Shown here: positions 1 to 64,000 of the stretch, piece by piece
How the letters are laid out: each line of letters opens with the position of its first letter
Position numbering within the stretch: position 1 is the first letter of the stretch
Assembly (NCBI GenBank): GCA_003224085.1
Contig: QHYK01000045.1
Span: 1-64,000 of the forward strand
DNA: 64,000 bases
Direction: 5' to 3'
DNA from: Acidobacteriota bacterium
GTDB taxonomy: Bacteria; Acidobacteriota; Terriglobia; Acidiferrales; UBA7541
The notes under the pieces: model-generated
Database searches by the model: none
What the model saw: only the letters and a program-made list of their open reading frames with translations
Told to the model about the DNA's origin: nothing
Translations under genes and position numbers: made by a program

Positions 1-76
1 TCCAAAACGTACAGTGGCCCTTCGCAACCAAGCTTAATCCGACTTCTCATCTCTCTTACGCGAGGATTGCACTTCC

Positions 77-2053
77 ATGAGCGCTCTACAAAGAATGTCT
101 CACCTGTTGTTTACCTTGCTTGCCGCATTCCTGTCCCTGGCTCTGGTTTCTACTGCCTTCGCCCAGGCCAGCTACGACCTCCGCTCCCCGGATAACCGCA
201 TCGAAGTCCGAATCCGCACCGCCCCCAATGTGCGATATGACCTTCTCTTAAAGGGCCGCCCCCTACTTCAGGATTCCACTCTTTCTCTCGATGTCGATCA
301 CAAGACCCTTGGCACTAGCGCCAAAGTCCTCTCTGCCAAGAAACGCACATACGACCAGACCATCGAGCCTCCGGTCCGCCAAAAATTTGCCAAGATTCGC
401 GAGCACTACAATGAATTGCGCCTCGAAATGGACGGCAACTACGCCGTTACCTTCCGCGCCTTCAATGAAGGCGCAGCCTATCGCTTCGAAACTACGCTTC
501 CACAGCCCCAGGTGAAAATCTACGGCGAAGAAGTGAACCTCCATTTCACCAGCGATACCACCGTCTTCTATCCGCAGGAAGACAGTTTGTTCTCCCACAA
601 TGAACGCAGATACGTTCGGCAACATCTCAGCCAGGTTGCCCCCGAGTTCATCGCTACCATGCCCGCGGTCCTCGACGCCGGCGAAGGCGCCAAACTCGCC
701 GTCGCAGAATCCGATGTCGAGGACTATCCCGGAATGTGGCTGCACGGCACCGCCGGGGTTGGCCTCGTCGGCTTTTTCCCCGGTTATCCGCTGAAAGAAA
801 AGTTGGAGAGAGACAGAGATTTCCGGGTCGCGGAAGCCGCTGACTACATCGCCGTAACATCCGGTACACGCACGTTTCCCTGGCGCCTGTTTGGCATCGT
901 CGATCGCGATGCCGACCTTCTGACAAACCAACTCGTCTGGCTTTTGGCCAAGCCTTCGCAACTGCAGGACACTTCCTGGATCAAACCCGGCAAAGTTGCT
1001 TGGGACTGGTGGAACTTCAACAATGTCTACGACGTCGACTTCAAAGCGGGAGTCAACACGCAAACTTACAAGTACTACATCGACTTTGCCGCCAAGTACG
1101 GCCTCCAGTACGTCATTCTCGACGAAGGCTGGTACAAGCTTGGAAATGTTCTGGAAGTCGTTCCCGAAATCAACATGGAAGAGCTCACCACCTACGCCAA
1201 GGAGAAAAACGTCGGGATCATTCTCTGGGTCATCTGGAAGTCGCTCGACGATCAGCTCATTCGCGCGCTCGACCTCTATGCCAAATGGGGCGTTAAGGGC
1301 ATCAAGGTGGATTTCATGCAGCGCGACGACCAGAAGCTCATCAATTTCTATTACAAAGTCTGCAGCGAAGCGGCCAAGCGCAAAATGCTCGTCGATTTCC
1401 ATGGCGGCCAGAAGCAGATCACAATGACTCGCACGTGGCCCAACATGATTAGCGGTGAAGGCGTTCGTGGCATGGAGTGGAGCAAGTGGAGCGCCGAATC
1501 CGAACCCACACACAACGTCACTTTGCCCTTCACGCGGATGTTCCTGGGCCCCATGGACTACACGCCCGGTGCCATGCGCAATGCCACACGGACCACATTT
1601 GCGCCCATCTTCCAGCAGCCCATGGCTTTGGGGACGCGCTGCCACCAATTGGCTATGTACGTAGTCTACGAGTCACCGCTGCAGATGCTCTCGGACAGCC
1701 CCTCGAACTATTTGCGCGAGCCGGAAGCCATGGAGTTTCTTGGGCCCGTTCCCTCCGTGTGGGATGACACTAGAGCGCTTGATGGCCGCATCTCCGAATA
1801 TGTTTTGGTCGCGAGAAGGAGCGGCAACGACTGGTATGTGGGCGCGATGAGTGATTGGATGGCACGCGAGTTGGAAGTCGATTTTTCCTTCCTAGCGGAC
1901 GGCAATTTCACGATGGATGCTTACCAGGACGGCGTAAACGCCGACCGCATGGCTGGTGACTACAAAAAGATAGAAATACAAGTCAACAGGAACACCAAGT
2001 TGAAGATAAAATTGGCTCCTGGTGGTGGCTGGGCAGCGCACCTCCACCCATAA
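77..2053 (+). CDS. Secreted glycoside hydrolase family 97 (alpha-galactosidase/alpha-glucosidase type)
   Basis: A 658-residue protein with a signal peptide (about residues 1-30, ending AFA-Q), so it acts outside the cytoplasm. The layout is that of GH97: an N-terminal beta-sandwich (about 30-300), a TIM barrel with LDEGWY near 348, GIKVDF near 408-413 and a GEGVRG loop near 460, then a small C-terminal beta domain. GH97 enzymes cleave alpha-linked galactosides or glucosides. The Asp at about 412 on the barrel strand (KVDFM) sits where retaining members carry their nucleophile, which favours an alpha-galactosidase-like enzyme; this is inference. Length is normal for the family. A GAGG about 12 bases before the ATG could be the ribosome site. 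It stands alone, with a decayed region after it. Confidence 0.9.
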   Translation: MSALQRMSHLLFTLLAAFLSLALVSTAFAQASYDLRSPDNRIEVRIRTAPNVRYDLLLKGRPLLQDSTLSLDVDHKTLGTSAKVLSAKKRTYDQTIEPPVRQKFAKIREHYNELRLEMDGNYAVTFRAFNEGAAYRFETTLPQPQVKIYGEEVNLHFTSDTTVFYPQEDSLFSHNERRYVRQHLSQVAPEFIATMPAVLDAGEGAKLAVAESDVEDYPGMWLHGTAGVGLVGFFPGYPLKEKLERDRDFRVAEAADYIAVTSGTRTFPWRLFGIVDRDADLLTNQLVWLLAKPSQLQDTSWIKPGKVAWDWWNFNNVYDVDFKAGVNTQTYKYYIDFAAKYGLQYVILDEGWYKLGNVLEVVPEINMEELTTYAKEKNVGIILWVIWKSLDDQLIRALDLYAKWGVKGIKVDFMQRDDQKLINFYYKVCSEAAKRKMLVDFHGGQKQITMTRTWPNMISGEGVRGMEWSKWSAESEPTHNVTLPFTRMFLGPMDYTPGAMRNATRTTFAPIFQQPMALGTRCHQLAMYVVYESPLQMLSDSPSNYLREPEAMEFLGPVPSVWDDTRALDGRISEYVLVARRSGNDWYVGAMSDWMARELEVDFSFLADGNFTMDAYQDGVNADRMAGDYKKIEIQVNRNTKLKIKLAPGGGWAAHLHP

Positions 2054-2788
2054 GAATTCGCGGATCTCTCATAGAACCTTTGCGTGATTGGTCCGTGGGG
2101 CGAATGGGGGAGTTCAGGACCCCTCAAAAAAATCTAAGTGACTGTGGCGCCGTGCCTTGGCTTAGATCTTTCCTCGTTCGCAACGAGACGTTCCCAGGCC
2201 TGGGAATGCAAGTTTGAGTAACGGGTACAAGAATGTGGTGCATAATTTGGTCCCATGCTCCCCTGGCTTTCTCAGTGGCCGGTTTTGGGTGACCCCTGAG
2301 GATGAGAAGGAGGGTGGCAGGGATCGAATCCAGGTCCGACGCTTGGGAAGCTTGCAGCAAGAATCTGTAGATCTGAACTGGCGGTACTTAACAAATTTGA
2401 CGGGGCCAAAGCTGGAAAATGAATGGAAAATGAGGCATCAGGAGATTATTGCCAGTCGGATTCCACGAGATCCTGGAGGCGGACGTTGGGCAGGTCGAGT
2501 TGGATGCGAAGTTGGCGTTTGAGGTCGGGGCGTGCAAGCCTAATTTCGGACCGGGGCAAAGAATCAAAGATTTGGTTCTTTGTTGCGGTTTGGCTTCCAG
2601 ATCAGTGAATAGCGAAACGGGCCTGAACCAGATTGAATAGTCTGCGATAGGAGTGTAATTGGCGTCCGGAAAGCTATAGTGATTTGAAAATTCCCAGGCA
2701 TGGGAAACAGCATCTTCCCGTTGGAATCCCCGAAGCCGACCGCATCCGTCCCCACTGACCCAATCCGAGGGAATCGGCCTGGATTGCC
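2054..2788. other. Gene-poor decayed stretch
   Basis: No reading frame here looks like a real protein; frames are short and low in complexity. The stretch contains a tRNA/tmRNA-like 3' end (listed separately) and leads into a truncated integrase. This is the pattern of an old integration scar next to selC. Confidence 0.5.
2308..2360 (-). other. tmRNA/tRNA 3'-end-like fragment, possible attachment-site scar
   Basis: On the minus strand this reads as a T-arm-like block (core GGATTCGATCC, 2321-2331) followed by CTGCCACCCTCC, which resembles the 3' end of many tmRNA genes (TTCGATTCCCGCCACCTCCACCA-like). It also contains TTCCCAA, which looks like a Gly(CCC) anticodon loop, but the flanking stem does not pair well. 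No 5' half, D-arm or tag reading frame is present. With an integrase relic 450 bases away, a leftover attachment site is the simplest reading. The RNA class is not certain. Confidence 0.35.
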
Positions 2789-3193
2789 GTGCCAGAAAGA
2801 ACGTCGTTTATCGACGCGTCTCCACCACGGCGGTTTGCTTTGCGCTGGCGAAAGAAACGAAGCAATCCCCACGGCTTCCTGTTTCCGAACCGGCGCGGCA
2901 CTCGGCCACGTTTGCGGGACAACGTGGTGAAGTACGGCCTGAAGCCCGTGCTTCGTAAACTCGGAATACCATCGCAGGAGGTTGGCCTTCATGCGTTCCG
3001 GCATGGGCTAGCCAGTGAACTGGCGCACGCGGGTACGCCATTGCCCACGCTCCAGCAACAAATGCGGCACGCGGACATCACAACGACGCTTCGCGTGTAT
3101 ACGCATGTGATCCCCGATTCGCAGCGGAAAGCTGTAGAAGCGGCAGCAATCCCCGCCAATCAGTACAATGTACCGATTGGCACAGAAAATTAG
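2789..3193 (+). pseudogene. Tyrosine recombinase (phage-type integrase), C-terminal remnant
   Basis: From about residue 45 (2920 onward) the frame matches the catalytic half of a tyrosine recombinase: GLHAFRHGLASEL (HxxR box), MRHADITTTLRVYTHVI (histidine and the tyrosine nucleophile). The N-terminal DNA-binding domain and the first catalytic arginine are absent, and the first 40 residues are unrelated low-quality sequence, so the gene is 5'-truncated. It ends 27 bases from the 3' end of tRNA-Sec and points at it, the usual place of an integrase that used a tRNA gene as its attachment site. It cannot be an active recombinase as it stands. Confidence 0.75.
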
Positions 3194-3219
3194 CCGCAAA
3201 CTGTTTGTGTTGAATAGGT

Positions 3220-3318
3220 TGGCGGAAGCGTGTGGGAGTCGAACCCACCATTCGACCCGCGAAGGACCGAATCGCCGGCTTTGAAGGCCGGGGAGATCAC
3301 CGGACCCCTTTCGCCTCC
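3220..3318 (-). tRNA. selC: tRNA-Sec (anticodon UCA)
   Basis: On the minus strand the 99 bases fold as a bacterial selenocysteine tRNA. The acceptor stem starts GGAGGCGA and pairs with ACGCTTCC (eighth pair mismatched). The anticodon arm is CCGGC-CTTCAAA-GCCGG, giving UCA. There is a long variable arm with an ATTCG/CGAAT stem, a T-arm GTGGG-TTCGACT-CCCAC, discriminator G and an encoded CCA (3220-3222). The long acceptor and extra arm separate it from a suppressor tRNA. It implies that the organism decodes UGA as selenocysteine, although selA, selB, selD and any obvious selenoprotein are absent from this window. Confidence 0.92.
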
Positions 3319-3391
3319 GAGTACGGAGTCTATCATGCGACGTGCACTTGATTGGACACGGCCAAGTCGTCGGCCGCTTCGGTGACTGACT

Positions 3392-3739
3392 TTGATTCTA
3401 ACGCATCGCGATTTAGAATCCGACCGGCTCTGCGCGGAAATGTGGACGGCCGTCCAAAGCGACCCCGAATACGCGGGCAAGACGACGCTCTTCATCCTGC
3501 CAGACTTTGGCCGGGACTCAGACAATGACTCAAGTTCAAGTGGGAACGGATTTCAGCATCATCGTAGGGGAGACACGCTGTCCCGAACCACGTGGATGAT
3601 GGCCATGGGAGCAGGCGTGCGCGAAGGAGTGGTTTTCGACCGGCTGGTGGCGTCGATCGACCTCGTTCCGACTCTGGGTTCGATGCTGGGCTTTTCTCCC
3701 ACACTCGCGCAGGGCAAACCCATCCCGGAACTACTATAG
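3392..3739 (+). pseudogene. Alkaline-phosphatase-superfamily protein, C-terminal remnant
   Basis: The 115-residue frame resembles only the last part of sulfatase/phosphatase-fold proteins: KTTLFILPDFGRDSD, GNGFQHHRRGD, and DLVPTLGSMLGF near the end. The nucleophile region and first metal ligands are missing, and the frame begins within 75 bases of the tRNA-Sec 5' end. The 5' part was probably lost when the selC region was rearranged. It is followed after 6 bases by another broken gene (ATG at 3746), so the two were likely an operon. The original substrate cannot be inferred. Confidence 0.6.
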
Positions 3740-3745
3740 TTGCAA

Positions 3746-4625
3746 ATGCTTCCGCGTGATCTCAAACCCGAACATCTCAGAGGCTATCCGCCACAAGCGA
3801 GGAAACTCGTCTGCGACCATCTTCAAACGCTGCGATTGCTTCCCCTGAGCTTCTTGCCGAGCCTGTTACGCGAGGCCATTGAATACGATTTCAGATTCCC
3901 CGTTGAGCGCAAGACCATCGAGAGAGAGATTTCGAATTTGAGCGCTCTTTCGGGCGAACAGCTGAATGAGTGGTTTCGAGAGTTCGTGGCTATTCATCTT
4001 TCCCACGCCCTCGAAAATCTTGATTGGATAAACGCGCCCGGCGCAATTCCTGGAAGAACTCTCGGCGTACTTTTGGACCACCCACCAAATGGATGCATTC
4101 CGCAAAGCAGCGACAGATTACGCCGACCGGCTGCGCCAGGCCTCCCCCCTGAACTCCCCACTTTACAAAGGCTATGGATCACCATCATCGCTCAGATGCG
4201 CGCCCCGCCGATTTCGGTTTCAGCGACGCCGGAGACGAGGTGCTGAATCGCTTTCAGGTCAGGCTGCTGACCGAGGGTTCCGGAACCCAGATTTTCAGCA
4301 CCACATTCACTCAATGGGAGGCGCGCGCAACCACTCACTATGCTGGTTCGCTTCGCGCCGCGCCAACGACAAAGATCGATGAACGAACTGCTGTCTGGGC
4401 ACCTAGGCGATGAAGAACTCGATCCCGCTGGTTCGCTGATCGATGCCGATATGGGTGCCTACTATACCTGGCTGAACCAGCAGCGATTGGAGCGAAGCAG
4501 GCTTCCTTTCTGGTTTGGTTTGAAAATCATAATGAGGAACTGGCCATTGGGCCTTCGATACCGCGCGGAACAGAATCAACAACAACAGCAGCGGACCTCC
4601 GAGAATTGCTTGCCTGGATAACATG
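3746..4625 (+). pseudogene. Hypothetical protein, broken by several frameshifts
   Basis: Continuous coding character switches frame repeatedly. The start (MLPRDLKPEHLRGYPPQARK) runs in one frame to about 4040, continues from about 4056 as AYFWTTHQMDAFRKAATDY in another, then DAGDEVLNRFQVRLLTEG near 4225, LVRFAPRQRQRSMNELLSGHL near 4343, and finally WFENHNEELAIGPSIPRGTE in a further frame ending at a TGA at about 4625. Joined, these would make one protein of roughly 290 residues without a known domain that I can name. The breaks show a decaying gene, or less likely clustered sequencing errors. It follows the phosphatase-fold relic by 6 bases. Confidence 0.6.
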
Positions 4626-4659
4626 AGTATTTGCGAGGGACTTACCGCGCGGACTGAGC

Positions 4660-7200
4660 TCAATTGCGCTGGGAAACCAGCGTCGCGGCTTGGTTGGTAC
4701 GAATGAGGGCTGCGACCAGGTCATAGAGCGCGGGACTCGTGCAAACTTCGTAGAATGGGTGTTCTGTAGGTCGGCCAACTTTTCCATCCGGAAGCAATTG
4801 GCGCGCAAAAGCTTTGCGAAGGACCAGGAGTTCCACGGATTCACCGAGCGGGACTTCGCCATAAACGAGCGTGACGTTTTGCTTGCCCCATGGCATGTCG
4901 AGTTTTGTTTCGACAGTGTCGAGGGAGATTTCCTCGGAAAGCTTTTTGAAGCCCTCCTCGTTGAGCTCAATGCCGTTCATGTTGTAGCGGACAAGGAATT
5001 CGTCCAACTCTTCGGCGGAGGCGCCCTCCATGGTGTTTAGGAATTGGAAGACAGAAAAATGCGTCTTCTGTTTGGCTAGCATGCGTTTGGCGAGCTTGGA
5101 GCAGCCGGACAGGCGGTCGGAAAGATTAAGCGCTTTCGAAATCATGATCCGTGAATCACCGTCCACCCAGTACGTGGGAGCGTCCCCCTGAAAAGCGACG
5201 CCTAAACCAAGTTCGAGAGCAGGAAGATTGCTGCAAGAAGCGCCCTCGTTATAGGAGTTGCATACTGCGAGAATCTGCCGGGAGAGGATACAGGCTTTGG
5301 CCACGGGGCGCGCGTAGGTCACAGACGATTCCGTTTCGAAAATCGCCAGAATGATGGCATCGCCTTCGATAAAAACCTTCTTAGCGCCGTAGCGGTCCAA
5401 AAGTTTTTTCACCGGCTCGTGCAAATTCAGGCTGAAGTGTGACGCGGGGTTCAATCCGCGAGAGAGAAGATCCTGAGTCATGCGCGTAGAGCCGCGAACG
5501 TCCGCCTTAATGATGACGTGAGAAATGACAATGTCTTGCTCCAGCCTGGCTTCCTCCGCGAGAACGCACTCATAGAGGCAATTGTTCATGCGCGAGAGGT
5601 CGCGAGCCTTTTCGGTGCTGACCAGATTAATGCGCTCCATATTTGTCGTCAGGTGCTCGGCGTCACGAAGATCCCGATGCAGGCGGAAGAAGTCACTCGC
5701 GAACCGCAAAATAAATTCTTTCATCTCCTCCCGGGAGTAACGTTGAATCCTCCGGGAAAGCTCTTCAATGGTTCGCAGCGACAGCTTCTTCGCCGGGACC
5801 TGCTTGATGACTCTTTCCACTTGCTTCAGCTCGTCTTTGGAAACTAACGCCCGACGAAGCTGCTGAAGATGCAAAGGTGGACAGTATTCCGCAACGATGG
5901 GGCGAACTTCATAACTAGCCAGCACGCAAAAAAGCATTTCGTATTGCTCAAGGCGATCCAGCAGCCGCGTCAAAAGCTGGGCGCGCAGAGGTGCGGATTC
6001 CTCCGGCCCCGTCTTTGCCTCGAACAGGCGCTGCGCGTTTTCCGGATCGTCGAGGTACTCGCTGAGCCTGGAGGCCTTTCCTTTGCGGAAGAAATCCAGC
6101 TTCTGACGGGCTTCTTCCACTTGAGGGCCGATTTCTTCCAGCTTAAGTTCCTGGTGTTTGAGCCGCCCTTCGATATCGTGCAAAGAGGCTTTGAGGTCGG
6201 CAGGATCATCGGAGCTCAGGAATTTGTTGAAAAAACTCTCGCCACGGTCGAGGCGCTTTTGCGTAGCTTCACGCTGCTCCTCAAGATTCGTAATCTCGTC
6301 GCGGATGGCTTGAACGCTCTCAAGCAAAGCCGTATGCAATTCGACGGCCTCCTTGTGGGCCGGATCATCGGCCACGGTTATGCCGGCCTCGCGGAGAAAT
6401 TCCTGAAAGAGAGCATCCATGCCCTCGAAGCGGTCCGGGTCCCGCGCATAATTTCCAAGAAGCACGTAGTTCTCAAGGAAAAATACGTCATCTTTGCCGC
6501 CATCGAGAAAAATCAGGCGGTTTTTGCAAAGCTCGTAGTAAGGAGAAAAGTCTTCTCCGAATAAGGCGCGGCGTGTCTTGGCGATGGTGTTCTCTTCGAT
6601 ATCCACCAGAATCTGGGCAACTTGCTGGCCCACGCGCCGGATGACGGAGCGCCGCGAGGCCTGGAGCTCCGACAAACGCGCTTTGATGACGTGCGCCTGC
6701 TGGCTGCGCTCGAAATGCTCACCGCGCTGGCGAACCCACTCCTTCCCTTCCAGGATGATGTTGGCGAACTGATTGCCGATTTCCGAAGTAAGAAACTTCA
6801 GCAGGCTCAATCGAAACAGGAGGTCAATCTCAATGTTTTTGTGGTACTTCGCCTGGGTCAGAGCACTCTGTAAGAGTTCGGACAACAGCTTGCGAAAAGC
6901 GACGGAGTCCGGCCCGCGCGAGGGGCGCGGCTCCATGCCGGGGGCCTGCGCGGAGCTCGTGTGCTGGCGGATAAGGTCGAGCAGGTAATCGCGAGCCGCC
7001 TGAACGAATTTGGGGCTGAGGAAAACGTCGTGGTGAATGTTGTCGACGCCGATGGCCAGCGTCCCCATGGGGATCGTGACGTTATAGCTCTTCAGACCGA
7101 TTCCGGACGGTTCGGGCGAGCTGAATATGGAAAGTTGGCTGGACATGTCCTTCGGCCACAGGGCTGTTCCCAAGCTAACAGCCGGACAGGGGGCGGGCAA
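4660..7200 (-). CDS. Large coiled-coil protein with class III nucleotide-cyclase-like C-terminal domain
   Basis: An 846-residue soluble protein without signal peptide. Residues 100-540 are helical and charged, with a likely coiled coil at about 290-380 (runs such as EITNLEEQREATQKRL). From about 558 a class III cyclase-like fold appears: IIKADVRGST (Asp567) and FIEGDAIILAIF (Asp614) match the two metal-binding aspartates, and LGLGVAFQGDAP plus SKALNLSDRL resemble the later cyclase strands. Substrate-choosing residues cannot be assigned, so cyclase activity is only possible. The frame opens with TTG at 7200; an ATG at 7146 is an alternative, and neither has a well-spaced ribosome site. It follows tsaE by 58 bases, probably in the nnr-tsaE operon. 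I do not recognise a named family. Confidence 0.7.
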   Translation of the reverse strand: MPAPCPAVSLGTALWPKDMSSQLSIFSSPEPSGIGLKSYNVTIPMGTLAIGVDNIHHDVFLSPKFVQAARDYLLDLIRQHTSSAQAPGMEPRPSRGPDSVAFRKLLSELLQSALTQAKYHKNIEIDLLFRLSLLKFLTSEIGNQFANIILEGKEWVRQRGEHFERSQQAHVIKARLSELQASRRSVIRRVGQQVAQILVDIEENTIAKTRRALFGEDFSPYYELCKNRLIFLDGGKDDVFFLENYVLLGNYARDPDRFEGMDALFQEFLREAGITVADDPAHKEAVELHTALLESVQAIRDEITNLEEQREATQKRLDRGESFFNKFLSSDDPADLKASLHDIEGRLKHQELKLEEIGPQVEEARQKLDFFRKGKASRLSEYLDDPENAQRLFEAKTGPEESAPLRAQLLTRLLDRLEQYEMLFCVLASYEVRPIVAEYCPPLHLQQLRRALVSKDELKQVERVIKQVPAKKLSLRTIEELSRRIQRYSREEMKEFILRFASDFFRLHRDLRDAEHLTTNMERINLVSTEKARDLSRMNNCLYECVLAEEARLEQDIVISHVIIKADVRGSTRMTQDLLSRGLNPASHFSLNLHEPVKKLLDRYGAKKVFIEGDAIILAIFETESSVTYARPVAKACILSRQILAVCNSYNEGASCSNLPALELGLGVAFQGDAPTYWVDGDSRIMISKALNLSDRLSGCSKLAKRMLAKQKTHFSVFQFLNTMEGASAEELDEFLVRYNMNGIELNEEGFKKLSEEISLDTVETKLDMPWGKQNVTLVYGEVPLGESVELLVLRKAFARQLLPDGKVGRPTEHPFYEVCTSPALYDLVAALIRTNQAATLVSQRN

Positions 7201-7258
7201 GGAATCCAGGGGACAGGCGTAACCAGGTAGTTAGCGGAGAGACCCAGAGCGACGTGAG

Positions 7259-7687
7259 TCAGGGGGGATCCAGGACCGAAATTCGGCGGGTGTCGCCTCC
7301 GAGATGCTCAAGCCGCACGCGGAGCACGGGCCAAGGGGACGGAAGAGGGAACTTCTCGGACCATTCGAGGATGGCTACGGCAGGGACGCCGAACATGTCC
7401 TCCAAGCCGAGCGTCTCAAAGTCGTGAAAGGTCTCAATGCGGTAGAGGTCGGCGTGGAAGACCTCGGCTTGCTTGCCATAAACGTGGACGAGCGTAAATG
7501 TTGGGCTGGTCACATCGTTCTCGTTGGCGGCGCCGAGGCCTGAAACCAGGCCTTTGGTCAAAGTGGTCTTCCCCGTGCCTAAATCTCCGGTCAGGAGCAC
7601 TAAGACTGGTGGTTTCAATCGTTTAGCGAATTCCCTGCCCCATTGAACGGTCTCCTCGGAGGAATGGGTAATGATTTCTTCAGCCAA
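7259..7687 (-). CDS. tsaE: tRNA threonylcarbamoyladenosine biosynthesis ATPase TsaE
   Basis: TsaE is the ATPase that works with TsaB and TsaD to put the threonylcarbamoyl group on A37 of ANN-decoding tRNAs. The 142-residue protein has Walker A GDLGTGKTT (34-42), SPTFTLVHVY (61-70), HADLYRI (78-84) and ILEWSEK (106-112), all characteristic. I chose a TTG start at 7687 that overlaps the nnr stop codon (TTGGCTGA), because residues before it belong to the nnr frame and a GGAG lies 10 bases upstream; the longer frame to 7873 is overlap. Coupling of nnr and tsaE is common in bacteria, and the overlap suggests translational coupling. Confidence 0.92.
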   Translation of the reverse strand: MAEEIITHSSEETVQWGREFAKRLKPPVLVLLTGDLGTGKTTLTKGLVSGLGAANENDVTSPTFTLVHVYGKQAEVFHADLYRIETFHDFETLGLEDMFGVPAVAILEWSEKFPLPSPWPVLRVRLEHLGGDTRRISVLDPP

Positions 7688-9287
7688 GGTTACGCAACTC
7701 CGTGAGCAAACGATGATAGGTGGCAGGGAGAGTATCCGCAATTTCGCCGGCCAACAGCCCAGCCTGCCCAGGTTGGGAAGTAGATTCGTCACCAGCTCGA
7801 CCGTGCAAGCAAACGCCCAGGGCCAAGGAGCGCTCCCAATGTTGAACGCCAAGTTGGGAGACAGTCCCAGCAAGGATTCCCGTCAACACGTCACCGGAGC
7901 CACCCTTAGCCATTCCCGGATTTCCCGTGGTATTCACAAAAGCAAGACCGTCGGGCGTAGCCAAGATCGTATGAAAGCCCTTCAGGATTACGTGCGCCCT
8001 CCAGGCTTTGGCTGCCTTTAGAGCAATCCCCAGCCGGTCTCCTTGAACGGTTGTGTTCGAAACACCGAGAAGCCGAGCCATCTCGCCGGGATGGGGTGTG
8101 AGCGCAAGATGCGGGGTCTTACGCTTGACTAGGTTACCCGCGCGTCCGGCAAACGCGTTCAGTCCATCGGCGTCTAGAATGACCGGTAACTCGGTCTGCC
8201 GAACAAGCGACGTGACGAATTTCTGGGTTTCCTCGTGAGTACCAATCCCTGGCCCGATCGCCAGAAGAGTCTTGCCTTCCATGAGCGCATGAAGGCGGGT
8301 TTTTCCATTTGCAGCTGCAATCGTGCCTGCCTCGGTGGAAACTAAGGGCTCGGTCATAAGCTCGGCTTGCGCCGCCGCAATGATGGGAAGCACCGCATCC
8401 GGCGTGGCCACCGTCACCAGGCCGGCTCCTGAACGCAGCACCCCACGTCCCGCCAAAATCGCCGCGCCGGACTTGCCCACCGATCCAGCAATCACCAGAA
8501 CGTGGCCGTATCTGCCCTTGTGAGAATCGGCCGGACGGACCAAGGGAAGCTCTCTGAATTCATGCGGTTCAATCCATCGAACTTGTCCTTTGCCCACTTC
8601 TTCGATGAGCTCGCGTAGCGATCCAATGTCGCGCACATGGAGCTTCCCACAGCATGAGGAGTCCCGCGAAACAAGCTGCCCCATCTTGGGAGCAGTGAAG
8701 GTAACCGTAGCGTGAGCGCGAAGCACAGGCCCTTCTGCTGGTTCCCCGTCCGAAGGCAGGCCCGACGGAGTATCCACGGCAACTACCGCTTCGGGATATA
8801 AAGAAGTGGCATCGCGCGAAATCTTGTTCACATCCTCAATCACCGATGCGAGGAGACCTTCGACCTTTCCTTTGAGTCCCGTCCCGAGCAGAGCGTCCAC
8901 AATCAAACGCGACTGGCCAACTTCGCTCCGAACACGCTCCCATGTCTCGCACGTTGTAATTTCCTCGATTTTGGCCCCTGACTTCTTGAGCCGCACGAGG
9001 TTCTCCGCGGCGTCCCCGCGCACACCGTCTTGACGGGCGAAAAGGTAGACTGCCGGTTTAAGGCCCATTTCTTGAAGCTGCCTCGCGACGACGAAGCCAT
9101 CACCGCCGTTATTCCCTTTGCCGCAAAGCACTGCCGCATGACTGGCGGCCGCATCGCCATAGGAAGTTCGCAGGAATTCAAAGAAACGCGTTCCTGCATT
9201 TTCCATGAGTTGCAGACTGGGAATGCCGTAGCGCTCCGTCGTCAGGCGGTCTACTTCGCGCATTTCCGCTGCTGTAAGAGCTTTCAT
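7680..9287 (-). CDS. nnr: Bifunctional NAD(P)H-hydrate epimerase / ADP-dependent NAD(P)H-hydrate dehydratase
   Basis: This repair enzyme returns damaged hydrated NAD(P)H to NAD(P)H. The N-terminal YjeF_N domain (about 1-215) interconverts the R and S hydrates and shows NNGGDGFVVAR at 59-69. The C-terminal ribokinase-like domain (about 235-530) is the ADP-dependent dehydratase, with LAIGPGIGTHE, VILDADGLNAF, LTPHPGEMARLLG and GGSGDVLTGILAG. At 535 residues it is full length. It overlaps tsaE at its 3' end by 8 bases and starts 18 bases after the SDR gene, so it is likely co-transcribed with both. Confidence 0.95.
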   Translation of the reverse strand: MKALTAAEMREVDRLTTERYGIPSLQLMENAGTRFFEFLRTSYGDAAASHAAVLCGKGNNGGDGFVVARQLQEMGLKPAVYLFARQDGVRGDAAENLVRLKKSGAKIEEITTCETWERVRSEVGQSRLIVDALLGTGLKGKVEGLLASVIEDVNKISRDATSLYPEAVVAVDTPSGLPSDGEPAEGPVLRAHATVTFTAPKMGQLVSRDSSCCGKLHVRDIGSLRELIEEVGKGQVRWIEPHEFRELPLVRPADSHKGRYGHVLVIAGSVGKSGAAILAGRGVLRSGAGLVTVATPDAVLPIIAAAQAELMTEPLVSTEAGTIAAANGKTRLHALMEGKTLLAIGPGIGTHEETQKFVTSLVRQTELPVILDADGLNAFAGRAGNLVKRKTPHLALTPHPGEMARLLGVSNTTVQGDRLGIALKAAKAWRAHVILKGFHTILATPDGLAFVNTTGNPGMAKGGSGDVLTGILAGTVSQLGVQHWERSLALGVCLHGRAGDESTSQPGQAGLLAGEIADTLPATYHRLLTELRNLG

Positions 9288-9305
9288 GAGAGGTTCACAG
9301 AACGA

Positions 9306-10049
9306 TCAGAGCATCCAGCCGCCGCTGACATTAACGACTTGTCCGGTGACATACTCGGCCTCTTGCGAAGCAAAAAAGGCCACCGTGGCGGCGACGTCTT
9401 CGACGGTCGGCGGACGCCCGATCGGGAAACGCGCGTCGCGGATCCGACGGGCCTCTTCCAGAGTCAATTCGTTTTCGTCGATGCTGGAAGGGTTCACCAC
9501 GTTGACGGTGATGCCGTTTTTCGCTTCTTCGAGCGCCAAAGAGCGGGACAGCGCAACGACTGCAGCTTTGGCCGCTGCATATGCCGAAATTTTCGCCTGG
9601 CCGAAGGCGCGCTCCGCGCCGACCGCCCCCATATTGATGATGCGTCCCCAGCGCGCCTTTCTCATGTGCGGCAGTGCCGCGCGGCACATGTACAACACGG
9701 TAAAAAGATTCGAGGCGAAAATGCTCTGCCAGTCCGGCAGCGAGGATTCTCCAAGCATGCCCCACCGAAAATCGCCGACGTTGTTAACCACAATATCCAC
9801 GCGGCCGTAGCGATCGGCGACGGTTTTGACGAGCTGATCGCAGCGATTCGAATCGGTAACGTCTGTCTCGACAGCAACGCAGTCCGCGCCACCAGCTTGC
9901 AACTGGCGCAGCGTCTGTTGGGCAGCCACTTTATTCGAGCGATAGGCAATGGCGATTCGCGCGCCGTCTTCCGCAAGCTTCAACGCCAGCCCCCGGCCGA
10001 TGCCCCGGCTCCCGCCGGTCACCAGTGCCACACGATTCCTCAGCGACAT
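9306..10049 (-). CDS. Short-chain dehydrogenase/reductase (FabG-like) with altered serine position
   Basis: A 247-residue classical SDR: TGGSRGIG at 11-18 for the cofactor, NNVG at 89-92, YAAAK with Tyr157 and Lys161, and GQVVNVSGGW at the C-terminus. It would reduce a carbonyl or oxidise an alcohol with NAD(P)(H). FabG orthologues have a catalytic serine about 13 residues before the tyrosine, normally just after the N of an INxSS motif. Here that segment reads NMGAVGAERAFG, with no serine, so its activity or substrate may differ from 3-oxoacyl-ACP reductase. It lies 18 bases upstream of nnr and 59 bases downstream of the SpoIIE phosphatase gene. Confidence 0.85.
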   Translation of the reverse strand: MSLRNRVALVTGGSRGIGRGLALKLAEDGARIAIAYRSNKVAAQQTLRQLQAGGADCVAVETDVTDSNRCDQLVKTVADRYGRVDIVVNNVGDFRWGMLGESSLPDWQSIFASNLFTVLYMCRAALPHMRKARWGRIINMGAVGAERAFGQAKISAYAAAKAAVVALSRSLALEEAKNGITVNVVNPSSIDENELTLEEARRIRDARFPIGRPPTVEDVAATVAFFASQEAEYVTGQVVNVSGGWML

Positions 10050-10108
10050 TCTTTTCCCCAGCCAGCCCTTGGAAGGATTTTCAGTATAGCTTACAGGCAG
10101 CCGACCTA

Positions 10109-12103
10109 CTACCGGAGCCGTGTGACGATGACCGTCATGTCATCCGCCTGCTCGGGCGTTCCTGCCCATTCCTCAGCGGCCGCCATAAGCGACTCTGCCA
10201 CCATCAGCGGCTTTGCGTGCTGCACGCGGATGGCTGCTTCCTTCAATCGCGCAATGCCGAACTCTTCCCCATACACGTTTTCCGGTTCCACCAGGCCGTC
10301 ACTGTAACCGATGAGCAACGAATCGGGCGAAACTTGCAACTCGCCTTGTTCATAAACGTAATCGTCCAGGACACCAAGCACCATTCCGCCTTTATCCAGG
10401 AGATGCGCGGAGCCGTTGCAGATAAGGAACGAAGGCAGATGGCCCGCGTTGGTGTAGCGAAGAGTGCGCGAGACGCTATCGTAGACGGCAATGAAGAAAG
10501 TGGCGAAACGGTCATCCCCCGTATTGCGCACGAGATGTTTGTTCAGCCGTGCCACGAGTTCGGCAGTGCTGAGGCTTTCGCTGCCTGCGGTTAACGTCTG
10601 GCTGCGCAACGCCGCCTGCAAGCTAGCCATTAGCAGCGCCGCGGAAATTCCCTTGCCCGAGATGTCGGCGATGGCAATGGCCACATGCGTAGGGCTGAGT
10701 TGAATGAAATCGTAGTAGTCGCCGCTTACCGAGCGCGCCGCCTTGCAAATGGCCTCGATTTCGACGCCGGGGACCGAAGGCAGGGTACTGGGAAAAAGCT
10801 GGTTCTGCACTTCCCGAGCGATAGAGATTTCATTTTCCAGGCGCTGGCGCTTGTTTTGCTCTTCGATGAGCGTGCCGATCGAACTCGTCATTTGATTGAA
10901 GGAGTCGCCTAAAGCGCCAAGCTGGTCCCTGCGCTCGACCTGAATTCGGTGGGAAAACTCCCCGCTCTGGACAAACTGCGTGGCTTTATAAAGATCGGCG
11001 ACCGCGCGTGTGATACGCCGGGTCAGCACAATTCCCGTAGTCCACGCCACCGCTTCGATGAGAAGAAATATGATTATAACGAGCACGAAAAAGATGACGT
11101 ACGAACTGCGTAGTTCTCCTAGTGACGTGAAAATTCTAGCGTTCAATCGCGATGGCCGGCCATTGGAAACCGCCAGCAATGGTCGCGCCGGGTCCACTCT
11201 TCCATCCTTCGCCACAAAAACGGAATCGAGTCGCGACACGACATTCACGGGCGAGTCGAGCCAGAACATCGGCGTCTGGAGTGCGCGGTTGCTGGCGACA
11301 ATACGATCCGCCACGCGATATTGCTTCCCGCCAGACGAATAAAGAACGCCTTGAGGCGCGGTTCCTTCGTAGTTCTCCATGAGATTGAGCTGGATGACGC
11401 CCAAATCCGGCGCAATGGTGCTGAGGAATTCCGGCTTGACCGGCACCCTAAGAACGACGCACCGCGGTTCCTTGGAATCCTCAATCCTGCGCAAGCTGAT
11501 GAGTGAAAGCGACTCGGAAGGCGAATCGCCTTCTTGCAGCAGGCCAGTGAACGAGTTTTTTCCCTGAGCGACTTTTTGCAGCAGCGAGAGGTCGCTGGAG
11601 AATTCAATTTCCAGTTTGGGAAGTTCATTTTCATGAACGGCGTGGGATTGCGCGGCGAGGATTCGTTCCGATTCGTTCTCGGTAATGCTGGGTGGGAGTG
11701 TCTTATGCGCGATTGCAATATGCTGCGCAATATCCGCGATCATTTCGAGACGCTGGCGAATATCCTCATAGAGAAGATAGGCCCCCAGTTGCGAATAGAG
11801 GATGCGAGCAGCCAGCACGACGAGAATGACGATAGATATGATCGGAACGACCGCAATAAACAGATAGGCGACAATGAGCCGGTTTCTCAAGCTCCAGAGC
11901 AATCGGCTTCGCCACCATCCCACAAACCGGACGATGAGATAAACGCCTGCGACTACCGCCAGGAACTCCAGAAAGCGGAAAACCCTGCCGTTAATGCCAA
12001 ACAGCTCAACGAGTAACCCCAAGGCCACCAATATCGCGCAAACCACCTCCAGCCACGACAGCCGGCTCCAATTTTTTTTCAGACTCGCAAGAAACGTTTT
12101 CAT
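10109..12103 (-). CDS. Membrane-bound HAMP / SpoIIE-type PP2C serine phosphatase
   Basis: A 664-residue sensor phosphatase. Three hydrophobic segments lie near the N-terminus (about 15-35, 40-62, 75-98), then an extracytoplasmic region (about 100-335), another membrane segment (about 338-360), a HAMP linker (TRRITRAVADLYKATQFVQSG) and a cytoplasmic SpoIIE/PP2C domain (about 430-664) with VSGDYYDF, AIADISGKGISAALLM, RYTNAGH and DDMTVIVTRL. The aspartates in these motifs bind metal. Proteins of this RsbU kind dephosphorylate anti-anti-sigma factors in partner-switching stress pathways; no partner gene is next to it, so the target is unknown. Confidence 0.9.
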   Translation of the reverse strand: MKTFLASLKKNWSRLSWLEVVCAILVALGLLVELFGINGRVFRFLEFLAVVAGVYLIVRFVGWWRSRLLWSLRNRLIVAYLFIAVVPIISIVILVVLAARILYSQLGAYLLYEDIRQRLEMIADIAQHIAIAHKTLPPSITENESERILAAQSHAVHENELPKLEIEFSSDLSLLQKVAQGKNSFTGLLQEGDSPSESLSLISLRRIEDSKEPRCVVLRVPVKPEFLSTIAPDLGVIQLNLMENYEGTAPQGVLYSSGGKQYRVADRIVASNRALQTPMFWLDSPVNVVSRLDSVFVAKDGRVDPARPLLAVSNGRPSRLNARIFTSLGELRSSYVIFFVLVIIIFLLIEAVAWTTGIVLTRRITRAVADLYKATQFVQSGEFSHRIQVERRDQLGALGDSFNQMTSSIGTLIEEQNKRQRLENEISIAREVQNQLFPSTLPSVPGVEIEAICKAARSVSGDYYDFIQLSPTHVAIAIADISGKGISAALLMASLQAALRSQTLTAGSESLSTAELVARLNKHLVRNTGDDRFATFFIAVYDSVSRTLRYTNAGHLPSFLICNGSAHLLDKGGMVLGVLDDYVYEQGELQVSPDSLLIGYSDGLVEPENVYGEEFGIARLKEAAIRVQHAKPLMVAESLMAAAEEWAGTPEQADDMTVIVTRLR

Positions 12104-12227
12104 GGGTTCGCAATCGGAAGAAATACTCTACCTGAAGATGCGCTGGCGCGCAGAGACAACCACGCCGAAAGCCAGCCACAGCCAGCTTTTGCGCCGAGGT
12201 TTTGCGTCAGCCTATTACGCGGATGAC

Positions 12228-13838
12228 TTATTGCTGGGGAAGATTCCTAACCCGGCTATGGTGCCGGCTATAGGAAAAATAAACCACCAAGCCTATAATC
12301 AGCCAGCCGATCAGGCGGGCCCAGTTAATCCAGCCGAGTTTGTACATCATGTAGCCATTGAAGACGATACCCAGCAACGGAACGATGGGTAGCATTCCGT
12401 TGAGGTAAATCCCCGGCGTACGAAAGGGCCGGGACTGATCGGGATTACTCCGGCGAAGAATCACGACCGCGATGCACACCATGATAAAAGCCAGCAGCGT
12501 CCCGATATTCACCATTTTCCCGATGTCATCGATCGGAGTGATGCTGCCCACAACGGCCGCCAACAGCCCGACCAGGATGGTGTTCTTGTACGGCGTGCGA
12601 AACTTTGGATGGACTGCGGCGAAGAACTTCTTCGGTAGCAAGCCGTCATTGGCCATCGCGTAAAGCACGCGCGTCTGGCCGAGCAACATGACCAGCATGA
12701 CACTTGTCAGCCCCGCCAGTGCGCCTAGAGTGATGATGTGCGAGGCCGTCGAAAGGCCGCGGTCGAGGAAGGCCACTGCGATGGGAGCTTCGATGTTCAC
12801 GTCCTGCCAGCGAACCATGCCGGTCAAAACGCCTGCAACCGCAATGTATAGCGCGGTGCAAATCAGCAGCGAAGCCATAATCCCAATCGGCAAATCGCGC
12901 TGGGGCTTATTGCACTCTTGTGCTGTGGTCGAAACGGCGTCAAATCCGATGTACGCAAAAAAGATGTACGCCGCTCCCGCTCCGATTCCGGAGAAGCCCA
13001 TCGGCGCAAACCTAGACCAGTCATGACCCCAATTGGAAGGGTCCACATAACGGCTGCCAAGCGCGATGACAAACAGAACCACGGCCACCTTGATGGTCAC
13101 GATTGTTGCGTTGAATCGCGCGCTTTCTTTAATTCCTATTACGAGAATCGCCGTGATGATCAGGGCGATCACAAAGGCTGGAAGGTTGAAGCCGACCTCC
13201 GCTCCAAAAAGTTTAGGTGCGCCTAACAGATCCTGCGCGCGCTGCACCAGCTCCGGAGATCTTGCCGCCATAATGGCATCCACTTTATCAAGAAATGCCT
13301 GCGTCCCCGGAAGCAGCGACGGATCCGAGGCCCGCGCCATCTCGCGCGCGATCATTTTCGTAGCCGTAGCCAAACCCGTCCAGTGGTCATAAGCCAGCCA
13401 CAGCGGCATCCTGAGGTGCAATATCTTTAACAGCTCGATGAAGTGGTTCGACCAACCCGAAGACACCGTGCTCGCACCCATGGCGTACTCGAGCGTAAGG
13501 TCCCAACCGATGATCCACGCAAAGAGCTCGCCCAGTGTGGCGTACGCGTAGGTGTAGGCGCTCCCCGCCAGCGGAATCATGGCGGCGAATTCTGCATAGC
13601 ACAATCCGGCAAACGCGCAGCCCAGTCCCGAAAGCACAAAGGAGAGCATGAGGCCCGGACCCGCATAGTGCGCGCCGAGGCCGGAAAGCACAAAGATGCC
13701 CGCACCGATGATCGCCCCGACGCCCAGCGCGGTCAGCTGGAAGGGGCCGAGCGTGCGCTTCAAGCTGTGGCCGCCCTCATCCTTGCATTCCTCGAGGAGC
13801 AAGCTCATCGGTTTTCTTGCGAACAAGGGGTTGCCCAT
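12228..13838 (-). CDS. APC-superfamily amino acid permease (cationic amino acid transporter type)
   Basis: A 536-residue inner-membrane transporter with about 12-14 membrane segments. The first helix bears the APC signature GVGAIIGAGIFVLSG (36-50), followed by SFVLSGLGCAFAGLCYAEFA. YIFFAYIGFDAVSTTAQE is the conserved mid-region of the CAT group (TC 2.A.3.3). A hydrophilic insert of about 50 residues (near 160-210) lies between early helices. It probably imports amino acids with a proton. The start could also be the internal Met at residue 11. It is followed by the phosphatase gene after 124 bases and preceded by a second APC permease, which is not a close copy. Confidence 0.88.
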   Translation of the reverse strand: MGNPLFARKPMSLLLEECKDEGGHSLKRTLGPFQLTALGVGAIIGAGIFVLSGLGAHYAGPGLMLSFVLSGLGCAFAGLCYAEFAAMIPLAGSAYTYAYATLGELFAWIIGWDLTLEYAMGASTVSSGWSNHFIELLKILHLRMPLWLAYDHWTGLATATKMIAREMARASDPSLLPGTQAFLDKVDAIMAARSPELVQRAQDLLGAPKLFGAEVGFNLPAFVIALIITAILVIGIKESARFNATIVTIKVAVVLFVIALGSRYVDPSNWGHDWSRFAPMGFSGIGAGAAYIFFAYIGFDAVSTTAQECNKPQRDLPIGIMASLLICTALYIAVAGVLTGMVRWQDVNIEAPIAVAFLDRGLSTASHIITLGALAGLTSVMLVMLLGQTRVLYAMANDGLLPKKFFAAVHPKFRTPYKNTILVGLLAAVVGSITPIDDIGKMVNIGTLLAFIMVCIAVVILRRSNPDQSRPFRTPGIYLNGMLPIVPLLGIVFNGYMMYKLGWINWARLIGWLIIGLVVYFSYSRHHSRVRNLPQQ

Positions 13839-13960
13839 GCAACTCCTCCTCTCGTGAATCTGTCTTCGTCTTCGCCTCCGCCTCGTTCCTCACTGCCATT
13901 TTGGCTGGAAAGCATTGTAGTTGGCGCGCGGCGCCGCGCCCTACAAGAAAATTCTGTCTC

Positions 13961-15499
13961 TCAGGATCGCTGGGTTCTTGACAACCACCAGGAACGGAGC
14001 CAATAGACTGGTACTCCAATAACAACAATTGCCAAACCCTTGCCCGAAGTTGTCGTCTTGTAAAGAACCAATACAACCACGATCGCCAGCGCCGACACGA
14101 TGTACAACAGTGGCAGAAGAGGATAGCCAAATGCTTTGTATGGCCGCTCGACTTGAGGTTGCCTTACCCTCAAAACGAAAATACCTGCAATCGTGAGCGC
14201 ATAAAAAAACAGGACTGAGGCCACCACATAATCCAGCAGCTCGTTGTAAAGGTTTCCGTAACTTCCATCAGGTTGCCTCGTACGCATCAAGATCAGCATA
14301 GCGATCCAGATCCCCTGAATGATAAGCGCGACGCCCGGCACTCCTTTCTTGTTGAGCGTGCCAGTCGAGCGAAAGAACAATCCGTCGCGAGCCATGGCGT
14401 AGGAAACGCGCGCGCCGGCAAGAATCAGCCCATTGTTGCAGCCGAACGTCGAGATGATGATGGCCACGGCCATGATGGCTGCGCCTGCCGGACCGAAAAT
14501 CGCGTTCAATGCCGCACTCGCCACGCGGTCGTCAGGAACGGTTTGAATCTGTGCCAAGGGCAGCGTAAACAAGTACGCGAGATTCGCGAGGAAATACAGC
14601 GTCATGACGATGATCGTCCCAAACGCCATCGAAAGTGCCACGTCGCGCTTTGGATTCTTCACTTCCGCGGCGGTAAAGCCGATGTTGTTCCAGGCGTCCG
14701 CCGAGAACAGCGATCCAACTTGCGCGACGCCGAAGGCCACAAACAATCCAAATGCGCCGCTCGCTGCGCTGACCGTTGGCAAGAAGCTCTTCAGGAAATT
14801 CGCGCCTGGTTCCAGGGTTTGCGGATTGTGAAGCGCCCACAGATGGCTGAAATTCTCGCGAATCGCTCCGGCATTTCTGCCCACGAAAATCCCAAGAAAA
14901 ATTAGGCCCGCGAGTGACAGCGTCTTCGCGCTGGTGAAAATGTTCTGGATCAGTTTGCCCAGCCGCACGCCCAGTGTGTTGAGAAACGTAATGAAAACGA
15001 TCATCAGGATAGCAACCAGCTGCTGCACCGACAGGCTGATCGCGTATTTCGAACCAAGTGAAAGCGGGTGGACAATCCATGTTTCGGGGGAGATCCAATG
15101 AAACAACACTCCGAGATATCTCGCAAATCCCACGGCCACCGCCGCGATCGTTCCCGTTTGAATCACAAGAAAAAGCGTCCAGCCGTAAAGGAAACCCCAC
15201 AGCGGCGAATACGCCTCGCGCAAGTATACGTATTGGCCGCCGGCGCGCGGGAAAAGGGCCGCAAGCTCCCCATAAGAAAGCGCCGCCGAAATGGTGAGCA
15301 AAGCCGTCAGAATCCAAGTGAGCAGCAACCCGCCCGGTGAGCCAGTTTCCCGCGAAATCTCCGCGGCCACGATGAAAATGCCGGAGCCGATCATCGAGCC
15401 AACGACAATCATCGTGCCATCGAACAAGCCGATGGCCCGCACGAAACCCTGTTCGCTCGAAGCGCTTGCCGAAGAAATCGCTTGGGTGCTCTCAGCCAT
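13961..15499 (-). CDS. APC-superfamily amino acid permease (LAT-like)
   Basis: A 512-residue polytopic membrane protein. GTMIVVGSMIGSGIFIVAAE (about 29-48) is the first-helix signature, LSYGELAALFPRAGGQYVYLREAY matches the LAT/2.A.3.8 branch, and SADAWNNIGFTAAEVKNPKRD matches the conserved loop of this group. It likely moves neutral amino acids, perhaps as an exchanger; direction and substrate are not visible. It differs clearly from the neighbouring permease, so the pair is not a recent tandem duplication. The spacing of 122 bases to the next gene and 39 bases from thiE makes co-transcription possible. Confidence 0.88.
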   Translation of the reverse strand: MAESTQAISSASASSEQGFVRAIGLFDGTMIVVGSMIGSGIFIVAAEISRETGSPGGLLLTWILTALLTISAALSYGELAALFPRAGGQYVYLREAYSPLWGFLYGWTLFLVIQTGTIAAVAVGFARYLGVLFHWISPETWIVHPLSLGSKYAISLSVQQLVAILMIVFITFLNTLGVRLGKLIQNIFTSAKTLSLAGLIFLGIFVGRNAGAIRENFSHLWALHNPQTLEPGANFLKSFLPTVSAASGAFGLFVAFGVAQVGSLFSADAWNNIGFTAAEVKNPKRDVALSMAFGTIIVMTLYFLANLAYLFTLPLAQIQTVPDDRVASAALNAIFGPAGAAIMAVAIIISTFGCNNGLILAGARVSYAMARDGLFFRSTGTLNKKGVPGVALIIQGIWIAMLILMRTRQPDGSYGNLYNELLDYVVASVLFFYALTIAGIFVLRVRQPQVERPYKAFGYPLLPLLYIVSALAIVVVLVLYKTTTSGKGLAIVVIGVPVYWLRSWWLSRTQRS

Positions 15500-15538
15500 T
15501 CCTCATTCCCTTAAGTCCTTAAGCGCCTGCCGCGCGGT

Positions 15539-16162
15539 TTACGGCTCTAGGGTTTCGATGAATTGACGTGCGCGCTCGCCCGGATTCCTTGCGCGCAGAA
15601 TATCGCTGATCAAGGCCACCGCATCGGCCCCCGCTCGCACCACTTCAGCAGCCCGCTCCAGCGTGATCCCTCCAATGGCCACGATGGGTTTGTCGGTCAG
15701 CGGCCGCACCTGTCGAATGAATTCCGTTCCGACCACCGGATCGGGATTCGACTTGGTTGACGTGGAGAAGATAGGCCCCACAGCAATATAGTCCGCTGAA
15801 GTGCCGGCGGCCTGCTCAAATTGCGCGCCATTATGTGTCGAGACGCCAACCAGCCTCCCCGGCCCTACAACAGCGCGCGCGTCTTCAACGGCCAAATCTT
15901 CCTGCCCCACATGAACGCCGCTTGCACCCGCCAGCGCAGCCACGTCCGCACGGTCATTCACAACGAAAGTGACACCCCGAGGCACCAACGCCAAGGAAAG
16001 CTTCTTCGCGTTTTCGAGCAATTCGCGGGAAGACGCCTCTTTGTGCCGGTACTGGAGCACGCGGACACCAGCATCCACAAGTTGGCGGGCGCACTCTGTT
16101 TCGGGAATGGTAAGCAACGCTCGGTCTAATATCACATACAGTCGTGGGAGAACAAGGCGCAT
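15539..16162 (-). CDS. thiE: Thiamine-phosphate synthase
   Basis: ThiE joins the hydroxymethylpyrimidine diphosphate and thiazole phosphate halves of thiamine. The 207-residue TIM-barrel protein has QYRHKEASSRELLENA (pyrimidine diphosphate binding), VNDRADVAALAGASGVHVGQEDL (the aspartate and the glycine loop), YIAVGPIFSTSTK and VAIGGI. These cover the full family pattern. It lies 6 bases downstream of accC and is therefore the last gene of the pepP-accB-accC-thiE run. No TPP riboswitch lies directly before it. Confidence 0.93.
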   Translation of the reverse strand: MRLVLPRLYVILDRALLTIPETECARQLVDAGVRVLQYRHKEASSRELLENAKKLSLALVPRGVTFVVNDRADVAALAGASGVHVGQEDLAVEDARAVVGPGRLVGVSTHNGAQFEQAAGTSADYIAVGPIFSTSTKSNPDPVVGTEFIRQVRPLTDKPIVAIGGITLERAAEVVRAGADAVALISDILRARNPGERARQFIETLEP

Positions 16163-16168
16163 TCTCGC

Positions 16169-17518
16169 TTATTTCCCATTCGTTCCCACGAGCCGGTCAA
16201 TGAAGTGGGTATTGTAATTCCCTGACACAAATCTCGGATCCGCCACAATTCTACGATGCAGCGGAATCGACGTCTTGATGCCTTCGATCACAAACATCTC
16301 CAGGGCACGCTTCATGCGCCCGATGGCTTCCGTGCGGTCGCGGCCTTTGACGATCAGCTTGGCTATCATCGAATCGTAGTACGGCGGAATCACGGCATCC
16401 GCATACGCAGCGGAGTCCACGCGCACGCCCGTGCCGCCCGGCGCCTGGAACGTCGTGATGCGCCCCGCTGACGGCACGAAGGTGTCCGGATCTTCCGCGT
16501 TGATCCTGCATTCGATGGCATGCCCCGAAGAAATGGCAGTTCCCGTAGCATCCTCCATCTTCTCGCCCGCAGCGATCCGGATTTGCGCCTTGATCAAATC
16601 CACTCCCGTCACCAGTTCGGTCACTGGATGCTCCACCTGGATGCGCGTGTTCATTTCGATGAAGTAGAGAGAACCATCCTCATCCATCAAAAACTCAATC
16701 GTTCCCGCATTCGTATAGCCGACCGTTTCTAGAGCTTTGACAGCCATCGCGCCAAGTTCTTTCCTCCGCTTGGCGTCCATCACGGGTGAAGGCGATTCCT
16801 CCACCAGCTTTTGGTGCCGCCGTTGGATGCTGCACTCCCTCTCGCCGAGATGAATGATTTTGCCTTGCTGGTCGCCCAGCACTTGAAACTCGATGTGGCG
16901 GGGGAATTCCAGAAACTTCTCCAAGTAAACATCCGGAGTACCGAACGCCTGCTGCGCCTCGCTGCGCGCAGTTTCATACGCCCCAAGAAGTTCTTCCTGC
17001 TTGCGCACCACGCGCATGCCCCTCCCGCCTCCTCCGGCCGAGGCTTTCAAGATCAAGGGATAGCCGATGCGCTCAGCTTCCTTGGCGAGCTGCTCTTCCC
17101 CCTCCACAATGCCATCGCTTCCCGGAATAGTCGGCAGTCCCGCCGCTTTCATCTCTCGGCGCGCGCGGTCCTTCTCGCCCATTAGCTCGATGACTTCCGG
17201 TCGCGGCCCGATGAACGTAATTTCAGACGCTTCACATACCTTCGCGAAGTTGGCATTCTCGGAAAGAAATCCGTAGCCCGGATGGATGGCGTCGACATTG
17301 GTGATTTCCGCGGCACTGATCACCTGCGGAATGTTGAGATAGCTTTCGCTGCTGCGCGGAGGTCCGATGCAAACCGCTTCGTCGGCGAAGCGCACGTGCA
17401 GCGAATTGCGGTCTGCTTCCGAATAAACGGCCACGGTGGAAATCCCCAGCTCCTTGCAGGCGCAAATGACCCGCAAGGCGATTTCCCCGCGATTGGCAAC
17501 TAGGATTTTCTGAAACAT
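16169..17518 (-). CDS. accC: Biotin carboxylase subunit of acetyl-CoA carboxylase
   Basis: AccC carboxylates the biotin carried by AccB, using ATP and bicarbonate, in the first step of fatty-acid synthesis. The 449 residues start [18 protein letters not shown] and show the glycine-rich ATP lid [30 protein letters not shown], and the catalytic [16 protein letters not shown] block. Length and motifs are full. It begins 15 bases after accB, the usual arrangement, and is followed closely by thiE. The other subunits (accA, accD) are not here. Confidence 0.97.
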
Positions 17519-17533
17519 GACCCGGTATGGCGG

Positions 17534-18043
17534 TTATTTCTTCCGGCTCGGACGGATGCCAAACAGGGGCTGTCCATACTCGACAGGCTGTCCATTCTCC
17601 ACGAAAATCCGGACAATCTCGCCCGTCTCGTCCGACTCAATTTCATTCATCAGCTTCATCGCTTCCACGATACAAAGCGTATCCCCTGTTTCCACAAACG
17701 CTCCCACTTTCACAAAAGGCTCGGCGCCGGGACTGGGCGAAGGGTAAAATGTGCCCACAATCGGAGATTTCACCAGGTGGAGATCCTCCGTCAAGCGCGC
17801 TTCCGGCGCTGCGGGCGCGGCTCCTCCGGGATTGGAAACAATGATCTCTGGTGCTGCCGCTGCTCTCGCCCCAGCCAGCACCACTCCGGAAGATGGCTTG
17901 CGCAGGCGGATGTGCAAATCCCCGCGCGAGTATTCAAACTCCTCGAGGTTATGCTGGGTCATGAACTGAAAAAGCTGCTCGATTTGCTGGATTTCCGGGT
18001 TGGCAAACGTCGGACTGGACTTTGTAGGATGTTTGCGTTTCAT
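17534..18043 (-). CDS. accB: Biotin carboxyl carrier protein of acetyl-CoA carboxylase
   Basis: AccB carries the biotin that shuttles carbon dioxide between the two halves of acetyl-CoA carboxylase. The 169-residue protein has a short N-terminal helix region, an Ala/Pro/Gly linker (about 55-85) and a biotinyl domain with EAMKLMNE, where Lys at about 130 takes the biotin. The conserved [20 protein letters not shown] start is somewhat longer than usual. It is between pepP (6 bases) and accC (15 bases), probably in one transcript. Confidence 0.95.
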
Positions 18044-18049
18044 GCTGTT

Positions 18050-19138
18050 TTAAAGTTCGATGAGCTGCCGCGGCGCGCGGGTCAGCACTTCCGTACGGCC
18101 GGCGTGCACGGCGACGTCATCTTCAATGCGAATGCCCCCTACGCCTTCCGCATACACGCCAGGTTCAATGGTAATTACGTTTCCGGATTCCAGACGCTGC
18201 GTCTGCCCCCTTGCGACCCTGGGGTCCTCGTGTACTTCCAATCCCAGGCCGTGACCCGTGCCGTGGACGAAAAGATGGTCAAGGCCATAGCCTGCCAGAA
18301 CGCGACGAGCCGCCCCGTCCACCTCTGTGCAGGCGGCTCCCTCTCTTACCGTCGAGATGGCCGCTTCCTGCGCCTCCAAGACCGCTTTATGCCACGCGCG
18401 GATGCGTTTCGAGGCGCGTCCCGCAAAAATCGTGCGGGTAATGTCGCTGCAATAGTGGCCGAGTATAACACCCAGGTCCAGCACGACCAACTCATTTTTC
18501 CTCAATCGTTTGCCGGTCGGCCGCGCATGTGGCAAAGCCGACCTCTCGCCAAATGCGACAATGGTCTCAAAAGAAGGCCCCGATGCCCCTCGCCTGCGCA
18601 TCTGATATTCGATCTCAGCCCCCACCTCATTTTCGCGTACGCCCGGCTTGAGCAGGCCAATGGAGAATTCCATGATTTCCCCTGCTAGCATGGCCGCCTT
18701 GCGCATTTGCGCCAATTCCGCGGCCTCCTTGCGCATTCGGAGCTTCTCTACAGCCCCCTCCGCGGGAACCCACTGCCATCGGCTCCGTGCCGCCTTCCTC
18801 AGGGCTTGCCATTGCGACACCGTCACACGCGCCGGATCGAAACCCACTCTCCGCACTCGCAGATCCCTGAGGACGCGGGCCGCCGACTCCAACAAGGTTC
18901 CTTCTTGCTGGCAGATACGAACCCTCCTCGTTTCCGCTTTCGCCTGCCCCACAAAACGCCCATCCGTAACAAGCGTAGTCCCCTTCCGCGTCACAACCAG
19001 CGCACCCGATTCACCGGTAAACCCCGTCAAATAAAACCAGTTCGCCGGATGCGTCACCAGCAGCGCATCAACCTTCGCCGCATTCAGGAGCAACCACAAC
19101 TTCCGCCGCCGTTGTTGGAACGATGTGTCCATAAACAA
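18050..19138 (-). CDS. M24-family Xaa-Pro peptidase
   Basis: A 362-residue metallopeptidase of the pita-bread fold. The N-terminal creatinase-like domain spans about 1-125. The catalytic domain holds the metal ligands: LDLGVILGHYCSDITRT (two Asp), HGTGHGLGLEVHE (His), ITIEPGVY (Glu) and GGIRIEDDV (Glu). Such enzymes remove N-terminal residues before proline. Internal Met at residue 3 (19132) is an alternative start. Its place between pilQ and accB is a common order in Acidobacteriota, but nothing suggests a pilus function. Confidence 0.9.
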   Translation of the reverse strand: MFMDTSFQQRRRKLWLLLNAAKVDALLVTHPANWFYLTGFTGESGALVVTRKGTTLVTDGRFVGQAKAETRRVRICQQEGTLLESAARVLRDLRVRRVGFDPARVTVSQWQALRKAARSRWQWVPAEGAVEKLRMRKEAAELAQMRKAAMLAGEIMEFSIGLLKPGVRENEVGAEIEYQMRRRGASGPSFETIVAFGERSALPHARPTGKRLRKNELVVLDLGVILGHYCSDITRTIFAGRASKRIRAWHKAVLEAQEAAISTVREGAACTEVDGAARRVLAGYGLDHLFVHGTGHGLGLEVHEDPRVARGQTQRLESGNVITIEPGVYAEGVGGIRIEDDVAVHAGRTEVLTRAPRQLIEL

Positions 19139-19195
19139 AACGAGGAGACTCGAGTCTCCTCGTTTCCGACCTTGGTTAAAAGAGATTTCTCCGGA

Positions 19196-21262
19196 TTATC
19201 CGGGGATAATTCGCGGAGTCAGGAAGAACAACAGCTCCTGGGATGTGGTGGTGACGTTTCTCCGCCGGAACAGATTCCCGATGATCGGAAGGCTACCGAC
19301 AATCGGGACCTCGGAGATGTCCACGCGCTGCGACGAGATGATGACGCCGCCGATTACCACCGTTCCGCCGTCGGCTACCGTCACCTTGGTTTCCGCCGCC
19401 TGGGTATCCAGCGCCGGAACGCCTTGAATGCGAGGAATACCAGGGTCAATCTGTGTGTTTTCTACCAGCACGTCCATGAAAATCGTGCCTTCCGCCGTAA
19501 TCTGCGGAGTAACTTCCAGCTTCAGCACCGCGTCAATGTACTGGACGGAAATCGTGTTATTGATCGTCGTTTGGATTGGAATCTTCGTTCCTTGTTTCAC
19601 CGTTGCTTTTTCATTGTTCTGGGTGATGACCTTGGGCTTCGAGAGCAGTTTACCGACGCCCTTGGATTCCGCGGCGCTTATCATGAAGTCCAGGGCAAAA
19701 TTGGGCGAAGTAAATACATAGGAAATGCCGCTGGTCGGTGCCCCAGCGCCCAAGTTTGTCACCAATGGCATGGCAACGTTCGCTGCTTGGGGAGCGGTCG
19801 TGCCGGTCGGCGGCAATGGCGGCGTGCCGGCGATCAGCGCCGGCGATGTGGATATGCCAGGGATGAAGGGACGGAAGATCGGGCTGGTGCCAGCCGCCGA
19901 GTTGCCGCCAAAAACATTGTTGCCGCTGGAAGTGGCAAACGCGAGCTGCGTACCGATGTCCTGAGCAAAGTTGCGTGACGCGGAAACCACGCGCGCTTCG
20001 ATTTCCACCTGCTGCGATTTGCGGTCCAACTGGCGGATCAGGTTATCAATAATTGGAATCGTCGAAGGGATGTCACGAATGATAAGCTGATTCGAACGGT
20101 CATCGGACAGGATATCGCCGCGCGAGCTGAGAAACTTCTTCAGCGTCTCTTTCAAGGTAGCCGCTTTCGCGTAGCTGAGCACTCGCGTCACGGTAACCGG
20201 ATCGATCGCTTCCGCCTGGGCCTTCACCAAGTCACGCTGGGACTCTGCCTCCGCCTTCAGCGTAGTCTTTGTGGCAATTCGCAGGACGTTGCCGTTCAAT
20301 TGCTTGTCCAAGCCGTTGTTTTGCAGCACGATGTCGAGCGCCTGGTCCCAGGGCACCTCATCTAGAACGATGGTCAGACTTCCCTTGACCGCAGGGTCTA
20401 ACACGACGTTCAACCCGCTAATCTCATGGATGAGCCGGAAAAAGTCGCGCAAATCCACGTCCTTGAGGTTTACCGAGATCGGCTCGCCGGTGTACCTCGC
20501 AGCGCTCTGCATCGGAGCCGGCGAGGGTGACTGAGAAGCTGCCGTCGCTGCCAGTGTCGTGGCTGCCGTGTTCGCTTGCTGCATGGCCTGCTGGGCCGCC
20601 TGTTGGGGGTTGGGCTCAGCATGCGCCGACCCGCTCTTTTCGCTGAACGATGCGAGTGCGACTGAGGGCTGGGTCAGTTCGCCCGGCAAGGCAAAGCGAG
20701 GCGCAGGAATCTGTTGGGCACGAGCAGAACGCTCCGCGGGTTTCCGCTGCAAGGGCGCGTTGTTCTCGGGCTTTTGCGATGTCGCGTCGGTCACCGATGT
20801 TGTTAGCGTCGACTTTTGCGACAGGCTTACCGGCGTTGCCGCCGAGGTGCTAAAGGAAACCACCACCGCTTCGCCGTCCCGCGAGACATGGTATGGCGTT
20901 GCCGCCGTTAGGTCGATCACCACTCGCGCGACGTTCGGCTGGTATTGTGCCATGCGCACCTCCAGCACAGGAGCCGACACTCCCGGGATCACCGTCTTGT
21001 GAACTGCCAACCGGGCCCCCACGAAGTCTAGAACCAGACGGTCCGGGTGCCGCATGCGCGCGGCGCGCACGTCGAGCTTTCCTTCGCCTTCCACTCGCAC
21101 AGCCGAGTGCTCCGGTGCCTGCGTAATAGCAACGCTAGAGATGACTGCGGCAGACTTGCTCGCGCCGGTGGCCTCCACGGTCTGGGCCCACATCGGTCTC
21201 GTGGCCACTGTCAAGCTCGCTAGGAGCAGGCCATACTTCAGGGCTGGCCGATTTATCTTCAT
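19196..21262 (-). CDS. pilQ: Type IV pilus secretin
   Basis: PilQ forms the outer-membrane channel through which the type IV pilus passes. The 688-residue precursor has a signal peptide (about 1-26), an AMIN domain (about 40-150, binds peptidoglycan), a low-complexity Ala/Gln/Pro linker (about 150-265), a secretin N0-like domain (about 272-340: VNLKDVDLRDFFRLIHE), an N1 domain (about 365-430) and the secretin core (about 440-688) with VTQNNEKATVKQGTKIPIQT and VADGGTVVIGGVI. It ends with the typical VPIVGSLPIIGNLFR block. It is the last gene of pilM-N-O-P-Q and overlaps pilP by 4 bases. Confidence 0.95.
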   Translation of the reverse strand: MKINRPALKYGLLLASLTVATRPMWAQTVEATGASKSAAVISSVAITQAPEHSAVRVEGEGKLDVRAARMRHPDRLVLDFVGARLAVHKTVIPGVSAPVLEVRMAQYQPNVARVVIDLTAATPYHVSRDGEAVVVSFSTSAATPVSLSQKSTLTTSVTDATSQKPENNAPLQRKPAERSARAQQIPAPRFALPGELTQPSVALASFSEKSGSAHAEPNPQQAAQQAMQQANTAATTLAATAASQSPSPAPMQSAARYTGEPISVNLKDVDLRDFFRLIHEISGLNVVLDPAVKGSLTIVLDEVPWDQALDIVLQNNGLDKQLNGNVLRIATKTTLKAEAESQRDLVKAQAEAIDPVTVTRVLSYAKAATLKETLKKFLSSRGDILSDDRSNQLIIRDIPSTIPIIDNLIRQLDRKSQQVEIEARVVSASRNFAQDIGTQLAFATSSGNNVFGGNSAAGTSPIFRPFIPGISTSPALIAGTPPLPPTGTTAPQAANVAMPLVTNLGAGAPTSGISYVFTSPNFALDFMISAAESKGVGKLLSKPKVITQNNEKATVKQGTKIPIQTTINNTISVQYIDAVLKLEVTPQITAEGTIFMDVLVENTQIDPGIPRIQGVPALDTQAAETKVTVADGGTVVIGGVIISSQRVDISEVPIVGSLPIIGNLFRRRNVTTTSQELLFFLTPRIIPG

Positions 21263-22089
21263 TGCTGTTCTCCTGAACTGGTGGAGTAAATTCGTTTGTT
21301 CACTTGGCGTTCCACAGGCTTGCCGAAGGCATCTTTTCCCTCTTCATGGAAAGAAACGCCGTCCATAGTGATCCTTTCAACACTGCCGTCATACAGGTGA
21401 TCGCCCTCACGCAGGAAATAGGTTCTTGCCTGCGGGTTGGAAACTACGGCAATCATTCCGTTGGGAGCGCGCACGATTCCGTCCAGCCGCAGCGTGCTGA
21501 CCTGCAGCCCCGCCTTACCCTGTGGAAGGTTGGCAGGCCCCTTGCCGCTCTGTGAGTGGGCGATCAAGGACTCAAACGGATCCCGGCGCGCAGCGCTCAA
21601 TTCGCTTTCCGCAGCCGGCTTTGGCGCCCCGGCAGGCCCCGCTGCCTTTTCTACTGGCTTGTTTGGCTTTGCCGCGCTTTGCTTCTTCGCTGGCTTTGCG
21701 GCTGGCTTGGCCGCTGGTTTAGCCGCAGACAGAAGCCCTGGCTTTGCCGTTGCCTGTGCAGCGGGTTTTGCCGTTTGCGGCGCTGGCTTGGTCGCTGGTG
21801 CCGCCACTGGCTTGGCTGGAGCTTGTCCCGCGGGTTTTACCGGAGGTTGCGCCGGTGGCTTTGCACCGGCTTGCCCGCCCGATTTCGCGGCCGTCTGCCC
21901 CGCCGGCGTTGCTTGCACTGCTGGTTTGGCTGGAGTCTGTGTTGCCGGCTTGGGCGGCTGCTGCGCGCCCTGCCCCGCCTGGTCAGCGGAGTTCCCGCTG
22001 GTCGACGGCAGTGGGTCCCTCTGCGCGTGCAAACTTGGAGCTGTTGCGGCAATCAGGAGCCCTAATCCGACATTTATTGCTGAACGCAT
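21259..22089 (-). CDS. pilP: Type IV pilus assembly protein PilP-like, with long Ala/Pro/Lys linker
   Basis: PilP links the inner-membrane PilN-PilO complex to the PilQ secretin. The 276-residue protein has a signal sequence (about 1-22), a very biased Ala/Pro/Lys/Gln region (about 30-155) with repeated AKP and KPA units, and a compact C-terminal domain (about 165-276) with RDPFESLI and GLQVSTLRLDGIVRAPNGMIAVV, as in PilP. The linker is much longer than in the proteobacterial protein and no clear lipobox cysteine is seen. The assignment rests on the C-terminal domain and on its place between pilO and pilQ. Confidence 0.85.
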   Translation of the reverse strand: MRSAINVGLGLLIAATAPSLHAQRDPLPSTSGNSADQAGQGAQQPPKPATQTPAKPAVQATPAGQTAAKSGGQAGAKPPAQPPVKPAGQAPAKPVAAPATKPAPQTAKPAAQATAKPGLLSAAKPAAKPAAKPAKKQSAAKPNKPVEKAAGPAGAPKPAAESELSAARRDPFESLIAHSQSGKGPANLPQGKAGLQVSTLRLDGIVRAPNGMIAVVSNPQARTYFLREGDHLYDGSVERITMDGVSFHEEGKDAFGKPVERQVNKRIYSTSSGEQQ

Positions 22090-22106
22090 AGTTCGCTCAT
22101 TCCCGC

Positions 22107-22757
22107 TCAGGGTTTTCCAGGCGCGCTGCCCGGCTTGGCTCCCGCAGGAGCCGCACCGGAATCAGCGGGCTTGGTGAAAAATGTGTTTGCGGTGAAAGTT
22201 CCCGAAACTGTTGTCCCCGGCCGAACTGGGTACTTTGTCCCTTTCGCACTCTCCGGAGAGTCAAACGCCAGGTCCCCCACGTTGATGATTCGCGACAACC
22301 GCCCCAGCCTCCCAAAAAAGTCCAGCAGGTTGAAGTACGGGCCGTCCGCCTGTACTTCGAATGGCATCTCGTAGTGATATTCCTTGGGCACGATCGCGAG
22401 TGTCTTCAACCGGCGGATTTGCACGCCGGAAGCGCTCGCAGCCCCCTCCATCAGCCGGATGAACTCATCCGCTTCTTTTTCCTCAGGAACAATCGTTTTC
22501 AGCGTTTCCAATTGCTTTGAAAGCGCGTCCATCTGTTGCTTCAGTTCTGCATAGCGCTGCTTGTACACCTGAAGCTGCGTAACTTCTTGGGTTAATTGGT
22601 TGCGCTTGTCTACCGCAGCCGCCAGTTCTTCGCGCTCTCGTGCGATGGGCGAACCCGGCGTGTAAACCCCCGCGACCATCAGGAGGATCGCCACTGCCGC
22701 GGCCACCAGGGCCTGCATGATCACGGACATGTCTCGCAACGGATTGGCCATGGCCAC
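22107..22757 (-). CDS. pilO: Type IV pilus inner-membrane protein PilO
   Basis: A 216-residue bitopic protein: a short cytoplasmic start, one membrane helix (about 13-32), a coiled coil (about 38-90: RNQLTQEVTQLQVYKQRYAE) and a ferredoxin-like periplasmic domain (about 95-190, with FEVQADGPYFNLLDFFGRLG). PilO pairs with PilN to form the alignment subcomplex of the pilus machine. It starts 2 bases after pilN ends. The last 25 residues are Ala/Pro/Gly rich. Confidence 0.92.
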   Translation of the reverse strand: MAMANPLRDMSVIMQALVAAAVAILLMVAGVYTPGSPIAREREELAAAVDKRNQLTQEVTQLQVYKQRYAELKQQMDALSKQLETLKTIVPEEKEADEFIRLMEGAASASGVQIRRLKTLAIVPKEYHYEMPFEVQADGPYFNLLDFFGRLGRLSRIINVGDLAFDSPESAKGTKYPVRPGTTVSGTFTANTFFTKPADSGAAPAGAKPGSAPGKP

Positions 22758-22759
22758 CC

Positions 22760-23401
22760 CTACCCTTTCTTCGCCGGCGTCTTACCCGCAGTTGTGGGTG
22801 CCGGCGAATTGGCCGGCCGCGCCTGAACCGGCTGTGGCGGAGCGATTTCCGCCGTGATCTGAAACACAAACGTCTGCACTGCCGCTTTATCGTCTTGTTT
22901 CGATTCCAGGATTTCCACCTTCTGGAAATACCCGGACCGCTTCAACGCGGTAATAAAATTCGCCACTGCATTGATCGACGCCGAGGATCCGTCCATCGAC
23001 AACGCATTTCCTTTGCGTGTCATCTGCGTCAGCCAAAGGTTTTCCGTGCGCGACACGGTGTTGGCGACCATCGCCAACAGTTCCTGCCCACCGGTGCGGT
23101 CGCGCTGCAACTGCTCGATGGTGTTCACGCGCTGCTGCAAAACTGCTTTCTGCTTCTCGAACGTCTCGACTTGTTGCTTGGTTTGCTCGAGTTCCGCCTT
23201 CTGCGTTTGCAGCCTTTTGATCTGCGCGTTCTCGTCCGCCAGTTGTTTCTGCCAGGTGTAGTAAAAGAATCCGAGAACCACGAGTCCCACCACCAATCCA
23301 ACGGCGATAAACGCCGCAGGCAGCGCGCCTCCCGTGTCTATCGGCGCCGCCCGCCTCGTGGCTTTGGGTCGTACTTGTCCAAGAAGGTTTATTCGAATCA
23401 T
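22760..23401 (-). CDS. pilN: Type IV pilus inner-membrane protein PilN
   Basis: A 213-residue bitopic protein starting MIRINLLGQVRPKA, the conserved N-terminal INLL motif by which PilN binds PilM in the cytoplasm. A membrane helix follows (about 28-50), then a coiled coil (about 52-95) and a periplasmic ferredoxin-like domain. The C-terminus is Ala/Pro rich. It sits 2 bases after pilM and 2 before pilO. Confidence 0.93.
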   Translation of the reverse strand: MIRINLLGQVRPKATRRAAPIDTGGALPAAFIAVGLVVGLVVLGFFYYTWQKQLADENAQIKRLQTQKAELEQTKQQVETFEKQKAVLQQRVNTIEQLQRDRTGGQELLAMVANTVSRTENLWLTQMTRKGNALSMDGSSASINAVANFITALKRSGYFQKVEILESKQDDKAAVQTFVFQITAEIAPPQPVQARPANSPAPTTAGKTPAKKG

Positions 23402-23403
23402 GG

Positions 23404-24456
23404 CTAGTCGAAGCTCCTCAGCGCCAAACCTACGGCGATCACCAGCCGCGGCGCGATGTCGCGGATCTGGTCATCGCTGTGCCGGCCGGGATTGATGAGC
23501 ACCCTGCGGAAAGGATTCAACTCCTCCACCGGCATGGCGAATTCTTCGCGCAACAGGTCCACCAGCCCGGGCACGCGCGCCGTTCCTCCGGCTACCACGA
23601 TTCTCTGGATGTTCTCGCCGCTCGCGGTGGCCCGGAAAAAGTCGAACGTCTTCTGAATCTCAAGCGTTAGAATGTCCGAAACGCTGCGCAGTATCTGTTG
23701 CTTCTGCTCGTCGGTGACGCTCGGCAGCGTCTCGCCCTTCTTCAGCCGCTCGGCGTCCTCGAAGCTTAGGTCCAACTCTTTTTGCAGGGCGTCGGTGTAC
23801 TGGTTCCCGCCCACACTCACGTCGCGCGTAAACAGCGGAATCCCGCCGCGCACGATGTTGATGTTCATCACGCTCGCGCCAATATTCAGCAGCGCCACGG
23901 TCTGGGCCGAGTCAGGCTCGTAATTCACTTCAAAGCAGTTCTGCAGGGCGAACGCGTCAATGTCCACGATCATCGGCGTTTTTCCGGCCTGCGCCAGCAC
24001 GTTGGTGTGATTCAAAATCTTGTCCTTCTTCACCGCTACCAGCAACACGTCCATCTGCGCGTCCATCGACTCGAGCAGCTGGTAGCTCAGGTTCACGTCA
24101 GCAATATCAAATGGAATGTGCTGGCTGGCTTCGGAAGGAATGCGGTCGTATAACTCTTCTTCGGTCATTAACGGCAGCGGAACCCTCTTGACAATGACCG
24201 AGTGCCCCGACACGGAAGTCGCTACGTTCTTGGTCTTGATGCGTTCGGCATCGAAAATCTTGCTGATGGCGTTGGCTACCTGTGGCGCGTCCATGATGGC
24301 GCCGTCCACCACCGTATCGGGAGCCAGCGACTCCATCCCAAAACTCACGAGCTCATAGCCCGCCTTGGTGGCCTTCAGCTCCACGGCTTTGATGCAGCTG
24401 GATCCAATGTCCAGGCCTACGATCTGCTTGCTCTTCTTACCGCCTAATAGCCCCAT
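23404..24456 (-). CDS. pilM: Type IV pilus actin-like ATPase PilM
   Basis: PilM is the cytoplasmic actin-fold protein that binds the tail of PilN at the base of the type IV pilus. The 350 residues start with GGKKSKQIVGLDIGSSCIKAVE (phosphate-1 loop GLDIGSS), and contain ALLNIGASVMNINIVR (phosphate-2) and IVVAGGTARVPGLVDLL (adenosine loop). The motifs and length are those of PilM. It heads the pilM-N-O-P-Q run, 42 bases after the small HTH gene. Confidence 0.95.
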   Translation of the reverse strand: MGLLGGKKSKQIVGLDIGSSCIKAVELKATKAGYELVSFGMESLAPDTVVDGAIMDAPQVANAISKIFDAERIKTKNVATSVSGHSVIVKRVPLPLMTEEELYDRIPSEASQHIPFDIADVNLSYQLLESMDAQMDVLLVAVKKDKILNHTNVLAQAGKTPMIVDIDAFALQNCFEVNYEPDSAQTVALLNIGASVMNINIVRGGIPLFTRDVSVGGNQYTDALQKELDLSFEDAERLKKGETLPSVTDEQKQQILRSVSDILTLEIQKTFDFFRATASGENIQRIVVAGGTARVPGLVDLLREEFAMPVEELNPFRRVLINPGRHSDDQIRDIAPRLVIAVGLALRSFD

Positions 24457-24498
24457 TGCCGCCTCTCTCCTACGATCATTCTTGCCACGCCCACCCTG

Positions 24499-24717
24499 TC
24501 ACCTGCGCCTCCCGGCGGCCTGGCTCATCTTCCGTTCCATCCACCGGTCCAGGATGGTCTTGCGTAGCTTCCAACGGTTGCCAAGCTTAAACGCCGGTAT
24601 CTCCCCCTCCGTTATGTAACGGTAGAGCGTATCCGGGGAGATGCCCAGATATTGCGACGCCTGTCTTACATTCATTACTTCGCGCGATTCCATCACAGCG
24701 GAACGCCACCCCGGCAT
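24499..24717 (-). CDS. Small excisionase/BldC-like helix-turn-helix protein
   Basis: A 72-residue protein dominated by one winged helix-turn-helix: MNVRQASQYLGISPDTLYRY, then ITEGEIPAFKLGNRWKLRKT. This is the MerR-like excisionase-family fold also found in BldC. Met at residue 9 (24693) is an alternative start. It is not next to any recombinase. Instead it is the first gene after a promoter and 42 bases before pilM, so it is more likely a regulator of the pilus operon or of itself than an excisionase. The binding site is not known. Confidence 0.8.
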   Translation of the reverse strand: MPGWRSAVMESREVMNVRQASQYLGISPDTLYRYITEGEIPAFKLGNRWKLRKTILDRWMERKMSQAAGRRR

Positions 24718-24804
24718 GCAAACACACGCCGTTAGTCAGTCACAGTCCTACAGGTGCGCCCCCTGCGCTTCGGAATCGGGATTGAGGGCACAACCCGTCG
24801 CTGC

Positions 24805-24833
24805 TTTATGACATTCTGCATTACGAGCGTCAA
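24805..24833 (-). promoter_or_regulatory. Sigma-70-type promoter of HTH-pilMNOPQ
   Basis: On the minus strand TTGACG (24828-24833) and CATAAA (24805-24810) are separated by 17 bases, close to the vegetative consensus. It would start a transcript about 80 bases before the HTH gene, and it is the best promoter in the gap upstream of the pilus genes. Confidence 0.6.
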
Positions 24834-24863
24834 GGGAATCTATAGGTCTGTTGTACTATCAAT

Positions 24864-24902
24864 GGGGGTAGTTCTAGGCAGTTCGGGGGGTATTTTCGGG
24901 TA
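24864..24902. repeat. Three phased G-rich GGTA blocks upstream of the pilus promoter
   Basis: On the plus strand GGGGGTAGTT, GGGGGGTATT and CGGGTAGTAC occur with GGTA at 24867, 24889 and 24899, spaced 22 and 10 bases, i.e. about two turns and one turn of the helix. They lie 31-69 bases upstream of the -35 box. This arrangement suits cooperative binding of a small regulator; which one is unknown. Confidence 0.4.
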
Positions 24903-25148
24903 GTACCACTATAGCTGTAGTATGCACTGTTTTAAAACCACAATTACTTGCGTTTTTTACCGAACGCGACCTGTCCTCGCGTACCGTTAATTCTTTGTCT
25001 GCAGCCTCCAAAATCAAAAGCCGCTAGTTCTTTTTTACTCGCACTATCTCCTTTTTACCCAGCAATTTGCTACTTTCCTTCGATTTATCTTCGTAAAGTT
25101 TTCCTTCAAAAATAGCAAAAAAATAATCATACTTAGCTCGGCAAGGGC

Positions 25149-26687
25149 TCACTCGAGCGCCAAAGTTTTCCACAGGTTCTCCACAAGCTTCTTGGTCCCT
25201 TCGTCCATTCGAATCTCATCCGGCCAGGGCCGCGTGAACCCCTCCGACCTCCATTTGCGGGTCGCATCGATGCCCATTTTCGATCCAAAATCCTGCATCC
25301 GGGCCGCGTGGTCGAGGGTGTCCATCGGCCCTAACGAAAATTGCACATCCCGCTCCGGGTCCAGGGCGCAAAGCGCCTTCCACACCACCTCGCTATAGTT
25401 ATGAATGTCCACATCGTGGTCCACCACCACAATCACCTTCGTGAACATCGCCTGCCCCAGCGACCAAATCGCGTTCATGATCTTGCGCGCGTGCCCTGGA
25501 TAGGACTTTCGAATCGCCACAATCATCAAATTATGAAAAATCCCTTCCGCCGGCATCGATACGTCCACAATTTCCGGATACTGCATCTTCATGACGGGCA
25601 AGAAGATACGCTCCACCGCATAGCCCATGTAAAAGTCTTCCTGCGGTGGCGGCCCCACGACCGTGGTTAGGTAGATTGGCTCCTTCCGGTGCGTCATGCA
25701 TTCCACATGAAAGACGGGATATTCCCCTTCGAGCGAATAAAACCCGGTATGGTCCCCGAACGGCCCCTCCGTCCGCATTTCGTTCAAATTGACGTACCCT
25801 TCGAGCACAAGCTCCGCGTTTGCAGGCACTTCCAGCTCATTTGTCTGGCACGTCACCATCTCCACAGGCTCCCGCCGCAAAAATCCCGCGAACATCATTT
25901 CATCCAGATCCGGCGGAATTGGCAGCATCCCCGCCAGCGCCGTTGCTGGGTCGGTCCCAATCGCCACGCTCACCGGTATCCGCCCCTCCGGATTCTTCTC
26001 CCTCGCGCGCCGAAAATGCTCCGCACCATGCTTCTGCGTCTGCCAGTGCATCCCTGTGGTCCTCTCGTCATAAATCTGCATGCGGTACATTCCCACGTTG
26101 CGCCTCCCCGTCTCGGGATTCTTGGTAAACACCAGCGGAAACGTGATAAACCGCCCGCCATCCTGCGGCCAGCATTTCAGGATTGGGAAGTCGAAAAGGT
26201 TCACGTCCTTCCCTTTCCGCACGACCTCCTGACAGCCTCCCGTTTTTGCACTCTTCGGGAAGAACGAGCCGAGTTCCGCCAGTTTCGGCAGCATTTTTAT
26301 CTTGTCGAACAAGCCCTGCGGCGTCTCCATCTTCAAAAATCCCTGAATCCGCCCGTGGATTTCGCTCAGATCATTCACTTCAAACGCCAGGCACATCCGC
26401 CTCACACTCCCAAACGCATTGATCAGCAAAGGAATCCCCGACCCTTTAGGCTTCTCAAAAAGCAGCGCAGGTCCCAAATCTACTCGTGGCACTGTCACTC
26501 TTGGCTGTGCTACTTCTTGGCTCGCTCGACGGTTCTTGCCCCGCCCTACCCGCTGCACAATCTCGGTAATCTCCAGCACCGGATCCACTTCCGCGCGCAC
26601 GCGCTTCAGCTCCCCTTCCTTCTCCAGCCTGACGATAAACTCGCGCAAATGCCGATAAGCCACTCTCTCCTCCCGTTGCACAGGCAC
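25149..26687 (-). CDS. UbiD-family decarboxylase
   Basis: UbiD enzymes are decarboxylases that use prenylated FMN; in bacteria they act in ubiquinone or menaquinone synthesis or on aromatic acids. The 512-residue protein has the family order: N-terminal LREFIVRLEKEGELKRV, central IPVSVAIGTDPATALAGMLP, EMRTEGPFGDHTGFYS (the conserved glutamate region), and KVIVVVDHDVDIHNYSEVVW. Its partner UbiX, which makes the cofactor, is not in the window. The substrate cannot be fixed from sequence. It is divergent from the following alcohol dehydrogenase, with about 200 bases between them. Confidence 0.9.
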   Translation of the reverse strand: MPVQREERVAYRHLREFIVRLEKEGELKRVRAEVDPVLEITEIVQRVGRGKNRRASQEVAQPRVTVPRVDLGPALLFEKPKGSGIPLLINAFGSVRRMCLAFEVNDLSEIHGRIQGFLKMETPQGLFDKIKMLPKLAELGSFFPKSAKTGGCQEVVRKGKDVNLFDFPILKCWPQDGGRFITFPLVFTKNPETGRRNVGMYRMQIYDERTTGMHWQTQKHGAEHFRRAREKNPEGRIPVSVAIGTDPATALAGMLPIPPDLDEMMFAGFLRREPVEMVTCQTNELEVPANAELVLEGYVNLNEMRTEGPFGDHTGFYSLEGEYPVFHVECMTHRKEPIYLTTVVGPPPQEDFYMGYAVERIFLPVMKMQYPEIVDVSMPAEGIFHNLMIVAIRKSYPGHARKIMNAIWSLGQAMFTKVIVVVDHDVDIHNYSEVVWKALCALDPERDVQFSLGPMDTLDHAARMQDFGSKMGIDATRKWRSEGFTRPWPDEIRMDEGTKKLVENLWKTLALE

Positions 26688-26888
26688 TCTTGTTTACGCC
26701 GGAAGCGCCTGTGCCTCCTTCCACCGTGCCGACGGTGCTCCTAAAACCCGCAACTCTAGCATGAACCAACTTGATCCGCCCTTGTCCGCTGTGCTCCTCT
26801 GCCCTTGCCTAACCTGCATCCGCCCTCTCGCATCGAAGTTTGTAGGCCCAGGATCCCAAACCTCTCTTCGTAGTAAGGAAACCACCCC

Positions 26889-27902
26889 ATGCCCAAGATG
26901 AAAATCGCCGTAGTCCCCAAGCCCCGTGCCGATTTCGAGCTGCAAGAGCGCGAAATCCCTCAGCCTCCCGCGGGATATGTCCGCATCCGCGTGCAGGCCT
27001 GCGGCATCTGCTTCAGCGACCATCTGGTCAAAGACGGCCTCTTCCCGGGCATCGCTTATCCGCGTTCTCCGGGCCACGAAGTTGCCGGCATCATCGACGA
27101 AGTCGGGCCCGGCGTCACCATTTGGAAAAAAGGCCAGCGCGTCGGCGTCGGCTGGCACGGCGGCCACGACGGAACTTGTCCGCGATGCCGCCGCGGCGAC
27201 TTCATTACTTGCGTTAACGAAAAAATCACCGGCATCAGCTATGACGGTGGCTACGCCGACTACATGCTCGCTCCCGCAGAAGCCGTCGCCGCCATGCCCG
27301 ATTCGCTCGATCCAGCCGAAGCCGCCCCGCTCCTGTGCGCTGGCATCACCACCTTCAACGCTCTTCGCCACAGCGGCGCGGGCCCGGGCGACCTGGTTGC
27401 CATACAGGGAGTCGGCGGCCTCGGCCATCTCGGCGTTCAATTCGCCAATAAGTTCGGCTATCGCGTCGCCGCCGTCAGCCGCGGCAAAGACCGTGAAACC
27501 CTCGCCAAGAAACTCGGCGCGCACGTCTACATTGACAGTTCCGCCAAGAACGCTGCCGCCGAACTTCAAAAACTCGGCGGCGCCCGCGTCATCCTGGCCA
27601 CCGCGCCAAATTCCAAAGCCATCTCTTCCCTCTTTGACGGCCTCGGCCCAAACGGCTCACTGCTCGTGGTCGGCGCGGGAGCCGAACCCGTCGAGGCGCC
27701 TGTCATGCCACTTCTCCTGGGCAGAAGGCGCGTGCAAGGCTGGCCTTCCGGCGTCGCCACCGACTCCGAGGACACTTTGCGTTTCGCCGAACTCACCGGT
27801 GTTCGCCCCATGATTGAAGAGTTTCCGCTCGCCAAAGTGAACGAGGCTTACGCCCGCATGAATAGCGGCAATGCGCAATTCCGTGTCGTCCTTACGATGT
27901 GA
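26889..27902 (+). CDS. Zinc-dependent alcohol dehydrogenase (MDR family)
   Basis: A 337-residue medium-chain dehydrogenase. CGICFSDHLVKDG has the catalytic zinc cysteine near 38-41, GHEVAGIIDEVG carries the histidine and glutamate, and CPRCRRGDFITC has three of the structural-zinc cysteines (the usual four-Cys set looks partly altered). GVGGLGHLGVQFA is the nucleotide-binding loop. It oxidises an alcohol or reduces an aldehyde with NAD(P). The gene stands alone. An AAGGAAA about 12 bases before the ATG is its ribosome site. Confidence 0.9.
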   Translation: MPKMKIAVVPKPRADFELQEREIPQPPAGYVRIRVQACGICFSDHLVKDGLFPGIAYPRSPGHEVAGIIDEVGPGVTIWKKGQRVGVGWHGGHDGTCPRCRRGDFITCVNEKITGISYDGGYADYMLAPAEAVAAMPDSLDPAEAAPLLCAGITTFNALRHSGAGPGDLVAIQGVGGLGHLGVQFANKFGYRVAAVSRGKDRETLAKKLGAHVYIDSSAKNAAAELQKLGGARVILATAPNSKAISSLFDGLGPNGSLLVVGAGAEPVEAPVMPLLLGRRRVQGWPSGVATDSEDTLRFAELTGVRPMIEEFPLAKVNEAYARMNSGNAQFRVVLTM

Positions 27903-27943
27903 TTGCGCACGTTTTATAGGAGCTCGCCTCAGAAGAAAACACA

Positions 27944-28173
27944 ATGAAAAAACAAAAGATCCGCGACATGGCGGGCAAAACGGTTCGACTGCGCCCGATC
28001 GCCAGGGCGCATCGACGAACCCCGAAAGACGAAATTGAACTTTCCAATGTCCGCACGCCACACTCCTTTCGCTGGGAATCGACCACATCCAGGAATACCC
28101 GACAGCCGCTGCCCGATCAGATGGGATCCTGCTGCCAAAAAGTCAGATGATCCTCCAGACCGCTCGGTGTTGA
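27944..28173 (+). pseudogene. Small conserved hypothetical protein with a frameshift
   Basis: The frame starts MKKQKIRDMAGKTVRLRP and runs to ELSNVRTPHSF, where coding character moves to another frame reading LSLGIDHIQEYPTAAARSDG and ending at a TGA at 28173. Joined, this gives about 75 residues resembling short bacterial proteins with a DHI...Y tail after a beta-rich core. The middle part also looks shortened. I judge it a broken copy, but a one-base sequencing error cannot be excluded. It starts 42 bases after the dehydrogenase. Confidence 0.45.
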
Positions 28174-28678
28174 CGTCGAACCGCTAACGGCAGCAAACCC
28201 GGATCCCGGCAGCCTTCGCTCGGATAGGGATTTGGCATCGAACCTCCAGGGAGGGCAAAAGGTCCTTAACTGCTCGTGGCAACTTTGTCCCCGACTGCCA
28301 CCTCCAACTCCGTTTCAACCTGAAACGCCCTGTCTCACTCCCAATGAGACTGTGAGTCAGCTGGCTCGCCTCACCTTGCAGTCCGTTTTCTCGGTGTCCG
28401 CAATCCCCTCAGAAACAAGGACTTAGCAAGCCGCTGTCACGGGCCTTGCTGTCCGCGCCAGCAGTTCGATTGGCTCCTGAATTGCCATTTCTCAGCTTGA
28501 AAGTAGAAGTGTTGCCCGAAGCAGGCTCGCTCGGACAGCGTGGCAGGTCATAACTCAAGCTAGGCAGTAAAAACAGCGCGCTTCCCGGTCCAACGCAGGC
28601 TTCGGAAAGCAGCAAAAATCGAAATCAGGAGCCCGGCCCGGCACACGCTCATTGCATCGCCCCGGCTCGAACACGAAA
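28174..28678. other. Intergenic region without a recognised gene
   Basis: About 500 bases with only short frames of no coding character on either strand, and no tRNA, clear terminator or long repeat that I can see. Confidence 0.5.
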
Positions 28679-28951
28679 ATGGCAAACCTACTACACAACA
28701 TCCGTTTGGATTACGTCTCTTGCGTTCTCACCATTCTAGGCACGGTTCTCCTCGGCCGGAGGCTCTGGCAAGGCTGGCTCGTCGCCGCCATCAATAGCGC
28801 CGTCGTCTGCGTCATCGGCGTCCGCACCGCCCAATTCGGCTTTATTCCCGCCAATCTCTTCTGCATCGCCCTGTACACTTTCAACCTTCGCACCTGGCGC
28901 TTCTCTTCACCCGTAGATGATCGCAAGGAACACGTCAAGACGAACTCCTAG
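28679..28951 (+). CDS. Small membrane protein, PnuC/YgjV-like
   Basis: A 90-residue protein with three hydrophobic stretches (about 12-24, 27-47, 49-66). The pattern VLTILGTVLLGRRLWQGWLVAAINSAV and ANLFCIALYTFNLRTW resembles the closing part of PnuC-like transporters, which also end in a tryptophan-rich NLRxW. It is far shorter than PnuC (about 200 residues), so it may be a stand-alone small protein of related fold. The start ATG at 28679 is preferred over 28652 because the membrane part begins just after it. No function can be assigned. Confidence 0.6.
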   Translation: MANLLHNIRLDYVSCVLTILGTVLLGRRLWQGWLVAAINSAVVCVIGVRTAQFGFIPANLFCIALYTFNLRTWRFSSPVDDRKEHVKTNS

Positions 28952-29526
28952 CCGTTTCTTGCTCCCCGCCCCCTGAATCACCGATGCCCTCTCATTAAGA
29001 TAGACCCTGGTTCTCCAGAGTTCGGAACAAACCAGGGCCGCTTCTCTGCAAACCTCCCTCGAGAAATTAGGGCAGGTCCATTCTCGATCCATTCGAATAG
29101 CCATCTAGTAATCTTACTTTGTACTAGACAGAGAGCCTCTTTTCTGCTATCTCGACTTGTGCTTCGGAGTCCACATCTCGGTCCGTTGTCGGTTGGCCAG
29201 ACAGCACTTCGAACCCCAAGCGATAGAACTCTTTCTCTCTCACGGAATCGTCGTAAATCCTTTGGAATGCTATTCTTAGCAGACCCCCACCAATCTAACT
29301 TACAGGGAATTATATCCTTGCGTAAAAGCCCCAGGGGGGCCCCTCCCTTCCCCCATCCCGAATCAGCCGCATCGTCAACGGCCCACAATCTTCCGTATCT
29401 TCTTCCAAGTTCCGTTTGGCATAAGCCCTTTGTTTGCCACGCTTACGAAAACTGCTGGGTGGGGGTGGTATTCTTCCCTTTCTGGAACTCGACACTCGCT
29501 ACCCTGTTGTCTATGCTGAAAGCTGA
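28952..29526. other. Intergenic region with an inverted repeat
   Basis: No convincing gene in about 575 bases. A perfect 8-base inverted repeat, CCCTGGTT (29005-29012) and AACCAGGG (29030-29037), can form a hairpin with a 17-base loop but has no T-tract after it. A GCCCC/GGGGC run occurs near 29325. The final part must carry the promoter of the cysteine desulfurase gene, but no strong consensus stands out. Confidence 0.45.
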
Positions 29527-30717
29527 ATGCCAATGAACCGCGTCTACCTCGATTACAATGCCACCACCCCGGTCGAGCCGGAAGTCCTCGATGCGATGCT
29601 TCCCTATTTTTCCTCCGCGTTTGGCAATGCCTCTTCCATCCATACCTTCGGCCAAAGGGCCCGCGCCGCGGTCGAGACCGCTCGCGAGCAAGTCGCTGCA
29701 CTTATTGGAACGCGGCCCCAGGAGATTTTCTTCACCAGCGGCGGCACCGAGTCCGACAATCACGCCATCTTCGGCATCGTGGGTTCCTCGACGACGCCGT
29801 CGGGCCGCAGTCCGCACGTCATAACGTCGTTTGTGGAGCACGAAGCTGTTTTAAACGCCTGCCAAGCCCTGGAAAAGCAAGGCGTGGATGTCACTTATCT
29901 TCATGTGGATCAAGACGGTTTGATTGACCTTGAGGATTTGCGCGGCGCTCTTCGCACGGAAACGGTGCTCATTACCATCATGCACGCCAACAACGAGCTC
30001 GGTACCATCCAGCCGCTCGAGGAAATTGGCCGCATCGCCAAACAAGCCGACGTCTGCTTTCACACCGACGCGGTGCAGTCCGCCGGAAAAATTCCTATTG
30101 ATGTGAACCGGTTCCAGCTTGATCTGCTCTCCCTTTCTGGCCACAAACTCTACGCGCCCAAGGGCATCGGCGCGCTTTACGTTCGCGGCGGCACGCGCCT
30201 GAAGCAGCTTCTTTACGGCGGCCACCATCAGCGCGGCATGCGTCCCGGGACGGAAAACGTTGCGGGCATCGTGGGCCTTGGCAAAGCGGCCGAGATGGCG
30301 AGCATCTCGCTCGAGAACGACGCCAGGCGCCTCAGCGCGCTTCGCGATCAACTCGAGCATGGCTTGGTGAATCGCATTCCTCATTCGCGCATCCATGGCG
30401 GGCGCGCTCCGCGCACTCCCAACACCGCCAATCTTGCCTTTCCCGGCGTCGAAGGCGAAGCGCTTCTCATCGCTCTGGACCTGAAGGGTCTTGCCTGTTC
30501 CACCGGTGCCGCTTGCTCTTCCGGCGCTGTCGAACCTTCGCACGTCCTTACAGCTATCGGATTGCCTGCCGAAGAAGCACGCGCCAGCTTGCGCTTCAGC
30601 CTCGGCCGCCACACCACGCAAGCTGACATCGATTTCGCTTTACAGGTCGTCCCTACGGCCGTCGCCCAACTCCGCCAACTCTCTCCCACCTACCAGAAAG
30701 CCGCCGCCCGTGACTAA
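29527..30717 (+). CDS. Cysteine desulfurase (NifS/IscS class)
   Basis: This PLP enzyme takes sulfur from cysteine and passes it as persulfide to iron-sulfur assembly or tRNA thiolation. The 396 residues show YLDYNATTP at the start, SGGTESDN (PLP phosphate), HTDAVQSAGK, the PLP lysine in SLSGHKLY (Lys207) and the catalytic cysteine in GAACSSG (Cys330). An internal ATG at 29533 is an equally good start. Next downstream is mnmA, which needs exactly this sulfur, so the pair likely works together in making 2-thiouridine in tRNA, even with 150 bases and a repeat between them. Confidence 0.94.
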   Translation: MPMNRVYLDYNATTPVEPEVLDAMLPYFSSAFGNASSIHTFGQRARAAVETAREQVAALIGTRPQEIFFTSGGTESDNHAIFGIVGSSTTPSGRSPHVITSFVEHEAVLNACQALEKQGVDVTYLHVDQDGLIDLEDLRGALRTETVLITIMHANNELGTIQPLEEIGRIAKQADVCFHTDAVQSAGKIPIDVNRFQLDLLSLSGHKLYAPKGIGALYVRGGTRLKQLLYGGHHQRGMRPGTENVAGIVGLGKAAEMASISLENDARRLSALRDQLEHGLVNRIPHSRIHGGRAPRTPNTANLAFPGVEGEALLIALDLKGLACSTGAACSSGAVEPSHVLTAIGLPAEEARASLRFSLGRHTTQADIDFALQVVPTAVAQLRQLSPTYQKAAARD

Positions 30718-30727
30718 CCGATCCGGC

Positions 30728-30755
30728 TGTCATTTCGAGCGAAGCGAGAGATCCC
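30728..30755 (+). repeat. Dispersed intergenic repeat, copy 1
   Basis: TGTCATTTCGAGCGAAGCGA followed by GAGATCC. It matches the element at 53670-53696 at 23 of 27 positions. It lies just after the cysteine desulfurase gene. Its imperfectly palindromic core (CGAGCGAAGCGAG) is typical of small dispersed non-coding repeats. Confidence 0.65.
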
Positions 30756-30866
30756 TCTTCGTTTCTCTTCTCTGCGCGGCCTCAGCGCAGTCTGCGTCTC
30801 TGCGTTTAGTCTTGTCTTTTTTCAGCTTCTCCCGCAGGTCGAAGCTGAATCCGCTACAATGAATTT

Positions 30867-32024
30867 GTGCCGATGAATTCTGCCACCCAATTCGACACGC
30901 TTCCCGAGCGCGCGGAAACGCAGCGCGGCCTCGTCGCCGTTGCCATGTCCGGCGGCGTCGATTCCTCGACGGTCGCGGCGCTTCTGCAACAGCAAGGGCG
31001 CTCCGTCGTCGGCCTCACGATGCAGCTCTGGAACCAGCGCCGCCTGCCCGAATTGCAAGGCGATGCCCCTCGACAACATCGCTGCTGCTCGCTCGACGAC
31101 GTCTACGACGCGAAAGCCGTTGCGCGTCATCTGAATTTTCCGCATTATGTCGTGAATTTCGAGGAACAGTTTGAGTCGCGCGTGGTGCGTCCGTTTGTGA
31201 ACCAGTATCTCGCCGGCCGCACGCCGGTCGCATGCACGAATTGCAACACGGACGTGAAGTTCGAGCCGCTTCTGCGCATGGCGCGCCAAATCGGTGCCGA
31301 ACGCCTGGCCACCGGCCACTACGCGCGCATCCGCAAGAATGAAGACACGGGTCGCTGGGAATTGTTGTGCGCATTTGATGAAGCCAAAGATCAATCGTAT
31401 TTTTTGTGGGGCCTGTCGCAGGACCAGCTCTCGCGCAGCGAATTTCCTCTCGGGGAACTGACCAAGGACGAAGTGCGCGCGCTGGCCCGCGGCGTAAATC
31501 TTCCCGTCGCGGAAAAGCCGGACAGCATGGAACTTTGCTTCGTCCCTAACGGCAACTATGTGCAATTCATCGAGGCCTATTCGCGCGAGCGCGGAGTTTC
31601 TCTAAACGATGCAGAAGGCGAAATCGTGAACAAAGACGGCGAAGTCATCGGCTGCCACAACGGCGTGCACAATTTCACCATCGGCCAGCGCAAGGGCCTC
31701 GGCTTTGCCGCGGGAAAGCCGCTTTACGTCCTTTCCATTGACCGGCAAGAGAACCGCGTGGTCGTCGGCGAAGACGACGCTCTTCGCCGGCGAACTTTTG
31801 AAGTGGAGCAAGTGAATTGGGTGTCGATTTCGCCGCCTTCGGAAAACATTCGGGCAACGGTGAAGATTCGCCACAAGCACGAGCCCGCTCCCGCTACCGT
31901 CGAACCCCTCGGCGAAACTCGCGCGCGCATCACTTTCGACATACCGCAGCGCGCCATTACTCCCGGCCAAGCCGCCGTGTTCTACGACGCTAATCGCGTC
32001 CTCGCCGGCGCTTGGATCCGCTGA
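30867..32024 (+). CDS. mnmA: tRNA-specific 2-thiouridylase MnmA
   Basis: MnmA puts sulfur on U34 of Glu, Gln and Lys tRNAs. The 385-residue protein has the PP-loop AMSGGVDSS (about 26-34), the nucleophile in ACTNCNTDVKF (Cys126), the second catalytic cysteine in KPDSMELCFVP, and HNFTIGQRKGLG. The C-terminal beta-barrel is present. GTG at 30867 and ATG at 30873 are both possible starts. A TACAAT at 30855-30860 just before them would be a good -10 box and would give an almost leaderless transcript, but the -35 region is weak. Sulfur probably comes from the desulfurase encoded upstream. Confidence 0.95.
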   Translation: MPMNSATQFDTLPERAETQRGLVAVAMSGGVDSSTVAALLQQQGRSVVGLTMQLWNQRRLPELQGDAPRQHRCCSLDDVYDAKAVARHLNFPHYVVNFEEQFESRVVRPFVNQYLAGRTPVACTNCNTDVKFEPLLRMARQIGAERLATGHYARIRKNEDTGRWELLCAFDEAKDQSYFLWGLSQDQLSRSEFPLGELTKDEVRALARGVNLPVAEKPDSMELCFVPNGNYVQFIEAYSRERGVSLNDAEGEIVNKDGEVIGCHNGVHNFTIGQRKGLGFAAGKPLYVLSIDRQENRVVVGEDDALRRRTFEVEQVNWVSISPPSENIRATVKIRHKHEPAPATVEPLGETRARITFDIPQRAITPGQAAVFYDANRVLAGAWIR

Positions 32025-32276
32025 AGTTGGTTTCCCGTTAGTTCTAAGTTTTCAGAGGAAAAGAGCAACAGGCGGAACAAGGGCTTCGGTTTTCAGCTAT
32101 TCATCGCAAGTTTACCTTCGTGATGGAAACGAAAGGGAAAGAAGAAGGAAGAGAACTGCGGCCCACACGAACAGGAAAAGCCAATGAAGAAACCGCACGC
32201 AAACAAACCACCATTCTGGTTAATTTACTTGCGACGGTAATAAGAACTAACAACGGAGGACTTTTGAGGACTAGCG

Positions 32277-32807
32277 CTAGATGAAGAGTTCTTCCTCCTG
32301 CGGCTCGCGCGGTTCGTCGCTGCGAGGGTGGCCGGGCCGGCCATCGGCCCGCCGCCGCGAGCGTAGAAGATCTAGCCCCACTTTAATTCCCTGCAACAGC
32401 GCCGAAGCTTTTTGCACCGGCGACCAAAAACTGTTCTTGAAACGCAAGCCGGCTTCTTCCATGGATTCGAGCGCGCCATTCAAAATGTGATCCATGTGCA
32501 TCAATTGGCCGCGGAAGCGGTCGGCAGCTTCTGTGAACACACGGTCCACTTTTTGCGCCTGGCCCCGCGCCAGGTACACCATGTGCGAGGCGTCGTTGAC
32601 CATGCTGGAAATTTTCGGCTGCGTGTCGTCGAGCAGAATCTGAATGCGCGTAAGAATCGGGCCCATCCGCGACTGCATGTCGCTTACCAGGCGGTTCACG
32701 TTTTCCGAGGTGCGGCGCATCTGAAAAAGAAGCACCGTCAGAATCACCACCTGGACTACCAAAGCCAGCGCCGCAACGATGCTGAAAATTTCGAGCCACA
32801 CCTGCAT
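32277..32807 (-). CDS. DUF948-like membrane-anchored coiled-coil protein
   Basis: A 176-residue protein with one N-terminal membrane helix (about 7-28), then a helical region (about 30-140: RMRRTSENVNRLVSDMQSRM, VMDILLDDTQ-like segments) and a charged, proline-containing tail. This is the organisation of the DUF948 group, often paired with YtxH proteins, as here (51 bases upstream). Such pairs are general-stress-associated in Firmicutes; in this lineage the role is not known. Confidence 0.7.
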   Translation of the reverse strand: MQVWLEIFSIVAALALVVQVVILTVLLFQMRRTSENVNRLVSDMQSRMGPILTRIQILLDDTQPKISSMVNDASHMVYLARGQAQKVDRVFTEAADRFRGQLMHMDHILNGALESMEEAGLRFKNSFWSPVQKASALLQGIKVGLDLLRSRRRADGRPGHPRSDEPREPQEEELFI

Positions 32808-32858
32808 GGGTGCCCCGCCTGCCCCGTCAAGGGCGAAACCGCAATCCCTGCTCAGCCT

Positions 32859-33164
32859 TTACGACGTCTGCTTCGAATGGCGCAGATACGCCTCGCGTCC
32901 TGCCTCGACCGCGGCCGAAACCGAATCCTTTTGGCGCGTCGCGACTTCTTTCCCACGCTCGATCAATTCATCGGCGCGTTCGCGGAGTTCGCGCGCTTTG
33001 CGCTGCGCGTATTCCTTGCCTTCGTCGGCTTTTTTCGTAAGAAAATCGCGCGTCTCTTCGCCGGACTTCGGCGCAAATAGCACGCCCATCAGGGCGCCAA
33101 CACCAAGACCCACAATGAAGTACGTCACCTTGGAACTTACGTTGTCCGGCATGACAACCTCCAA
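32859..33164 (-). CDS. YtxH-domain small membrane protein
   Basis: A 101-residue protein with a single membrane helix (about 10-27) containing the YtxH signature FIVGLGVGALMGVLFAPKSGEE, followed by a charged amphipathic helix (about 35-95: TRDFLTKKADEGKEYAQRKA) and ending HSKQTS. YtxH proteins are small envelope-associated, stress-linked proteins of unknown biochemistry. It lies 78 bases before uvrC's 3' end on the same strand and 51 bases upstream of the DUF948-like gene. Confidence 0.82.
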   Translation of the reverse strand: MEVVMPDNVSSKVTYFIVGLGVGALMGVLFAPKSGEETRDFLTKKADEGKEYAQRKARELRERADELIERGKEVATRQKDSVSAAVEAGREAYLRHSKQTS

Positions 33165-33242
33165 ACACTCCCATCACACCGTAGCATAGCCAAGGTGCGG
33201 CTGCAATGGTGGCTAACCGGCATGGGGGATTCGAAGAGGTTA

Positions 33243-35090
33243 TTAGCCGTTCGAATGATCCGGGGGGTGCTCCAGGCGCGCGAGAATTTTTTCGGCATTT
33301 TTCCGCGAAACAACCGCGCTCAGTTTTTCCACGCCAGCTCGCTGAATGTTGGCGACGCTTCCGAATTCCTTCAACAATTTCTGAGCCGTTCGTGGTCCGA
33401 CGCCGGGGATTTCGTTGAGCGCACTTTGCGTTTGCCGCTTTCCGCGGCGCTGGCGGTGAAAGGTCACTGCGAAGCGATGCGTCTCGTCGCGAATTTGCTG
33501 GATCAGATGGAGGACTGGCGAATGGCGCTCCAGGATAATTGGCTCGCTTTCCTGACCGAGAACATAAAGGATTTCTTCTTTCTTGGCGATGCTGCCCACG
33601 GGTTGATTGATGATTTGGAGCGATTCGAGCGCCTGCGCCGCGGCGTGCAGTTGTCCGATGCCGCCATCGATGAGAATCAGGCTGGGCAATTCTTTTTTCT
33701 CTTCCTGCAGCCGGCGGTAGCGGCGCCTGACGGCTTCGCGCATGCTGGAGAAATCGTCGTTGAGGCGCGGCAGCGCTCCGTTGCCGGCTTTGCCTTCGTC
33801 ACCGCGAATAATAAATTTGCGATAGTCGGATTTTTTCATGCGCCCGTTTTCCCACACGACCATGGACGCGACCGTGTCGGTTCCCTGGATGTGCGAAATG
33901 TCGAAGCTTTCGATGCGCTTGGGCTCTTCGAGCAAGTTCAATGCGTTCTGGAGCGCTTCGCCGATAGCCTTGGAAGTTGGCTTCAACACCCGGAAGCGCT
34001 GCTCGAAGGAATGCTTTGCATTGTTTTCGACCAAATCGAGGAAGGCGCGCTTGGAACCGCGCTGGGGCGTGAGGATTTCGACTTTGTGCCCCGCGCGCTC
34101 GGTAAGTGTTTCTTCGAGCAAAGCGCGCTCTTCAAAATCCTCCGAAACGTGAATGGCTTTCGGGAGGTATTCGGCTTCCAGATAAAGCTGCTTCAGCAGC
34201 GACGGAACAAATTCCTTTGGATCGAATTCTTCGAGGTCTTCCCAGTAGAATTCGCGGCGGTCCACTACGCGACCTCCGCGCAAGTGAAAGAGATTCGCGG
34301 CGACCAGGGGCGGCTCGGCGTAGTAGGCGAAAACGTCGGTGTCGTCTCCCTGCGCGGCGGCAATGCGCTGGCGCTCTTCGATATCTTCGAGGGTGCGAAG
34401 TAAGTCGCGATAGGCAGCGGCTTGTTCGAACAACTCTTTGTCGGCCGCCGCAGTCATGCGTTCTTCAAGGCTCTTTATCAAATCGTGCCGGCGGCCTTCG
34501 AGGAACATGCGTGCGTCGCGCGCCGCTTCGGCGTAGCGCTCGTCCGTGGTGAGACCGGCGACACAGGGACCGAGGCAACGCTTGATGTAGTACTGCAAGC
34601 AGGGCCGCGGATGATTGCGCGTGAGGTCCACGGTGCAAGACGGAACCATGAAGCGCTTGTGAATGAAGTGCAGAATACGGCGCGCCAGGCCTGCCGGAAA
34701 ATATGGCCCGAAGTAGAGCGAGCCGTCCTTCTTGATGCGCCGGGTAAAATAGACGCGCGGATATTTCTCGGCGGCGGTGAACTTGATGTAGGGATAGGTC
34801 TTGTCGTCGCGGAGGAGGACGTTAAACTTCGGCCGGTATTTCTTGATGAGGTTGTGTTCGAGCGCAAGAGCTTCTCTCTCGTTTCCGACCACAATGGTTT
34901 CGAGGTCGGCAATTTCGCGCGCCAAGGAGCCGGTCTTGGCGTCGATCCAGCGCGACTCGGTGAAGTAGGAGCGCACGCGGCTGCGCAGGTTCCGCGCTTT
35001 GCCCACATACAAGACCGTCCCACCGGCGTCCTTGAAGAGATAGACACCGGGGCTTTCCGGAAGCTGGGCGGCTTTTTCGCGAGGCTCCAT
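33243..35090 (-). CDS. uvrC: Excinuclease ABC subunit C
   Basis: UvrC makes the two cuts of nucleotide excision repair. The 615-residue protein has the N-terminal GIY-YIG nuclease (SPGVYLFKDAGGTVLYVGKARNLRSRV, about 13-38), a UVR motif near 205-240 (LIKSLEERMTAAADKELFEQAAAYRD), the RNase-H-like domain that makes the 5' cut (FDISHIQGTDTVASMVV, LILIDGGIGQLHAA) and a helix-hairpin-helix end (LNEIPGVGPRTAQKLLKEFGS). It is complete. uvrA lies 8 kb away in the same window and orientation; uvrB is absent. Confidence 0.96.
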   Translation of the reverse strand: MEPREKAAQLPESPGVYLFKDAGGTVLYVGKARNLRSRVRSYFTESRWIDAKTGSLAREIADLETIVVGNEREALALEHNLIKKYRPKFNVLLRDDKTYPYIKFTAAEKYPRVYFTRRIKKDGSLYFGPYFPAGLARRILHFIHKRFMVPSCTVDLTRNHPRPCLQYYIKRCLGPCVAGLTTDERYAEAARDARMFLEGRRHDLIKSLEERMTAAADKELFEQAAAYRDLLRTLEDIEERQRIAAAQGDDTDVFAYYAEPPLVAANLFHLRGGRVVDRREFYWEDLEEFDPKEFVPSLLKQLYLEAEYLPKAIHVSEDFEERALLEETLTERAGHKVEILTPQRGSKRAFLDLVENNAKHSFEQRFRVLKPTSKAIGEALQNALNLLEEPKRIESFDISHIQGTDTVASMVVWENGRMKKSDYRKFIIRGDEGKAGNGALPRLNDDFSSMREAVRRRYRRLQEEKKELPSLILIDGGIGQLHAAAQALESLQIINQPVGSIAKKEEILYVLGQESEPIILERHSPVLHLIQQIRDETHRFAVTFHRQRRGKRQTQSALNEIPGVGPRTAQKLLKEFGSVANIQRAGVEKLSAVVSRKNAEKILARLEHPPDHSNG

Positions 35091-35100
35091 GGAAGGAAGC

Positions 35101-35180
35101 AGAGATCAGTGATCAGAGATCAGTTCTCCGTCTCCAGTTATCATACTATCCGTGACTGGTGATTCGTGAAGTGACTCGTG
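35101..35180. repeat. Heptad-phased tandem repeat, site A
   Basis: Eleven degenerate 7-base units run almost in register from 35101: agagatc, agtgatc, agagatc, agttctc, cgtctcc, agttatc, one 8-base unit, cgtgact, ggtgatt, cgtgaag. The segment from ATCATACTA to TGACTGGTGA reappears at 37719-37743. It lies directly upstream of uvrC and downstream of the ADOP permease. Confidence 0.6.
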
Positions 35181-35250
35181 GAAGAAGAGAATCCAATGAT
35201 GGCGTTGAACGGCAATCGTCGCTGGCCCGACCAGCCGCGGGCAAAGCCCT

Positions 35251-37668
35251 CTATTCATCGTGCAATGTGGTGACGGTGTCCACGCTTCTAGCTCGCGCAA
35301 CAGGAGACCATGTGGCGATGGCAACCAGCACGAGCAACCCAGCCGCCGTGGAAGCCATGGTCCAGAGATCCAGCGGCGCAACGTGGAAAAGAAAGCTTTG
35401 CGTCATACGCGCAGCAAGCGCGCACAGAAGAGCACCGGGAATCAGGCCTGCAAGAACAAGAGACATGCTATAGCGGGTCACAAGCCGAGCGACGTCCGGC
35501 GGCGTTGCGCCAAGCGCCATGCGAATGGCGATTTCGCGCCGACGCAGTTGGACGAGATAGGCAAGCGTACCGTACAGCCCGAGAGCGGCCAAAATCATTC
35601 CGGTCAAAGCGAAGTTGTTCAGCAACCAGGCCACAAAGCGGCGGAGCTTGACGGAATCTAGAATCCGTGAAGGCATTGCTTCGACATCAAACAGAGCGAC
35701 GGATGGATCCTGTTGATGCAGAATCTCGCGAACTGCCGCGGTCACGTCGGTTTGTCCGGACTGGCGAACGACGACGAACATCGCCGAATTGGGCATCTGG
35801 AGTTGCGGCCAGTAGATTTGCGGGCGACGCGGTGCGCCGAGTTCGCGCGTGGCGACGTTTCCGACAACTCCAACCACTGCCGAAGGCTGACTGTGGCAGC
35901 AGTTATTCGCCACAAGCCTGCCAATAGGGTCTTCGCCGGGGAAATAAATGTGAGCGAATTCCTCATCAATAACGACCACAGGCGGCGAGCCTGCGACATC
36001 CTGCGAAGTTACCGTCCGGCCTTTCAGCAAAGGTATCTTCAGGGTCTCGAAATAATTCGGAAGAACCTGGTCAACACGCGCCGCGGGCCGGACGGGCAAT
36101 TCCGGCCGCCCCGGAAAATACAAATCCGCGGTGAAGCCGCCGCTGCTGAACGGCAGAGAGATGTCAGCGGAAGCTGATTCGATGCCCGGGAGGGAAGCGA
36201 CGCGGTCAACCAAGTTTCGGAAAAAAGACGCATGCGAAGCGCTGGTGGAGTAACTCTTCTGCGGGAGCTGGACGTTCGCCGTCCACACCCGGTCCGGGGA
36301 AAAACCAGGAGAGACTTGGAGCAATTTCGCGAAGCTTCGGCCAAGCGCGGTGGCGGTAAACAGTAGCCCGACAGCGATGGCGATTTGCCCAGCGACGAGA
36401 ACTCCGCGCCAACGCGTTTGCCCGGTCGCGGCCCGACTGGCGCCCGCTCTAAGAGCCTGTTCGAGGGAAGCGCGTGAGGACAAGACCGCGGGAAGAAGAC
36501 CGGCGAGAAATGTGGAAATGATGCACAGTCCGAGGGCAAACGACAGCGCCCACGGCTCGATTTGCGCATGATGGATCGGACCGTAAGCATTGATGAGATG
36601 CACGAGCGCAATGGCCAGACCGACACCCGCGGCACAACCCATCACGACAAACAGCGCTGTCTCCGTCAAAATTTGCCGCGCGAGCCGCCCCGGACTTGCT
36701 CCCAGAGCGGAGCGCACCGCCAGCTCGCGACTGCGCACGGCAGCGCGCACCAACAGCAGGCCGGAGACGTTCGTGCACGCAATCAACAGGACGCAGAGGA
36801 CTGCGCCAAACGCGAGTAAGACCCATTTCCGGACGTCCTTCGTCCGCTCCGCCAGCATCGGCTCCATGGAAAAATGCCAGCCGGTGGCTTCCGGATATTC
36901 ATCGGGATACTGGGCCGCAAGGTGGTGGCTCACCGTTGCCAGCATGGCGTTGGCACTTTCGAAAGTGACGCCGGGCGCGAGGCGGCCGAGCATGTTGAGA
37001 TACTTGCCGCCTCGTCCGGCCGTGTAGGCTTCCGGGCGGAGTGCCAGCGGTATCCACATTTGCGTGGCGGGATAGGGGAAATTGAAATCCGCCGGCATTA
37101 CACCAATGATTTGGTACGGCACGGCGTCGAGCTGGATCGTTCTGCCTACGATTTTCGAGTCAGCTCCGAACCTGCTTCTCCAGAAGGGATCGCTCAACAG
37201 AACTGCTTTCGGTGCGCCAAAGCGATCCTCCTCGGAAAGGAATGCACGTCCGAGATGCGCAGGAGTTCCAAGCATGGAGAACAGGCTCGCGGATGCATTG
37301 ACGACGTCCACGTGCTGCGCGTAGTCTAAACCGCTGACGCTGCTCATGGTGAAATCGTTAAAGTAATAAGCGGCCGTCTCGCTGAAAATCTCGCGATGGG
37401 CGGTCAAATCCGCATAATCCGGTGCGGAAGCAAGCGTGTGGCCGAGTTGCGAGGAGGGGAATTCGTTGTGGACATAGACGAGACGATTTGCTTCGCGATA
37501 CGAAAGCGGCTTGAGCAACACCGCGTACAGCACAGCGAACACGGCTGTGGCCGCTCCGGTTCCAATGGCCAGAACAACGACACAAAGAACCGTTAGCGAA
37601 GGATTTCTTTGGATCTGGCGCAAGCCGTAGGCAAGGTCCGACATGAAGCCGCTTGGATTGGTGCTCAT
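35251..37668 (-). CDS. ADOP-family duplicated orphan ABC permease (MacB/FtsX type)
   Basis: An 805-residue membrane protein with the doubled layout of the acidobacterial duplicated orphan permeases: membrane helix near 24-46, MacB-like periplasmic domain (about 50-245), three helices (about 280-425), a fourth near 430, a second periplasmic domain (about 460-680) and three last helices (about 690-795). LSVLCVVVLAIGTGAATAVF-like and LARQILTETALFVVMG segments are family features, as is RRREIAIRMALGAT near the end. No ATPase gene is adjacent, as the name implies. Members are numerous in this phylum; the cargo is unknown. It is flanked by heptad repeats on both sides. Confidence 0.92.
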   Translation of the reverse strand: MSTNPSGFMSDLAYGLRQIQRNPSLTVLCVVVLAIGTGAATAVFAVLYAVLLKPLSYREANRLVYVHNEFPSSQLGHTLASAPDYADLTAHREIFSETAAYYFNDFTMSSVSGLDYAQHVDVVNASASLFSMLGTPAHLGRAFLSEEDRFGAPKAVLLSDPFWRSRFGADSKIVGRTIQLDAVPYQIIGVMPADFNFPYPATQMWIPLALRPEAYTAGRGGKYLNMLGRLAPGVTFESANAMLATVSHHLAAQYPDEYPEATGWHFSMEPMLAERTKDVRKWVLLAFGAVLCVLLIACTNVSGLLLVRAAVRSRELAVRSALGASPGRLARQILTETALFVVMGCAAGVGLAIALVHLINAYGPIHHAQIEPWALSFALGLCIISTFLAGLLPAVLSSRASLEQALRAGASRAATGQTRWRGVLVAGQIAIAVGLLFTATALGRSFAKLLQVSPGFSPDRVWTANVQLPQKSYSTSASHASFFRNLVDRVASLPGIESASADISLPFSSGGFTADLYFPGRPELPVRPAARVDQVLPNYFETLKIPLLKGRTVTSQDVAGSPPVVVIDEEFAHIYFPGEDPIGRLVANNCCHSQPSAVVGVVGNVATRELGAPRRPQIYWPQLQMPNSAMFVVVRQSGQTDVTAAVREILHQQDPSVALFDVEAMPSRILDSVKLRRFVAWLLNNFALTGMILAALGLYGTLAYLVQLRRREIAIRMALGATPPDVARLVTRYSMSLVLAGLIPGALLCALAARMTQSFLFHVAPLDLWTMASTAAGLLVLVAIATWSPVARARSVDTVTTLHDE

Positions 37669-37725
37669 GGCTTCTGCCCCTGTTTATATTTCCCCGTACT
37701 CCCCGTGGACAAATTCCATCATACT

Positions 37726-37789
37726 AGATTCCTGACTGGTGACTGGTGAACTGGTAGCGGGTGATTCGTGACCCGTGATCCGTGATGAG
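37726..37789. repeat. Heptad-phased tandem repeat, site B
   Basis: Nine units in register: agattcc, tgactgg, tgactgg, one 8-base unit, tagcggg, tgattcg, tgacccg, tgatccg, tgatgag. It lies 58 bases upstream of the ADOP permease start and in the same orientation as site A, with which it shares ATCATACTA and TGACTGGTGA. Confidence 0.65.
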
Positions 37790-37856
37790 GGAGATGGTGA
37801 GAGCGCATGGTGAAGAAATAGGGCTGGTCAAGATTATTCATCGGTGCGCGCAAGGG

Positions 37857-38351
37857 ATGGTTTTTGCGGCCTTTGCATCGCTGCCTTCGGGGCTTCGGAT
37901 GGCAGTGGCGATTCCGGCGCTGGCGCAGGAGCCGCGGCAGGAATCGTCGTCGAAGCCGCCGGACGCCGCCGCGCCTGCGCCTGCGAAGAAGCCGGACAAA
38001 TCCGCTAAAGATTCTCCGAACAAAGACTCTGCTACGAAGAACGCGCCTGATCAGCCGATGTGGGACCCCTTGCGCGCCGAAAAGGACATCGAGGTTGGTG
38101 AGCATTACATGCACAAGGGCGATTACGATGCCGCCATCGACCGCTTTCAAGACGCCATCGAAGCCAAGCCGGGCTACGCGACTCCCTTCCGCTGTCTCGG
38201 CGAAGCACAAGAAAAAAAGGGATTGAGAAAACAGGCCATCAAGTCCTACCAGCGCTATCTCGACTTGTATCCGCACGCCGAGGACGCCTCAAAAATCAAA
38301 AAGAAACTCGAGAAACTCTACAAGGAAGTGGAAAAAGAAAAGAGAGACTAG
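37857..38351 (+). CDS. Secreted TPR-repeat protein
   Basis: With the start at 37857 the protein has 164 residues: a signal-like segment (about 1-24, ending ALAQE), a Pro/Ala/Lys-rich spacer (about 25-70), then two TPR repeats (about 80-160: EHYMHKGDYDAAIDRFQDAI, YATPFRCLGEAQEKKG). The longer frame from 37782 adds 25 residues lying over the heptad repeat and is unlikely. TPRs bind other proteins; no partner is evident. The end is very lysine rich (KKLEKLYKEVEKEKRD). Confidence 0.75.
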   Translation: MVFAAFASLPSGLRMAVAIPALAQEPRQESSSKPPDAAAPAPAKKPDKSAKDSPNKDSATKNAPDQPMWDPLRAEKDIEVGEHYMHKGDYDAAIDRFQDAIEAKPGYATPFRCLGEAQEKKGLRKQAIKSYQRYLDLYPHAEDASKIKKKLEKLYKEVEKEKRD

Positions 38352-38444
38352 CTACTAGCCAGCCCTTCCAATTTTCTCCTCGGCCTCGCAGCAATTCCGT
38401 GAACCTGCTCGTTGGACACGACGTCTAATCTGAGAGACGCGTGG

Positions 38445-38880
38445 AATGAAGGTGTTGCTGGCGGTATTGCTTCTCGCGGCTTCGCAGGGCCCTGAACAAG
38501 GCGTCGTCCTTCGACGAAGACATTCTTGGCGATTGCCACTACGGAGTCACGATCCCCAATCCAGCCAAGCCTATCCGCGCGGTATGGGTCATTTTCGATC
38601 GAGCGCGGGACATGCTTCGCTATTACGGAGATTCTGAGGTTCAAGACTCTGCGTACCGCAAGGATTTGGCCCTGTTATTACCGTTCCACTGCCGCGCGAA
38701 AACATATGAGGACATGGACGTCGACCCTTCCAAGGGCATTGGACGCGCCCTGTTTGCGGCGCTCGACCAACTTGCGAAGCCCTCTGGCCGTCCGGAACTG
38801 GCTTCCGCCAAGCTGATCTTTCGAAAATATTTCGAACAAGGAGCGCCTTGGGCATTTGTAATACAGAACAAAATTCCGCA
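38445..38880 (+). pseudogene. Truncated, frameshifted remnant of a hydrolase-like protein
   Basis: A start MKVLLAVLLLAASQGPEQG is followed by a frame change into ILGDCHYGVTIPNPAKPIRA, and from about 38612 by MLRYYGDSEVQDSAYRKDLALLLPFHCRAK and DVDPSKGIGRALFAALDQLA. This resembles the first half of secreted alpha/beta-hydrolase-like proteins, but the similarity stops near 38815 before any GxSxG nucleophile. The remaining 3' sequence belongs to a gene relic on the other strand, so a deletion has joined two gene halves. The identification of the family is tentative. Confidence 0.5.
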
Positions 38881-39274
38881 CTGGGGGGGGCAACGTGGTG
38901 GCCAAGAGAAGGCGGGACCTTGGTTGTGGGTCCTTGGGCATACGCGAGTTGCCAGCCTGCCGTTCCGTAAATATAGGGGATCCACCAGGATTGGATTTGC
39001 AGCACTAACCAAACCACATCGAGAGTCAAGGCGGGCACAGTAAACCAGAAGCTATTTCGCTTGTAAGCCGCCCAAAACAAAACGGCGGGCAGCGCAACGA
39101 ACGCCAACATGCCCCAATCTCCAGCGTGGATCCCTCGGCCGCTGCGAAGAGCTTCCAGCAAGGTTCCATCGCTTGCTGGCGATTCCAATTGCCGAGCGGA
39201 ATCCAGGCAACCAGCCAGAGGTACGCTGCGAGGAGCCAATGGAGCCACGCGCTGCCCCTCATCATCGCGATCAT
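38865..39274 (-). pseudogene. Frameshifted remnant of a small membrane protein
   Basis: On the minus strand MIAMMRGSAWLHWLLAAYLWLVAWIPLGNW (39274 down) is a good membrane start. Near 39125 the coding character moves to another frame reading LLEALRSGRGIHAGDWGMLAF and FWAAYKRNSFWFTVPALTLD, with two more membrane helices. It then ends without its own C-terminus near 38865, where it meets the relic on the plus strand. No function is known. The two relics facing each other at about 38850 mark a deletion junction. Confidence 0.55.
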
Positions 39275-39294
39275 GGCCGTGATTCTACACCACC

Positions 39295-40020
39295 TTAACG
39301 GGCCAGGCGGTCGAGAATGCGGCGGGCGCGGTCGAATTCCGCGAAGCGCTTTTCTTCTTCGCGAAATTCGCGCGAGTGGGAAACCAGGGTGCAGCCGGAA
39401 CGGCGCGTGGGATGTTTGACGTGCAGCATCTCGTGGAACAAGACGTATTCCACCGCGGATTGCGGCACGCGCGGATGGTCGAGGCGGCGATTCAGCAGGA
39501 TTTGATTCGGGCCGGGGTCGTAGCAGCCAAATTGCCGGCGCCAGGCGCGCAGGCTCCAGCCAATGTGCGGCTTCAACAATACTCCTGCGAAATACTTAGC
39601 GTTCAGCTCGTCGAAAAGTTTGTTCAGGTCGAAATGTTGGCCTTGCGCACCCGCGTGGCGCGGGCGAACACGCTCGAAGCGCATACGGTTCATGCGCCAG
39701 CGGGTGCGGCCGGAACGCGCGTATTCGAGATAGGGCTCGACCAGGGAAGCGGGCGCTTTTCGGCGGTACACGCGAGCGAGCAGCAAGGCTGCCGCGGCTT
39801 CAAGCACGGGAAGCGGCGCACGGCGCAGGAGGTCCGAGAAGCGCACGTAAACGACTTCTTCGCGGCGGCGGATCGTGAGCGTGAGGCTGGCATAAGGATA
39901 GAACTCGACACGGAAGCGCGGTGGGCGGCCGTCGCAGCCGAGGCGAGTGAACATGCGCTGAAAGATGGCAGCGCCGCCGGGCAGGAACTCGGTTTTGTGA
40001 CTTGATTTCATCAGCTCCAC
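39295..40020 (-). CDS. SprT-like zinc metalloprotease
   Basis: A 241-residue protein. The zinc site is VEYVLFHEMLHVKHPT (HExxH, about 188-203), preceded by DELNAKYFAGVLLKPHIGWS, the start of the SprT-like domain, and followed by HSREFREEEKRFAEFD. The N-terminal half is basic. SprT-like proteins include Spartan-type DNA-protein-crosslink proteases, but bacterial members are mostly uncharacterised and the family also includes M48-like short forms. The start may be the Met at residue 4. No operon partner. Confidence 0.82.
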   Translation of the reverse strand: MELMKSSHKTEFLPGGAAIFQRMFTRLGCDGRPPRFRVEFYPYASLTLTIRRREEVVYVRFSDLLRRAPLPVLEAAAALLLARVYRRKAPASLVEPYLEYARSGRTRWRMNRMRFERVRPRHAGAQGQHFDLNKLFDELNAKYFAGVLLKPHIGWSLRAWRRQFGCYDPGPNQILLNRRLDHPRVPQSAVEYVLFHEMLHVKHPTRRSGCTLVSHSREFREEEKRFAEFDRARRILDRLAR

Positions 40021-40050
40021 CTTACAACGATTTCTTGGTTGTAAGTTTTT
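40021..40050 (+). terminator. Perfect 8-bp hairpin followed by T5
   Basis: CTTACAAC (40021-40028) and GTTGTAAG (40038-40045) form a perfect stem with a 9-base loop, then TTTTT. It has the form of a rho-independent terminator on the plus strand, but no plus-strand gene ends nearby; the neighbouring genes are all on the minus strand. It touches the start of the SprT-like gene, where it could instead be a structured leader. The following 240 bases hold no gene that I can see. Confidence 0.45.
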
Positions 40051-40292
40051 AGTCTTAAGTAAAAGGAAAGAGCAAGTCTCTGATGGTTGTCTCTATCACC
40101 TCTATTCGGTGGCATTTCCTCACGAAACGCTGACAGGACAAGACCCATATTGGACACAAAGAGAAAAGCAGACCCCTCCGCCTCAGGCTGCGGAAGACCG
40201 CGCCCTGAGAGTCGCGATGACAAACCGAACCTTGCTGAGCCGCGAGCTTGACTCTACGGCCTGCACTGACAACTCCCATCGCAACATGCGCT

Positions 40293-40814
40293 TCAGTGTT
40301 TGCGGCGAATAGGAGAAGGCGCCACTTTCTTTTTTGCCTTTTCGGCGTCGTTCATGGCGTCCTGCGTACCTTCGATGGCGTCGTCGAGATTATCTTTGTA
40401 AATTTCAAGCTCCGGGCCATTCGCAGAATATTTCTGGAGAATCGGGAGGAAGTCCTTTGTGCGGGAGGCCATCAAGTCGATGCCCTTCCGGACATTCTCT
40501 TGCTTTTCGATTCCCAGTTGCATGACGTCCGCCGCGTCATCCACGCAGCCGATGTACGCGTTGAGAAGAGCGTTCAGCATTTCCGCGTGCTTATTGGAAG
40601 AAGGGTGCTCGATTTCGTATTGAAATTTCTTGAGGCGGTCTTCGGCGAAATCAAGAAACAGCTTGATGCGTTCGTTGGAGGTTTCCGCATCGCGGATTTT
40701 GTCGGCTTCGACGGCGCTTAAATAATCTTTTCCCTGAGCCGCCCTCGGGTACATGGGAGGAGCAACCAAAAGCAAGCAAGAGGCTAGCGCAAGAATCGGC
40801 GATGTGTGTCTCAT
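40293..40814 (-). CDS. Secreted helical protein of unknown function
   Basis: A 173-residue protein with a signal peptide (about 1-27) and an all-helical, charged body (KIRDAETSNERIKLFLDFAE, FQYEIEHPSSNKHAEMLNAL). No known domain is recognised. It overlaps the preceding gene by 4 bases (ATGA) and is the last gene of uvrA-TPR-unknown-unknown. The two unknowns have similar size, export signal and helical character but no clear sequence identity. Confidence 0.75.
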   Translation of the reverse strand: MRHTSPILALASCLLLVAPPMYPRAAQGKDYLSAVEADKIRDAETSNERIKLFLDFAEDRLKKFQYEIEHPSSNKHAEMLNALLNAYIGCVDDAADVMQLGIEKQENVRKGIDLMASRTKDFLPILQKYSANGPELEIYKDNLDDAIEGTQDAMNDAEKAKKKVAPSPIRRKH

Positions 40815-41326
40815 GGTTGTTTCCCCGCTGGCGGAGCGGGAGGCTTGGAATCTGCGGGCCGGTGGGGAAAGAGCAGCCGGATTAGCTCATCGTCCATGTT
40901 GATCAGGTCCTGGCGCACGATTTGCAGAGGCGGTTTGTAGGGAGCGGGCGCGGCGAGCATGGAATCCTCGACTTCGCGAATGCCCTCCTTCACGTGAATC
41001 TCCATCTGGCGGTAGCCATTGGAATGCTTTTCGGCGTCGGCGTGCTGCTTCTTCAAAGCTTCGAGGGTGGCTCGAACGTTGTCGCGGTATTTCTCCATGG
41101 TGGCGTCAACGGAATTATTGTCGCCTTCTTTTCCGGCACGACGCGCTTCTTCAAATTGAGCATCGCCTAGCTTTACGAGGAGCTTCGCCTTCTTTACGGA
41201 ATTGGTCTCGCGATCAAATTTCGTCTGTAATTGAGCCAAGCTTTCCTGCGCAATGACGGGAAAAAGCGCCAAGGAAACCACCGCCACGCAGCCAAGAGTT
41301 TGCCGGACCATCCGGGGAATTGTCAT
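40811..41326 (-). CDS. Secreted helical protein of unknown function
   Basis: A 171-residue protein with a signal peptide (about 1-26, cleaved near VIAQE), a helical region (LAQLQTKFDRETNSVKKAKL, GYRQMEIHVKEGIREVEDSM) and a Pro-rich tail (PADSKPPAPPAGKQP). No domain recognised. It starts 4 bases after the TPR gene and overlaps the next unknown by 4 bases, so the three envelope proteins are translated as one unit and may act together. Confidence 0.75.
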   Translation of the reverse strand: MTIPRMVRQTLGCVAVVSLALFPVIAQESLAQLQTKFDRETNSVKKAKLLVKLGDAQFEEARRAGKEGDNNSVDATMEKYRDNVRATLEALKKQHADAEKHSNGYRQMEIHVKEGIREVEDSMLAAPAPYKPPLQIVRQDLINMDDELIRLLFPHRPADSKPPAPPAGKQP

Positions 41327-41330
41327 GGGG

Positions 41331-42770
41331 TCACTTTTTGCCTTCCAGCATGCGCCGCAGAACCTTACTTCGCTCCCGAGCCTGCCAGACCTGGTCGGGA
41401 TTCTTGTTCTCGTCGAGGTCGAGGAACTTTTGGTAAGCCTCCAGCGCTGGTTTCGGCTGGTTCAAATTATCGTAACAGAGTGCGCGGATGAACCAACTCC
41501 CTGCTCCGGGAGTTTCGAGTTTATCAATCCGGTCGAGGAGTGCGAGGGCTGCGGGATAGTTCTTGGAAAGATAGTATGCGGCACTGAGATCCTTCCAATA
41601 ATCCACTTTGCTGGCGTCCAGTTGGATCGCGGTTTTGAGTTCTTTTTCGGCGTTGGTAAAATCGCGCACTTGCAAATATGTGCGCCCTAGGCCGCCGTGA
41701 AGCTGCGCCTCGTTCGGGGCAAGCGCCAGGGCCTGATGCAGAGTTGCGATGGCGTCGGTCCATTTCTTTTGCGCAATTTGGATGTCGGCCCGGAGCTTTA
41801 AAGACTCAAGTGGCGGGATGAGGCCTTGTGGAATGTACGTGACTGGCGGGACGAAGTCGAGCTCGGTCAAAGCGAGGTCGTATTCCCGCTGCTCCATTAA
41901 CAGATGAATAAGGCGGATGCGGGCATTAGGATCATTCGGTGTTCCAGCCAGGTAGTTAAAATACGCGTCGATCGCTTCCCGTTTGTTTTGCGCTTCGAGA
42001 CTTTCGGCAAGGCTTTTCAACGCCGAAGAGGAAGCATGCGGATCATGCTTTGCCGCGCGACGAAAATACCCCTCTGCCTCTTGCGGCCTACTTTCCCGCA
42101 TTAGGGCGAATCCCAGTTGCATGTTGGCGTCATAGTTGTCAGGGTCAAGGCGCAAAAGCTCTCGAAATGACTGCTCAGCCCCTGCTTCGTCCCCAGAACG
42201 CTGTTGGGCGATCGCCAGAGCTCGCAGCGGCTCCCTTTGTCCAGGCATCAACTCCACGGCTTGGCGCAAAGGGGCGACCGCGCGAGCAAATTGAGGTTCC
42301 GCACCGGGGGGATCGGACTGAAGCAATAAAAGCCCGAGGTTAAGGTAGGCCTCGCCCATTTTCGGATCGAGGGCAGCGGCGCGCTCGTATTCCGCCTGGG
42401 CTTCCTTGGTTTTCTTGAGGGCCGTGTAAACGTAGGCAAGCTGAAAATGGCCGTAGGCAAAGTCGGGTTGCTCCGCGAGAACTTTCTGGAGAGGAGCGAT
42501 CGCGGCTTCAAATTGCTGTTGATCAATGTCGCGCTGCGCTTGGTCGAGCAGGTCGTTGAGGGGGTTGGCCAGCTTTTCTGTTTTGGTTCGGCCAGCAGGT
42601 TTCGCTTTCGAGGAGGACTGCGCCTGACAGGAAAGCGGCTGATCTCGAAGGACTCCTGTTTTATTTGCAGGGCGACGCGCGAAGGAATGCGGCGATGCCA
42701 CAAACAGAAATACAGCTACGCCGCAGAAAAGTCCGCGCGCTGAATTTCTAGCGAATGGCAAGAGCGTCAT
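41331..42770 (-). CDS. Secreted tetratricopeptide-repeat protein
   Basis: A 479-residue protein: signal segment (about 1-30), a short linker, then about ten TPR units from residue 70 to 475 (AYVYTALKKTKEAQAEYERA, LGLLLLQSD, LGRTYLQVRDFTNAEKELKT). TPRs form a superhelix for protein contact. Its start overlaps the uvrA stop by 4 bases, which ties it to uvrA in transcription although an exported TPR protein has no known part in DNA repair. Two small exported proteins follow. Confidence 0.85.
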   Translation of the reverse strand: MTLLPFARNSARGLFCGVAVFLFVASPHSFARRPANKTGVLRDQPLSCQAQSSSKAKPAGRTKTEKLANPLNDLLDQAQRDIDQQQFEAAIAPLQKVLAEQPDFAYGHFQLAYVYTALKKTKEAQAEYERAAALDPKMGEAYLNLGLLLLQSDPPGAEPQFARAVAPLRQAVELMPGQREPLRALAIAQQRSGDEAGAEQSFRELLRLDPDNYDANMQLGFALMRESRPQEAEGYFRRAAKHDPHASSSALKSLAESLEAQNKREAIDAYFNYLAGTPNDPNARIRLIHLLMEQREYDLALTELDFVPPVTYIPQGLIPPLESLKLRADIQIAQKKWTDAIATLHQALALAPNEAQLHGGLGRTYLQVRDFTNAEKELKTAIQLDASKVDYWKDLSAAYYLSKNYPAALALLDRIDKLETPGAGSWFIRALCYDNLNQPKPALEAYQKFLDLDENKNPDQVWQARERSKVLRRMLEGKK

Positions 42771-45748
42771 GGTTCAGCTGAAGCTGTCTTATTTCCGTTC
42801 GTGATGGAAGCCGGGCCGCCATTGGTCTTGGATGCGCCATTTGGCGCGCGCTTTGCGTGCCCGCTGCCATTCAAGACGCGCGAGAGAAACCGTCCTGTGT
42901 GCGACTGCGTGTTGCGCGCGACTTGCTCCGGGGTTCCCGTGGCAATGATTTTGCCGCCCTGGTCGCCGCCCTCCGGTCCCAGGTCAATAAGCCAGTCCGC
43001 AGATTTGATTACATCGAGGTTGTGCTCGATAACGAGGAGCGACGCACCGCCTTCGAGCAATTTGCGGAAAGCGCTGAGCAGCTTGGCGATGTCGTCGAAG
43101 TGCAATCCTGTCGTGGGCTCGTCGAGAATGTAGAGGACGCCCGAGTTGTCCGTTTGCGTGAGATGCGCAGCGAGTTTCAGACGCTGCGCCTCGCCCCCGG
43201 AAAGTGTGGTGGCGGACTGCCCCAGACGCAGATAGCCGAGGCCGATTTCGTTGAGGATGCGCAGCTTAGATACAACTTTGGGAACGCTGACGAAAAATGC
43301 CAGCGTCTCGCGCACGGTCAATTGCAAAACTTCGTGAATATTCTTGCCATGGTAACGCACTTCCAGCACACCGCTCTTGAAGCGTGTGCCCCGGCATTCT
43401 TCGCAAACCAACTCGACGTCCGCAAGAAACTGCATTTCTACGGTGACCGTTCCGTCGCCCTGGCATGTTTCGCACCGGCCGCCCGGCACGTTAAAGGAAA
43501 AATGTCCAGCCGTGTAGCCGCGCCGCTTGGCGTCGGGCGTGTCCGCAAACACTTCGCGGATGGCGTCGAAGGCCTTCAAATACGTAGCGGGATTCGAACG
43601 CGGCGTGCGTCCGATGGGCGACTGGTCCACAATCACCACTTCGCGAATGTTGGAATCGCCCTCGATCCGGTCGCAGAATTCCTTGACGCTGCCGCCTACG
43701 TGCTTGGCCGACAGCGCTTTGTACAAAACGTCGTGCACCAGCGTGGATTTGCCGGAACCACTCACACCGGTGACCACAGTAAGCATGCCAAGGGGAAGCA
43801 TCACGTCGAGATTTTGTAGGTTGTGCAGGCATGCGCCGAAGAGACGCAGAAATTTTCCGGCGGGCTTGTGCCGCTTGTTGGGAACGGGAATGCGCAATTC
43901 CCCGTTGAGGTAGCGCCCGGTGAGCGACTTGGGCTCTTCGAGAATTGCGGAGTAAGACCCCGCAAAAAGCAGCTTCCCGCCAAGTTCGCCGGCGCCGGGG
44001 CCCAGGTCAATAATGCGATCCGCGGCCTCGATCGTGTCGGGGTCGTGCTCCACGACGAGAACCGTGTTTCCCAGATCGCGCAACGATTTCAAGATGTCGA
44101 TGAGGCGCTGCGTGTCGCGCGGATGCAAGCCGATGGAAGGCTCATCCAGCACGTAGAGGGCGCCGACAAGGTGAGAGCCAAGTGAAGTAGCTAGCTGGAT
44201 GCGCTGGGACTCTCCGCCGGACAGCGTGGAAGTCAGGCGGTCGAGGGTGAGATAGTCCAGGCCGACTTCATCCAAGAACTGGAGTCGCGTGCGAATTTCT
44301 TCTAAGATTTTGTCGGCTATTTTCAGCTGCGCTTCGGAAAGCTGCAGATTCGCAAAGAACGCCCGCGCTTCTTTAACCGTGAACTTGCATACTTCGGTGA
44401 TGGATTTCCCCGCGAGGCGCACGGCGCGCGCTTCGGCGCGCAGGCGCGTCCCGCCACATTCGGGGCAAGTGGCGTAACCGCGATAACGGCTCAGGAAAAC
44501 GCGGATGTGCAGCTTATATTTCTTGCGCTCCAGCCACTGAAAGAATCCCTTCACGCCTTCGTAGTCGTTTTCCGAATCGCCTTCGAGCACCAGGCGCCGC
44601 TGCTCGGCGGTGAGTTGCCGCCAGGGAACGTTGGTGGGGATGCCGCGGTCGCGCGCCCACGACTTCAAAACCTGAAAAAGTCCGCGATAGCGCGGCTTGG
44701 TCCACGGCTCGATGGCTCCTTCTTCAATGGATTTGCCGGGATCCGGAACGACGAGGTTCAAGTCGAAATCAATCGTGTTACCGAAGCCCTGGCAGCGCGG
44801 GCAAGCACCGTAAGGATTGTTGAAGGAGAAAAGCCGCGGCTCCGGTTCCTGATATAGACTGCCATCGTTTTTGCATTCGAATCGTTCATTGAAGGTCAGA
44901 CGCTGCGCCGCATTCCCCGCGCCATCGGCGACAAACTCGAGAATCGCTTCGCCCTGTCCTTCGCGGTAACAGATTTCGATCGAGTCCACGAGCCGCGAGC
45001 GCGATTCCGGATTCACTGCCAGGCGGTCTACAAGCACATAAACTGGTTTGGAGAAATCCACATCCAGCAACGTTTCCGGCGAAGAAAACTCATGCACACG
45101 CCCGGCCTGGTACAGGCGGTTGAAGCCGCGCTTTTGCAATTCGAGCAAAGCGAGCCGCAGCGCCTCCGCGGCAGGAGCAGCCGCGGTCTTTTTGCTTGCC
45201 CGTTTCGAGGCGGCCGGTGCCGCAGACGCCGCGACTCGAAATTGGTAAAGAACGTAGAACTTCCGTCCTGCCGGGAGTGACAAAACGCGCGTCGCGATTT
45301 CGTCGGGATTGTCCTTGCGAACTTCCACGCCGCATTTGATGCAGAACGTCTGCCCGCACCGTGCGAAAAGCAAGCGGAGGTAATCGTAGATTTCCGTAGA
45401 TGTCGCCACGGTCGAGCGCGGATTGCGCGTGGAATTTTTCTGTCGAATGGCCACGGCCGGAGCGATCCCGGAGATTTCATCCACATCCGGTTTTTCCATG
45501 CGCTCAAGGAATTGCCGCGCGTAGGCCGAAAGCGATTCGACGTAGCGGCGCTGCCCTTCGGCATAAATCGTGTCGAAAGCAAGCGAGGATTTGCCGGAGC
45601 CGCTTACACCGGTGACAACGGTGATGGCGTTGTGAGGAATGTCTACCGTGACATTTTTGAGGTTATGGACGCGCGCGCCCTGGACACGCAGGGTGTCCTG
45701 TTCCGGCTTCGATATGTCCGCCGACGCGGTGATTTGTTTGGTTGCCAA
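42767..45748 (-). CDS. uvrA: Excinuclease ABC subunit A
   Basis: UvrA is the damage-recognition ATPase of nucleotide excision repair. The 993-residue protein has two ABC ATPase halves: Walker A GVSGSGKSSLAFDT (about 47-60) and GVSGSGKSTLVHDV (about 665-678), signature LSGGESQRIQLA and LSGGEAQRLKLA, and zinc-finger cysteines (FCIKCGVEV; ACPRCQGF; CETCQGDG; CEECRGTRF). It is somewhat longer than the E. coli protein, with an Ala/Lys-rich insert near 180 (AASKRASKKTAAAPAAEALR) and an extra C-terminal tail. First gene of the four-gene operon. Confidence 0.97.
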   Translation of the reverse strand: MATKQITASADISKPEQDTLRVQGARVHNLKNVTVDIPHNAITVVTGVSGSGKSSLAFDTIYAEGQRRYVESLSAYARQFLERMEKPDVDEISGIAPAVAIRQKNSTRNPRSTVATSTEIYDYLRLLFARCGQTFCIKCGVEVRKDNPDEIATRVLSLPAGRKFYVLYQFRVAASAAPAASKRASKKTAAAPAAEALRLALLELQKRGFNRLYQAGRVHEFSSPETLLDVDFSKPVYVLVDRLAVNPESRSRLVDSIEICYREGQGEAILEFVADGAGNAAQRLTFNERFECKNDGSLYQEPEPRLFSFNNPYGACPRCQGFGNTIDFDLNLVVPDPGKSIEEGAIEPWTKPRYRGLFQVLKSWARDRGIPTNVPWRQLTAEQRRLVLEGDSENDYEGVKGFFQWLERKKYKLHIRVFLSRYRGYATCPECGGTRLRAEARAVRLAGKSITEVCKFTVKEARAFFANLQLSEAQLKIADKILEEIRTRLQFLDEVGLDYLTLDRLTSTLSGGESQRIQLATSLGSHLVGALYVLDEPSIGLHPRDTQRLIDILKSLRDLGNTVLVVEHDPDTIEAADRIIDLGPGAGELGGKLLFAGSYSAILEEPKSLTGRYLNGELRIPVPNKRHKPAGKFLRLFGACLHNLQNLDVMLPLGMLTVVTGVSGSGKSTLVHDVLYKALSAKHVGGSVKEFCDRIEGDSNIREVVIVDQSPIGRTPRSNPATYLKAFDAIREVFADTPDAKRRGYTAGHFSFNVPGGRCETCQGDGTVTVEMQFLADVELVCEECRGTRFKSGVLEVRYHGKNIHEVLQLTVRETLAFFVSVPKVVSKLRILNEIGLGYLRLGQSATTLSGGEAQRLKLAAHLTQTDNSGVLYILDEPTTGLHFDDIAKLLSAFRKLLEGGASLLVIEHNLDVIKSADWLIDLGPEGGDQGGKIIATGTPEQVARNTQSHTGRFLSRVLNGSGHAKRAPNGASKTNGGPASITNGNKTASAEP

Positions 45749-45869
45749 GGCGAAGCCCAGACAGCAGGTCTAAGAGCTACTGCCCAAACTTCAAATTATA
45801 AATCGCCTGTCAAACACGCGCAAACGGCGGCTTCGTGCGTAAGCGAGACAAATGTCTTTTGCCGCACGA

Positions 45870-46844
45870 CTACGGCTCCTGGTTGAGAACGATTTCCCCG
45901 ATTCCGCCGCTAACCTTCAAATGAATCGTTGTCGGCGATTTTCCGTAAGCTTCGTTCTTATAGGAGCCATCTTCCTCTTTAAACCCATAGGTGCGGATGG
46001 AACCGATGCCGCCCGACGCCTGCGCGATGACGCCGATTTTTTTCGGCAGCCGGATATTTGCCTGACCCACGCCGCCTTCGATGTCCGCGGTCAGATCCGC
46101 CTTGCGCTCACCGGTCAGATCCACGTCCACCTGGCCGGCACCGAGGTGGAGATCCAGGCGCGTCAGGGGAACATCCCGAAAATCCAGATTTCCCTGCCCC
46201 GCCCCCATCTCCACCCGCAGTTCCAAAGGAAGAGACTTGTTGAAACGCAAATTCCATTCGTTTCTCGAATTGCCAAAATGCACCGTGTGCGACTCCTGGG
46301 AGATGGTGATTTGGCCTACGCCGTCACTGACGTGGTAGTCCACGCGGGGCTCCTCGTAGTTCCCGCTAAATCTAAAATCGGCGTCCACCGAGTGCGCCGA
46401 ATCAGAACTAATATTCAATTGCCCCGCCCCCATTTCCAATGTAGCTCGCGCTGACTTTGCCCCCTGAAGATCCACGGTCTGGGAAGTGTGACTTTCCTGT
46501 GAGGTGAAGCCGCGCCCGCGAGCATAGCCATGGCCGTGCCAGATCAGCAAGACTAGAACGACCACAAACGCCAAAACTCCAACCGTGGACCCGACAGAAA
46601 TCCCGGGAGGCGCGTTGGGATTGCGGCGTTTCTGGAAATTGTCGTAGACCATGCCCAGCCCGACAAAAATCAGAATGAGCGGCCAATAATCGAGCAGAAC
46701 GCTCCAGGGGTCAAAGGCCGGACGCCAATTGCGCACCAGAAAAAGCGCGCCAACGGTGATTAGAATGATCGGTAAGACGACAGACACTCGCCGCGGATTA
46801 CCGTCCTCGGGCATGGGCCACCTCCACCACTGGGTACTACGCAC
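45870..46844 (-). CDS. LiaF-like membrane protein with beta-helical toastrack domain
   Basis: A 324-residue protein: N-terminal hydrophobic segments (about 22-40, 48-66, 86-104) of the LiaF/DUF5668 type, then an extracytoplasmic beta-rich region (about 120-324) of repeated strands (LEMGAGQLNI, VEMGAGQGNLDF, LHLGAGQVDVDL, IEGGVGQANIRL, ASGGIGSIRT, VSGGIGEIVL). LiaF-like proteins inhibit envelope-stress two-component systems in Firmicutes; no such system is adjacent. The start could be Met at residue 11 (46814). Confidence 0.78.
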   Translation of the reverse strand: MRSTQWWRWPMPEDGNPRRVSVVLPIILITVGALFLVRNWRPAFDPWSVLLDYWPLILIFVGLGMVYDNFQKRRNPNAPPGISVGSTVGVLAFVVVLVLLIWHGHGYARGRGFTSQESHTSQTVDLQGAKSARATLEMGAGQLNISSDSAHSVDADFRFSGNYEEPRVDYHVSDGVGQITISQESHTVHFGNSRNEWNLRFNKSLPLELRVEMGAGQGNLDFRDVPLTRLDLHLGAGQVDVDLTGERKADLTADIEGGVGQANIRLPKKIGVIAQASGGIGSIRTYGFKEEDGSYKNEAYGKSPTTIHLKVSGGIGEIVLNQEP

Positions 46845-47025
46845 TCAGATGAAGAATAGTTCAGCCCGTAAGGATACCGCATGCCAACCGGCCTTGGTAA
46901 ACCGTAACCCGGTGAACAGCGCGACCTCTGAAATTCGTACTTGCAATATGGGCGCTTCCCGCTTTACGCAAAAATCCGCGCTTGTGGGGTGTGATAAAGT
47001 TCTGTCGAAGGGGTGAAGGCTTAGC

Positions 47026-48228
47026 GTGAGTACGTATAGGAGAGTCTTCTGGATTGTGCTCGATAGCGTCGGAATCGGAGAACTGCCTGACGCCGGCGAC
47101 TATGGCGACGTAGGAAGAAGCACGCTGGGCCACATCGCGGAATCGCGGCCCCTGCAAATCCCGAACCTCATACGGCTCGGACTGGCCAACATCGCCCCGC
47201 TGAAATTCCTCGGTCCCGCGGCAGGTCCTCTAGGAGCATATGGAAAGGGAGCAACGCGTTCTCCTGGAAAGGACACAACCACCGGACATTGGGAGATGGC
47301 CGGAGTATGGCTCGAACAAGCCTTCCCTGTTTACAAGAACGGATTTCCGCGCGAGCTGATTGAGGAATTCGAGAAACATATTGGCAGAAAGACGATTGGC
47401 AACAAGCCCGCTTCGGGAACAGAAGTCATCAAAGAGCTGGGCGAAGAACATGTCCGAAGCGGCAAGCCCATCGTGTATGCGTCGGGCGACAGCGTCTTTC
47501 AAATCGCCGCGCATGAAGAAGTGATTCCCATCACCGAGTTGTATCGCATGTGTGAAATTGCGCGGCGATTGCTGGACGGGCCGCACCGCGTCGGGCGTGT
47601 GATTGCGCGTCCCTTCCTAGGAACTCCCGGCAATTTCGTGCGCACCACACGGCGGCATGACTATGCCGTCGACCCGCCCAAGCCGATGCTCCTGGACGTG
47701 CTTGCCGAGCGCAAAGTGCCGGTCCTTGGCGTGGGGAAGATTCACGACATTTATAACGGCCGCGGCGTTGATGAATACCTCGCCACCCAAGGCAACGCTG
47801 ACGGCATGGAAAGGCTAACCGCTGCGGCGAAAGAGCGAAAAGACGGACTGATTTTCTGCAACCTTGTGGACTTCGATATGCTTTACGGCCACCGCAAGGA
47901 CGTCGAGGGGTTTGCTAAATCGCTCGAGGAATTCGACCACATGCTCGGAGAATTTCTGCCGCTGCTCAGTCTTTCCGACCTGCTGATGATCACCGCGGAC
48001 CACGGTTGCGATCCGGATCCGCGTTGGCCGACGACCGACCACTCGCGCGAATATGTCCCAATCCTCGCCTATTCGCCGGGAAATGGTGCTGGCGTGAATC
48101 TCGGCGTACGCGACACGCTGGCCGATATGGGGCAGACCGTCGCCGAAAATTTCGGCGGCGTCATTCCCCACGGCACCAGCTTCCTCTCGGAGTTGAGAAG
48201 TCAACGAACGAGCGAAGCTGCACGATAG
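47026..48228 (+). CDS. deoB: Phosphopentomutase
   Basis: DeoB converts (deoxy)ribose 1-phosphate to the 5-phosphate in nucleoside salvage. The 400-residue alkaline-phosphatase-fold enzyme has [20 protein letters not shown] (metal Asp), [21 protein letters not shown] (the phospho-threonine region), [20 protein letters not shown] (Asp-His metal site) and [11 protein letters not shown]. The GTG start at 47026 is supported by GAAGG about 14-18 bases before it. It is convergent with tauE, whose 3' end overlaps by 28 bases. Confidence 0.96.
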
Positions 48229-49019
48229 GGATGCACGGTGGCGCGACTCGCGGTGTCGGCTGATTTTGCGAACCGTGCTTTCACACCTGAGGCCACCAGT
48301 TGGAGGCCCGCAAAAAGAGCAAGGACGGCAATAGCCGTCCGAAGTTTTTGCGCCGGAATGCGGCGCGCGAGCAGGCAGCCGAGCAGCACGCCGGGGAGTC
48401 CGCCGAGAAGCAGCGGAAAAAGTACGGCCATGCTGATGGAACCCACCGTCCAGTGAAAGATGCCGCCGATGACGGCGAGCACCAAACCAAACAGCAGGTC
48501 CGTACCGACGACCTGGGAAGGAGTCATCTCCGAGTAATTCAGCAGGAGCACTGTGCCCAACGCGCCGGCTCCGGCAGAAGAGAATCCCGATTCCACGCCG
48601 ATGGGGAAAGCGAGCCAAGGCAGCCAGTGGGAATTCCTGCGGATGAAGTCGGGCTTGCGCACGCGCGGCAGGAAGCTGACCGCCGAGGAGAAAGCCAGCA
48701 AAGCACCGAGAATGACGACCACGGTGGAGTGCTGGCCGCCCGTGGTCACGTAGCGGAGCGCCAAAGTTCCTGTCAGCAGGCCCGGAATGGCGCCGCGCAG
48801 CAGCAGCCAGAAATAGCGCGCATGAATCTGGCGGCTGAAAAGATAAAACGGCGCCGCAACCAGCCGCACTACACCGGCGAATAGAAAGGCAGTGCCGACG
48901 GCCTCGCCGGCTGAAAGTCCGGCGAAAAGAAGAAGGGCCGGCACGGTGAAGCTGCCACCGCCGATGCCGGTAAGGCCGACAGCGAGCGCGATGGCGAATC
49001 CAATGAATAGTTGCGTCAT
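48201..49019 (-). CDS. TauE/SafE-family membrane transporter
   Basis: With the start at 49019 (ATGA overlap with the cysH stop) the protein has 272 residues and about eight membrane segments; it begins [24 protein letters not shown], with the family G-rich first helix, and repeats the pattern in the second half ([21 protein letters not shown]). TauE/SafE proteins move sulfite, sulfoacetate or other sulfur anions, and one in a sulfate-assimilation operon suits export or uptake of a sulfur compound. The 3' end lies inside the 3' end of deoB. Confidence 0.88.
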
Positions 49020-49714
49020 CCGGCACGCTCCGAAAAAGTGTGAATGCCGCACTCCAGTTTTCGCCCGCCCCAGCGGCCGGACCGCGCGTTGCCCGGATCG
49101 GAAGGAAGCGCGGTACAAGGTTCGCAGCCGATGCTGGGATAGCCGGCGTCATAAAGCGGCAGATAGGACAGGCGACGCGCTCCGGTACGTTCCCAGACTT
49201 GCGCCCAAGCCCAATCGGCGAGCGGGCTGACTTTCAGCAGTGCCTTGCCGCTCGGGAGGCGGTGCTCCTCGACCTTCTTGAGATTCGCGCGCGTCGGCGA
49301 TTGTTCGCGCCGCAAGCCGGTGAACCAAACGTCGAACGGCTCCAGGGCCTTCATCAGCGGAGCGACTTTGCGAAGCTGGCAACAAGCCGTCGGGTCCGTT
49401 TGATAGAGCAGCCCGCGTTCTGCCTCTTGTTCGGCGACGGTTTTTTCCGGAAGCACGTTCACCAGGTTTAATTTCCAATCGACGGCAAGACGATCGCGAA
49501 ATTCATACGTCTTCGCGAAGTGATAGCCGGTCTCGAGGAAGAGAACCGGAATCCGCGGAAGACGTTTGCGGAGCAAATCCAGCACAATAATGTCTTCCGC
49601 TTGGAAACTGCACGTGAGGCAGGCCCGCTCCGGCTGCGAACCGTCCAAGACCGCATCGACCAACTGCTCGACAGCCAAAGCTTCAAATTCTTGCTGATTA
49701 AGCGTCAGGCTCAT
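49016..49714 (-). CDS. cysH: Assimilatory APS reductase ([4Fe-4S] type)
   Basis: CysH reduces activated sulfate to sulfite. The 232-residue protein (start 49714, MSLTLNQQEF) has the PP-loop region CSFQAEDIIVLDLL, FLETGYHF, FTGLRREQSPTR and the C-terminal catalytic KLECGIH (Cys222). It also has the cysteine pairs Cys111-Cys112 and Cys197-x2-Cys200, which bind a [4Fe-4S] cluster and mark the forms that use APS directly, not PAPS. It starts 2 bases before cysN ends and overlaps tauE. This choice of substrate explains why a working APS kinase is not required here. Confidence 0.92.
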   Translation of the reverse strand: MSLTLNQQEFEALAVEQLVDAVLDGSQPERACLTCSFQAEDIIVLDLLRKRLPRIPVLFLETGYHFAKTYEFRDRLAVDWKLNLVNVLPEKTVAEQEAERGLLYQTDPTACCQLRKVAPLMKALEPFDVWFTGLRREQSPTRANLKKVEEHRLPSGKALLKVSPLADWAWAQVWERTGARRLSYLPLYDAGYPSIGCEPCTALPSDPGNARSGRWGGRKLECGIHTFSERAG

Positions 49715-49715
49715 T

Positions 49716-51476
49716 TCAAGATTCCCTTCTGGCTGGATCGGACTTGGGCGAAAGACGCAGCTTATCGGCGAAGGCCAACGCGTACTGTGTGACTCGTTTG
49801 TCGGTCCCGGCATTCGGCGTTCCGGTGCTTATGGCGTCCGACAGCCGGAAAATGGCCTCGCTAGGAAGTTCGGCCAGATCTTGTGGACCGAGCGAAGCAT
49901 TTGTGCAGAGAACAAGCAGGCCTGACCCATAAAGCGAACCAAGCAAGGTGCAAAGCATGGCGGGGGCCAGGCTCGACGCGTCAAGGATGACGACTTCAAA
50001 ACCGTTGCGAAAAAGCGCCTGTTCTAATGACTTTGCGAGAGGCCGACGATCCCCAAGCAGAAGGACTCCCGGTTTATGTCCGTGACGCCGCTGCCTCTGT
50101 TCCGCAGTGACTTCTCCAAGCTCGGTCACCAGCGAAGGAAAATGTCCTTCCTTTTGGTTAATGGCCGTCGCCACAATTGTTTCTCGGACCATGCCGGCTC
50201 CGACCGTGGCGTTAGAGACCGGATCAATCAGGATCAGACTGCCTGTGGCGCGGCTTGCGGCATAAGGATCCAGAAAAAGCGGCTGATTGGTTTCGACTTC
50301 CACTTCCGCAATGCCATTCATTTCCAGTTGTTTAGCCGGTTCGTGCTGAAGGGTGTTGACGTTGATGCGGTGGCGAATACGGCGAACGTGCGCCTTCACC
50401 AATCGCGTGGTCTGCTTCAAGAGCAACGTCTTTCCGACTCGCAGCGGGTCGGCGTGAAGCCAGACCACCGTCGCGGAAAAGCTTCGCGATACCGCGGGTT
50501 GATAAGAGGGAGAAACCAGCATGTCGCCGCGGCTGAGGTCAATTTCGTTTTCGAGTTGCACCGTGATGGATTGCGGAGCAAAAGCTTCCTCACAGTCGCC
50601 ATCGAAGTTCACAATAGCTTTGACTCTCGTTTCTTGCCCCGAGGGCAGCGCCACTAACGCATCTCCAGAGCGCAGAGTCCCGCTCGCCAATTGTCCGGCA
50701 AATCCTCGGAACCGGAGATCAGGGCGAATGACGTATTGAATCGGAAATCGCACCGCGTCCAGCGAGCGAGTCTGGCGGAAATCCACGGTTTCGAGGTGGC
50801 CCAAAAGAGTCGGCCCGGAATACCACGGCATGTTCCCGCTGGCGCGGCGAACTACGTTGTCGCCCGCCAGCGCGCTGATCGGAATGCACTGAACGGAAGG
50901 GATCCCCAATCGCGAGGCAAGCGCGAAAAAATCGCGGTGCAAACGCGCGAAAACTTCTTCGCGGTAATCCACGAGATCCATCTTGTTGATGGCCGCGACA
51001 GCGCAGCGAATGCCCAGAAGCGAAGCTATATAGGCATGGCGGTGAGTTTGTGTGAGCAGGCCTTTCGTCGCGTCCACGAGAATAATCGCCAAGTCCGCCG
51101 TAGACGCTCCGGTGGCCATGTTGCGCGTGTACTGTTCGTGGCCCGGCGTGTCGGCGATGATGAACTTGCGACGCGCCGTGCTGAAGTAGCGATACGCCAC
51201 GTCAATGGTAATTCCTTGCTCGCGTTCCGCGCGCAAGCCGTCGGTCAGCAACGAAAAGTCGAAAGAGCCACCCGAGCGATTAATCTTGCTCTTTTGAACC
51301 GAGGCCACGTGATCCTCGTAAACCGCCTTCGCGTCATGCAGCAAGCGCCCGATGAGCGTGGACTTGCCGTCGTCCACGCTACCCGCAGTGGTAAAGCGCA
51401 GCAGGTCCTTCTGCAGGTCTGCTTCGAGAAACGCCGCAAGGCTTTCCGAGCGTTCGGAGGCCTCAAAGGTCAGCAT
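49716..51476 (-). CDS. cysN: Sulfate adenylyltransferase subunit 1 with decayed APS-kinase-like C-terminus
   Basis: CysN is the GTPase that drives CysD to make APS from sulfate and ATP. From the start at 51476 (TGATG with the cysD stop) it has 586 residues: Walker A GSVDDGKST (32-40), EREQGITIDVAY, DTPGHEQYTRNM, NKMDLVDY and the two EF-Tu-like beta domains to about 455. The last 120 residues resemble the start of the CysC domain of CysNC fusions, but the P-loop reads GDRRPLAKS at about 475-483 (expected GLSGAGKST) and DGDNVR-like residues are replaced. It is shorter than a CysC (about 175-200). So the kinase part appears non-functional. Confidence 0.9.
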   Translation of the reverse strand: MLTFEASERSESLAAFLEADLQKDLLRFTTAGSVDDGKSTLIGRLLHDAKAVYEDHVASVQKSKINRSGGSFDFSLLTDGLRAEREQGITIDVAYRYFSTARRKFIIADTPGHEQYTRNMATGASTADLAIILVDATKGLLTQTHRHAYIASLLGIRCAVAAINKMDLVDYREEVFARLHRDFFALASRLGIPSVQCIPISALAGDNVVRRASGNMPWYSGPTLLGHLETVDFRQTRSLDAVRFPIQYVIRPDLRFRGFAGQLASGTLRSGDALVALPSGQETRVKAIVNFDGDCEEAFAPQSITVQLENEIDLSRGDMLVSPSYQPAVSRSFSATVVWLHADPLRVGKTLLLKQTTRLVKAHVRRIRHRINVNTLQHEPAKQLEMNGIAEVEVETNQPLFLDPYAASRATGSLILIDPVSNATVGAGMVRETIVATAINQKEGHFPSLVTELGEVTAEQRQRRHGHKPGVLLLGDRRPLAKSLEQALFRNGFEVVILDASSLAPAMLCTLLGSLYGSGLLVLCTNASLGPQDLAELPSEAIFRLSDAISTGTPNAGTDKRVTQYALAFADKLRLSPKSDPARRES

Positions 51477-52450
51477 CAGAAATAGCCCTCGCGTTTCTTG
51501 AGCTCCATCGATCCTTCCTCGTCGTGATCGATGGCGCGGTTTTCGCGCTCCGAGCGGCGAAACGAAATCATTTCCTCGATGATCTTTGGAACCGTGTCCG
51601 CCTCGGAACGAATGGCGCCGGTGCATGGAACGCAGCCGAGCGACCGCATGCGGCACTTGATCCACTGCACTTTTTCACCTGGCAGCAGTTCGTCAGGCGA
51701 GTAAATCAGTACGATTGAGCCGTTGCGCACCACCGCCTGACGTTCGCGCGCGTAATACAAAGGAACGATGGGGATGTTTTCCTCATGGATGTAGAGCCAG
51801 ACATCCAGTTCGGTCCAATTCGACAGCGGAAATACGCGAATGCTTTCTGATTTTTCGATGCGGGAGTTGAAAAGGTTCCAGAGTTCCGGCCGCTGATTCT
51901 TGGGATCCCACTGCCCGTGCGAATCGCGAAATGAATAAATACGTTCTTTCGCGCGCGATTTTTCTTCGTCGCGACGCGCACCGCCAAAAGCGGCGTTGAA
52001 TCCTCCTGCAGCGAGCGCGTCCAGCAATGCCGCGGTCTTGAGCAGTCCGCAGCACCTTTGCGTGCCCAGAACAAAAGGATTTGCACCCTGTTCGAGCGCT
52101 TCGCGGTTTTGGTGCACGATGAGCTCCGCGCCAATTTCGCCGGTGTAGGAGTCGCGAAACTCGATCATTTCTGGAAATTTGTAGCTGGTGTCGATGTGCA
52201 GCAGCGGAAAAGGGATTTTCCCCGGATAAAAAGCCTTTTGCGCCAGGCGCAGCATCACCGAAGAATCCTTGCCAATGGAATAGAGCATGACGGGGTTGGA
52301 AAACTCCGCGGCCGCTTCGCGAAGGATGTGGATGCTCTCCGCCTCAAGGGATGCGAGATGGTCCAGCCGGCGTTCCAAGCCGGACGAAGGCGCCCCTCCG
52401 CGAACCCCGGGTGTCAGAGTTTCGTCCGCTAGCGGTGCTGCCTGAGTCAT
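51476..52450 (-). CDS. cysD: Sulfate adenylyltransferase subunit 2
   Basis: CysD adenylates sulfate, with CysN, to form APS. The 324-residue PP-loop protein has [20 protein letters not shown] (about 57-76), [43 protein letters not shown] and [15 protein letters not shown], and ends KREGYF as the family does. It is the first gene of cysD-cysN-cysH-tauE, whose joints are all overlaps or gaps of a few bases. A GGGAAGGG lies 13-20 bases before the ATG. A hairpin-plus-T tract 31-70 bases before the start, and a Cys-rich leader peptide before that, point to attenuation. Confidence 0.96.
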
Positions 52451-52480
52451 ATTTCTTGTTTCCCTTCCCGAAAATGCCCC

Positions 52481-52520
52481 AAAAACACAAAACCCACCTG
52501 CCAGGCTTTCTGGCGGTGGG
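52481..52520 (-). terminator. Intrinsic terminator in the cysD leader (attenuator 3:4 hairpin)
   Basis: On the minus strand CCCACC-GCCAG, a short loop (AAAGC) and CTGGC-A-GGTGGG fold into a GC-rich stem of about 11 pairs with one bulge (52493-52520), followed by TTTTGTGTTTTT (52481-52492). It is 30 bases before the cysD ATG, in the right orientation to stop transcription before the operon. Confidence 0.85.
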
Positions 52521-52549
52521 CTTAAACTGCATCGGCTAGATTCTTGTCT

Positions 52550-52651
52550 TTAGACCGCTAGCCCCCCCGCGCCAGAAGACACCCGGACGCAACACATACA
52601 CATACAACAGCCGCTCGTGAACTTCTGGCGAAGATGGCTCGCGTTACTCAC
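52550..52651 (-). CDS. Cysteine-rich leader peptide of the cys operon
   Basis: A 33-codon frame starting with GTG at 52651 and ending TAA at 52550: start MSNASHLRQKFTSG, then five cysteines in seven residues (CCMCMCC, codons 15-21), then VRVSSGAGGLAV. The run uses UGU four times and UGC once. It ends about 100 bases before cysD. The GTG lies 9 bases from the end of a -10 box, so the RNA would start at or within a few bases of it and the frame would be translated as a leaderless or nearly leaderless message. Its role is to sense charged tRNA-Cys; the peptide itself is probably without function. Confidence 0.82.
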   Translation of the reverse strand: MSNASHLRQKFTSGCCMCMCCVRVSSGAGGLAV

Positions 52652-52659
52652 AGCTAAAG

Positions 52660-52689
52660 AGTATAACCTGCATGCCACCTGAGATGCAA
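52660..52689 (-). promoter_or_regulatory. Promoter of the cys leader and operon
   Basis: On the minus strand TTGCAT (52684-52689) and TATACT (52660-52665) are spaced by 18 bases, both close to sigma-70 consensus. The start of transcription, about 7 bases on, falls at 52651-52654, i.e. at the GTG of the leader peptide. Confidence 0.75.
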
Positions 52690-52994
52690 CCCGGCCAAGA
52701 ATCATACTTCTTCTGCATGCTATCGGTTTTTTGCGGGCATGCGCCGCCCGACGGGCGGATGCCGATCGATTTTTGGCGAGCGCGGTTTGGGCGGCGAGCA
52801 GATGATTCCCTTCTTTTCTTGGGTACTTGGCGTCCAACCGTCGCTCTCCAAGCGGAACCGTCCGCTAGAACGGCTTCCCGCGCAATCCCTGCCTTTGAAA
52901 ACTTTTGCCTTGACTTTGCCCTGGCCTCTTCATAACTTTACAAAATTCTAGTAGTGTTTCTGCCCGGAGGGAAAAAGTTCCGGAGGAAAATTCC
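52690..52994. other. Divergent intergenic region with a GC hairpin
   Basis: Between the cys promoter and the TonB relic. A stem CCGCCC-GAC-GGGCGG (about 52748-52762) with outer GGCAT/ATGCC pairing is followed by GATCGATTTTT on the plus strand, terminator-like but with no gene upstream. The plus-strand promoter of the receptor relic (52910-52938) lies at the far end. No gene seen. Confidence 0.45.
52910..52938 (+). promoter_or_regulatory. Promoter of the TonB receptor relic
   Basis: TTGACT (52910-52915), 17 bases, TAACTT (52933-52938). The -35 box is good, the -10 box weaker. It precedes the ATG at 52995 by 56 bases, with GGAGGAAAA (52981-52989) as a strong ribosome site. Confidence 0.5.
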
Positions 52995-53635
52995 ATGAAC
53001 GTACCAGCTCCATCTGCGAGAATTTGGCATTGGTGTGTCGCAAAGGGCCTGCGCGCCACAGCACCAACCGCCGTAGTTTTGGTCTTTGCTGCTACAGCCT
53101 GGGGCCAAGCTACAACCTCGGTTCGCGGCACGATCGCAGACCCCTCCGGCGGTGCGGTGGGCGGTGCCACCGTCACCATCACCAACACCGAATCGCACAT
53201 CGAACGCACCGCGACCACCGGCTCCGACGGGACCTATCAATTCCTTTTGCTTCCTCCGGGCACCTACAAACTCGTTGTCGCGGCGCAGGGATTCCAGCGC
53301 TACGAACAGACTGGTCTGGAGCTGCTGGTCAATACTCCTGCCACGGTGAACGTGCAGTTGAAGGTTGGCGGCGGCAAGGAAACCGTCACTGTGACCGCCG
53401 AAGCTCCCGCGCTCAACATGGTGGACGCCTCCATCGGTAATTCGTTTGACGAAAAGCTAGCGTGCAGTTCCTCTGGCAGGTGTTTAATGTGCCAAACCTC
53501 ACGCGCTTCAACGCCGAGGGCGTAGGCTCATCACTCCTCACCTCTTTGACCCAGGCGCCCACGCATTTCGGCGCTTACACCAGCCTGCTAACGCAACCAC
53601 GCGTCATGCAGTTCTCGCTGCGCTACGAATTCTGA
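52995..53635 (+). pseudogene. TonB-dependent receptor (Oar-like) with a large internal deletion
   Basis: The 5' part codes for a signal peptide (about 1-37, ending AWGQA) and a carboxypeptidase-regulatory-like Ig domain (about 38-125: VRGTIADPSGGAVGGATVTI, GTYKLVVAAQGFQRYEQTG), then the start of the plug (VTVTAEAPALNMVDASIGN). At about 53450 the frame breaks. In another frame VQFLWQVFNVPNLTRFNAEG and the typical last strand QFSLRYEF with its final Phe end at 53635. About 800-900 residues, all of plug and barrel, are missing. Such receptors take up large substrates across the outer membrane; this one cannot work. Confidence 0.85.
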
Positions 53636-53669
53636 GCCCGTGATGATGCCGGTGAAAGCTGGCTTTTGC

Positions 53670-53696
53670 TGTCATCCCGAGCGAGGCGAGGGATCC
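53670..53696 (+). repeat. Dispersed intergenic repeat, copy 2
   Basis: TGTCATCCCGAGCGAGGCGA then GGGATCC, differing from the copy at 30728 at four positions. It is directly after the TonB receptor relic. Confidence 0.65.
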
Positions 53697-53772
53697 TAGA
53701 TAGATAGGGCTAACAACAAACTCGATCACTGCGCATCGTTCCGTTCGGGAAGCCGAATCCTCGCCGGATTCG

Positions 53773-54894
53773 TCAGTTGCCGGAGGCGGCGGCACTGGTG
53801 TCGGACGGGGCGTAGTAGCCGTTGCGCGTGCGCGGGAGGAGTTTGCCGCGGCCACGCGGAGGAATCACTTCCACGGTTACCGTGCGGAAAGTGCCGTCGC
53901 GGCGCGTATTTGTGGGATAGTAGGCCAGCGTGTACTGGTTGCGGATGTCGTGTGCCACCTGCTCGCAGATGTTGTGGACGTCCGCAACGTTTTCTGGGAA
54001 ATACGCGACGCCGCCGGACGCTTTGGCAATATCTTCCAGCGCGCGCTTGGCTTTCTTCGCACTCTTCTTGCTTTCCTGGCTGAGCAGGCCAATCGTGTAA
54101 ATGACCGTATCGGTCTTTTGAATTTCGCGGATGGTTTTTTCCAGCGTGTAGTGGCTGGAATTGTCCTCGCCGTCGGTGACAATCAAGAGCACGTGCTTGT
54201 CTTTCGAGGCTTTCTTCAAATGATCGAGTGAGCCCACGATGGCGTCATAAAGCGCCGTGCTGCCGCGTGAATCAATGCGTTCGAGCGCTTCCTTCAACTC
54301 CGGAACGCTGTTCGTGAAATCCTTGTCCAGATCCAGATAAAAATCATCGTTGAAATTGACGACAAAGGCTTCGTCCTGCGGATTGCTCGCTTGCACCAAA
54401 GTGATGGCGGCTTCGTTCACCTTGGGGCGCTTGTCGCGCATGCTGCCGCTGTTGTCAATCACCAGGCCCATGCTCACCGGCACGTCTTCGCGCTTGAACA
54501 ACGAAAGCTTTTGTTCAACTTTGTCTTCGAACACTCGGAAGTTTTGCGCCGTCAAGCCGTCCGCAAAACGCTGGCGATCATCGAGCACCGTAGTGTGCAG
54601 CACCACGAGGTTCACGCGCGTGACGATGGTGGCGCCTTGTTTTTCGGTATTGTTTTGTTGTCCCAGAGGAGGAGGAGGTGGCGGCGGACTCGAAACCGGA
54701 ATCTGCGCGGGCGCCGGGGATGCGAACAGCGCACCGCACACGATTATTGCTACCTGGAAAACCGCGGCGCGCGTAAGGCGCCGTTTGAAATTAGTGGCTG
54801 GGAGCGTAGTACCCCGTCTTCGAATAAAGGGACAGAGGCGGGAGCCCTCTCGGGGCGCGCAACTTGATCTTGATCTTCCGCCACCGCGCATCGT
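53773..54894 (-). CDS. VWFA-domain secreted protein (acidobacterial VWFA-related family)
   Basis: A von Willebrand A domain (about residues 110-330 of the frame) with the MIDAS motif VIDNSGSMRDK, then TALYDAIVGSLDHL and LLIVTDGEDNSSHYT; before it lies VNLVVLHTTVLDDRQRFADGL, typical of this phylum-specific family. The C-terminus ends in a Tyr-rich strand (NGYYAPSD). A hydrophobic segment (AAVFQVAIIVCGALFASPAPAQ) is the export signal. No ATG, GTG or TTG lies just before that segment; the nearest upstream is ATG at 54894, overlapping the neighbouring gene, so the start is uncertain. Its paralogue is directly upstream. Biological role unknown; probably binds protein or peptidoglycan at the surface. 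Confidence 0.82.
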   Translation of the reverse strand, partial: TMRGGGRSRSSCAPREGSRLCPFIRRRGTTLPATNFKRRLTRAAVFQVAIIVCGALFASPAPAQIPVSSPPPPPPPLGQQNNTEKQGATIVTRVNLVVLHTTVLDDRQRFADGLTAQNFRVFEDKVEQKLSLFKREDVPVSMGLVIDNSGSMRDKRPKVNEAAITLVQASNPQDEAFVVNFNDDFYLDLDKDFTNSVPELKEALERIDSRGSTALYDAIVGSLDHLKKASKDKHVLLIVTDGEDNSSHYTLEKTIREIQKTDTVIYTIGLLSQESKKSAKKAKRALEDIAKASGGVAYFPENVADVHNICEQVAHDIRNQYTLAYYPTNTRRDGTFRTVTVEVIPPRGRGKLLPRTRNGYYAPSDTSAAASGN

Positions 54895-55888
54895 GAGCCT
54901 TGTTGCTTGGTCGATAGCCGAGCACATATTGGTTTCGCAGCTCCATGCCGATTTTTGTCGCGATATCCGGAAGATCTTCCAGTCTCTCAACGGCGAACAC
55001 GCGGCCCCCGGTCATCTCCGTAATTTCACTCAGGAGCGAGGGACCCTTCAGTTCTTCCGGTGTCCGGTTGCGAGATCCGAGCGGGTCAAAGATTCCAATG
55101 GCATAGAGCTGGGTATCGGCCTCTTTCACCAGTCGCTTGATATCGCTTTCGTTGTACCGACTATGATTATCCCCTCCATCCGACAGGATGAGCAAGGCGC
55201 GTTTGGCGTTGTGTGCACCCCTCATCTGGCTGAGCCCCAGATAGATGGCATCGAGTAGCGCGGTGCGCCCTTTGGGAGAGGTAAGCATCAGGCGGCTCTG
55301 TAAGTCTTCGACGCTGTTAGTAAACGAACTGGTGAGCTCGGCGCGCTCGTTAAAGCTGACCAGGAAAAATTCATCCTGTGGGTTTGCAGTTTTAAAAAAT
55401 TGCAGCGCGGCTTCGCGGGCTTTGCCGACTTTGTTGGCCATGCTGCCGCTGAAATCAAAAATCACGCCGATGGAAATGGGCACGTCTTCCGCGGAAAATG
55501 TAACCACTTCCTGCTCGATGTTGTCTTCAAAGATGCGGAAATTATCGGGGTCGAGTCCGGTGACCAGGCGGTTGTAAGGGTCGGTCACCGTGACGTTCAC
55601 CAGGGCCATATCGACATCGATATGCAGCGTGCTTCCGGGTTTGAAAGCTTTGCCCGGAGTGTCCTTCCACACGTCATCGATCTTCGAGGTGGTGTCGTCG
55701 AGTTTCCCCTTCGCGTCTATGTCTTTTGCGGCTTCTTTCTTCAGTTCGTCTTTCTTGGGATCGTCTTGCGGTTTGTTGCCGTCCGGGAGAGCCTGGGCGG
55801 CAGCCTGGAGGAGGGCTTGAGCGCACAAAAACCAAATGGCGAGAAGAACGAGAAGAATTCGAAAACCTGCAAACGCAACGCGACGCAT
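54791..55888 (-). CDS. VWFA-domain secreted protein (acidobacterial VWFA-related family)
   Basis: A 365-residue exported protein from the start at 55888 (MRRVAFAGFRILLVLLAIWF is the signal). After a charged spacer (about 30-75) comes VNVTVTDPYNRLVTGLDPDN and the VWFA fold with MIDAS VIFDFSGSMANK, TALLDAIYLGLSQM and LLILSDGGDNHSRYN. It ends with KTGYYAPSH. It is clearly paralogous to the next gene, sharing the FRIFEDNIEQ / FRVFEDKVEQ block, an old tandem duplication. The 3' end overlaps the possible start region of the neighbour. Confidence 0.86.
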   Translation of the reverse strand: MRRVAFAGFRILLVLLAIWFLCAQALLQAAAQALPDGNKPQDDPKKDELKKEAAKDIDAKGKLDDTTSKIDDVWKDTPGKAFKPGSTLHIDVDMALVNVTVTDPYNRLVTGLDPDNFRIFEDNIEQEVVTFSAEDVPISIGVIFDFSGSMANKVGKAREAALQFFKTANPQDEFFLVSFNERAELTSSFTNSVEDLQSRLMLTSPKGRTALLDAIYLGLSQMRGAHNAKRALLILSDGGDNHSRYNESDIKRLVKEADTQLYAIGIFDPLGSRNRTPEELKGPSLLSEITEMTGGRVFAVERLEDLPDIATKIGMELRNQYVLGYRPSNKAHDARWRKIKIKLRAPRGLPPLSLYSKTGYYAPSH

Positions 55889-56171
55889 CTCAGCGCGTGA
55901 CTTTGCACCAGTCACCACGGACTCGCGTTTCACGGCACCCCCTACGTCTCGGCAGGACCGGGACGGCCGCGCGGTTCGGACTAAAAGGCATTCTATCACT
56001 CGGATTGTCGAAAACAAGCGCAAACGTTCCATCCATACGATTAGGAGTTTCTATGGCAGGGCTAAGGCGTGTGCCGTGTGGTAGCATCGCCGCACCGATG
56101 GCCCAGTCTTCTCATCTTAGATGAGACTGAGGTGCCGAAAGGCTTATTCCCGCGTTCGGAGAAGCAACGAA

Positions 56172-56918
56172 ATGGGGCCGGCAAAAGTGATTGTGGTGAT
56201 TCCGGCGCGATATGCGTCCACGCGCCTGCCGGGGAAACCGCTCGTGTCGCTTGCGGGGAAAGCGATGATTCAGCGCGTCTACGAGCGGGCGAAATCTGCT
56301 TCGCGAGTGGACCGCGTTCTTGTAGCGACGGACGACCAGCGCATCATGAAAGCGGTTGAAGCGTTCGGCGGCGAAGCGCGCATGACGCGCGCCGATCATC
56401 GCACGGGAACCGAGCGCGTGGCGGAAGTGGCCGCGCATGAAGAAGGCGACGTCTTCGTGAACGTGCAGGGTGACGAGCCGCTTCTGGATCCAGCTTCGGT
56501 TGACGCTGCGGTCGCATCGCTGTTGGAGGAGCCTGCCGCTTCGATTGGCACGGTGGCGACGCCCATCAAGACTCCTGCAGATATCATGGATCCTAACGTG
56601 GTGAAAACCGTGCTGGATTTCGATGGTCATGCGCTGTATTTCTCGCGCGCGCCGATTCCCTGGGTTCGGGATACGGCGAGCAAAATTCAGGTGCGGCACC
56701 TGAAGCATCTTGGGCTGTATGTTTTCCAGCGCGATGCGTTGCTCGAATATCCGACGCTGCCGCAAGGCGAACTTGAGCGCATCGAGCAGCTTGAACAGTT
56801 GCGCTGGCTCGAGAACGGCTGGAAGATTCGCGTGGCGGAAGTGGAGCATGATGCGGTGAGCGTGGACGTTCCGGAAGACGTCGCGCGCCTGGAGAAACTG
56901 CTGGAAGGCAGGGAGTGA
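56172..56918 (+). CDS. kdsB: 3-deoxy-manno-octulosonate cytidylyltransferase
   Basis: KdsB activates Kdo as CMP-Kdo for lipopolysaccharide core synthesis, a sign of an outer membrane with LPS. From ATG 56172 the protein has 248 residues: VVIPARYASTRLPGKPLVSL (about 6-25), VATDDQRIMKAVEAFGG, FVNVQGDEPLLDP (metal Asp), RAPIPW, HLGLYVFQRDALLEY and LEQLEQLRWLENG. The upstream 17 residues of the longer frame are not conserved and are dropped. It is a single gene here. Confidence 0.95.
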   Translation: MGPAKVIVVIPARYASTRLPGKPLVSLAGKAMIQRVYERAKSASRVDRVLVATDDQRIMKAVEAFGGEARMTRADHRTGTERVAEVAAHEEGDVFVNVQGDEPLLDPASVDAAVASLLEEPAASIGTVATPIKTPADIMDPNVVKTVLDFDGHALYFSRAPIPWVRDTASKIQVRHLKHLGLYVFQRDALLEYPTLPQGELERIEQLEQLRWLENGWKIRVAEVEHDAVSVDVPEDVARLEKLLEGRE

Positions 56919-56959
56919 GATCAGAACAGAGAGATCAGTGACTCATGTTCTAGAACTCG
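56918..56959. repeat. Heptad-phased repeat, site C
   Basis: Right after the kdsB stop: agatcag, aacagag, agatcag, tgactca, tgttcta, gaactcg, six 7-base units in register, sharing AGATCAGTGA-type units with site A. Confidence 0.45.
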
Positions 56960-57232
56960 GGCGTGAGAACAGGTGCATAAGGGCGCGGCCCTTTCAAACA
57001 CAATCGGCGAAGGTTGAAAATAGGCTGGTCGGCTAAACGCAAGCCAAGGGAGTCTGTCAAAAAATTCCCAAAATGGAACAGAGGGATGTCACACCCCTCT
57101 CCCTATTTTGGTGTAGTGACCTCGACTAACTGTCGCGTTCAACGGTGCCAGCACGGGTTACGGGCGTAAGACCATTTGCTAGCGTCCACCAAACCAACCG
57201 GGCACTGTAAAGACCCGCCACTACGCCAGCCC
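56960..57232. other. Intergenic region with a palindromic element
   Basis: No gene seen. CCAAAAT (57068-57074), AGAGGG, CCCTCT and ATTTTGG (57105-57111) form an outer 7-bp and inner 6-bp stem with a 9-base loop. It could be a bidirectional terminator between kdsB and the convergent lipoprotein gene, or a mobile palindrome. Confidence 0.5.
57068..57111. repeat. 44-base interrupted palindrome
   Basis: Outer arms CCAAAAT/ATTTTGG and inner arms AGAGGG/CCCTCT pair with a small internal loop. It lies between the 3' ends of convergent genes. It may serve as terminator for both strands. Confidence 0.5.
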
Positions 57233-58807
57233 CTATCGCTGCGCTTCCAGAAGCCCGGCGACGATGCGCGTAGGGCTGTTATTGCCACTGACAAAGAAAG
57301 CAAGCTCGGGATTAACGACATAGACGATCATGTTGATCTGCGATATGCCGGAAAGCTTCACAGTCATAGAAGCAGATTTGCCGTCGCCGCCAGTTCCATC
57401 GCCACCGTTGAAATTGATGGAGCCTGCGGTGCCGAAGTCGGTGTTCAGGGTCACGCCGGTAAATTGGAAAATATCGGAAGTGCCGCTAAGGTTCAGATTC
57501 GAGAGCGTAACCTGGCTCAGGAGGTCTTCTTCGTCCATACCAAGACCAGACGCGGTTACAAGACCGCTCCAGTTCATAGCGTAGGGTCCAGAAACATTGC
57601 TGCTGCTGAAGGGACTTCCGGATTGCGCAAGGATCGAACCGTCGGCGACGACCACTGCTGAAGCAGAGCCTGCAGGGCCACTGACTTCCTGAATCACACC
57701 GCTATTCGCCGCGCTGAGGTAAAAGACGAAGGAATACACATTCGCAGCCGAAGACTGAAAGGAAAGCATGCCGCGGCCTGTTGTGGAATCGTACGTAACG
57801 TTGGTATTTGAGGAGCTAATGGAGGGCTCGGTTTCTGAGCCGCCATTGTTTTTGTCCATGAGGATGTTGCTGAGGCTGCTACCGGAGACAGTGAAGCGGC
57901 CGACGCGAATTAAGCCGCCACTGGTCGAGGACCCGGAGACCAAAAAAGCAAAGCTGCCGCTCGGACTCGGAGGAACACTAGCGCTCAGAACGGCGTCCCC
58001 GGTGAGCATGGGACCTGAGCCGCCGGTAGCCGTGTTGTCGCTGATAAATCGCACGCGGTTTGCGTCCACAATGTAGAAGACGTAATTCTGTCCGGCGATG
58101 ACCGCCGTCCCACGACCGGAAGTTGGTCCGTTGATGGGGTCGGGCGCAAAAGTTCCGGTAATGCTTCCACTGGTTAAGGTAAAGTTGTCGTTGGCGTCCT
58201 CAGTTCCCGTCATTGTTCCGGCGCTAGCGGTAAATTGTCCAACGAGGGACTCGGGATTCATGCCAGGGTCCGAACCAGTGAAATCGAACACATACGCCCC
58301 AGAAACGCCTGCCGAGAATGCGGCCGCACTTTGGAGAATGAAATTGCCGCTGCCGGTGGAAGCCTCATTAGGGCTGTGAGTCTCATCCATCAGGAGCCCG
58401 CCGCTGGTGGAAGTGAGAACGATGGCAAAGGCGATCGTGGCTGGAGCGCCACTGGAAGTTATATTGAACGTCAAGGTCCCACGACCGTCCGCGCTAACTG
58501 TGTAGCTGCCGCCACTGATTACGACCGTGGTATTGAAGCCGCCATCGTTCACGACGTCATAGATGCCACCTGCTTTGACGCCGCCCGCGCCGTCGGCTGT
58601 GAAGCTGCCGGTCCTTGAAAACGGTGTTGCGGACGCGGCACCACTGGTGATGGCTTCGCCGGTGGTGACGAAGGCGTACGTGCCGTTGAGGCTGGCGAGC
58701 GAATACTTGCCCGTCGGAGGAGGCGGATTAATAGTGGCGCCACCGCCGCCGCAAGCCTCTGTCCAGAGAGCAGCGGCTGCGACCAGCGCCGTCATCAGGC
58801 GGTTCAT
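57233..58807 (-). CDS. Lipoprotein with repeated beta-sandwich domains
   Basis: A 524-residue exported lipoprotein: signal with lipobox-like ALWTEAC (Cys19) followed by GGGG. From residue 30 there are three or four similar domains of about 120-130 residues, each beginning like GTYAFVTTG / GAYVFDFTG / GSFAFLVSG and carrying a GxFTADGxG or GRGTxxF strand. The composition is Ser/Gly/Thr rich with almost no Lys, typical of large surface proteins in this phylum. No function known. Its start overlaps the next upstream gene's stop by 4 bases. Confidence 0.78.
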   Translation of the reverse strand: MNRLMTALVAAAALWTEACGGGGATINPPPPTGKYSLASLNGTYAFVTTGEAITSGAASATPFSRTGSFTADGAGGVKAGGIYDVVNDGGFNTTVVISGGSYTVSADGRGTLTFNITSSGAPATIAFAIVLTSTSGGLLMDETHSPNEASTGSGNFILQSAAAFSAGVSGAYVFDFTGSDPGMNPESLVGQFTASAGTMTGTEDANDNFTLTSGSITGTFAPDPINGPTSGRGTAVIAGQNYVFYIVDANRVRFISDNTATGGSGPMLTGDAVLSASVPPSPSGSFAFLVSGSSTSGGLIRVGRFTVSGSSLSNILMDKNNGGSETEPSISSSNTNVTYDSTTGRGMLSFQSSAANVYSFVFYLSAANSGVIQEVSGPAGSASAVVVADGSILAQSGSPFSSSNVSGPYAMNWSGLVTASGLGMDEEDLLSQVTLSNLNLSGTSDIFQFTGVTLNTDFGTAGSINFNGGDGTGGDGKSASMTVKLSGISQINMIVYVVNPELAFFVSGNNSPTRIVAGLLEAQR

Positions 58808-59271
58808 CGCACACCTCGCAGCGCTTCGTTCTGGGCAGGCGTCAAAGTTGCGGCGGGCGTGAGGGGGAAGCCTTTGGGGTTGCGAACGGCGACGGCTTGC
58901 GTGCCCTTCTGCACGATGCGCGCCGCGAAGTAGGTGCCCTCGCCGAGCGCCATGGGTTCGCCAACGATGCGCACGTTGTCGCCTGCATTCAAGGCAAGGT
59001 GATGGACCTCAAGAACTTTGGCATTGCCGAGATGCACATCCACTTGGCCGGCAGTCGTCTGGAGGGTGACGTGAGCCCCCATCGGTGGAACCGCGGAAGC
59101 TGATTCACACTTCACAATCGTGCCAACCAACGAGATTTCGCGATTGGCACTGTAAGTTCGGAGCAACTGGGCGTCGGAAGGCACAGCTTGCTGCGCGCTT
59201 GCAGTAAGGCAAAGCATGAGCGAAGCAGCGAATATGAGAATTGGAAGTAGCAGTCGAATGAAAGATTTCAT
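58804..59271 (-). CDS. Small exported protein of unknown function
   Basis: From ATG 59271 the protein has 155 residues: signal peptide (about 1-27, ending ASAQQ), then a small beta-rich domain (about 40-130: SLVGTIVKCESASAVPPMGA, VTLQTTAGQVDVHLGNAKVL, DNVRIVGEPMALGEGTYFAA), which looks like an OB-like fold. It ends TLTPAQNEALRGVR. The 4-base overlap with the lipoprotein gene (ATGA) makes them one operon. The longer frame to 59523 is not supported. Confidence 0.75.
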   Translation of the reverse strand: MKSFIRLLLPILIFAASLMLCLTASAQQAVPSDAQLLRTYSANREISLVGTIVKCESASAVPPMGAHVTLQTTAGQVDVHLGNAKVLEVHHLALNAGDNVRIVGEPMALGEGTYFAARIVQKGTQAVAVRNPKGFPLTPAATLTPAQNEALRGVR

Positions 59272-59504
59272 TACCCTTTCCCCCCTGTGAGAATGCCACT
59301 CGGAACCCTTCTTCGTTGCGGGCCGGAAAAGGCGTTCCGAGACGCAAGAGAGGGTCCATGCATTAGATAGCGAATCCGTCGGCAAAGGTTTCGCAGGAAA
59401 ACCCGGAAGTTCCCGCGCGGCAACCCCGAACGGCCGTACAGGCCGCTCGCCTTCACAGGGTATTCCCCGCTTTCCTTTAACCCGTTCCCGCGTAGAAAGT
59501 TTCT

Positions 59505-60169
59505 TTGTCCACCAGCGGAACAACCGGCAAGCCGAAGGGGGTCATGCTGACGCATGCAAACCTCGTCGCCAACGTGCGCCAAGCCGCGGCGGTTGATGGG
59601 CCTCGGCGTGAAGACGTCCTGGTAAACATTTTTCCTTTCTATCACGTAGCCGGCCTGAATGCGATTTTGAATCCCTCTTTGAACGGGGGAGCAACGGTAG
59701 TGCTGATGACTGGGCGGTTCGACCTGGCGGTAAACCACTTGGGCCAGGGGAGTGCGGCGAGATTTGGCTGCGCGGCCCCAACGTGATGAAAGGCTATGGG
59801 AACCAGCCTGCTGCCACATCGGAAACGCGGTTGGATGCCGACAGGTGACATAGGATACTTCGATGCAGAGGGTTGCGTTTACCTTCGTGGACCGCCTGAG
59901 ACCGCCTGAAAGAACTGATCAAATACAAAGCGTTGCAGGTGGCCCCGGCCGAACTCTAGGACATCATTCAGTCTCATCCCGCCGTGCTTGACAGCGGACT
60001 TGTTGGGGCTCCGGATGAGGCTGCCGGCGAGATTCCCGTGGCTTTTGTGGTGAAAAGGCAAGGCGTTACTCTGAACGCGGAAGAAATCATGGAGTATGTG
60101 GCCGCGCGCGTGGCGCCGTACAAAAAGATCCGCGCGGTCGAGTTCGTTCACCTGCGGGAAAGATTCTGA
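59505..60169 (+). pseudogene. Acyl-CoA synthetase (AMP-forming), multiply broken remnant
   Basis: It begins inside the AMP-binding motif (TSGTTGKPKGVMLTHANL), with all preceding sequence missing. It then reads FPFYHVAGLNAIL and VVLMTGRFDL, jumps past about 150-180 residues to GEIWLRGPNVMKGYGNQPAA in another frame, then after two more frame changes ELIKYKALQVAPAEL followed by an in-frame TAG, and DIIQSHPAVLDSGLVGAPDE to RVAPYKKIRAVEF. The PSGKILR end is lost. All this is the order of a long-chain acyl-CoA or 4-coumarate-CoA ligase. The gene has been dead for long. Confidence 0.85.
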
Positions 60170-60302
60170 GAAGGATTCTCAAAGAAAAAGCTTGGGCGCG
60201 TGCACGGGGGACGTCGTAGTTGCTGGCAGTCTGTCGCAGTTTCGCTTTCATTCCAGGTGACCACAACGTTCCGAGAATCCTCAAGGATTCGGAGGGCAGA
60301 GT

Positions 60303-62168
60303 TTATCGCCCGAACCAGCGCGGCAGCGTGGTGGTCAGCGCTGGAATGTAGGTGATGAGCAGGACACCAATCGAAAGAACGACAATCACGGGCAGAACGG
60401 CACGCAGAACTTCGGGGACCGGCTTGCGAAAGCGGTAAGACGACATGAGCAGGTTCAAGCCAACCGGCGGAGTCAAATAACCCAATTCCATGTTCGCCAG
60501 GAAAATAATTCCCAGACGCACCGGATCAATACCATAAACCGCTCCCAAGGGGACGAGCAGGGGCACTTCCACGACGATTGCGGGGTAGATCTCCATCAAG
60601 CAGCCCACAACAAGGAGAAACAGGTTCAAAAGCAGAAGGAAAAGAAACGGCGAGTGTATGGTTTGCGTGGTCCACGCGACCGCGCGCGCCGGAATTTCCG
60701 CGTCGACCAGATAGTTCGTAAATCCCAGTGAGACGCCAAGAATAAGGAGCACGCCGCCGATCAGCAGGCCGCATTCAGACATGACCCGCGGAATGTCGCG
60801 AAAAACGGCCATTTCGCGATGAAAAACGGTCACGACAAGAAAGGCATACAGCGCCGTGATGGCAGCGGCCTCGACGGGCGTCGCAAGGCCGCTGAACAGC
60901 GCCACCGAAGCCACGACCGGCATCAAGAGTTCCCATTTCGCGCCCCACAGCGCCTGCAGGGCTTCTTTCGGATTGAACGAATGCGCCGAATCCGCCTTTT
61001 GCTGCCCTTGACGCATTCCCCAAAGCGCCGTGGCCGTCATCATGACGAGAGCCGGAATGATTCCCCCGAGAAACATTTTGTCGATGGGCACTTTAGCCAC
61101 GATGGCGTAAACAATCATTGGGAGACAGGGCGGCAGCAATAGTCCAAGGGAACCGGCGCCGGTGAGCAAGCCGAGCGCATCCTTATCCGAATAACGCGCG
61201 TCGAAAAGGACCGGCATCAACAAGCCACCAAGCGCGAGAATCGTTACGCCGGATGCTCCCGTAAAGGACGTAAAGAAAGCGCAGACCAGAACGGTGATAA
61301 TGGCCGGGCCACCGCGGAATTGTCCAAACAGAGCGTAGAAGAGGCGGATGAGCCTCTTTGGCGAGCCGCCCTCTGCGAGAAAGTAGCCCGCTAGAGTAAA
61401 AAGCGGGAGCGTGGGCAAACTCGGGTTTGTAACAAGTGTGTAGTGGGCAACGGGAATCGAAGCAATCGGTTGACCGACACCCCTGAAAAGAATCGCGGCG
61501 GTGCCGCCAAGAGTCACAAAGGCCGGAATCCCGAGAACGGAGGCAACCAACATGACGCCGAGGGCTACGAAAACAAAGTGATGGCCGGTGGCAGGCCACT
61601 GCAAGACAAGTGCTGTCACCGCCAACGCCAGCGCGCCCGCTCCCAAGCGCAGTGCCCATTTTTCGGACGCGTTCCACAGGATGCGCAGAGCAATCGCGGC
61701 AAAACCCAGGGGAAGCACGGACTCCACGGCCCAGATGGGGATTCCCAATGCGAGAAATCTTTCGGATTCGCGTTCGCTCAAGACGAATTGGGTCGCGGCG
61801 ATGCAAAGGAAAGCGCAAACTACGACGGCGATTCCACTTGTTAAGACTTTTGCGCCAGCCCTGAAGCGGCCGTGGAGTTTGGTCTCGCCAATGTTGGCCA
61901 GGGAAAGGAGCCGCTGCTCGCGGGCAGCGATCGCTCCGCCAAGCATTCCCACAACCAGAACCAGGTGCTGAACGATGGCAATGGATGCGGGAATGGAAAC
62001 GTGCAGAGTGCGGCGCAGCAACGCTTCGGCCAGCGGCAGAATCACCATCGCGGCGAGCGCCGCGGAGATGACCGCGTTTTCGCCAAACGCCAGCCTCGCA
62101 GCCCACTTCTTCCGCTGCTGGGCAAGAGCGGCTCGGAAGGTTGGTATCGGCATGGCCTCGGCACTCAT
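60303..62168 (-). CDS. TRAP transporter fused membrane protein (DctQ-DctM)
   Basis: A 621-residue protein fusing the small and large membrane subunits of a TRAP transporter. Residues 1-195 have four to five helices of DctQ type (ALLRRTLHVSIPASIAIVQH), and residues 200-620 the DctM part with about 12 helices, including PTLPLFTLAGYFLAEGGSPK, FTSFTGASGVTILALGGLLM, GLLLPPCLPMIVYAIVAKVP, ATPVEAAAITALYA and ELGYLTPPVGLNL. TRAP systems import organic acids and similar solutes with sodium, delivered by a periplasmic protein, here the dctP gene upstream, with which it overlaps by 4 bases. Confidence 0.92.
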   Translation of the reverse strand: MSAEAMPIPTFRAALAQQRKKWAARLAFGENAVISAALAAMVILPLAEALLRRTLHVSIPASIAIVQHLVLVVGMLGGAIAAREQRLLSLANIGETKLHGRFRAGAKVLTSGIAVVVCAFLCIAATQFVLSERESERFLALGIPIWAVESVLPLGFAAIALRILWNASEKWALRLGAGALALAVTALVLQWPATGHHFVFVALGVMLVASVLGIPAFVTLGGTAAILFRGVGQPIASIPVAHYTLVTNPSLPTLPLFTLAGYFLAEGGSPKRLIRLFYALFGQFRGGPAIITVLVCAFFTSFTGASGVTILALGGLLMPVLFDARYSDKDALGLLTGAGSLGLLLPPCLPMIVYAIVAKVPIDKMFLGGIIPALVMMTATALWGMRQGQQKADSAHSFNPKEALQALWGAKWELLMPVVASVALFSGLATPVEAAAITALYAFLVVTVFHREMAVFRDIPRVMSECGLLIGGVLLILGVSLGFTNYLVDAEIPARAVAWTTQTIHSPFLFLLLLNLFLLVVGCLMEIYPAIVVEVPLLVPLGAVYGIDPVRLGIIFLANMELGYLTPPVGLNLLMSSYRFRKPVPEVLRAVLPVIVVLSIGVLLITYIPALTTTLPRWFGR

Positions 62169-63211
62169 GGCTGGCCTGTCTTGTGCGACGCGCGGTATTC
62201 GGCGACCAAGCTCAAGGCTTTATCGAAAGCGTCTGCAGGGACTATCTTGCCGCGCATTTTGGGATAGACGGCTTCCACAAAACGGCGCCAATCGTCTTCC
62301 AGCTCCTGCGGAACAGGACGCACCTGAAGGCCGCGCTTTTTCATGGCCTCAAGGGCTTCCTGGCTTTCCGCGCGGCTCTGCGCCCGGATTTTCTTCCCGG
62401 CGTCGGCGGCGGCCTTGAGGACCTTTTCCTGCTGGTCAGGAGTGAGCGCGTCCCACACCCGCTTGGTCATGACCGTCGCGCCAACCAGCGGAACATAGTT
62501 TACTTCCAGGAGATTCTTGGCTGCCAGGTCAAACTGGCTGGCAAGGGCGTAGAAGGGCGTCACGGGAACGGTGTCCACCAGGCCGGTTTGCAGGCTGATG
62601 AGCACATCGGACCATTCGAGCGGAACGGCCTGGAATCCCAAGCTGTTGAGGACCGCGGCTTCGTCCAGGTCGCTGGAAGTCACAAAGATTTTGCTCTTCT
62701 TCGCCTTGAACTCTTCCGGCGTCGTGTACGGCTGCCGGGAAACGATGTGAATCCAGCCCGCGTCGGTCCAAGCAAGCGCGACGAAGCCCTTTTGCTCGAG
62801 GCGTTTCTCCAGGTCGGGCTGCATTTTCGAGCAAACGTATTCCATTTCGTCGAGCGAGTGATAGAGCATGGGAATTTTTTCAATCGCGCCCACGGACGGA
62901 TCAATGCTGGAAAGACCTGCGGCCGACAGCGTGGCGGCCTGCAGCTGTCCCAGGCGAAGGCGCCGAATGGTTTCTTCCTCGCCGCCCATGGTTCCGCCGG
63001 GGTAGATCGTGAGAGTTAGTGCGCCGCCCGTGGTTGTTTTCCATTGCTGGCCCATCTCTTCCAGCGCGTGATATTGGGAAGAACCCTGAGAGAGCAAGGT
63101 GGCCAGACGAATGCGAGTCTGCGCTCCAACACTCGCCGGGCGAAGCAGGAAAAGCAACATCGCCGCGAGCGCCAAGAGCACAACTCTGTTTTGCGTTCCA
63201 GAATGATTCAT
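62165..63211 (-). CDS. TRAP transporter solute-binding protein (DctP family)
   Basis: A 348-residue periplasmic protein from ATG 63211. Signal peptide about 1-30 (LLALAAMLLFLLRPASVGAQ). The body follows the DctP fold: IRLATLLSQGSSQYHALEEM, GALTLTIYPGGTMGGEEETI, FKAKKSKIFVTSSDLDEAAV, LGFQAVPLEWSDVLISLQTG, LVDTVPVTPF and KAAADAGKKIRAQSRAESQE. The conserved arginine near the ligand carboxylate is not certain here (the usual xxRVP-like motif is SKIFVTSS), so the ligand may not be a simple carboxylate. It overlaps tatT and dctQM by 4 bases each. Confidence 0.9.
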   Translation of the reverse strand: MNHSGTQNRVVLLALAAMLLFLLRPASVGAQTRIRLATLLSQGSSQYHALEEMGQQWKTTTGGALTLTIYPGGTMGGEEETIRRLRLGQLQAATLSAAGLSSIDPSVGAIEKIPMLYHSLDEMEYVCSKMQPDLEKRLEQKGFVALAWTDAGWIHIVSRQPYTTPEEFKAKKSKIFVTSSDLDEAAVLNSLGFQAVPLEWSDVLISLQTGLVDTVPVTPFYALASQFDLAAKNLLEVNYVPLVGATVMTKRVWDALTPDQQEKVLKAAADAGKKIRAQSRAESQEALEAMKKRGLQVRPVPQELEDDWRRFVEAVYPKMRGKIVPADAFDKALSLVAEYRASHKTGQP

Positions 63212-64000
63212 TTCGATGACCCCGTGCTGCCGGCATCCAGAAACAATTCCTCTTCCCGGGAAAGCAGCCACCGCGCTCGGCGCTGCATGATGAGATTGCT
63301 CAAACGCCACTCCAACCGTTTGTCCGGATCAACGGCCAGCGCCTGCTTTAACAGCGACTCGAATTCTTCGCGATTCTGTTTCTGAATGGAAACGGTTTCG
63401 GCATAAGCGATGTAAGGCGATGCGAGCTGTCCGTTGGACAACGAAACCGCGCGATCGAAATGGGCTTTCGAACGCACGGCGAAATCGCCCCTCGCCCCTT
63501 GGCGGGCAGATTCGTAGCTGATGAGGAACTGCTCAATGACCCCGTGATCGTAGGTCGGATCGAGTTCGTAGGCACGGTCAATCAGGGCTTCCACTTGCGG
63601 CTGTTCGGCCACTAGTTTGGGATGGTCTTTGGAAAGGGCGATTGCCGCGCCCCATGCCACAGCCGTCCAATAGAGAAGCGGGACATCCCCTCGCTTCATG
63701 ATGCGAACCGCGTCTTTGGGGTTCTCACGGAGCGCTGCCGGAAAACCTGGGTGTTTTGTTTCTAGCCCCCGGAGCCCGTAGTCGCGGGCGCGGAGATAGA
63801 GATTGCGCGCCCGCTGGGCGAGAGCTGCGGATTTGTTCAAGTCCTCCGCCTCGACCTCTTCGGCGGGCTCTTGAACGTAGACGTAGGAATATTGGGTGAA
63901 TCCGCTGGCAGCGGCGAAAAGCAAGCCGCGATGCTTGGGACTCTCCGCGAGCAAGCCTTCAATCAGCTTAAGGCTAAACGGAATCGCCTGGCCGACAAAT
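63208..64000 (-). CDS. TRAP-transporter-associated TPR protein (TatT-like), 5' end outside the window
   Basis: The protein reads from the window edge (GQAIPFSLKLIEGLLAESPK) to the stop at 63208, at least 264 residues. It has HRGLLFAAASGFTQYSYVYV, RARNLYLRARDYGLRGLETK, GDVPLLYWTAVAWGAAIALS and DHGVIEQFLISYESARQGAR, as in the TatT family: a helical TPR-like protein found in TRAP operons that binds the DctP protein and makes a trimer in Treponema. Start is not visible. It is followed directly by dctP (4-base overlap). Confidence 0.88.
   Translation of the reverse strand, partial: FVGQAIPFSLKLIEGLLAESPKHRGLLFAAASGFTQYSYVYVQEPAEEVEAEDLNKSAALAQRARNLYLRARDYGLRGLETKHPGFPAALRENPKDAVRIMKRGDVPLLYWTAVAWGAAIALSKDHPKLVAEQPQVEALIDRAYELDPTYDHGVIEQFLISYESARQGARGDFAVRSKAHFDRAVSLSNGQLASPYIAYAETVSIQKQNREEFESLLKQALAVDPDKRLEWRLSNLIMQRRARWLLSREEELFLDAGSTGSSK

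Follow-up and report, generated by a model that had tools for sequence, protein, structure and literature searches.

A probable cysteine-sensing transcription attenuator ahead of the cysDNH-tauE operon of an Acidobacteriota bacterium, with related leaders before other sulfur genes

Results and Discussion

The operon and its leader

The window, by which we mean the whole 64,000-nucleotide stretch of DNA analyzed, carries four sulfur genes on its minus strand: cysD, cysN, cysH, and a gene for a TauE/SafE-family exporter (Table 1). All four scored above the cut-offs of their family models, which bears out the cysDNH-tauE operon that the original prediction had placed downstream of the leader. CysN extends about 80 residues past the part matched by a bifunctional CysN/APS-kinase model (to residue 503 of 586), a model against which it scored 669.3 bits, under the cut-off of 715. 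Nearby VWA genes match TIGR03436, an acidobacterial model, in accord with the phylum given in the original prediction.

Upstream of cysD lie a promoter, a 33-codon GTG frame with a run of cysteine codons, four segments (1 to 4) with alternative pairings (written 1:2, 2:3, and 3:4), and an intrinsic terminator with a T-tract. We found each of these parts where the original prediction had put it, including the cysteine codons between segments 1 and 2. The frame encodes a peptide that includes GCCMCMCCV, and in leader numbering the cysteine codons occupy nt 42 to 62, segment 2 nt 73 to 81, and the stop codon nt 99 to 101. The locus has the main anatomical features of a ribosome-mediated attenuator.

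Table 1. Positions of the operon genes and leader elements in the window
Feature	Position	Strand	Evidence or remarks
-35 hexamer TTGCAT	52684..52689	-	Read in the sequence; TTGC at the same place in relatives
-10 hexamer TATACT	52660..52665	-	Spacer 18 nt; in the Gp2 alignment a TANACT-like box lies 6-8 nt 5' of the start codon of relatives
Leader frame VSNASHLRQKFTSGCCMCMCCVRVSSGAGGLAV, probably leaderless	52550..52651	-	GTG 52651-52649, 33 codons, TAA 52552-52550
Segment 1 CGCCAGAAG	52622..52630	-	Pairs with segment 2 (1:2, 9 bp); pairing holds in 85.2% of cells, 15 leaders
Regulatory Cys codons TGT TGT ATG TGT ATG TGT TGC	52589..52609	-	
Segment 2 CTTCTGGCG	52570..52578	-	Inside the leader frame; partner is segment 1 or segment 3 (2:3, 8 bp plus the inner helix GGCTAG:CTAGCC)
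Inner antiterminator arm GGCTAG	52558..52563	-	Partner 52534-52539; 90.0% of cells paired, 15 leaders
Inner antiterminator arm CTAGCC	52534..52539	-	Partner 52558..52563
Intrinsic terminator	52480..52523	-	Hairpin 52523-52490, -23.0 kcal/mol; T-tract tail TGTGTTTTTG 52489-52480
Segment 3, core CGCCAGAA	within 52506..52515	-	Terminator 5' arm; partner is segment 2 or 4
Segment 4	52493..52505	-	Terminator 3' arm, coordinates from the original prediction; 3:4 covaries
cysD, sulfate adenylyltransferase small subunit	51479..52450	-	TIGR02039, 442.6 bits, cut-off 396.6
cysN, sulfate adenylyltransferase large subunit, C-terminal extension	49719..51476	-	TIGR02034, 588.3 bits, cut-off 336.1
cysH, (P)APS reductase	49019..49720	-	NF002537, 232.0 bits, cut-off 154
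TauE/SafE-family sulfite exporter	48204..49118	-	PF01925, 118.6 bits, cut-off 32.6

The minimum free energy fold of the isolated leader (z = -2.49; 5 of 200 shuffles were at least as stable) combined 1:2 and 3:4 with the inner hairpin. Simple consensus scans of the locus returned no promoter and no terminator, so the promoter (TTGCAT-18-TATACT) rests on conservation and the terminator on folding and covariation.

The leader frame is probably leaderless

The cysteine frame stays open farther 5', for 95 codons from a TTG at 52837. The GTG start was therefore chosen from the promoter spacing and from relatives, whose start codons occupy the corresponding position. This GTG is separated from the -10 box by 8 nt and is thus probably at or beside the 5' end of the transcript.

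We measured the same gap in relatives, taking 119 in-frame ATG or GTG codons within 25 codons before the cysteine cluster, from 64 frames, and any TANNNT upstream. The gap was 7 nt for 24 of the 119 candidate starts and 6 nt for 10; gaps of 9, 10, 11, and 12 nt occurred 9, 9, 6, and 7 times, and each remaining gap from 0 to 30 nt occurred zero to five times. With a TTG-type -35 element demanded, 22 starts had the 7-nt gap, and a box stood at a gap of 5 to 9 nt in 37 leaders versus 5 at 15 to 19 nt and 3 at 20 to 24 nt. The commonest distance from a -10-like box to the start codon is thus 7 nt, and on this ground the leader frame is probably leaderless. This count is the unpicked test; the 50 leaders with a -10 box that are used below were hand-picked for the box and by themselves cannot prove a leaderless start.

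Cysteine codons are kept upstream of cysD in relatives

Relatives of the locus came from two sources: the family of the source organism, in which 43 of 89 genomes had a match and the loci of the best 30 were taken, and 80 contigs labelled Acidobacteria, Terriglobia, Acidiferrales, or with genera such as Edaphobacter and Granulicella (one was labelled Betaproteobacteria). The 111 loci were reduced to 81 distinct ones by removing two with too little upstream DNA (L059 and L027) and those identical in the last 200 nt. A leader was counted when a short frame with three clustered cysteine codons lay no more than 400 nt upstream of cysD.

Such a frame was present in 63 of the 81 distinct cysD leaders versus 3 of 81 on the antisense strand, so the Cys-rich frames that the original prediction proposed to look for before cysD in other Acidobacteriota do occur there, and the codons on which it had staked itself are kept in relatives. 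Dinucleotide shuffles gave a mean of 6.65 per 81 (maximum, 11; 20 rounds); of 2722 stretches taken from other parts of the same loci, 169 (6.2%) had such a frame. Set against the antisense strand, the shuffles, and the other stretches, these counts make a chance origin very unlikely. The cluster was absent within 400 nt in 18 of the 81 leaders, two of which (L032 and L034) have one farther upstream.

In the 33 cysD leaders with a terminator (see below), TGT accounted for 129 of 155 cysteine codons versus 17 of 121 in 25 mechanically picked long ORFs of the window. The median positions in these 33 leaders were nt 36 for the first clustered cysteine codon, nt 93 for the stop codon, and nt 125 for the terminator. 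Within the organism's own genome, the cysteine-codon pattern matched 59 times and the reversed pattern also 59 times (29 + 30 versus 21 + 38), so the pattern by itself is uninformative.

Conservation of the terminator and of the alternative pairings

The last 300 nt before cysD contained a hairpin more stable than -15 kcal/mol and followed by a T-rich tail in 52 of the 81 leaders versus 8 of 81 reverse complements. Among the 50 boxed leaders, 33 had a terminator below -15 kcal/mol after the cysteine frame and 17 had no counted terminator; L080 was removed from the first group by hand, as its hairpin lies inside the frame.

Covariation was compared with 500 shuffles by five measures, of which the number of pairs changed and the number of pair types are the safest against relatedness. 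Fractions in parentheses are shuffles out of 500. Alignment A5 was fitted to a model with 3:4 only, without 2:3. The terminator helix 3:4 had 92.6% of cells paired over the 33 leaders and stood out in all five measures (0/500), with 8 pairs changed on both sides versus 3.1 in the shuffles. For 2:3 with the inner helix, the same leaders had 70.7% of cells paired and 33 double-changed cells versus 21.9 (both 0/500), with 5/500 for the score, 363/500 for pairs changed, and 453/500 for pair types. On the 15 closest leaders no measure stood out for this combined structure, because those leaders are too conserved.

Taken alone, 2:3 on 21 leaders gave 0/500 for cells paired, 16/500 for double-changed cells, and 4/500 for the score, with 371/500 for pairs and 495/500 for types on the safest measures. 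On 68 sequences from several gene contexts, complementarity was kept in 84.0% of cells, so the 2:3 pairing whose loss in relatives would have told against the original prediction persists there. Double-changed cells numbered 35 versus 18.4, these two measures and the score all gave 0/500, and the safest measures gave 17/500 for pairs and 96/500 for types. One pair of the helix is U-A in 32 of the 68 and C-G in 19. Slid versions of 2:3, used as controls on the 68 sequences, were lower in cells paired (at most 57.0%), in double-changed cells (at most 22), and in score; one slid version had more changed pairs (6 versus 5) and one more pair types (15 versus 14). For 1:2, 15 close leaders gave 10 double-changed cells versus 4.8 (0/500, as for cells paired) and 4/500 for the score, with 250/500 for pairs and 403/500 for types. 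The covariation that the original prediction proposed to check was thus found for the terminator on every measure and for 2:3 and 1:2 on cells and score; on the measures safest against relatedness, the signal is clear for 3:4, partial for 2:3, and not seen for 1:2.

In an alignment-free pairing test (fraction of 0.05 or below), 2:3 passed in 20 of the 33 leaders and 1:2 in 12, and three leaders (L043, L047, and L052) failed outright for 2:3. The best support for 2:3 is complementarity kept across differing sequences and gene contexts, together with the threonine-type leaders described below.

Hairpins are many in GC-rich genomes, as in the 8 of 81 on the control strand. Chance, or an ordinary terminator belonging to the upstream gene, is nonetheless extremely unlikely as an account of this locus, since it is contradicted by the cysteine-cluster, start-gap, 2:3, and terminator controls and by the genomes outside the class.

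Proposed mechanism

We consider it highly probable that the leader is a cysteine-codon-sensing, ribosome-mediated transcription attenuator ahead of cysDNH-tauE. The cysteine codons, the terminator, and the complementarity of segments 2 and 3 are all kept in relatives, which supports the trp-type attenuator of the original prediction. Cysteine shortage very probably turns the operon on; stalling, switch, and direction are read here from the anatomy.

With the transcript starting at or beside the leader GTG, a ribosome would load right behind RNA polymerase. When Cys-tRNA is sufficient, it would pass the cysteine codons and the rest of the frame, the freed segment 1 would close on segment 2, and segment 3 would then pair with segment 4 and stop transcription before cysD. 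The same off structure, 1:2 with 3:4, would form if no ribosome loaded. When charged tRNA-Cys is short, the ribosome would halt on the cysteine codons between segments 1 and 2 and hold the two apart; segment 2, with the inner helix GGCTAG:CTAGCC, would pair with segment 3, no terminator would form, and cysDNH-tauE would be transcribed.

Ribosome footprints usually extend some 15 nt to either side. With a ribosome halted on the first cysteine codons, segment 2 would be free yet separated from segment 1; a ribosome at the stop codon would cover the first inner arm, and behind it segments 1 and 2 could come together. In the E. coli trp leader, the off state has the ribosome parked on segment 2. 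Here, with a probably leaderless frame whose stop codon is 3' of segment 2, the formation of 1:2 in the wake of a passing ribosome would account better for the off state.

The same RNA frame precedes other sulfur genes

We built an RNA model (R1) of the part from segment 2 to the T-tract from 21 leaders. With E-values that are rough, R1 matched in 71 of the 89 family genomes at E <= 1e-3 and in 94 of 299 class genomes at E <= 1e-4 (56 in the family and 38 outside it). In 40 genomes outside the class it had no match at E <= 1e-3, which makes R1 class-specific and does not speak for an absence of such switches, as 4 of those 40 carry leaders with a CCCGGG-type terminator.

Five R1 matches at E <= 1e-3 were found in the organism's own genome: the window and matches before a rhodanese, a sulfite reductase, an outer-membrane gene (L244), and an amino-acid kinase (L245). 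A scan of a set of loci from the same genome gave, besides the window's own leader, two boxed cysteine frames with the same segments, one before a rhodanese (L138, found by scanning 30 of the 59 cysteine-pattern loci for a boxed frame and called by its resemblance to L224 and L226, which were scored) and one before a sulfite/nitrite reductase (L188, called by family match). The examined stretches before CysK-type genes (L182 to L187), sulfate permease genes (L192 and L193), and a second NIR/SIR gene (L189 and L190) of this genome held no boxed cysteine frame.

We read 60 further R1 matches, picked largely so as to leave out cysD; they include near-identical leaders and are not independent of one another. 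Cysteine codons were present in 53, of which 52 stand before sulfur or outer-membrane/uptake genes and 1 before an unassigned gene; the other 7 have threonine or threonine/isoleucine codons and precede aspartokinase-type genes. The first 40, all from the family, comprised 16 rhodaneses, 6 sulfite/nitrite reductases, 3 siroheme synthases, 2 ABC substrate-binding proteins (one scored SsuA), 1 TauE, 1 cysH-type gene (called by protein match and likeness of its translation), 4 outer-membrane or porin genes, 1 unassigned gene, and 6 threonine or threonine/isoleucine leaders. The second 20, from outside the family, comprised 11 sulfite reductases (4 scored by Pfam and 7 called by N-terminal likeness), 5 SrpI encapsulins, 1 sulfate-binding protein, 1 TauE, 1 FadL-type gene, and 1 amino-acid kinase with a threonine-rich leader. 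In f2, another family of the class, R1 matched before both sulfite reductase and SrpI genes. On the explanation favored here, the same device would control a regulon of sulfur genes in the class.

Cysteine leaders preceded the gene for the family 2A encapsulin SrpI at five loci, two scored by Pfam or NCBIfam (L277 and L283) and three assigned by N-terminal likeness (L278, L285, and L287), and a cysteine signal for the SrpI nanocompartment is possible. Siroheme, the cofactor of sulfite reductase, is made by siroheme synthase, whose gene follows a putative cysteine attenuator at L243, L258, and L260. R1 also matched before genes for outer-membrane beta-barrel, porin, or FadL-type proteins (L225, L244 at C129:64483, L253, L262, and L276), which might take up sulfur compounds. 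Two of these leaders have frames thin in cysteine, namely L244, with MCC, and L253, with CC plus one. At L242, an R1 match before a rhodanese gene, a stop codon directly precedes the cysteine codons and the frame has no start; either the leader frame is broken here or the assembly is wrong.

Threonine codons before aspartokinase-type genes

The seven leaders with threonine or threonine/isoleucine codons before aspartokinase-type genes were L245, L248, L249, L250, L254, and L255 from the family and L274 from outside it. L245 lies in the organism's own genome (G000:C10:16411-16501) and has a threonine-rich frame, MMSIAKKRITSKSSKSTTSTTTMKKTITASGDGKNS; the other five family leaders are threonine/isoleucine-rich, and L274 is threonine-rich. 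The amino-acid kinase family was scored at five of the six family loci (at L249, aspartate kinase), and L250 was assigned by a leader near-identical to that of L249. In these six leaders, segment 2 encodes ASG-x-G/W, shared with the SSGAG of many cysteine leaders, and the terminator is CCCACCGCC or CCCGCCGCC. Their R1 E-values ranged from 1.2e-8 to 4.8e-7 per genome, and in all six the 2:3 pairing was better than in all 200 mononucleotide shuffles.

The E. coli thrL leader is rich in threonine and isoleucine codons and stands before an aspartokinase gene. The leaders L248 to L250, L254, and L255 are alike in this (L245 in threonine), but the acidobacterial version differs from thrL in having a segment 2 and a terminator that resemble those of the cysteine leaders. 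The simplest reading would be common descent of the cysteine and threonine leaders with an exchange of sensor codons; convergence is the alternative.

These leaders also bear on whether the frame could be accidental to an antiterminator that binds a protein or a ligand, such as a riboswitch. Conservation of the inner helix and the terminator would suit such an element, but we found no covariance-model match to the Rfam 15 families up to E = 1 in 52100-53000, the cysteine cluster is common to leaders that differ in other sequence, and threonine or threonine/isoleucine codons replace cysteine where the gene is aspartokinase-type. We regard this explanation as very unlikely and keep to a ribosome that reads the codons.

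Relation to known attenuators

Ribosome-mediated attenuators of the trp, his, thr, and leu type are known in Proteobacteria. The leaders described here share with them codons for the pathway product, alternative pairings, and an intrinsic terminator. They differ in sensing cysteine, in being probably leaderless, in placing the regulatory codons between segments 1 and 2 and the stop codon after segment 2, in the conserved inner helix between segments 2 and 3, and in serving many genes with one RNA frame. Attenuators of trp are described for Corynebacterium and Streptomyces in the accessible part of PMC1262725.

Cysteine control through a uORF is not new as such, since mycobacterial uORFs and a cysS leader of Rhodobacterales precede it. 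Leaderless Cys-rich uORFs are reported from mycobacteria, one of them before the sulfurtransferase gene cysA2 (available text of PMC4633059). Canestrari 2020 is cited, in the portions available of PMC13236596 and PMC9031893, as describing attenuation that acts on translation. The acidobacterial leaders resemble these uORFs in having runs of cysteine codons before cys genes and a sulfurtransferase gene, and probably in being leaderless, whereas the mycobacterial uORFs are reported without conserved terminator hairpins in the accessible part of PMC1262725 and are cited as acting on translation; here there are a terminator and a predicted antiterminator pairing that is conserved.

On the mycobacterial precedent, the polycysteine frame could gate ribosome access to cysD, with the hairpin incidental. 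The leaderless polycysteine uORFs cited as acting on translation (PMC13236596 and PMC9031893, in the same portions) favor this, but no part of the leader is better conserved or covaries better than the terminator, segment 2 is complementary to a terminator arm across many leaders, and the same RNA stands before unrelated genes. We thus consider translation attenuation improbable here and transcription attenuation the better account.

The element uORFC-8-2 is a predicted cysteine attenuator with an intrinsic terminator before cysS in Rhodobacterales (PMC8632094, accessible part), and the leaders described here are likewise read as cysteine-codon transcription attenuators with such terminators. 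By its description in that part, uORFC-8-2 is set apart by its gene, cysteinyl-tRNA synthetase, by two mostly UGC codons, and by its place in Alphaproteobacteria, whereas here the genes serve biosynthesis and uptake, the runs are dominated by TGT, and the frames are probably leaderless. In the available text of PMC2965389, almost none of the predicted acidobacterial attenuators has an associated function, and the accessible portions of PMC8079986 and PMC11995493 do not mention a cysteine attenuator. Titles and abstracts searched, a scope with most subscription papers and bioRxiv outside it, described no cysteine attenuator in Acidobacteriota. The original prediction's view that no case is described in this phylum therefore holds within that scope, and the kind of control itself was already known from mycobacteria and Rhodobacterales.

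The leaders would make up a sulfur-assimilation regulon under cysteine control by transcription attenuation, in a soil phylum that is widespread yet little studied, and they offer a testable signal for sulfur genes of unknown control, including SrpI encapsulin operons. Since sensor codons have apparently been exchanged on one RNA frame, attenuator evolution would become directly testable. R1 would make it possible to link uncharacterized genes under leader control to the supply of cysteine or of threonine by sequence.

Other classes and cysD leaders without a terminator

Among 40 more cysD loci, 38 from outside the class and 2 from another family of it, 7 had a cysteine frame followed by a CCCGGG-type terminator (L142, L145, L146, L148, L149, L150, and L174), and 2:3 passed in 2 of these 7. 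The same 40 included 3 loci lacking the cysD N terminus, 2 with almost no upstream DNA, and 6 more with Cys-rich frames that are not leader-like.

Records labelled Acidobacteriaceae or its genera, which we take to belong to that family, supplied 14 of the 17 boxed cysD leaders for which no terminator was counted. Over the 80 nt that follow the uORF stop codon, C exceeded G by at least 10 in 16 of the 17, versus 16% of control windows and none of the 33 leaders with a terminator. Such an excess of C after the stop codon suits Rho-dependent control and thereby suggests that this group may be under Rho-dependent attenuation. Mycobacterial cys leader peptides likewise lack obvious terminators, and Rho-dependent attenuation by a polycysteine frame has been suggested for them (PMC1262725, accessible part). 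As an explanation of the window's own leader, Rho-dependent attenuation draws on the 16 of 17, yet the leaders with a terminator do not have the C excess, and we hold it to be highly unlikely at this locus, where an intrinsic terminator is the favored output.

A wider reading takes all these leaders as a network of distributed, regulator-free cysteine attenuators through which Acidobacteriota would run sulfur assimilation. On this reading, one RNA frame, made of segment 2, the inner helix, and the terminator and read by ribosomes on leaderless leader peptides, would have been copied before at least nine sulfur-linked kinds of gene (cysD, cysH, rhodanese, sulfite reductase, siroheme synthase, tauE, ssuA, sulfate-binding protein, and SrpI), with sensor codons swapped between cysteine and threonine/isoleucine where another pathway is served, and with Rho-type output instead of the intrinsic terminator in many Acidobacteriaceae cysD leaders. 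We regard this reading as tentative, its chances close to balanced and tilted slightly toward doubt.

A polycysteine frame without a counted terminator, followed by C-rich, G-poor sequence after its stop codon, was seen in L071, L075 to L078, L080, L081, L083 to L085, L094, L096, L099, L101, L106, and L110. A wider scan scored a hairpin in 3 of the 17 terminator-less leaders, L077, L078, and L080.
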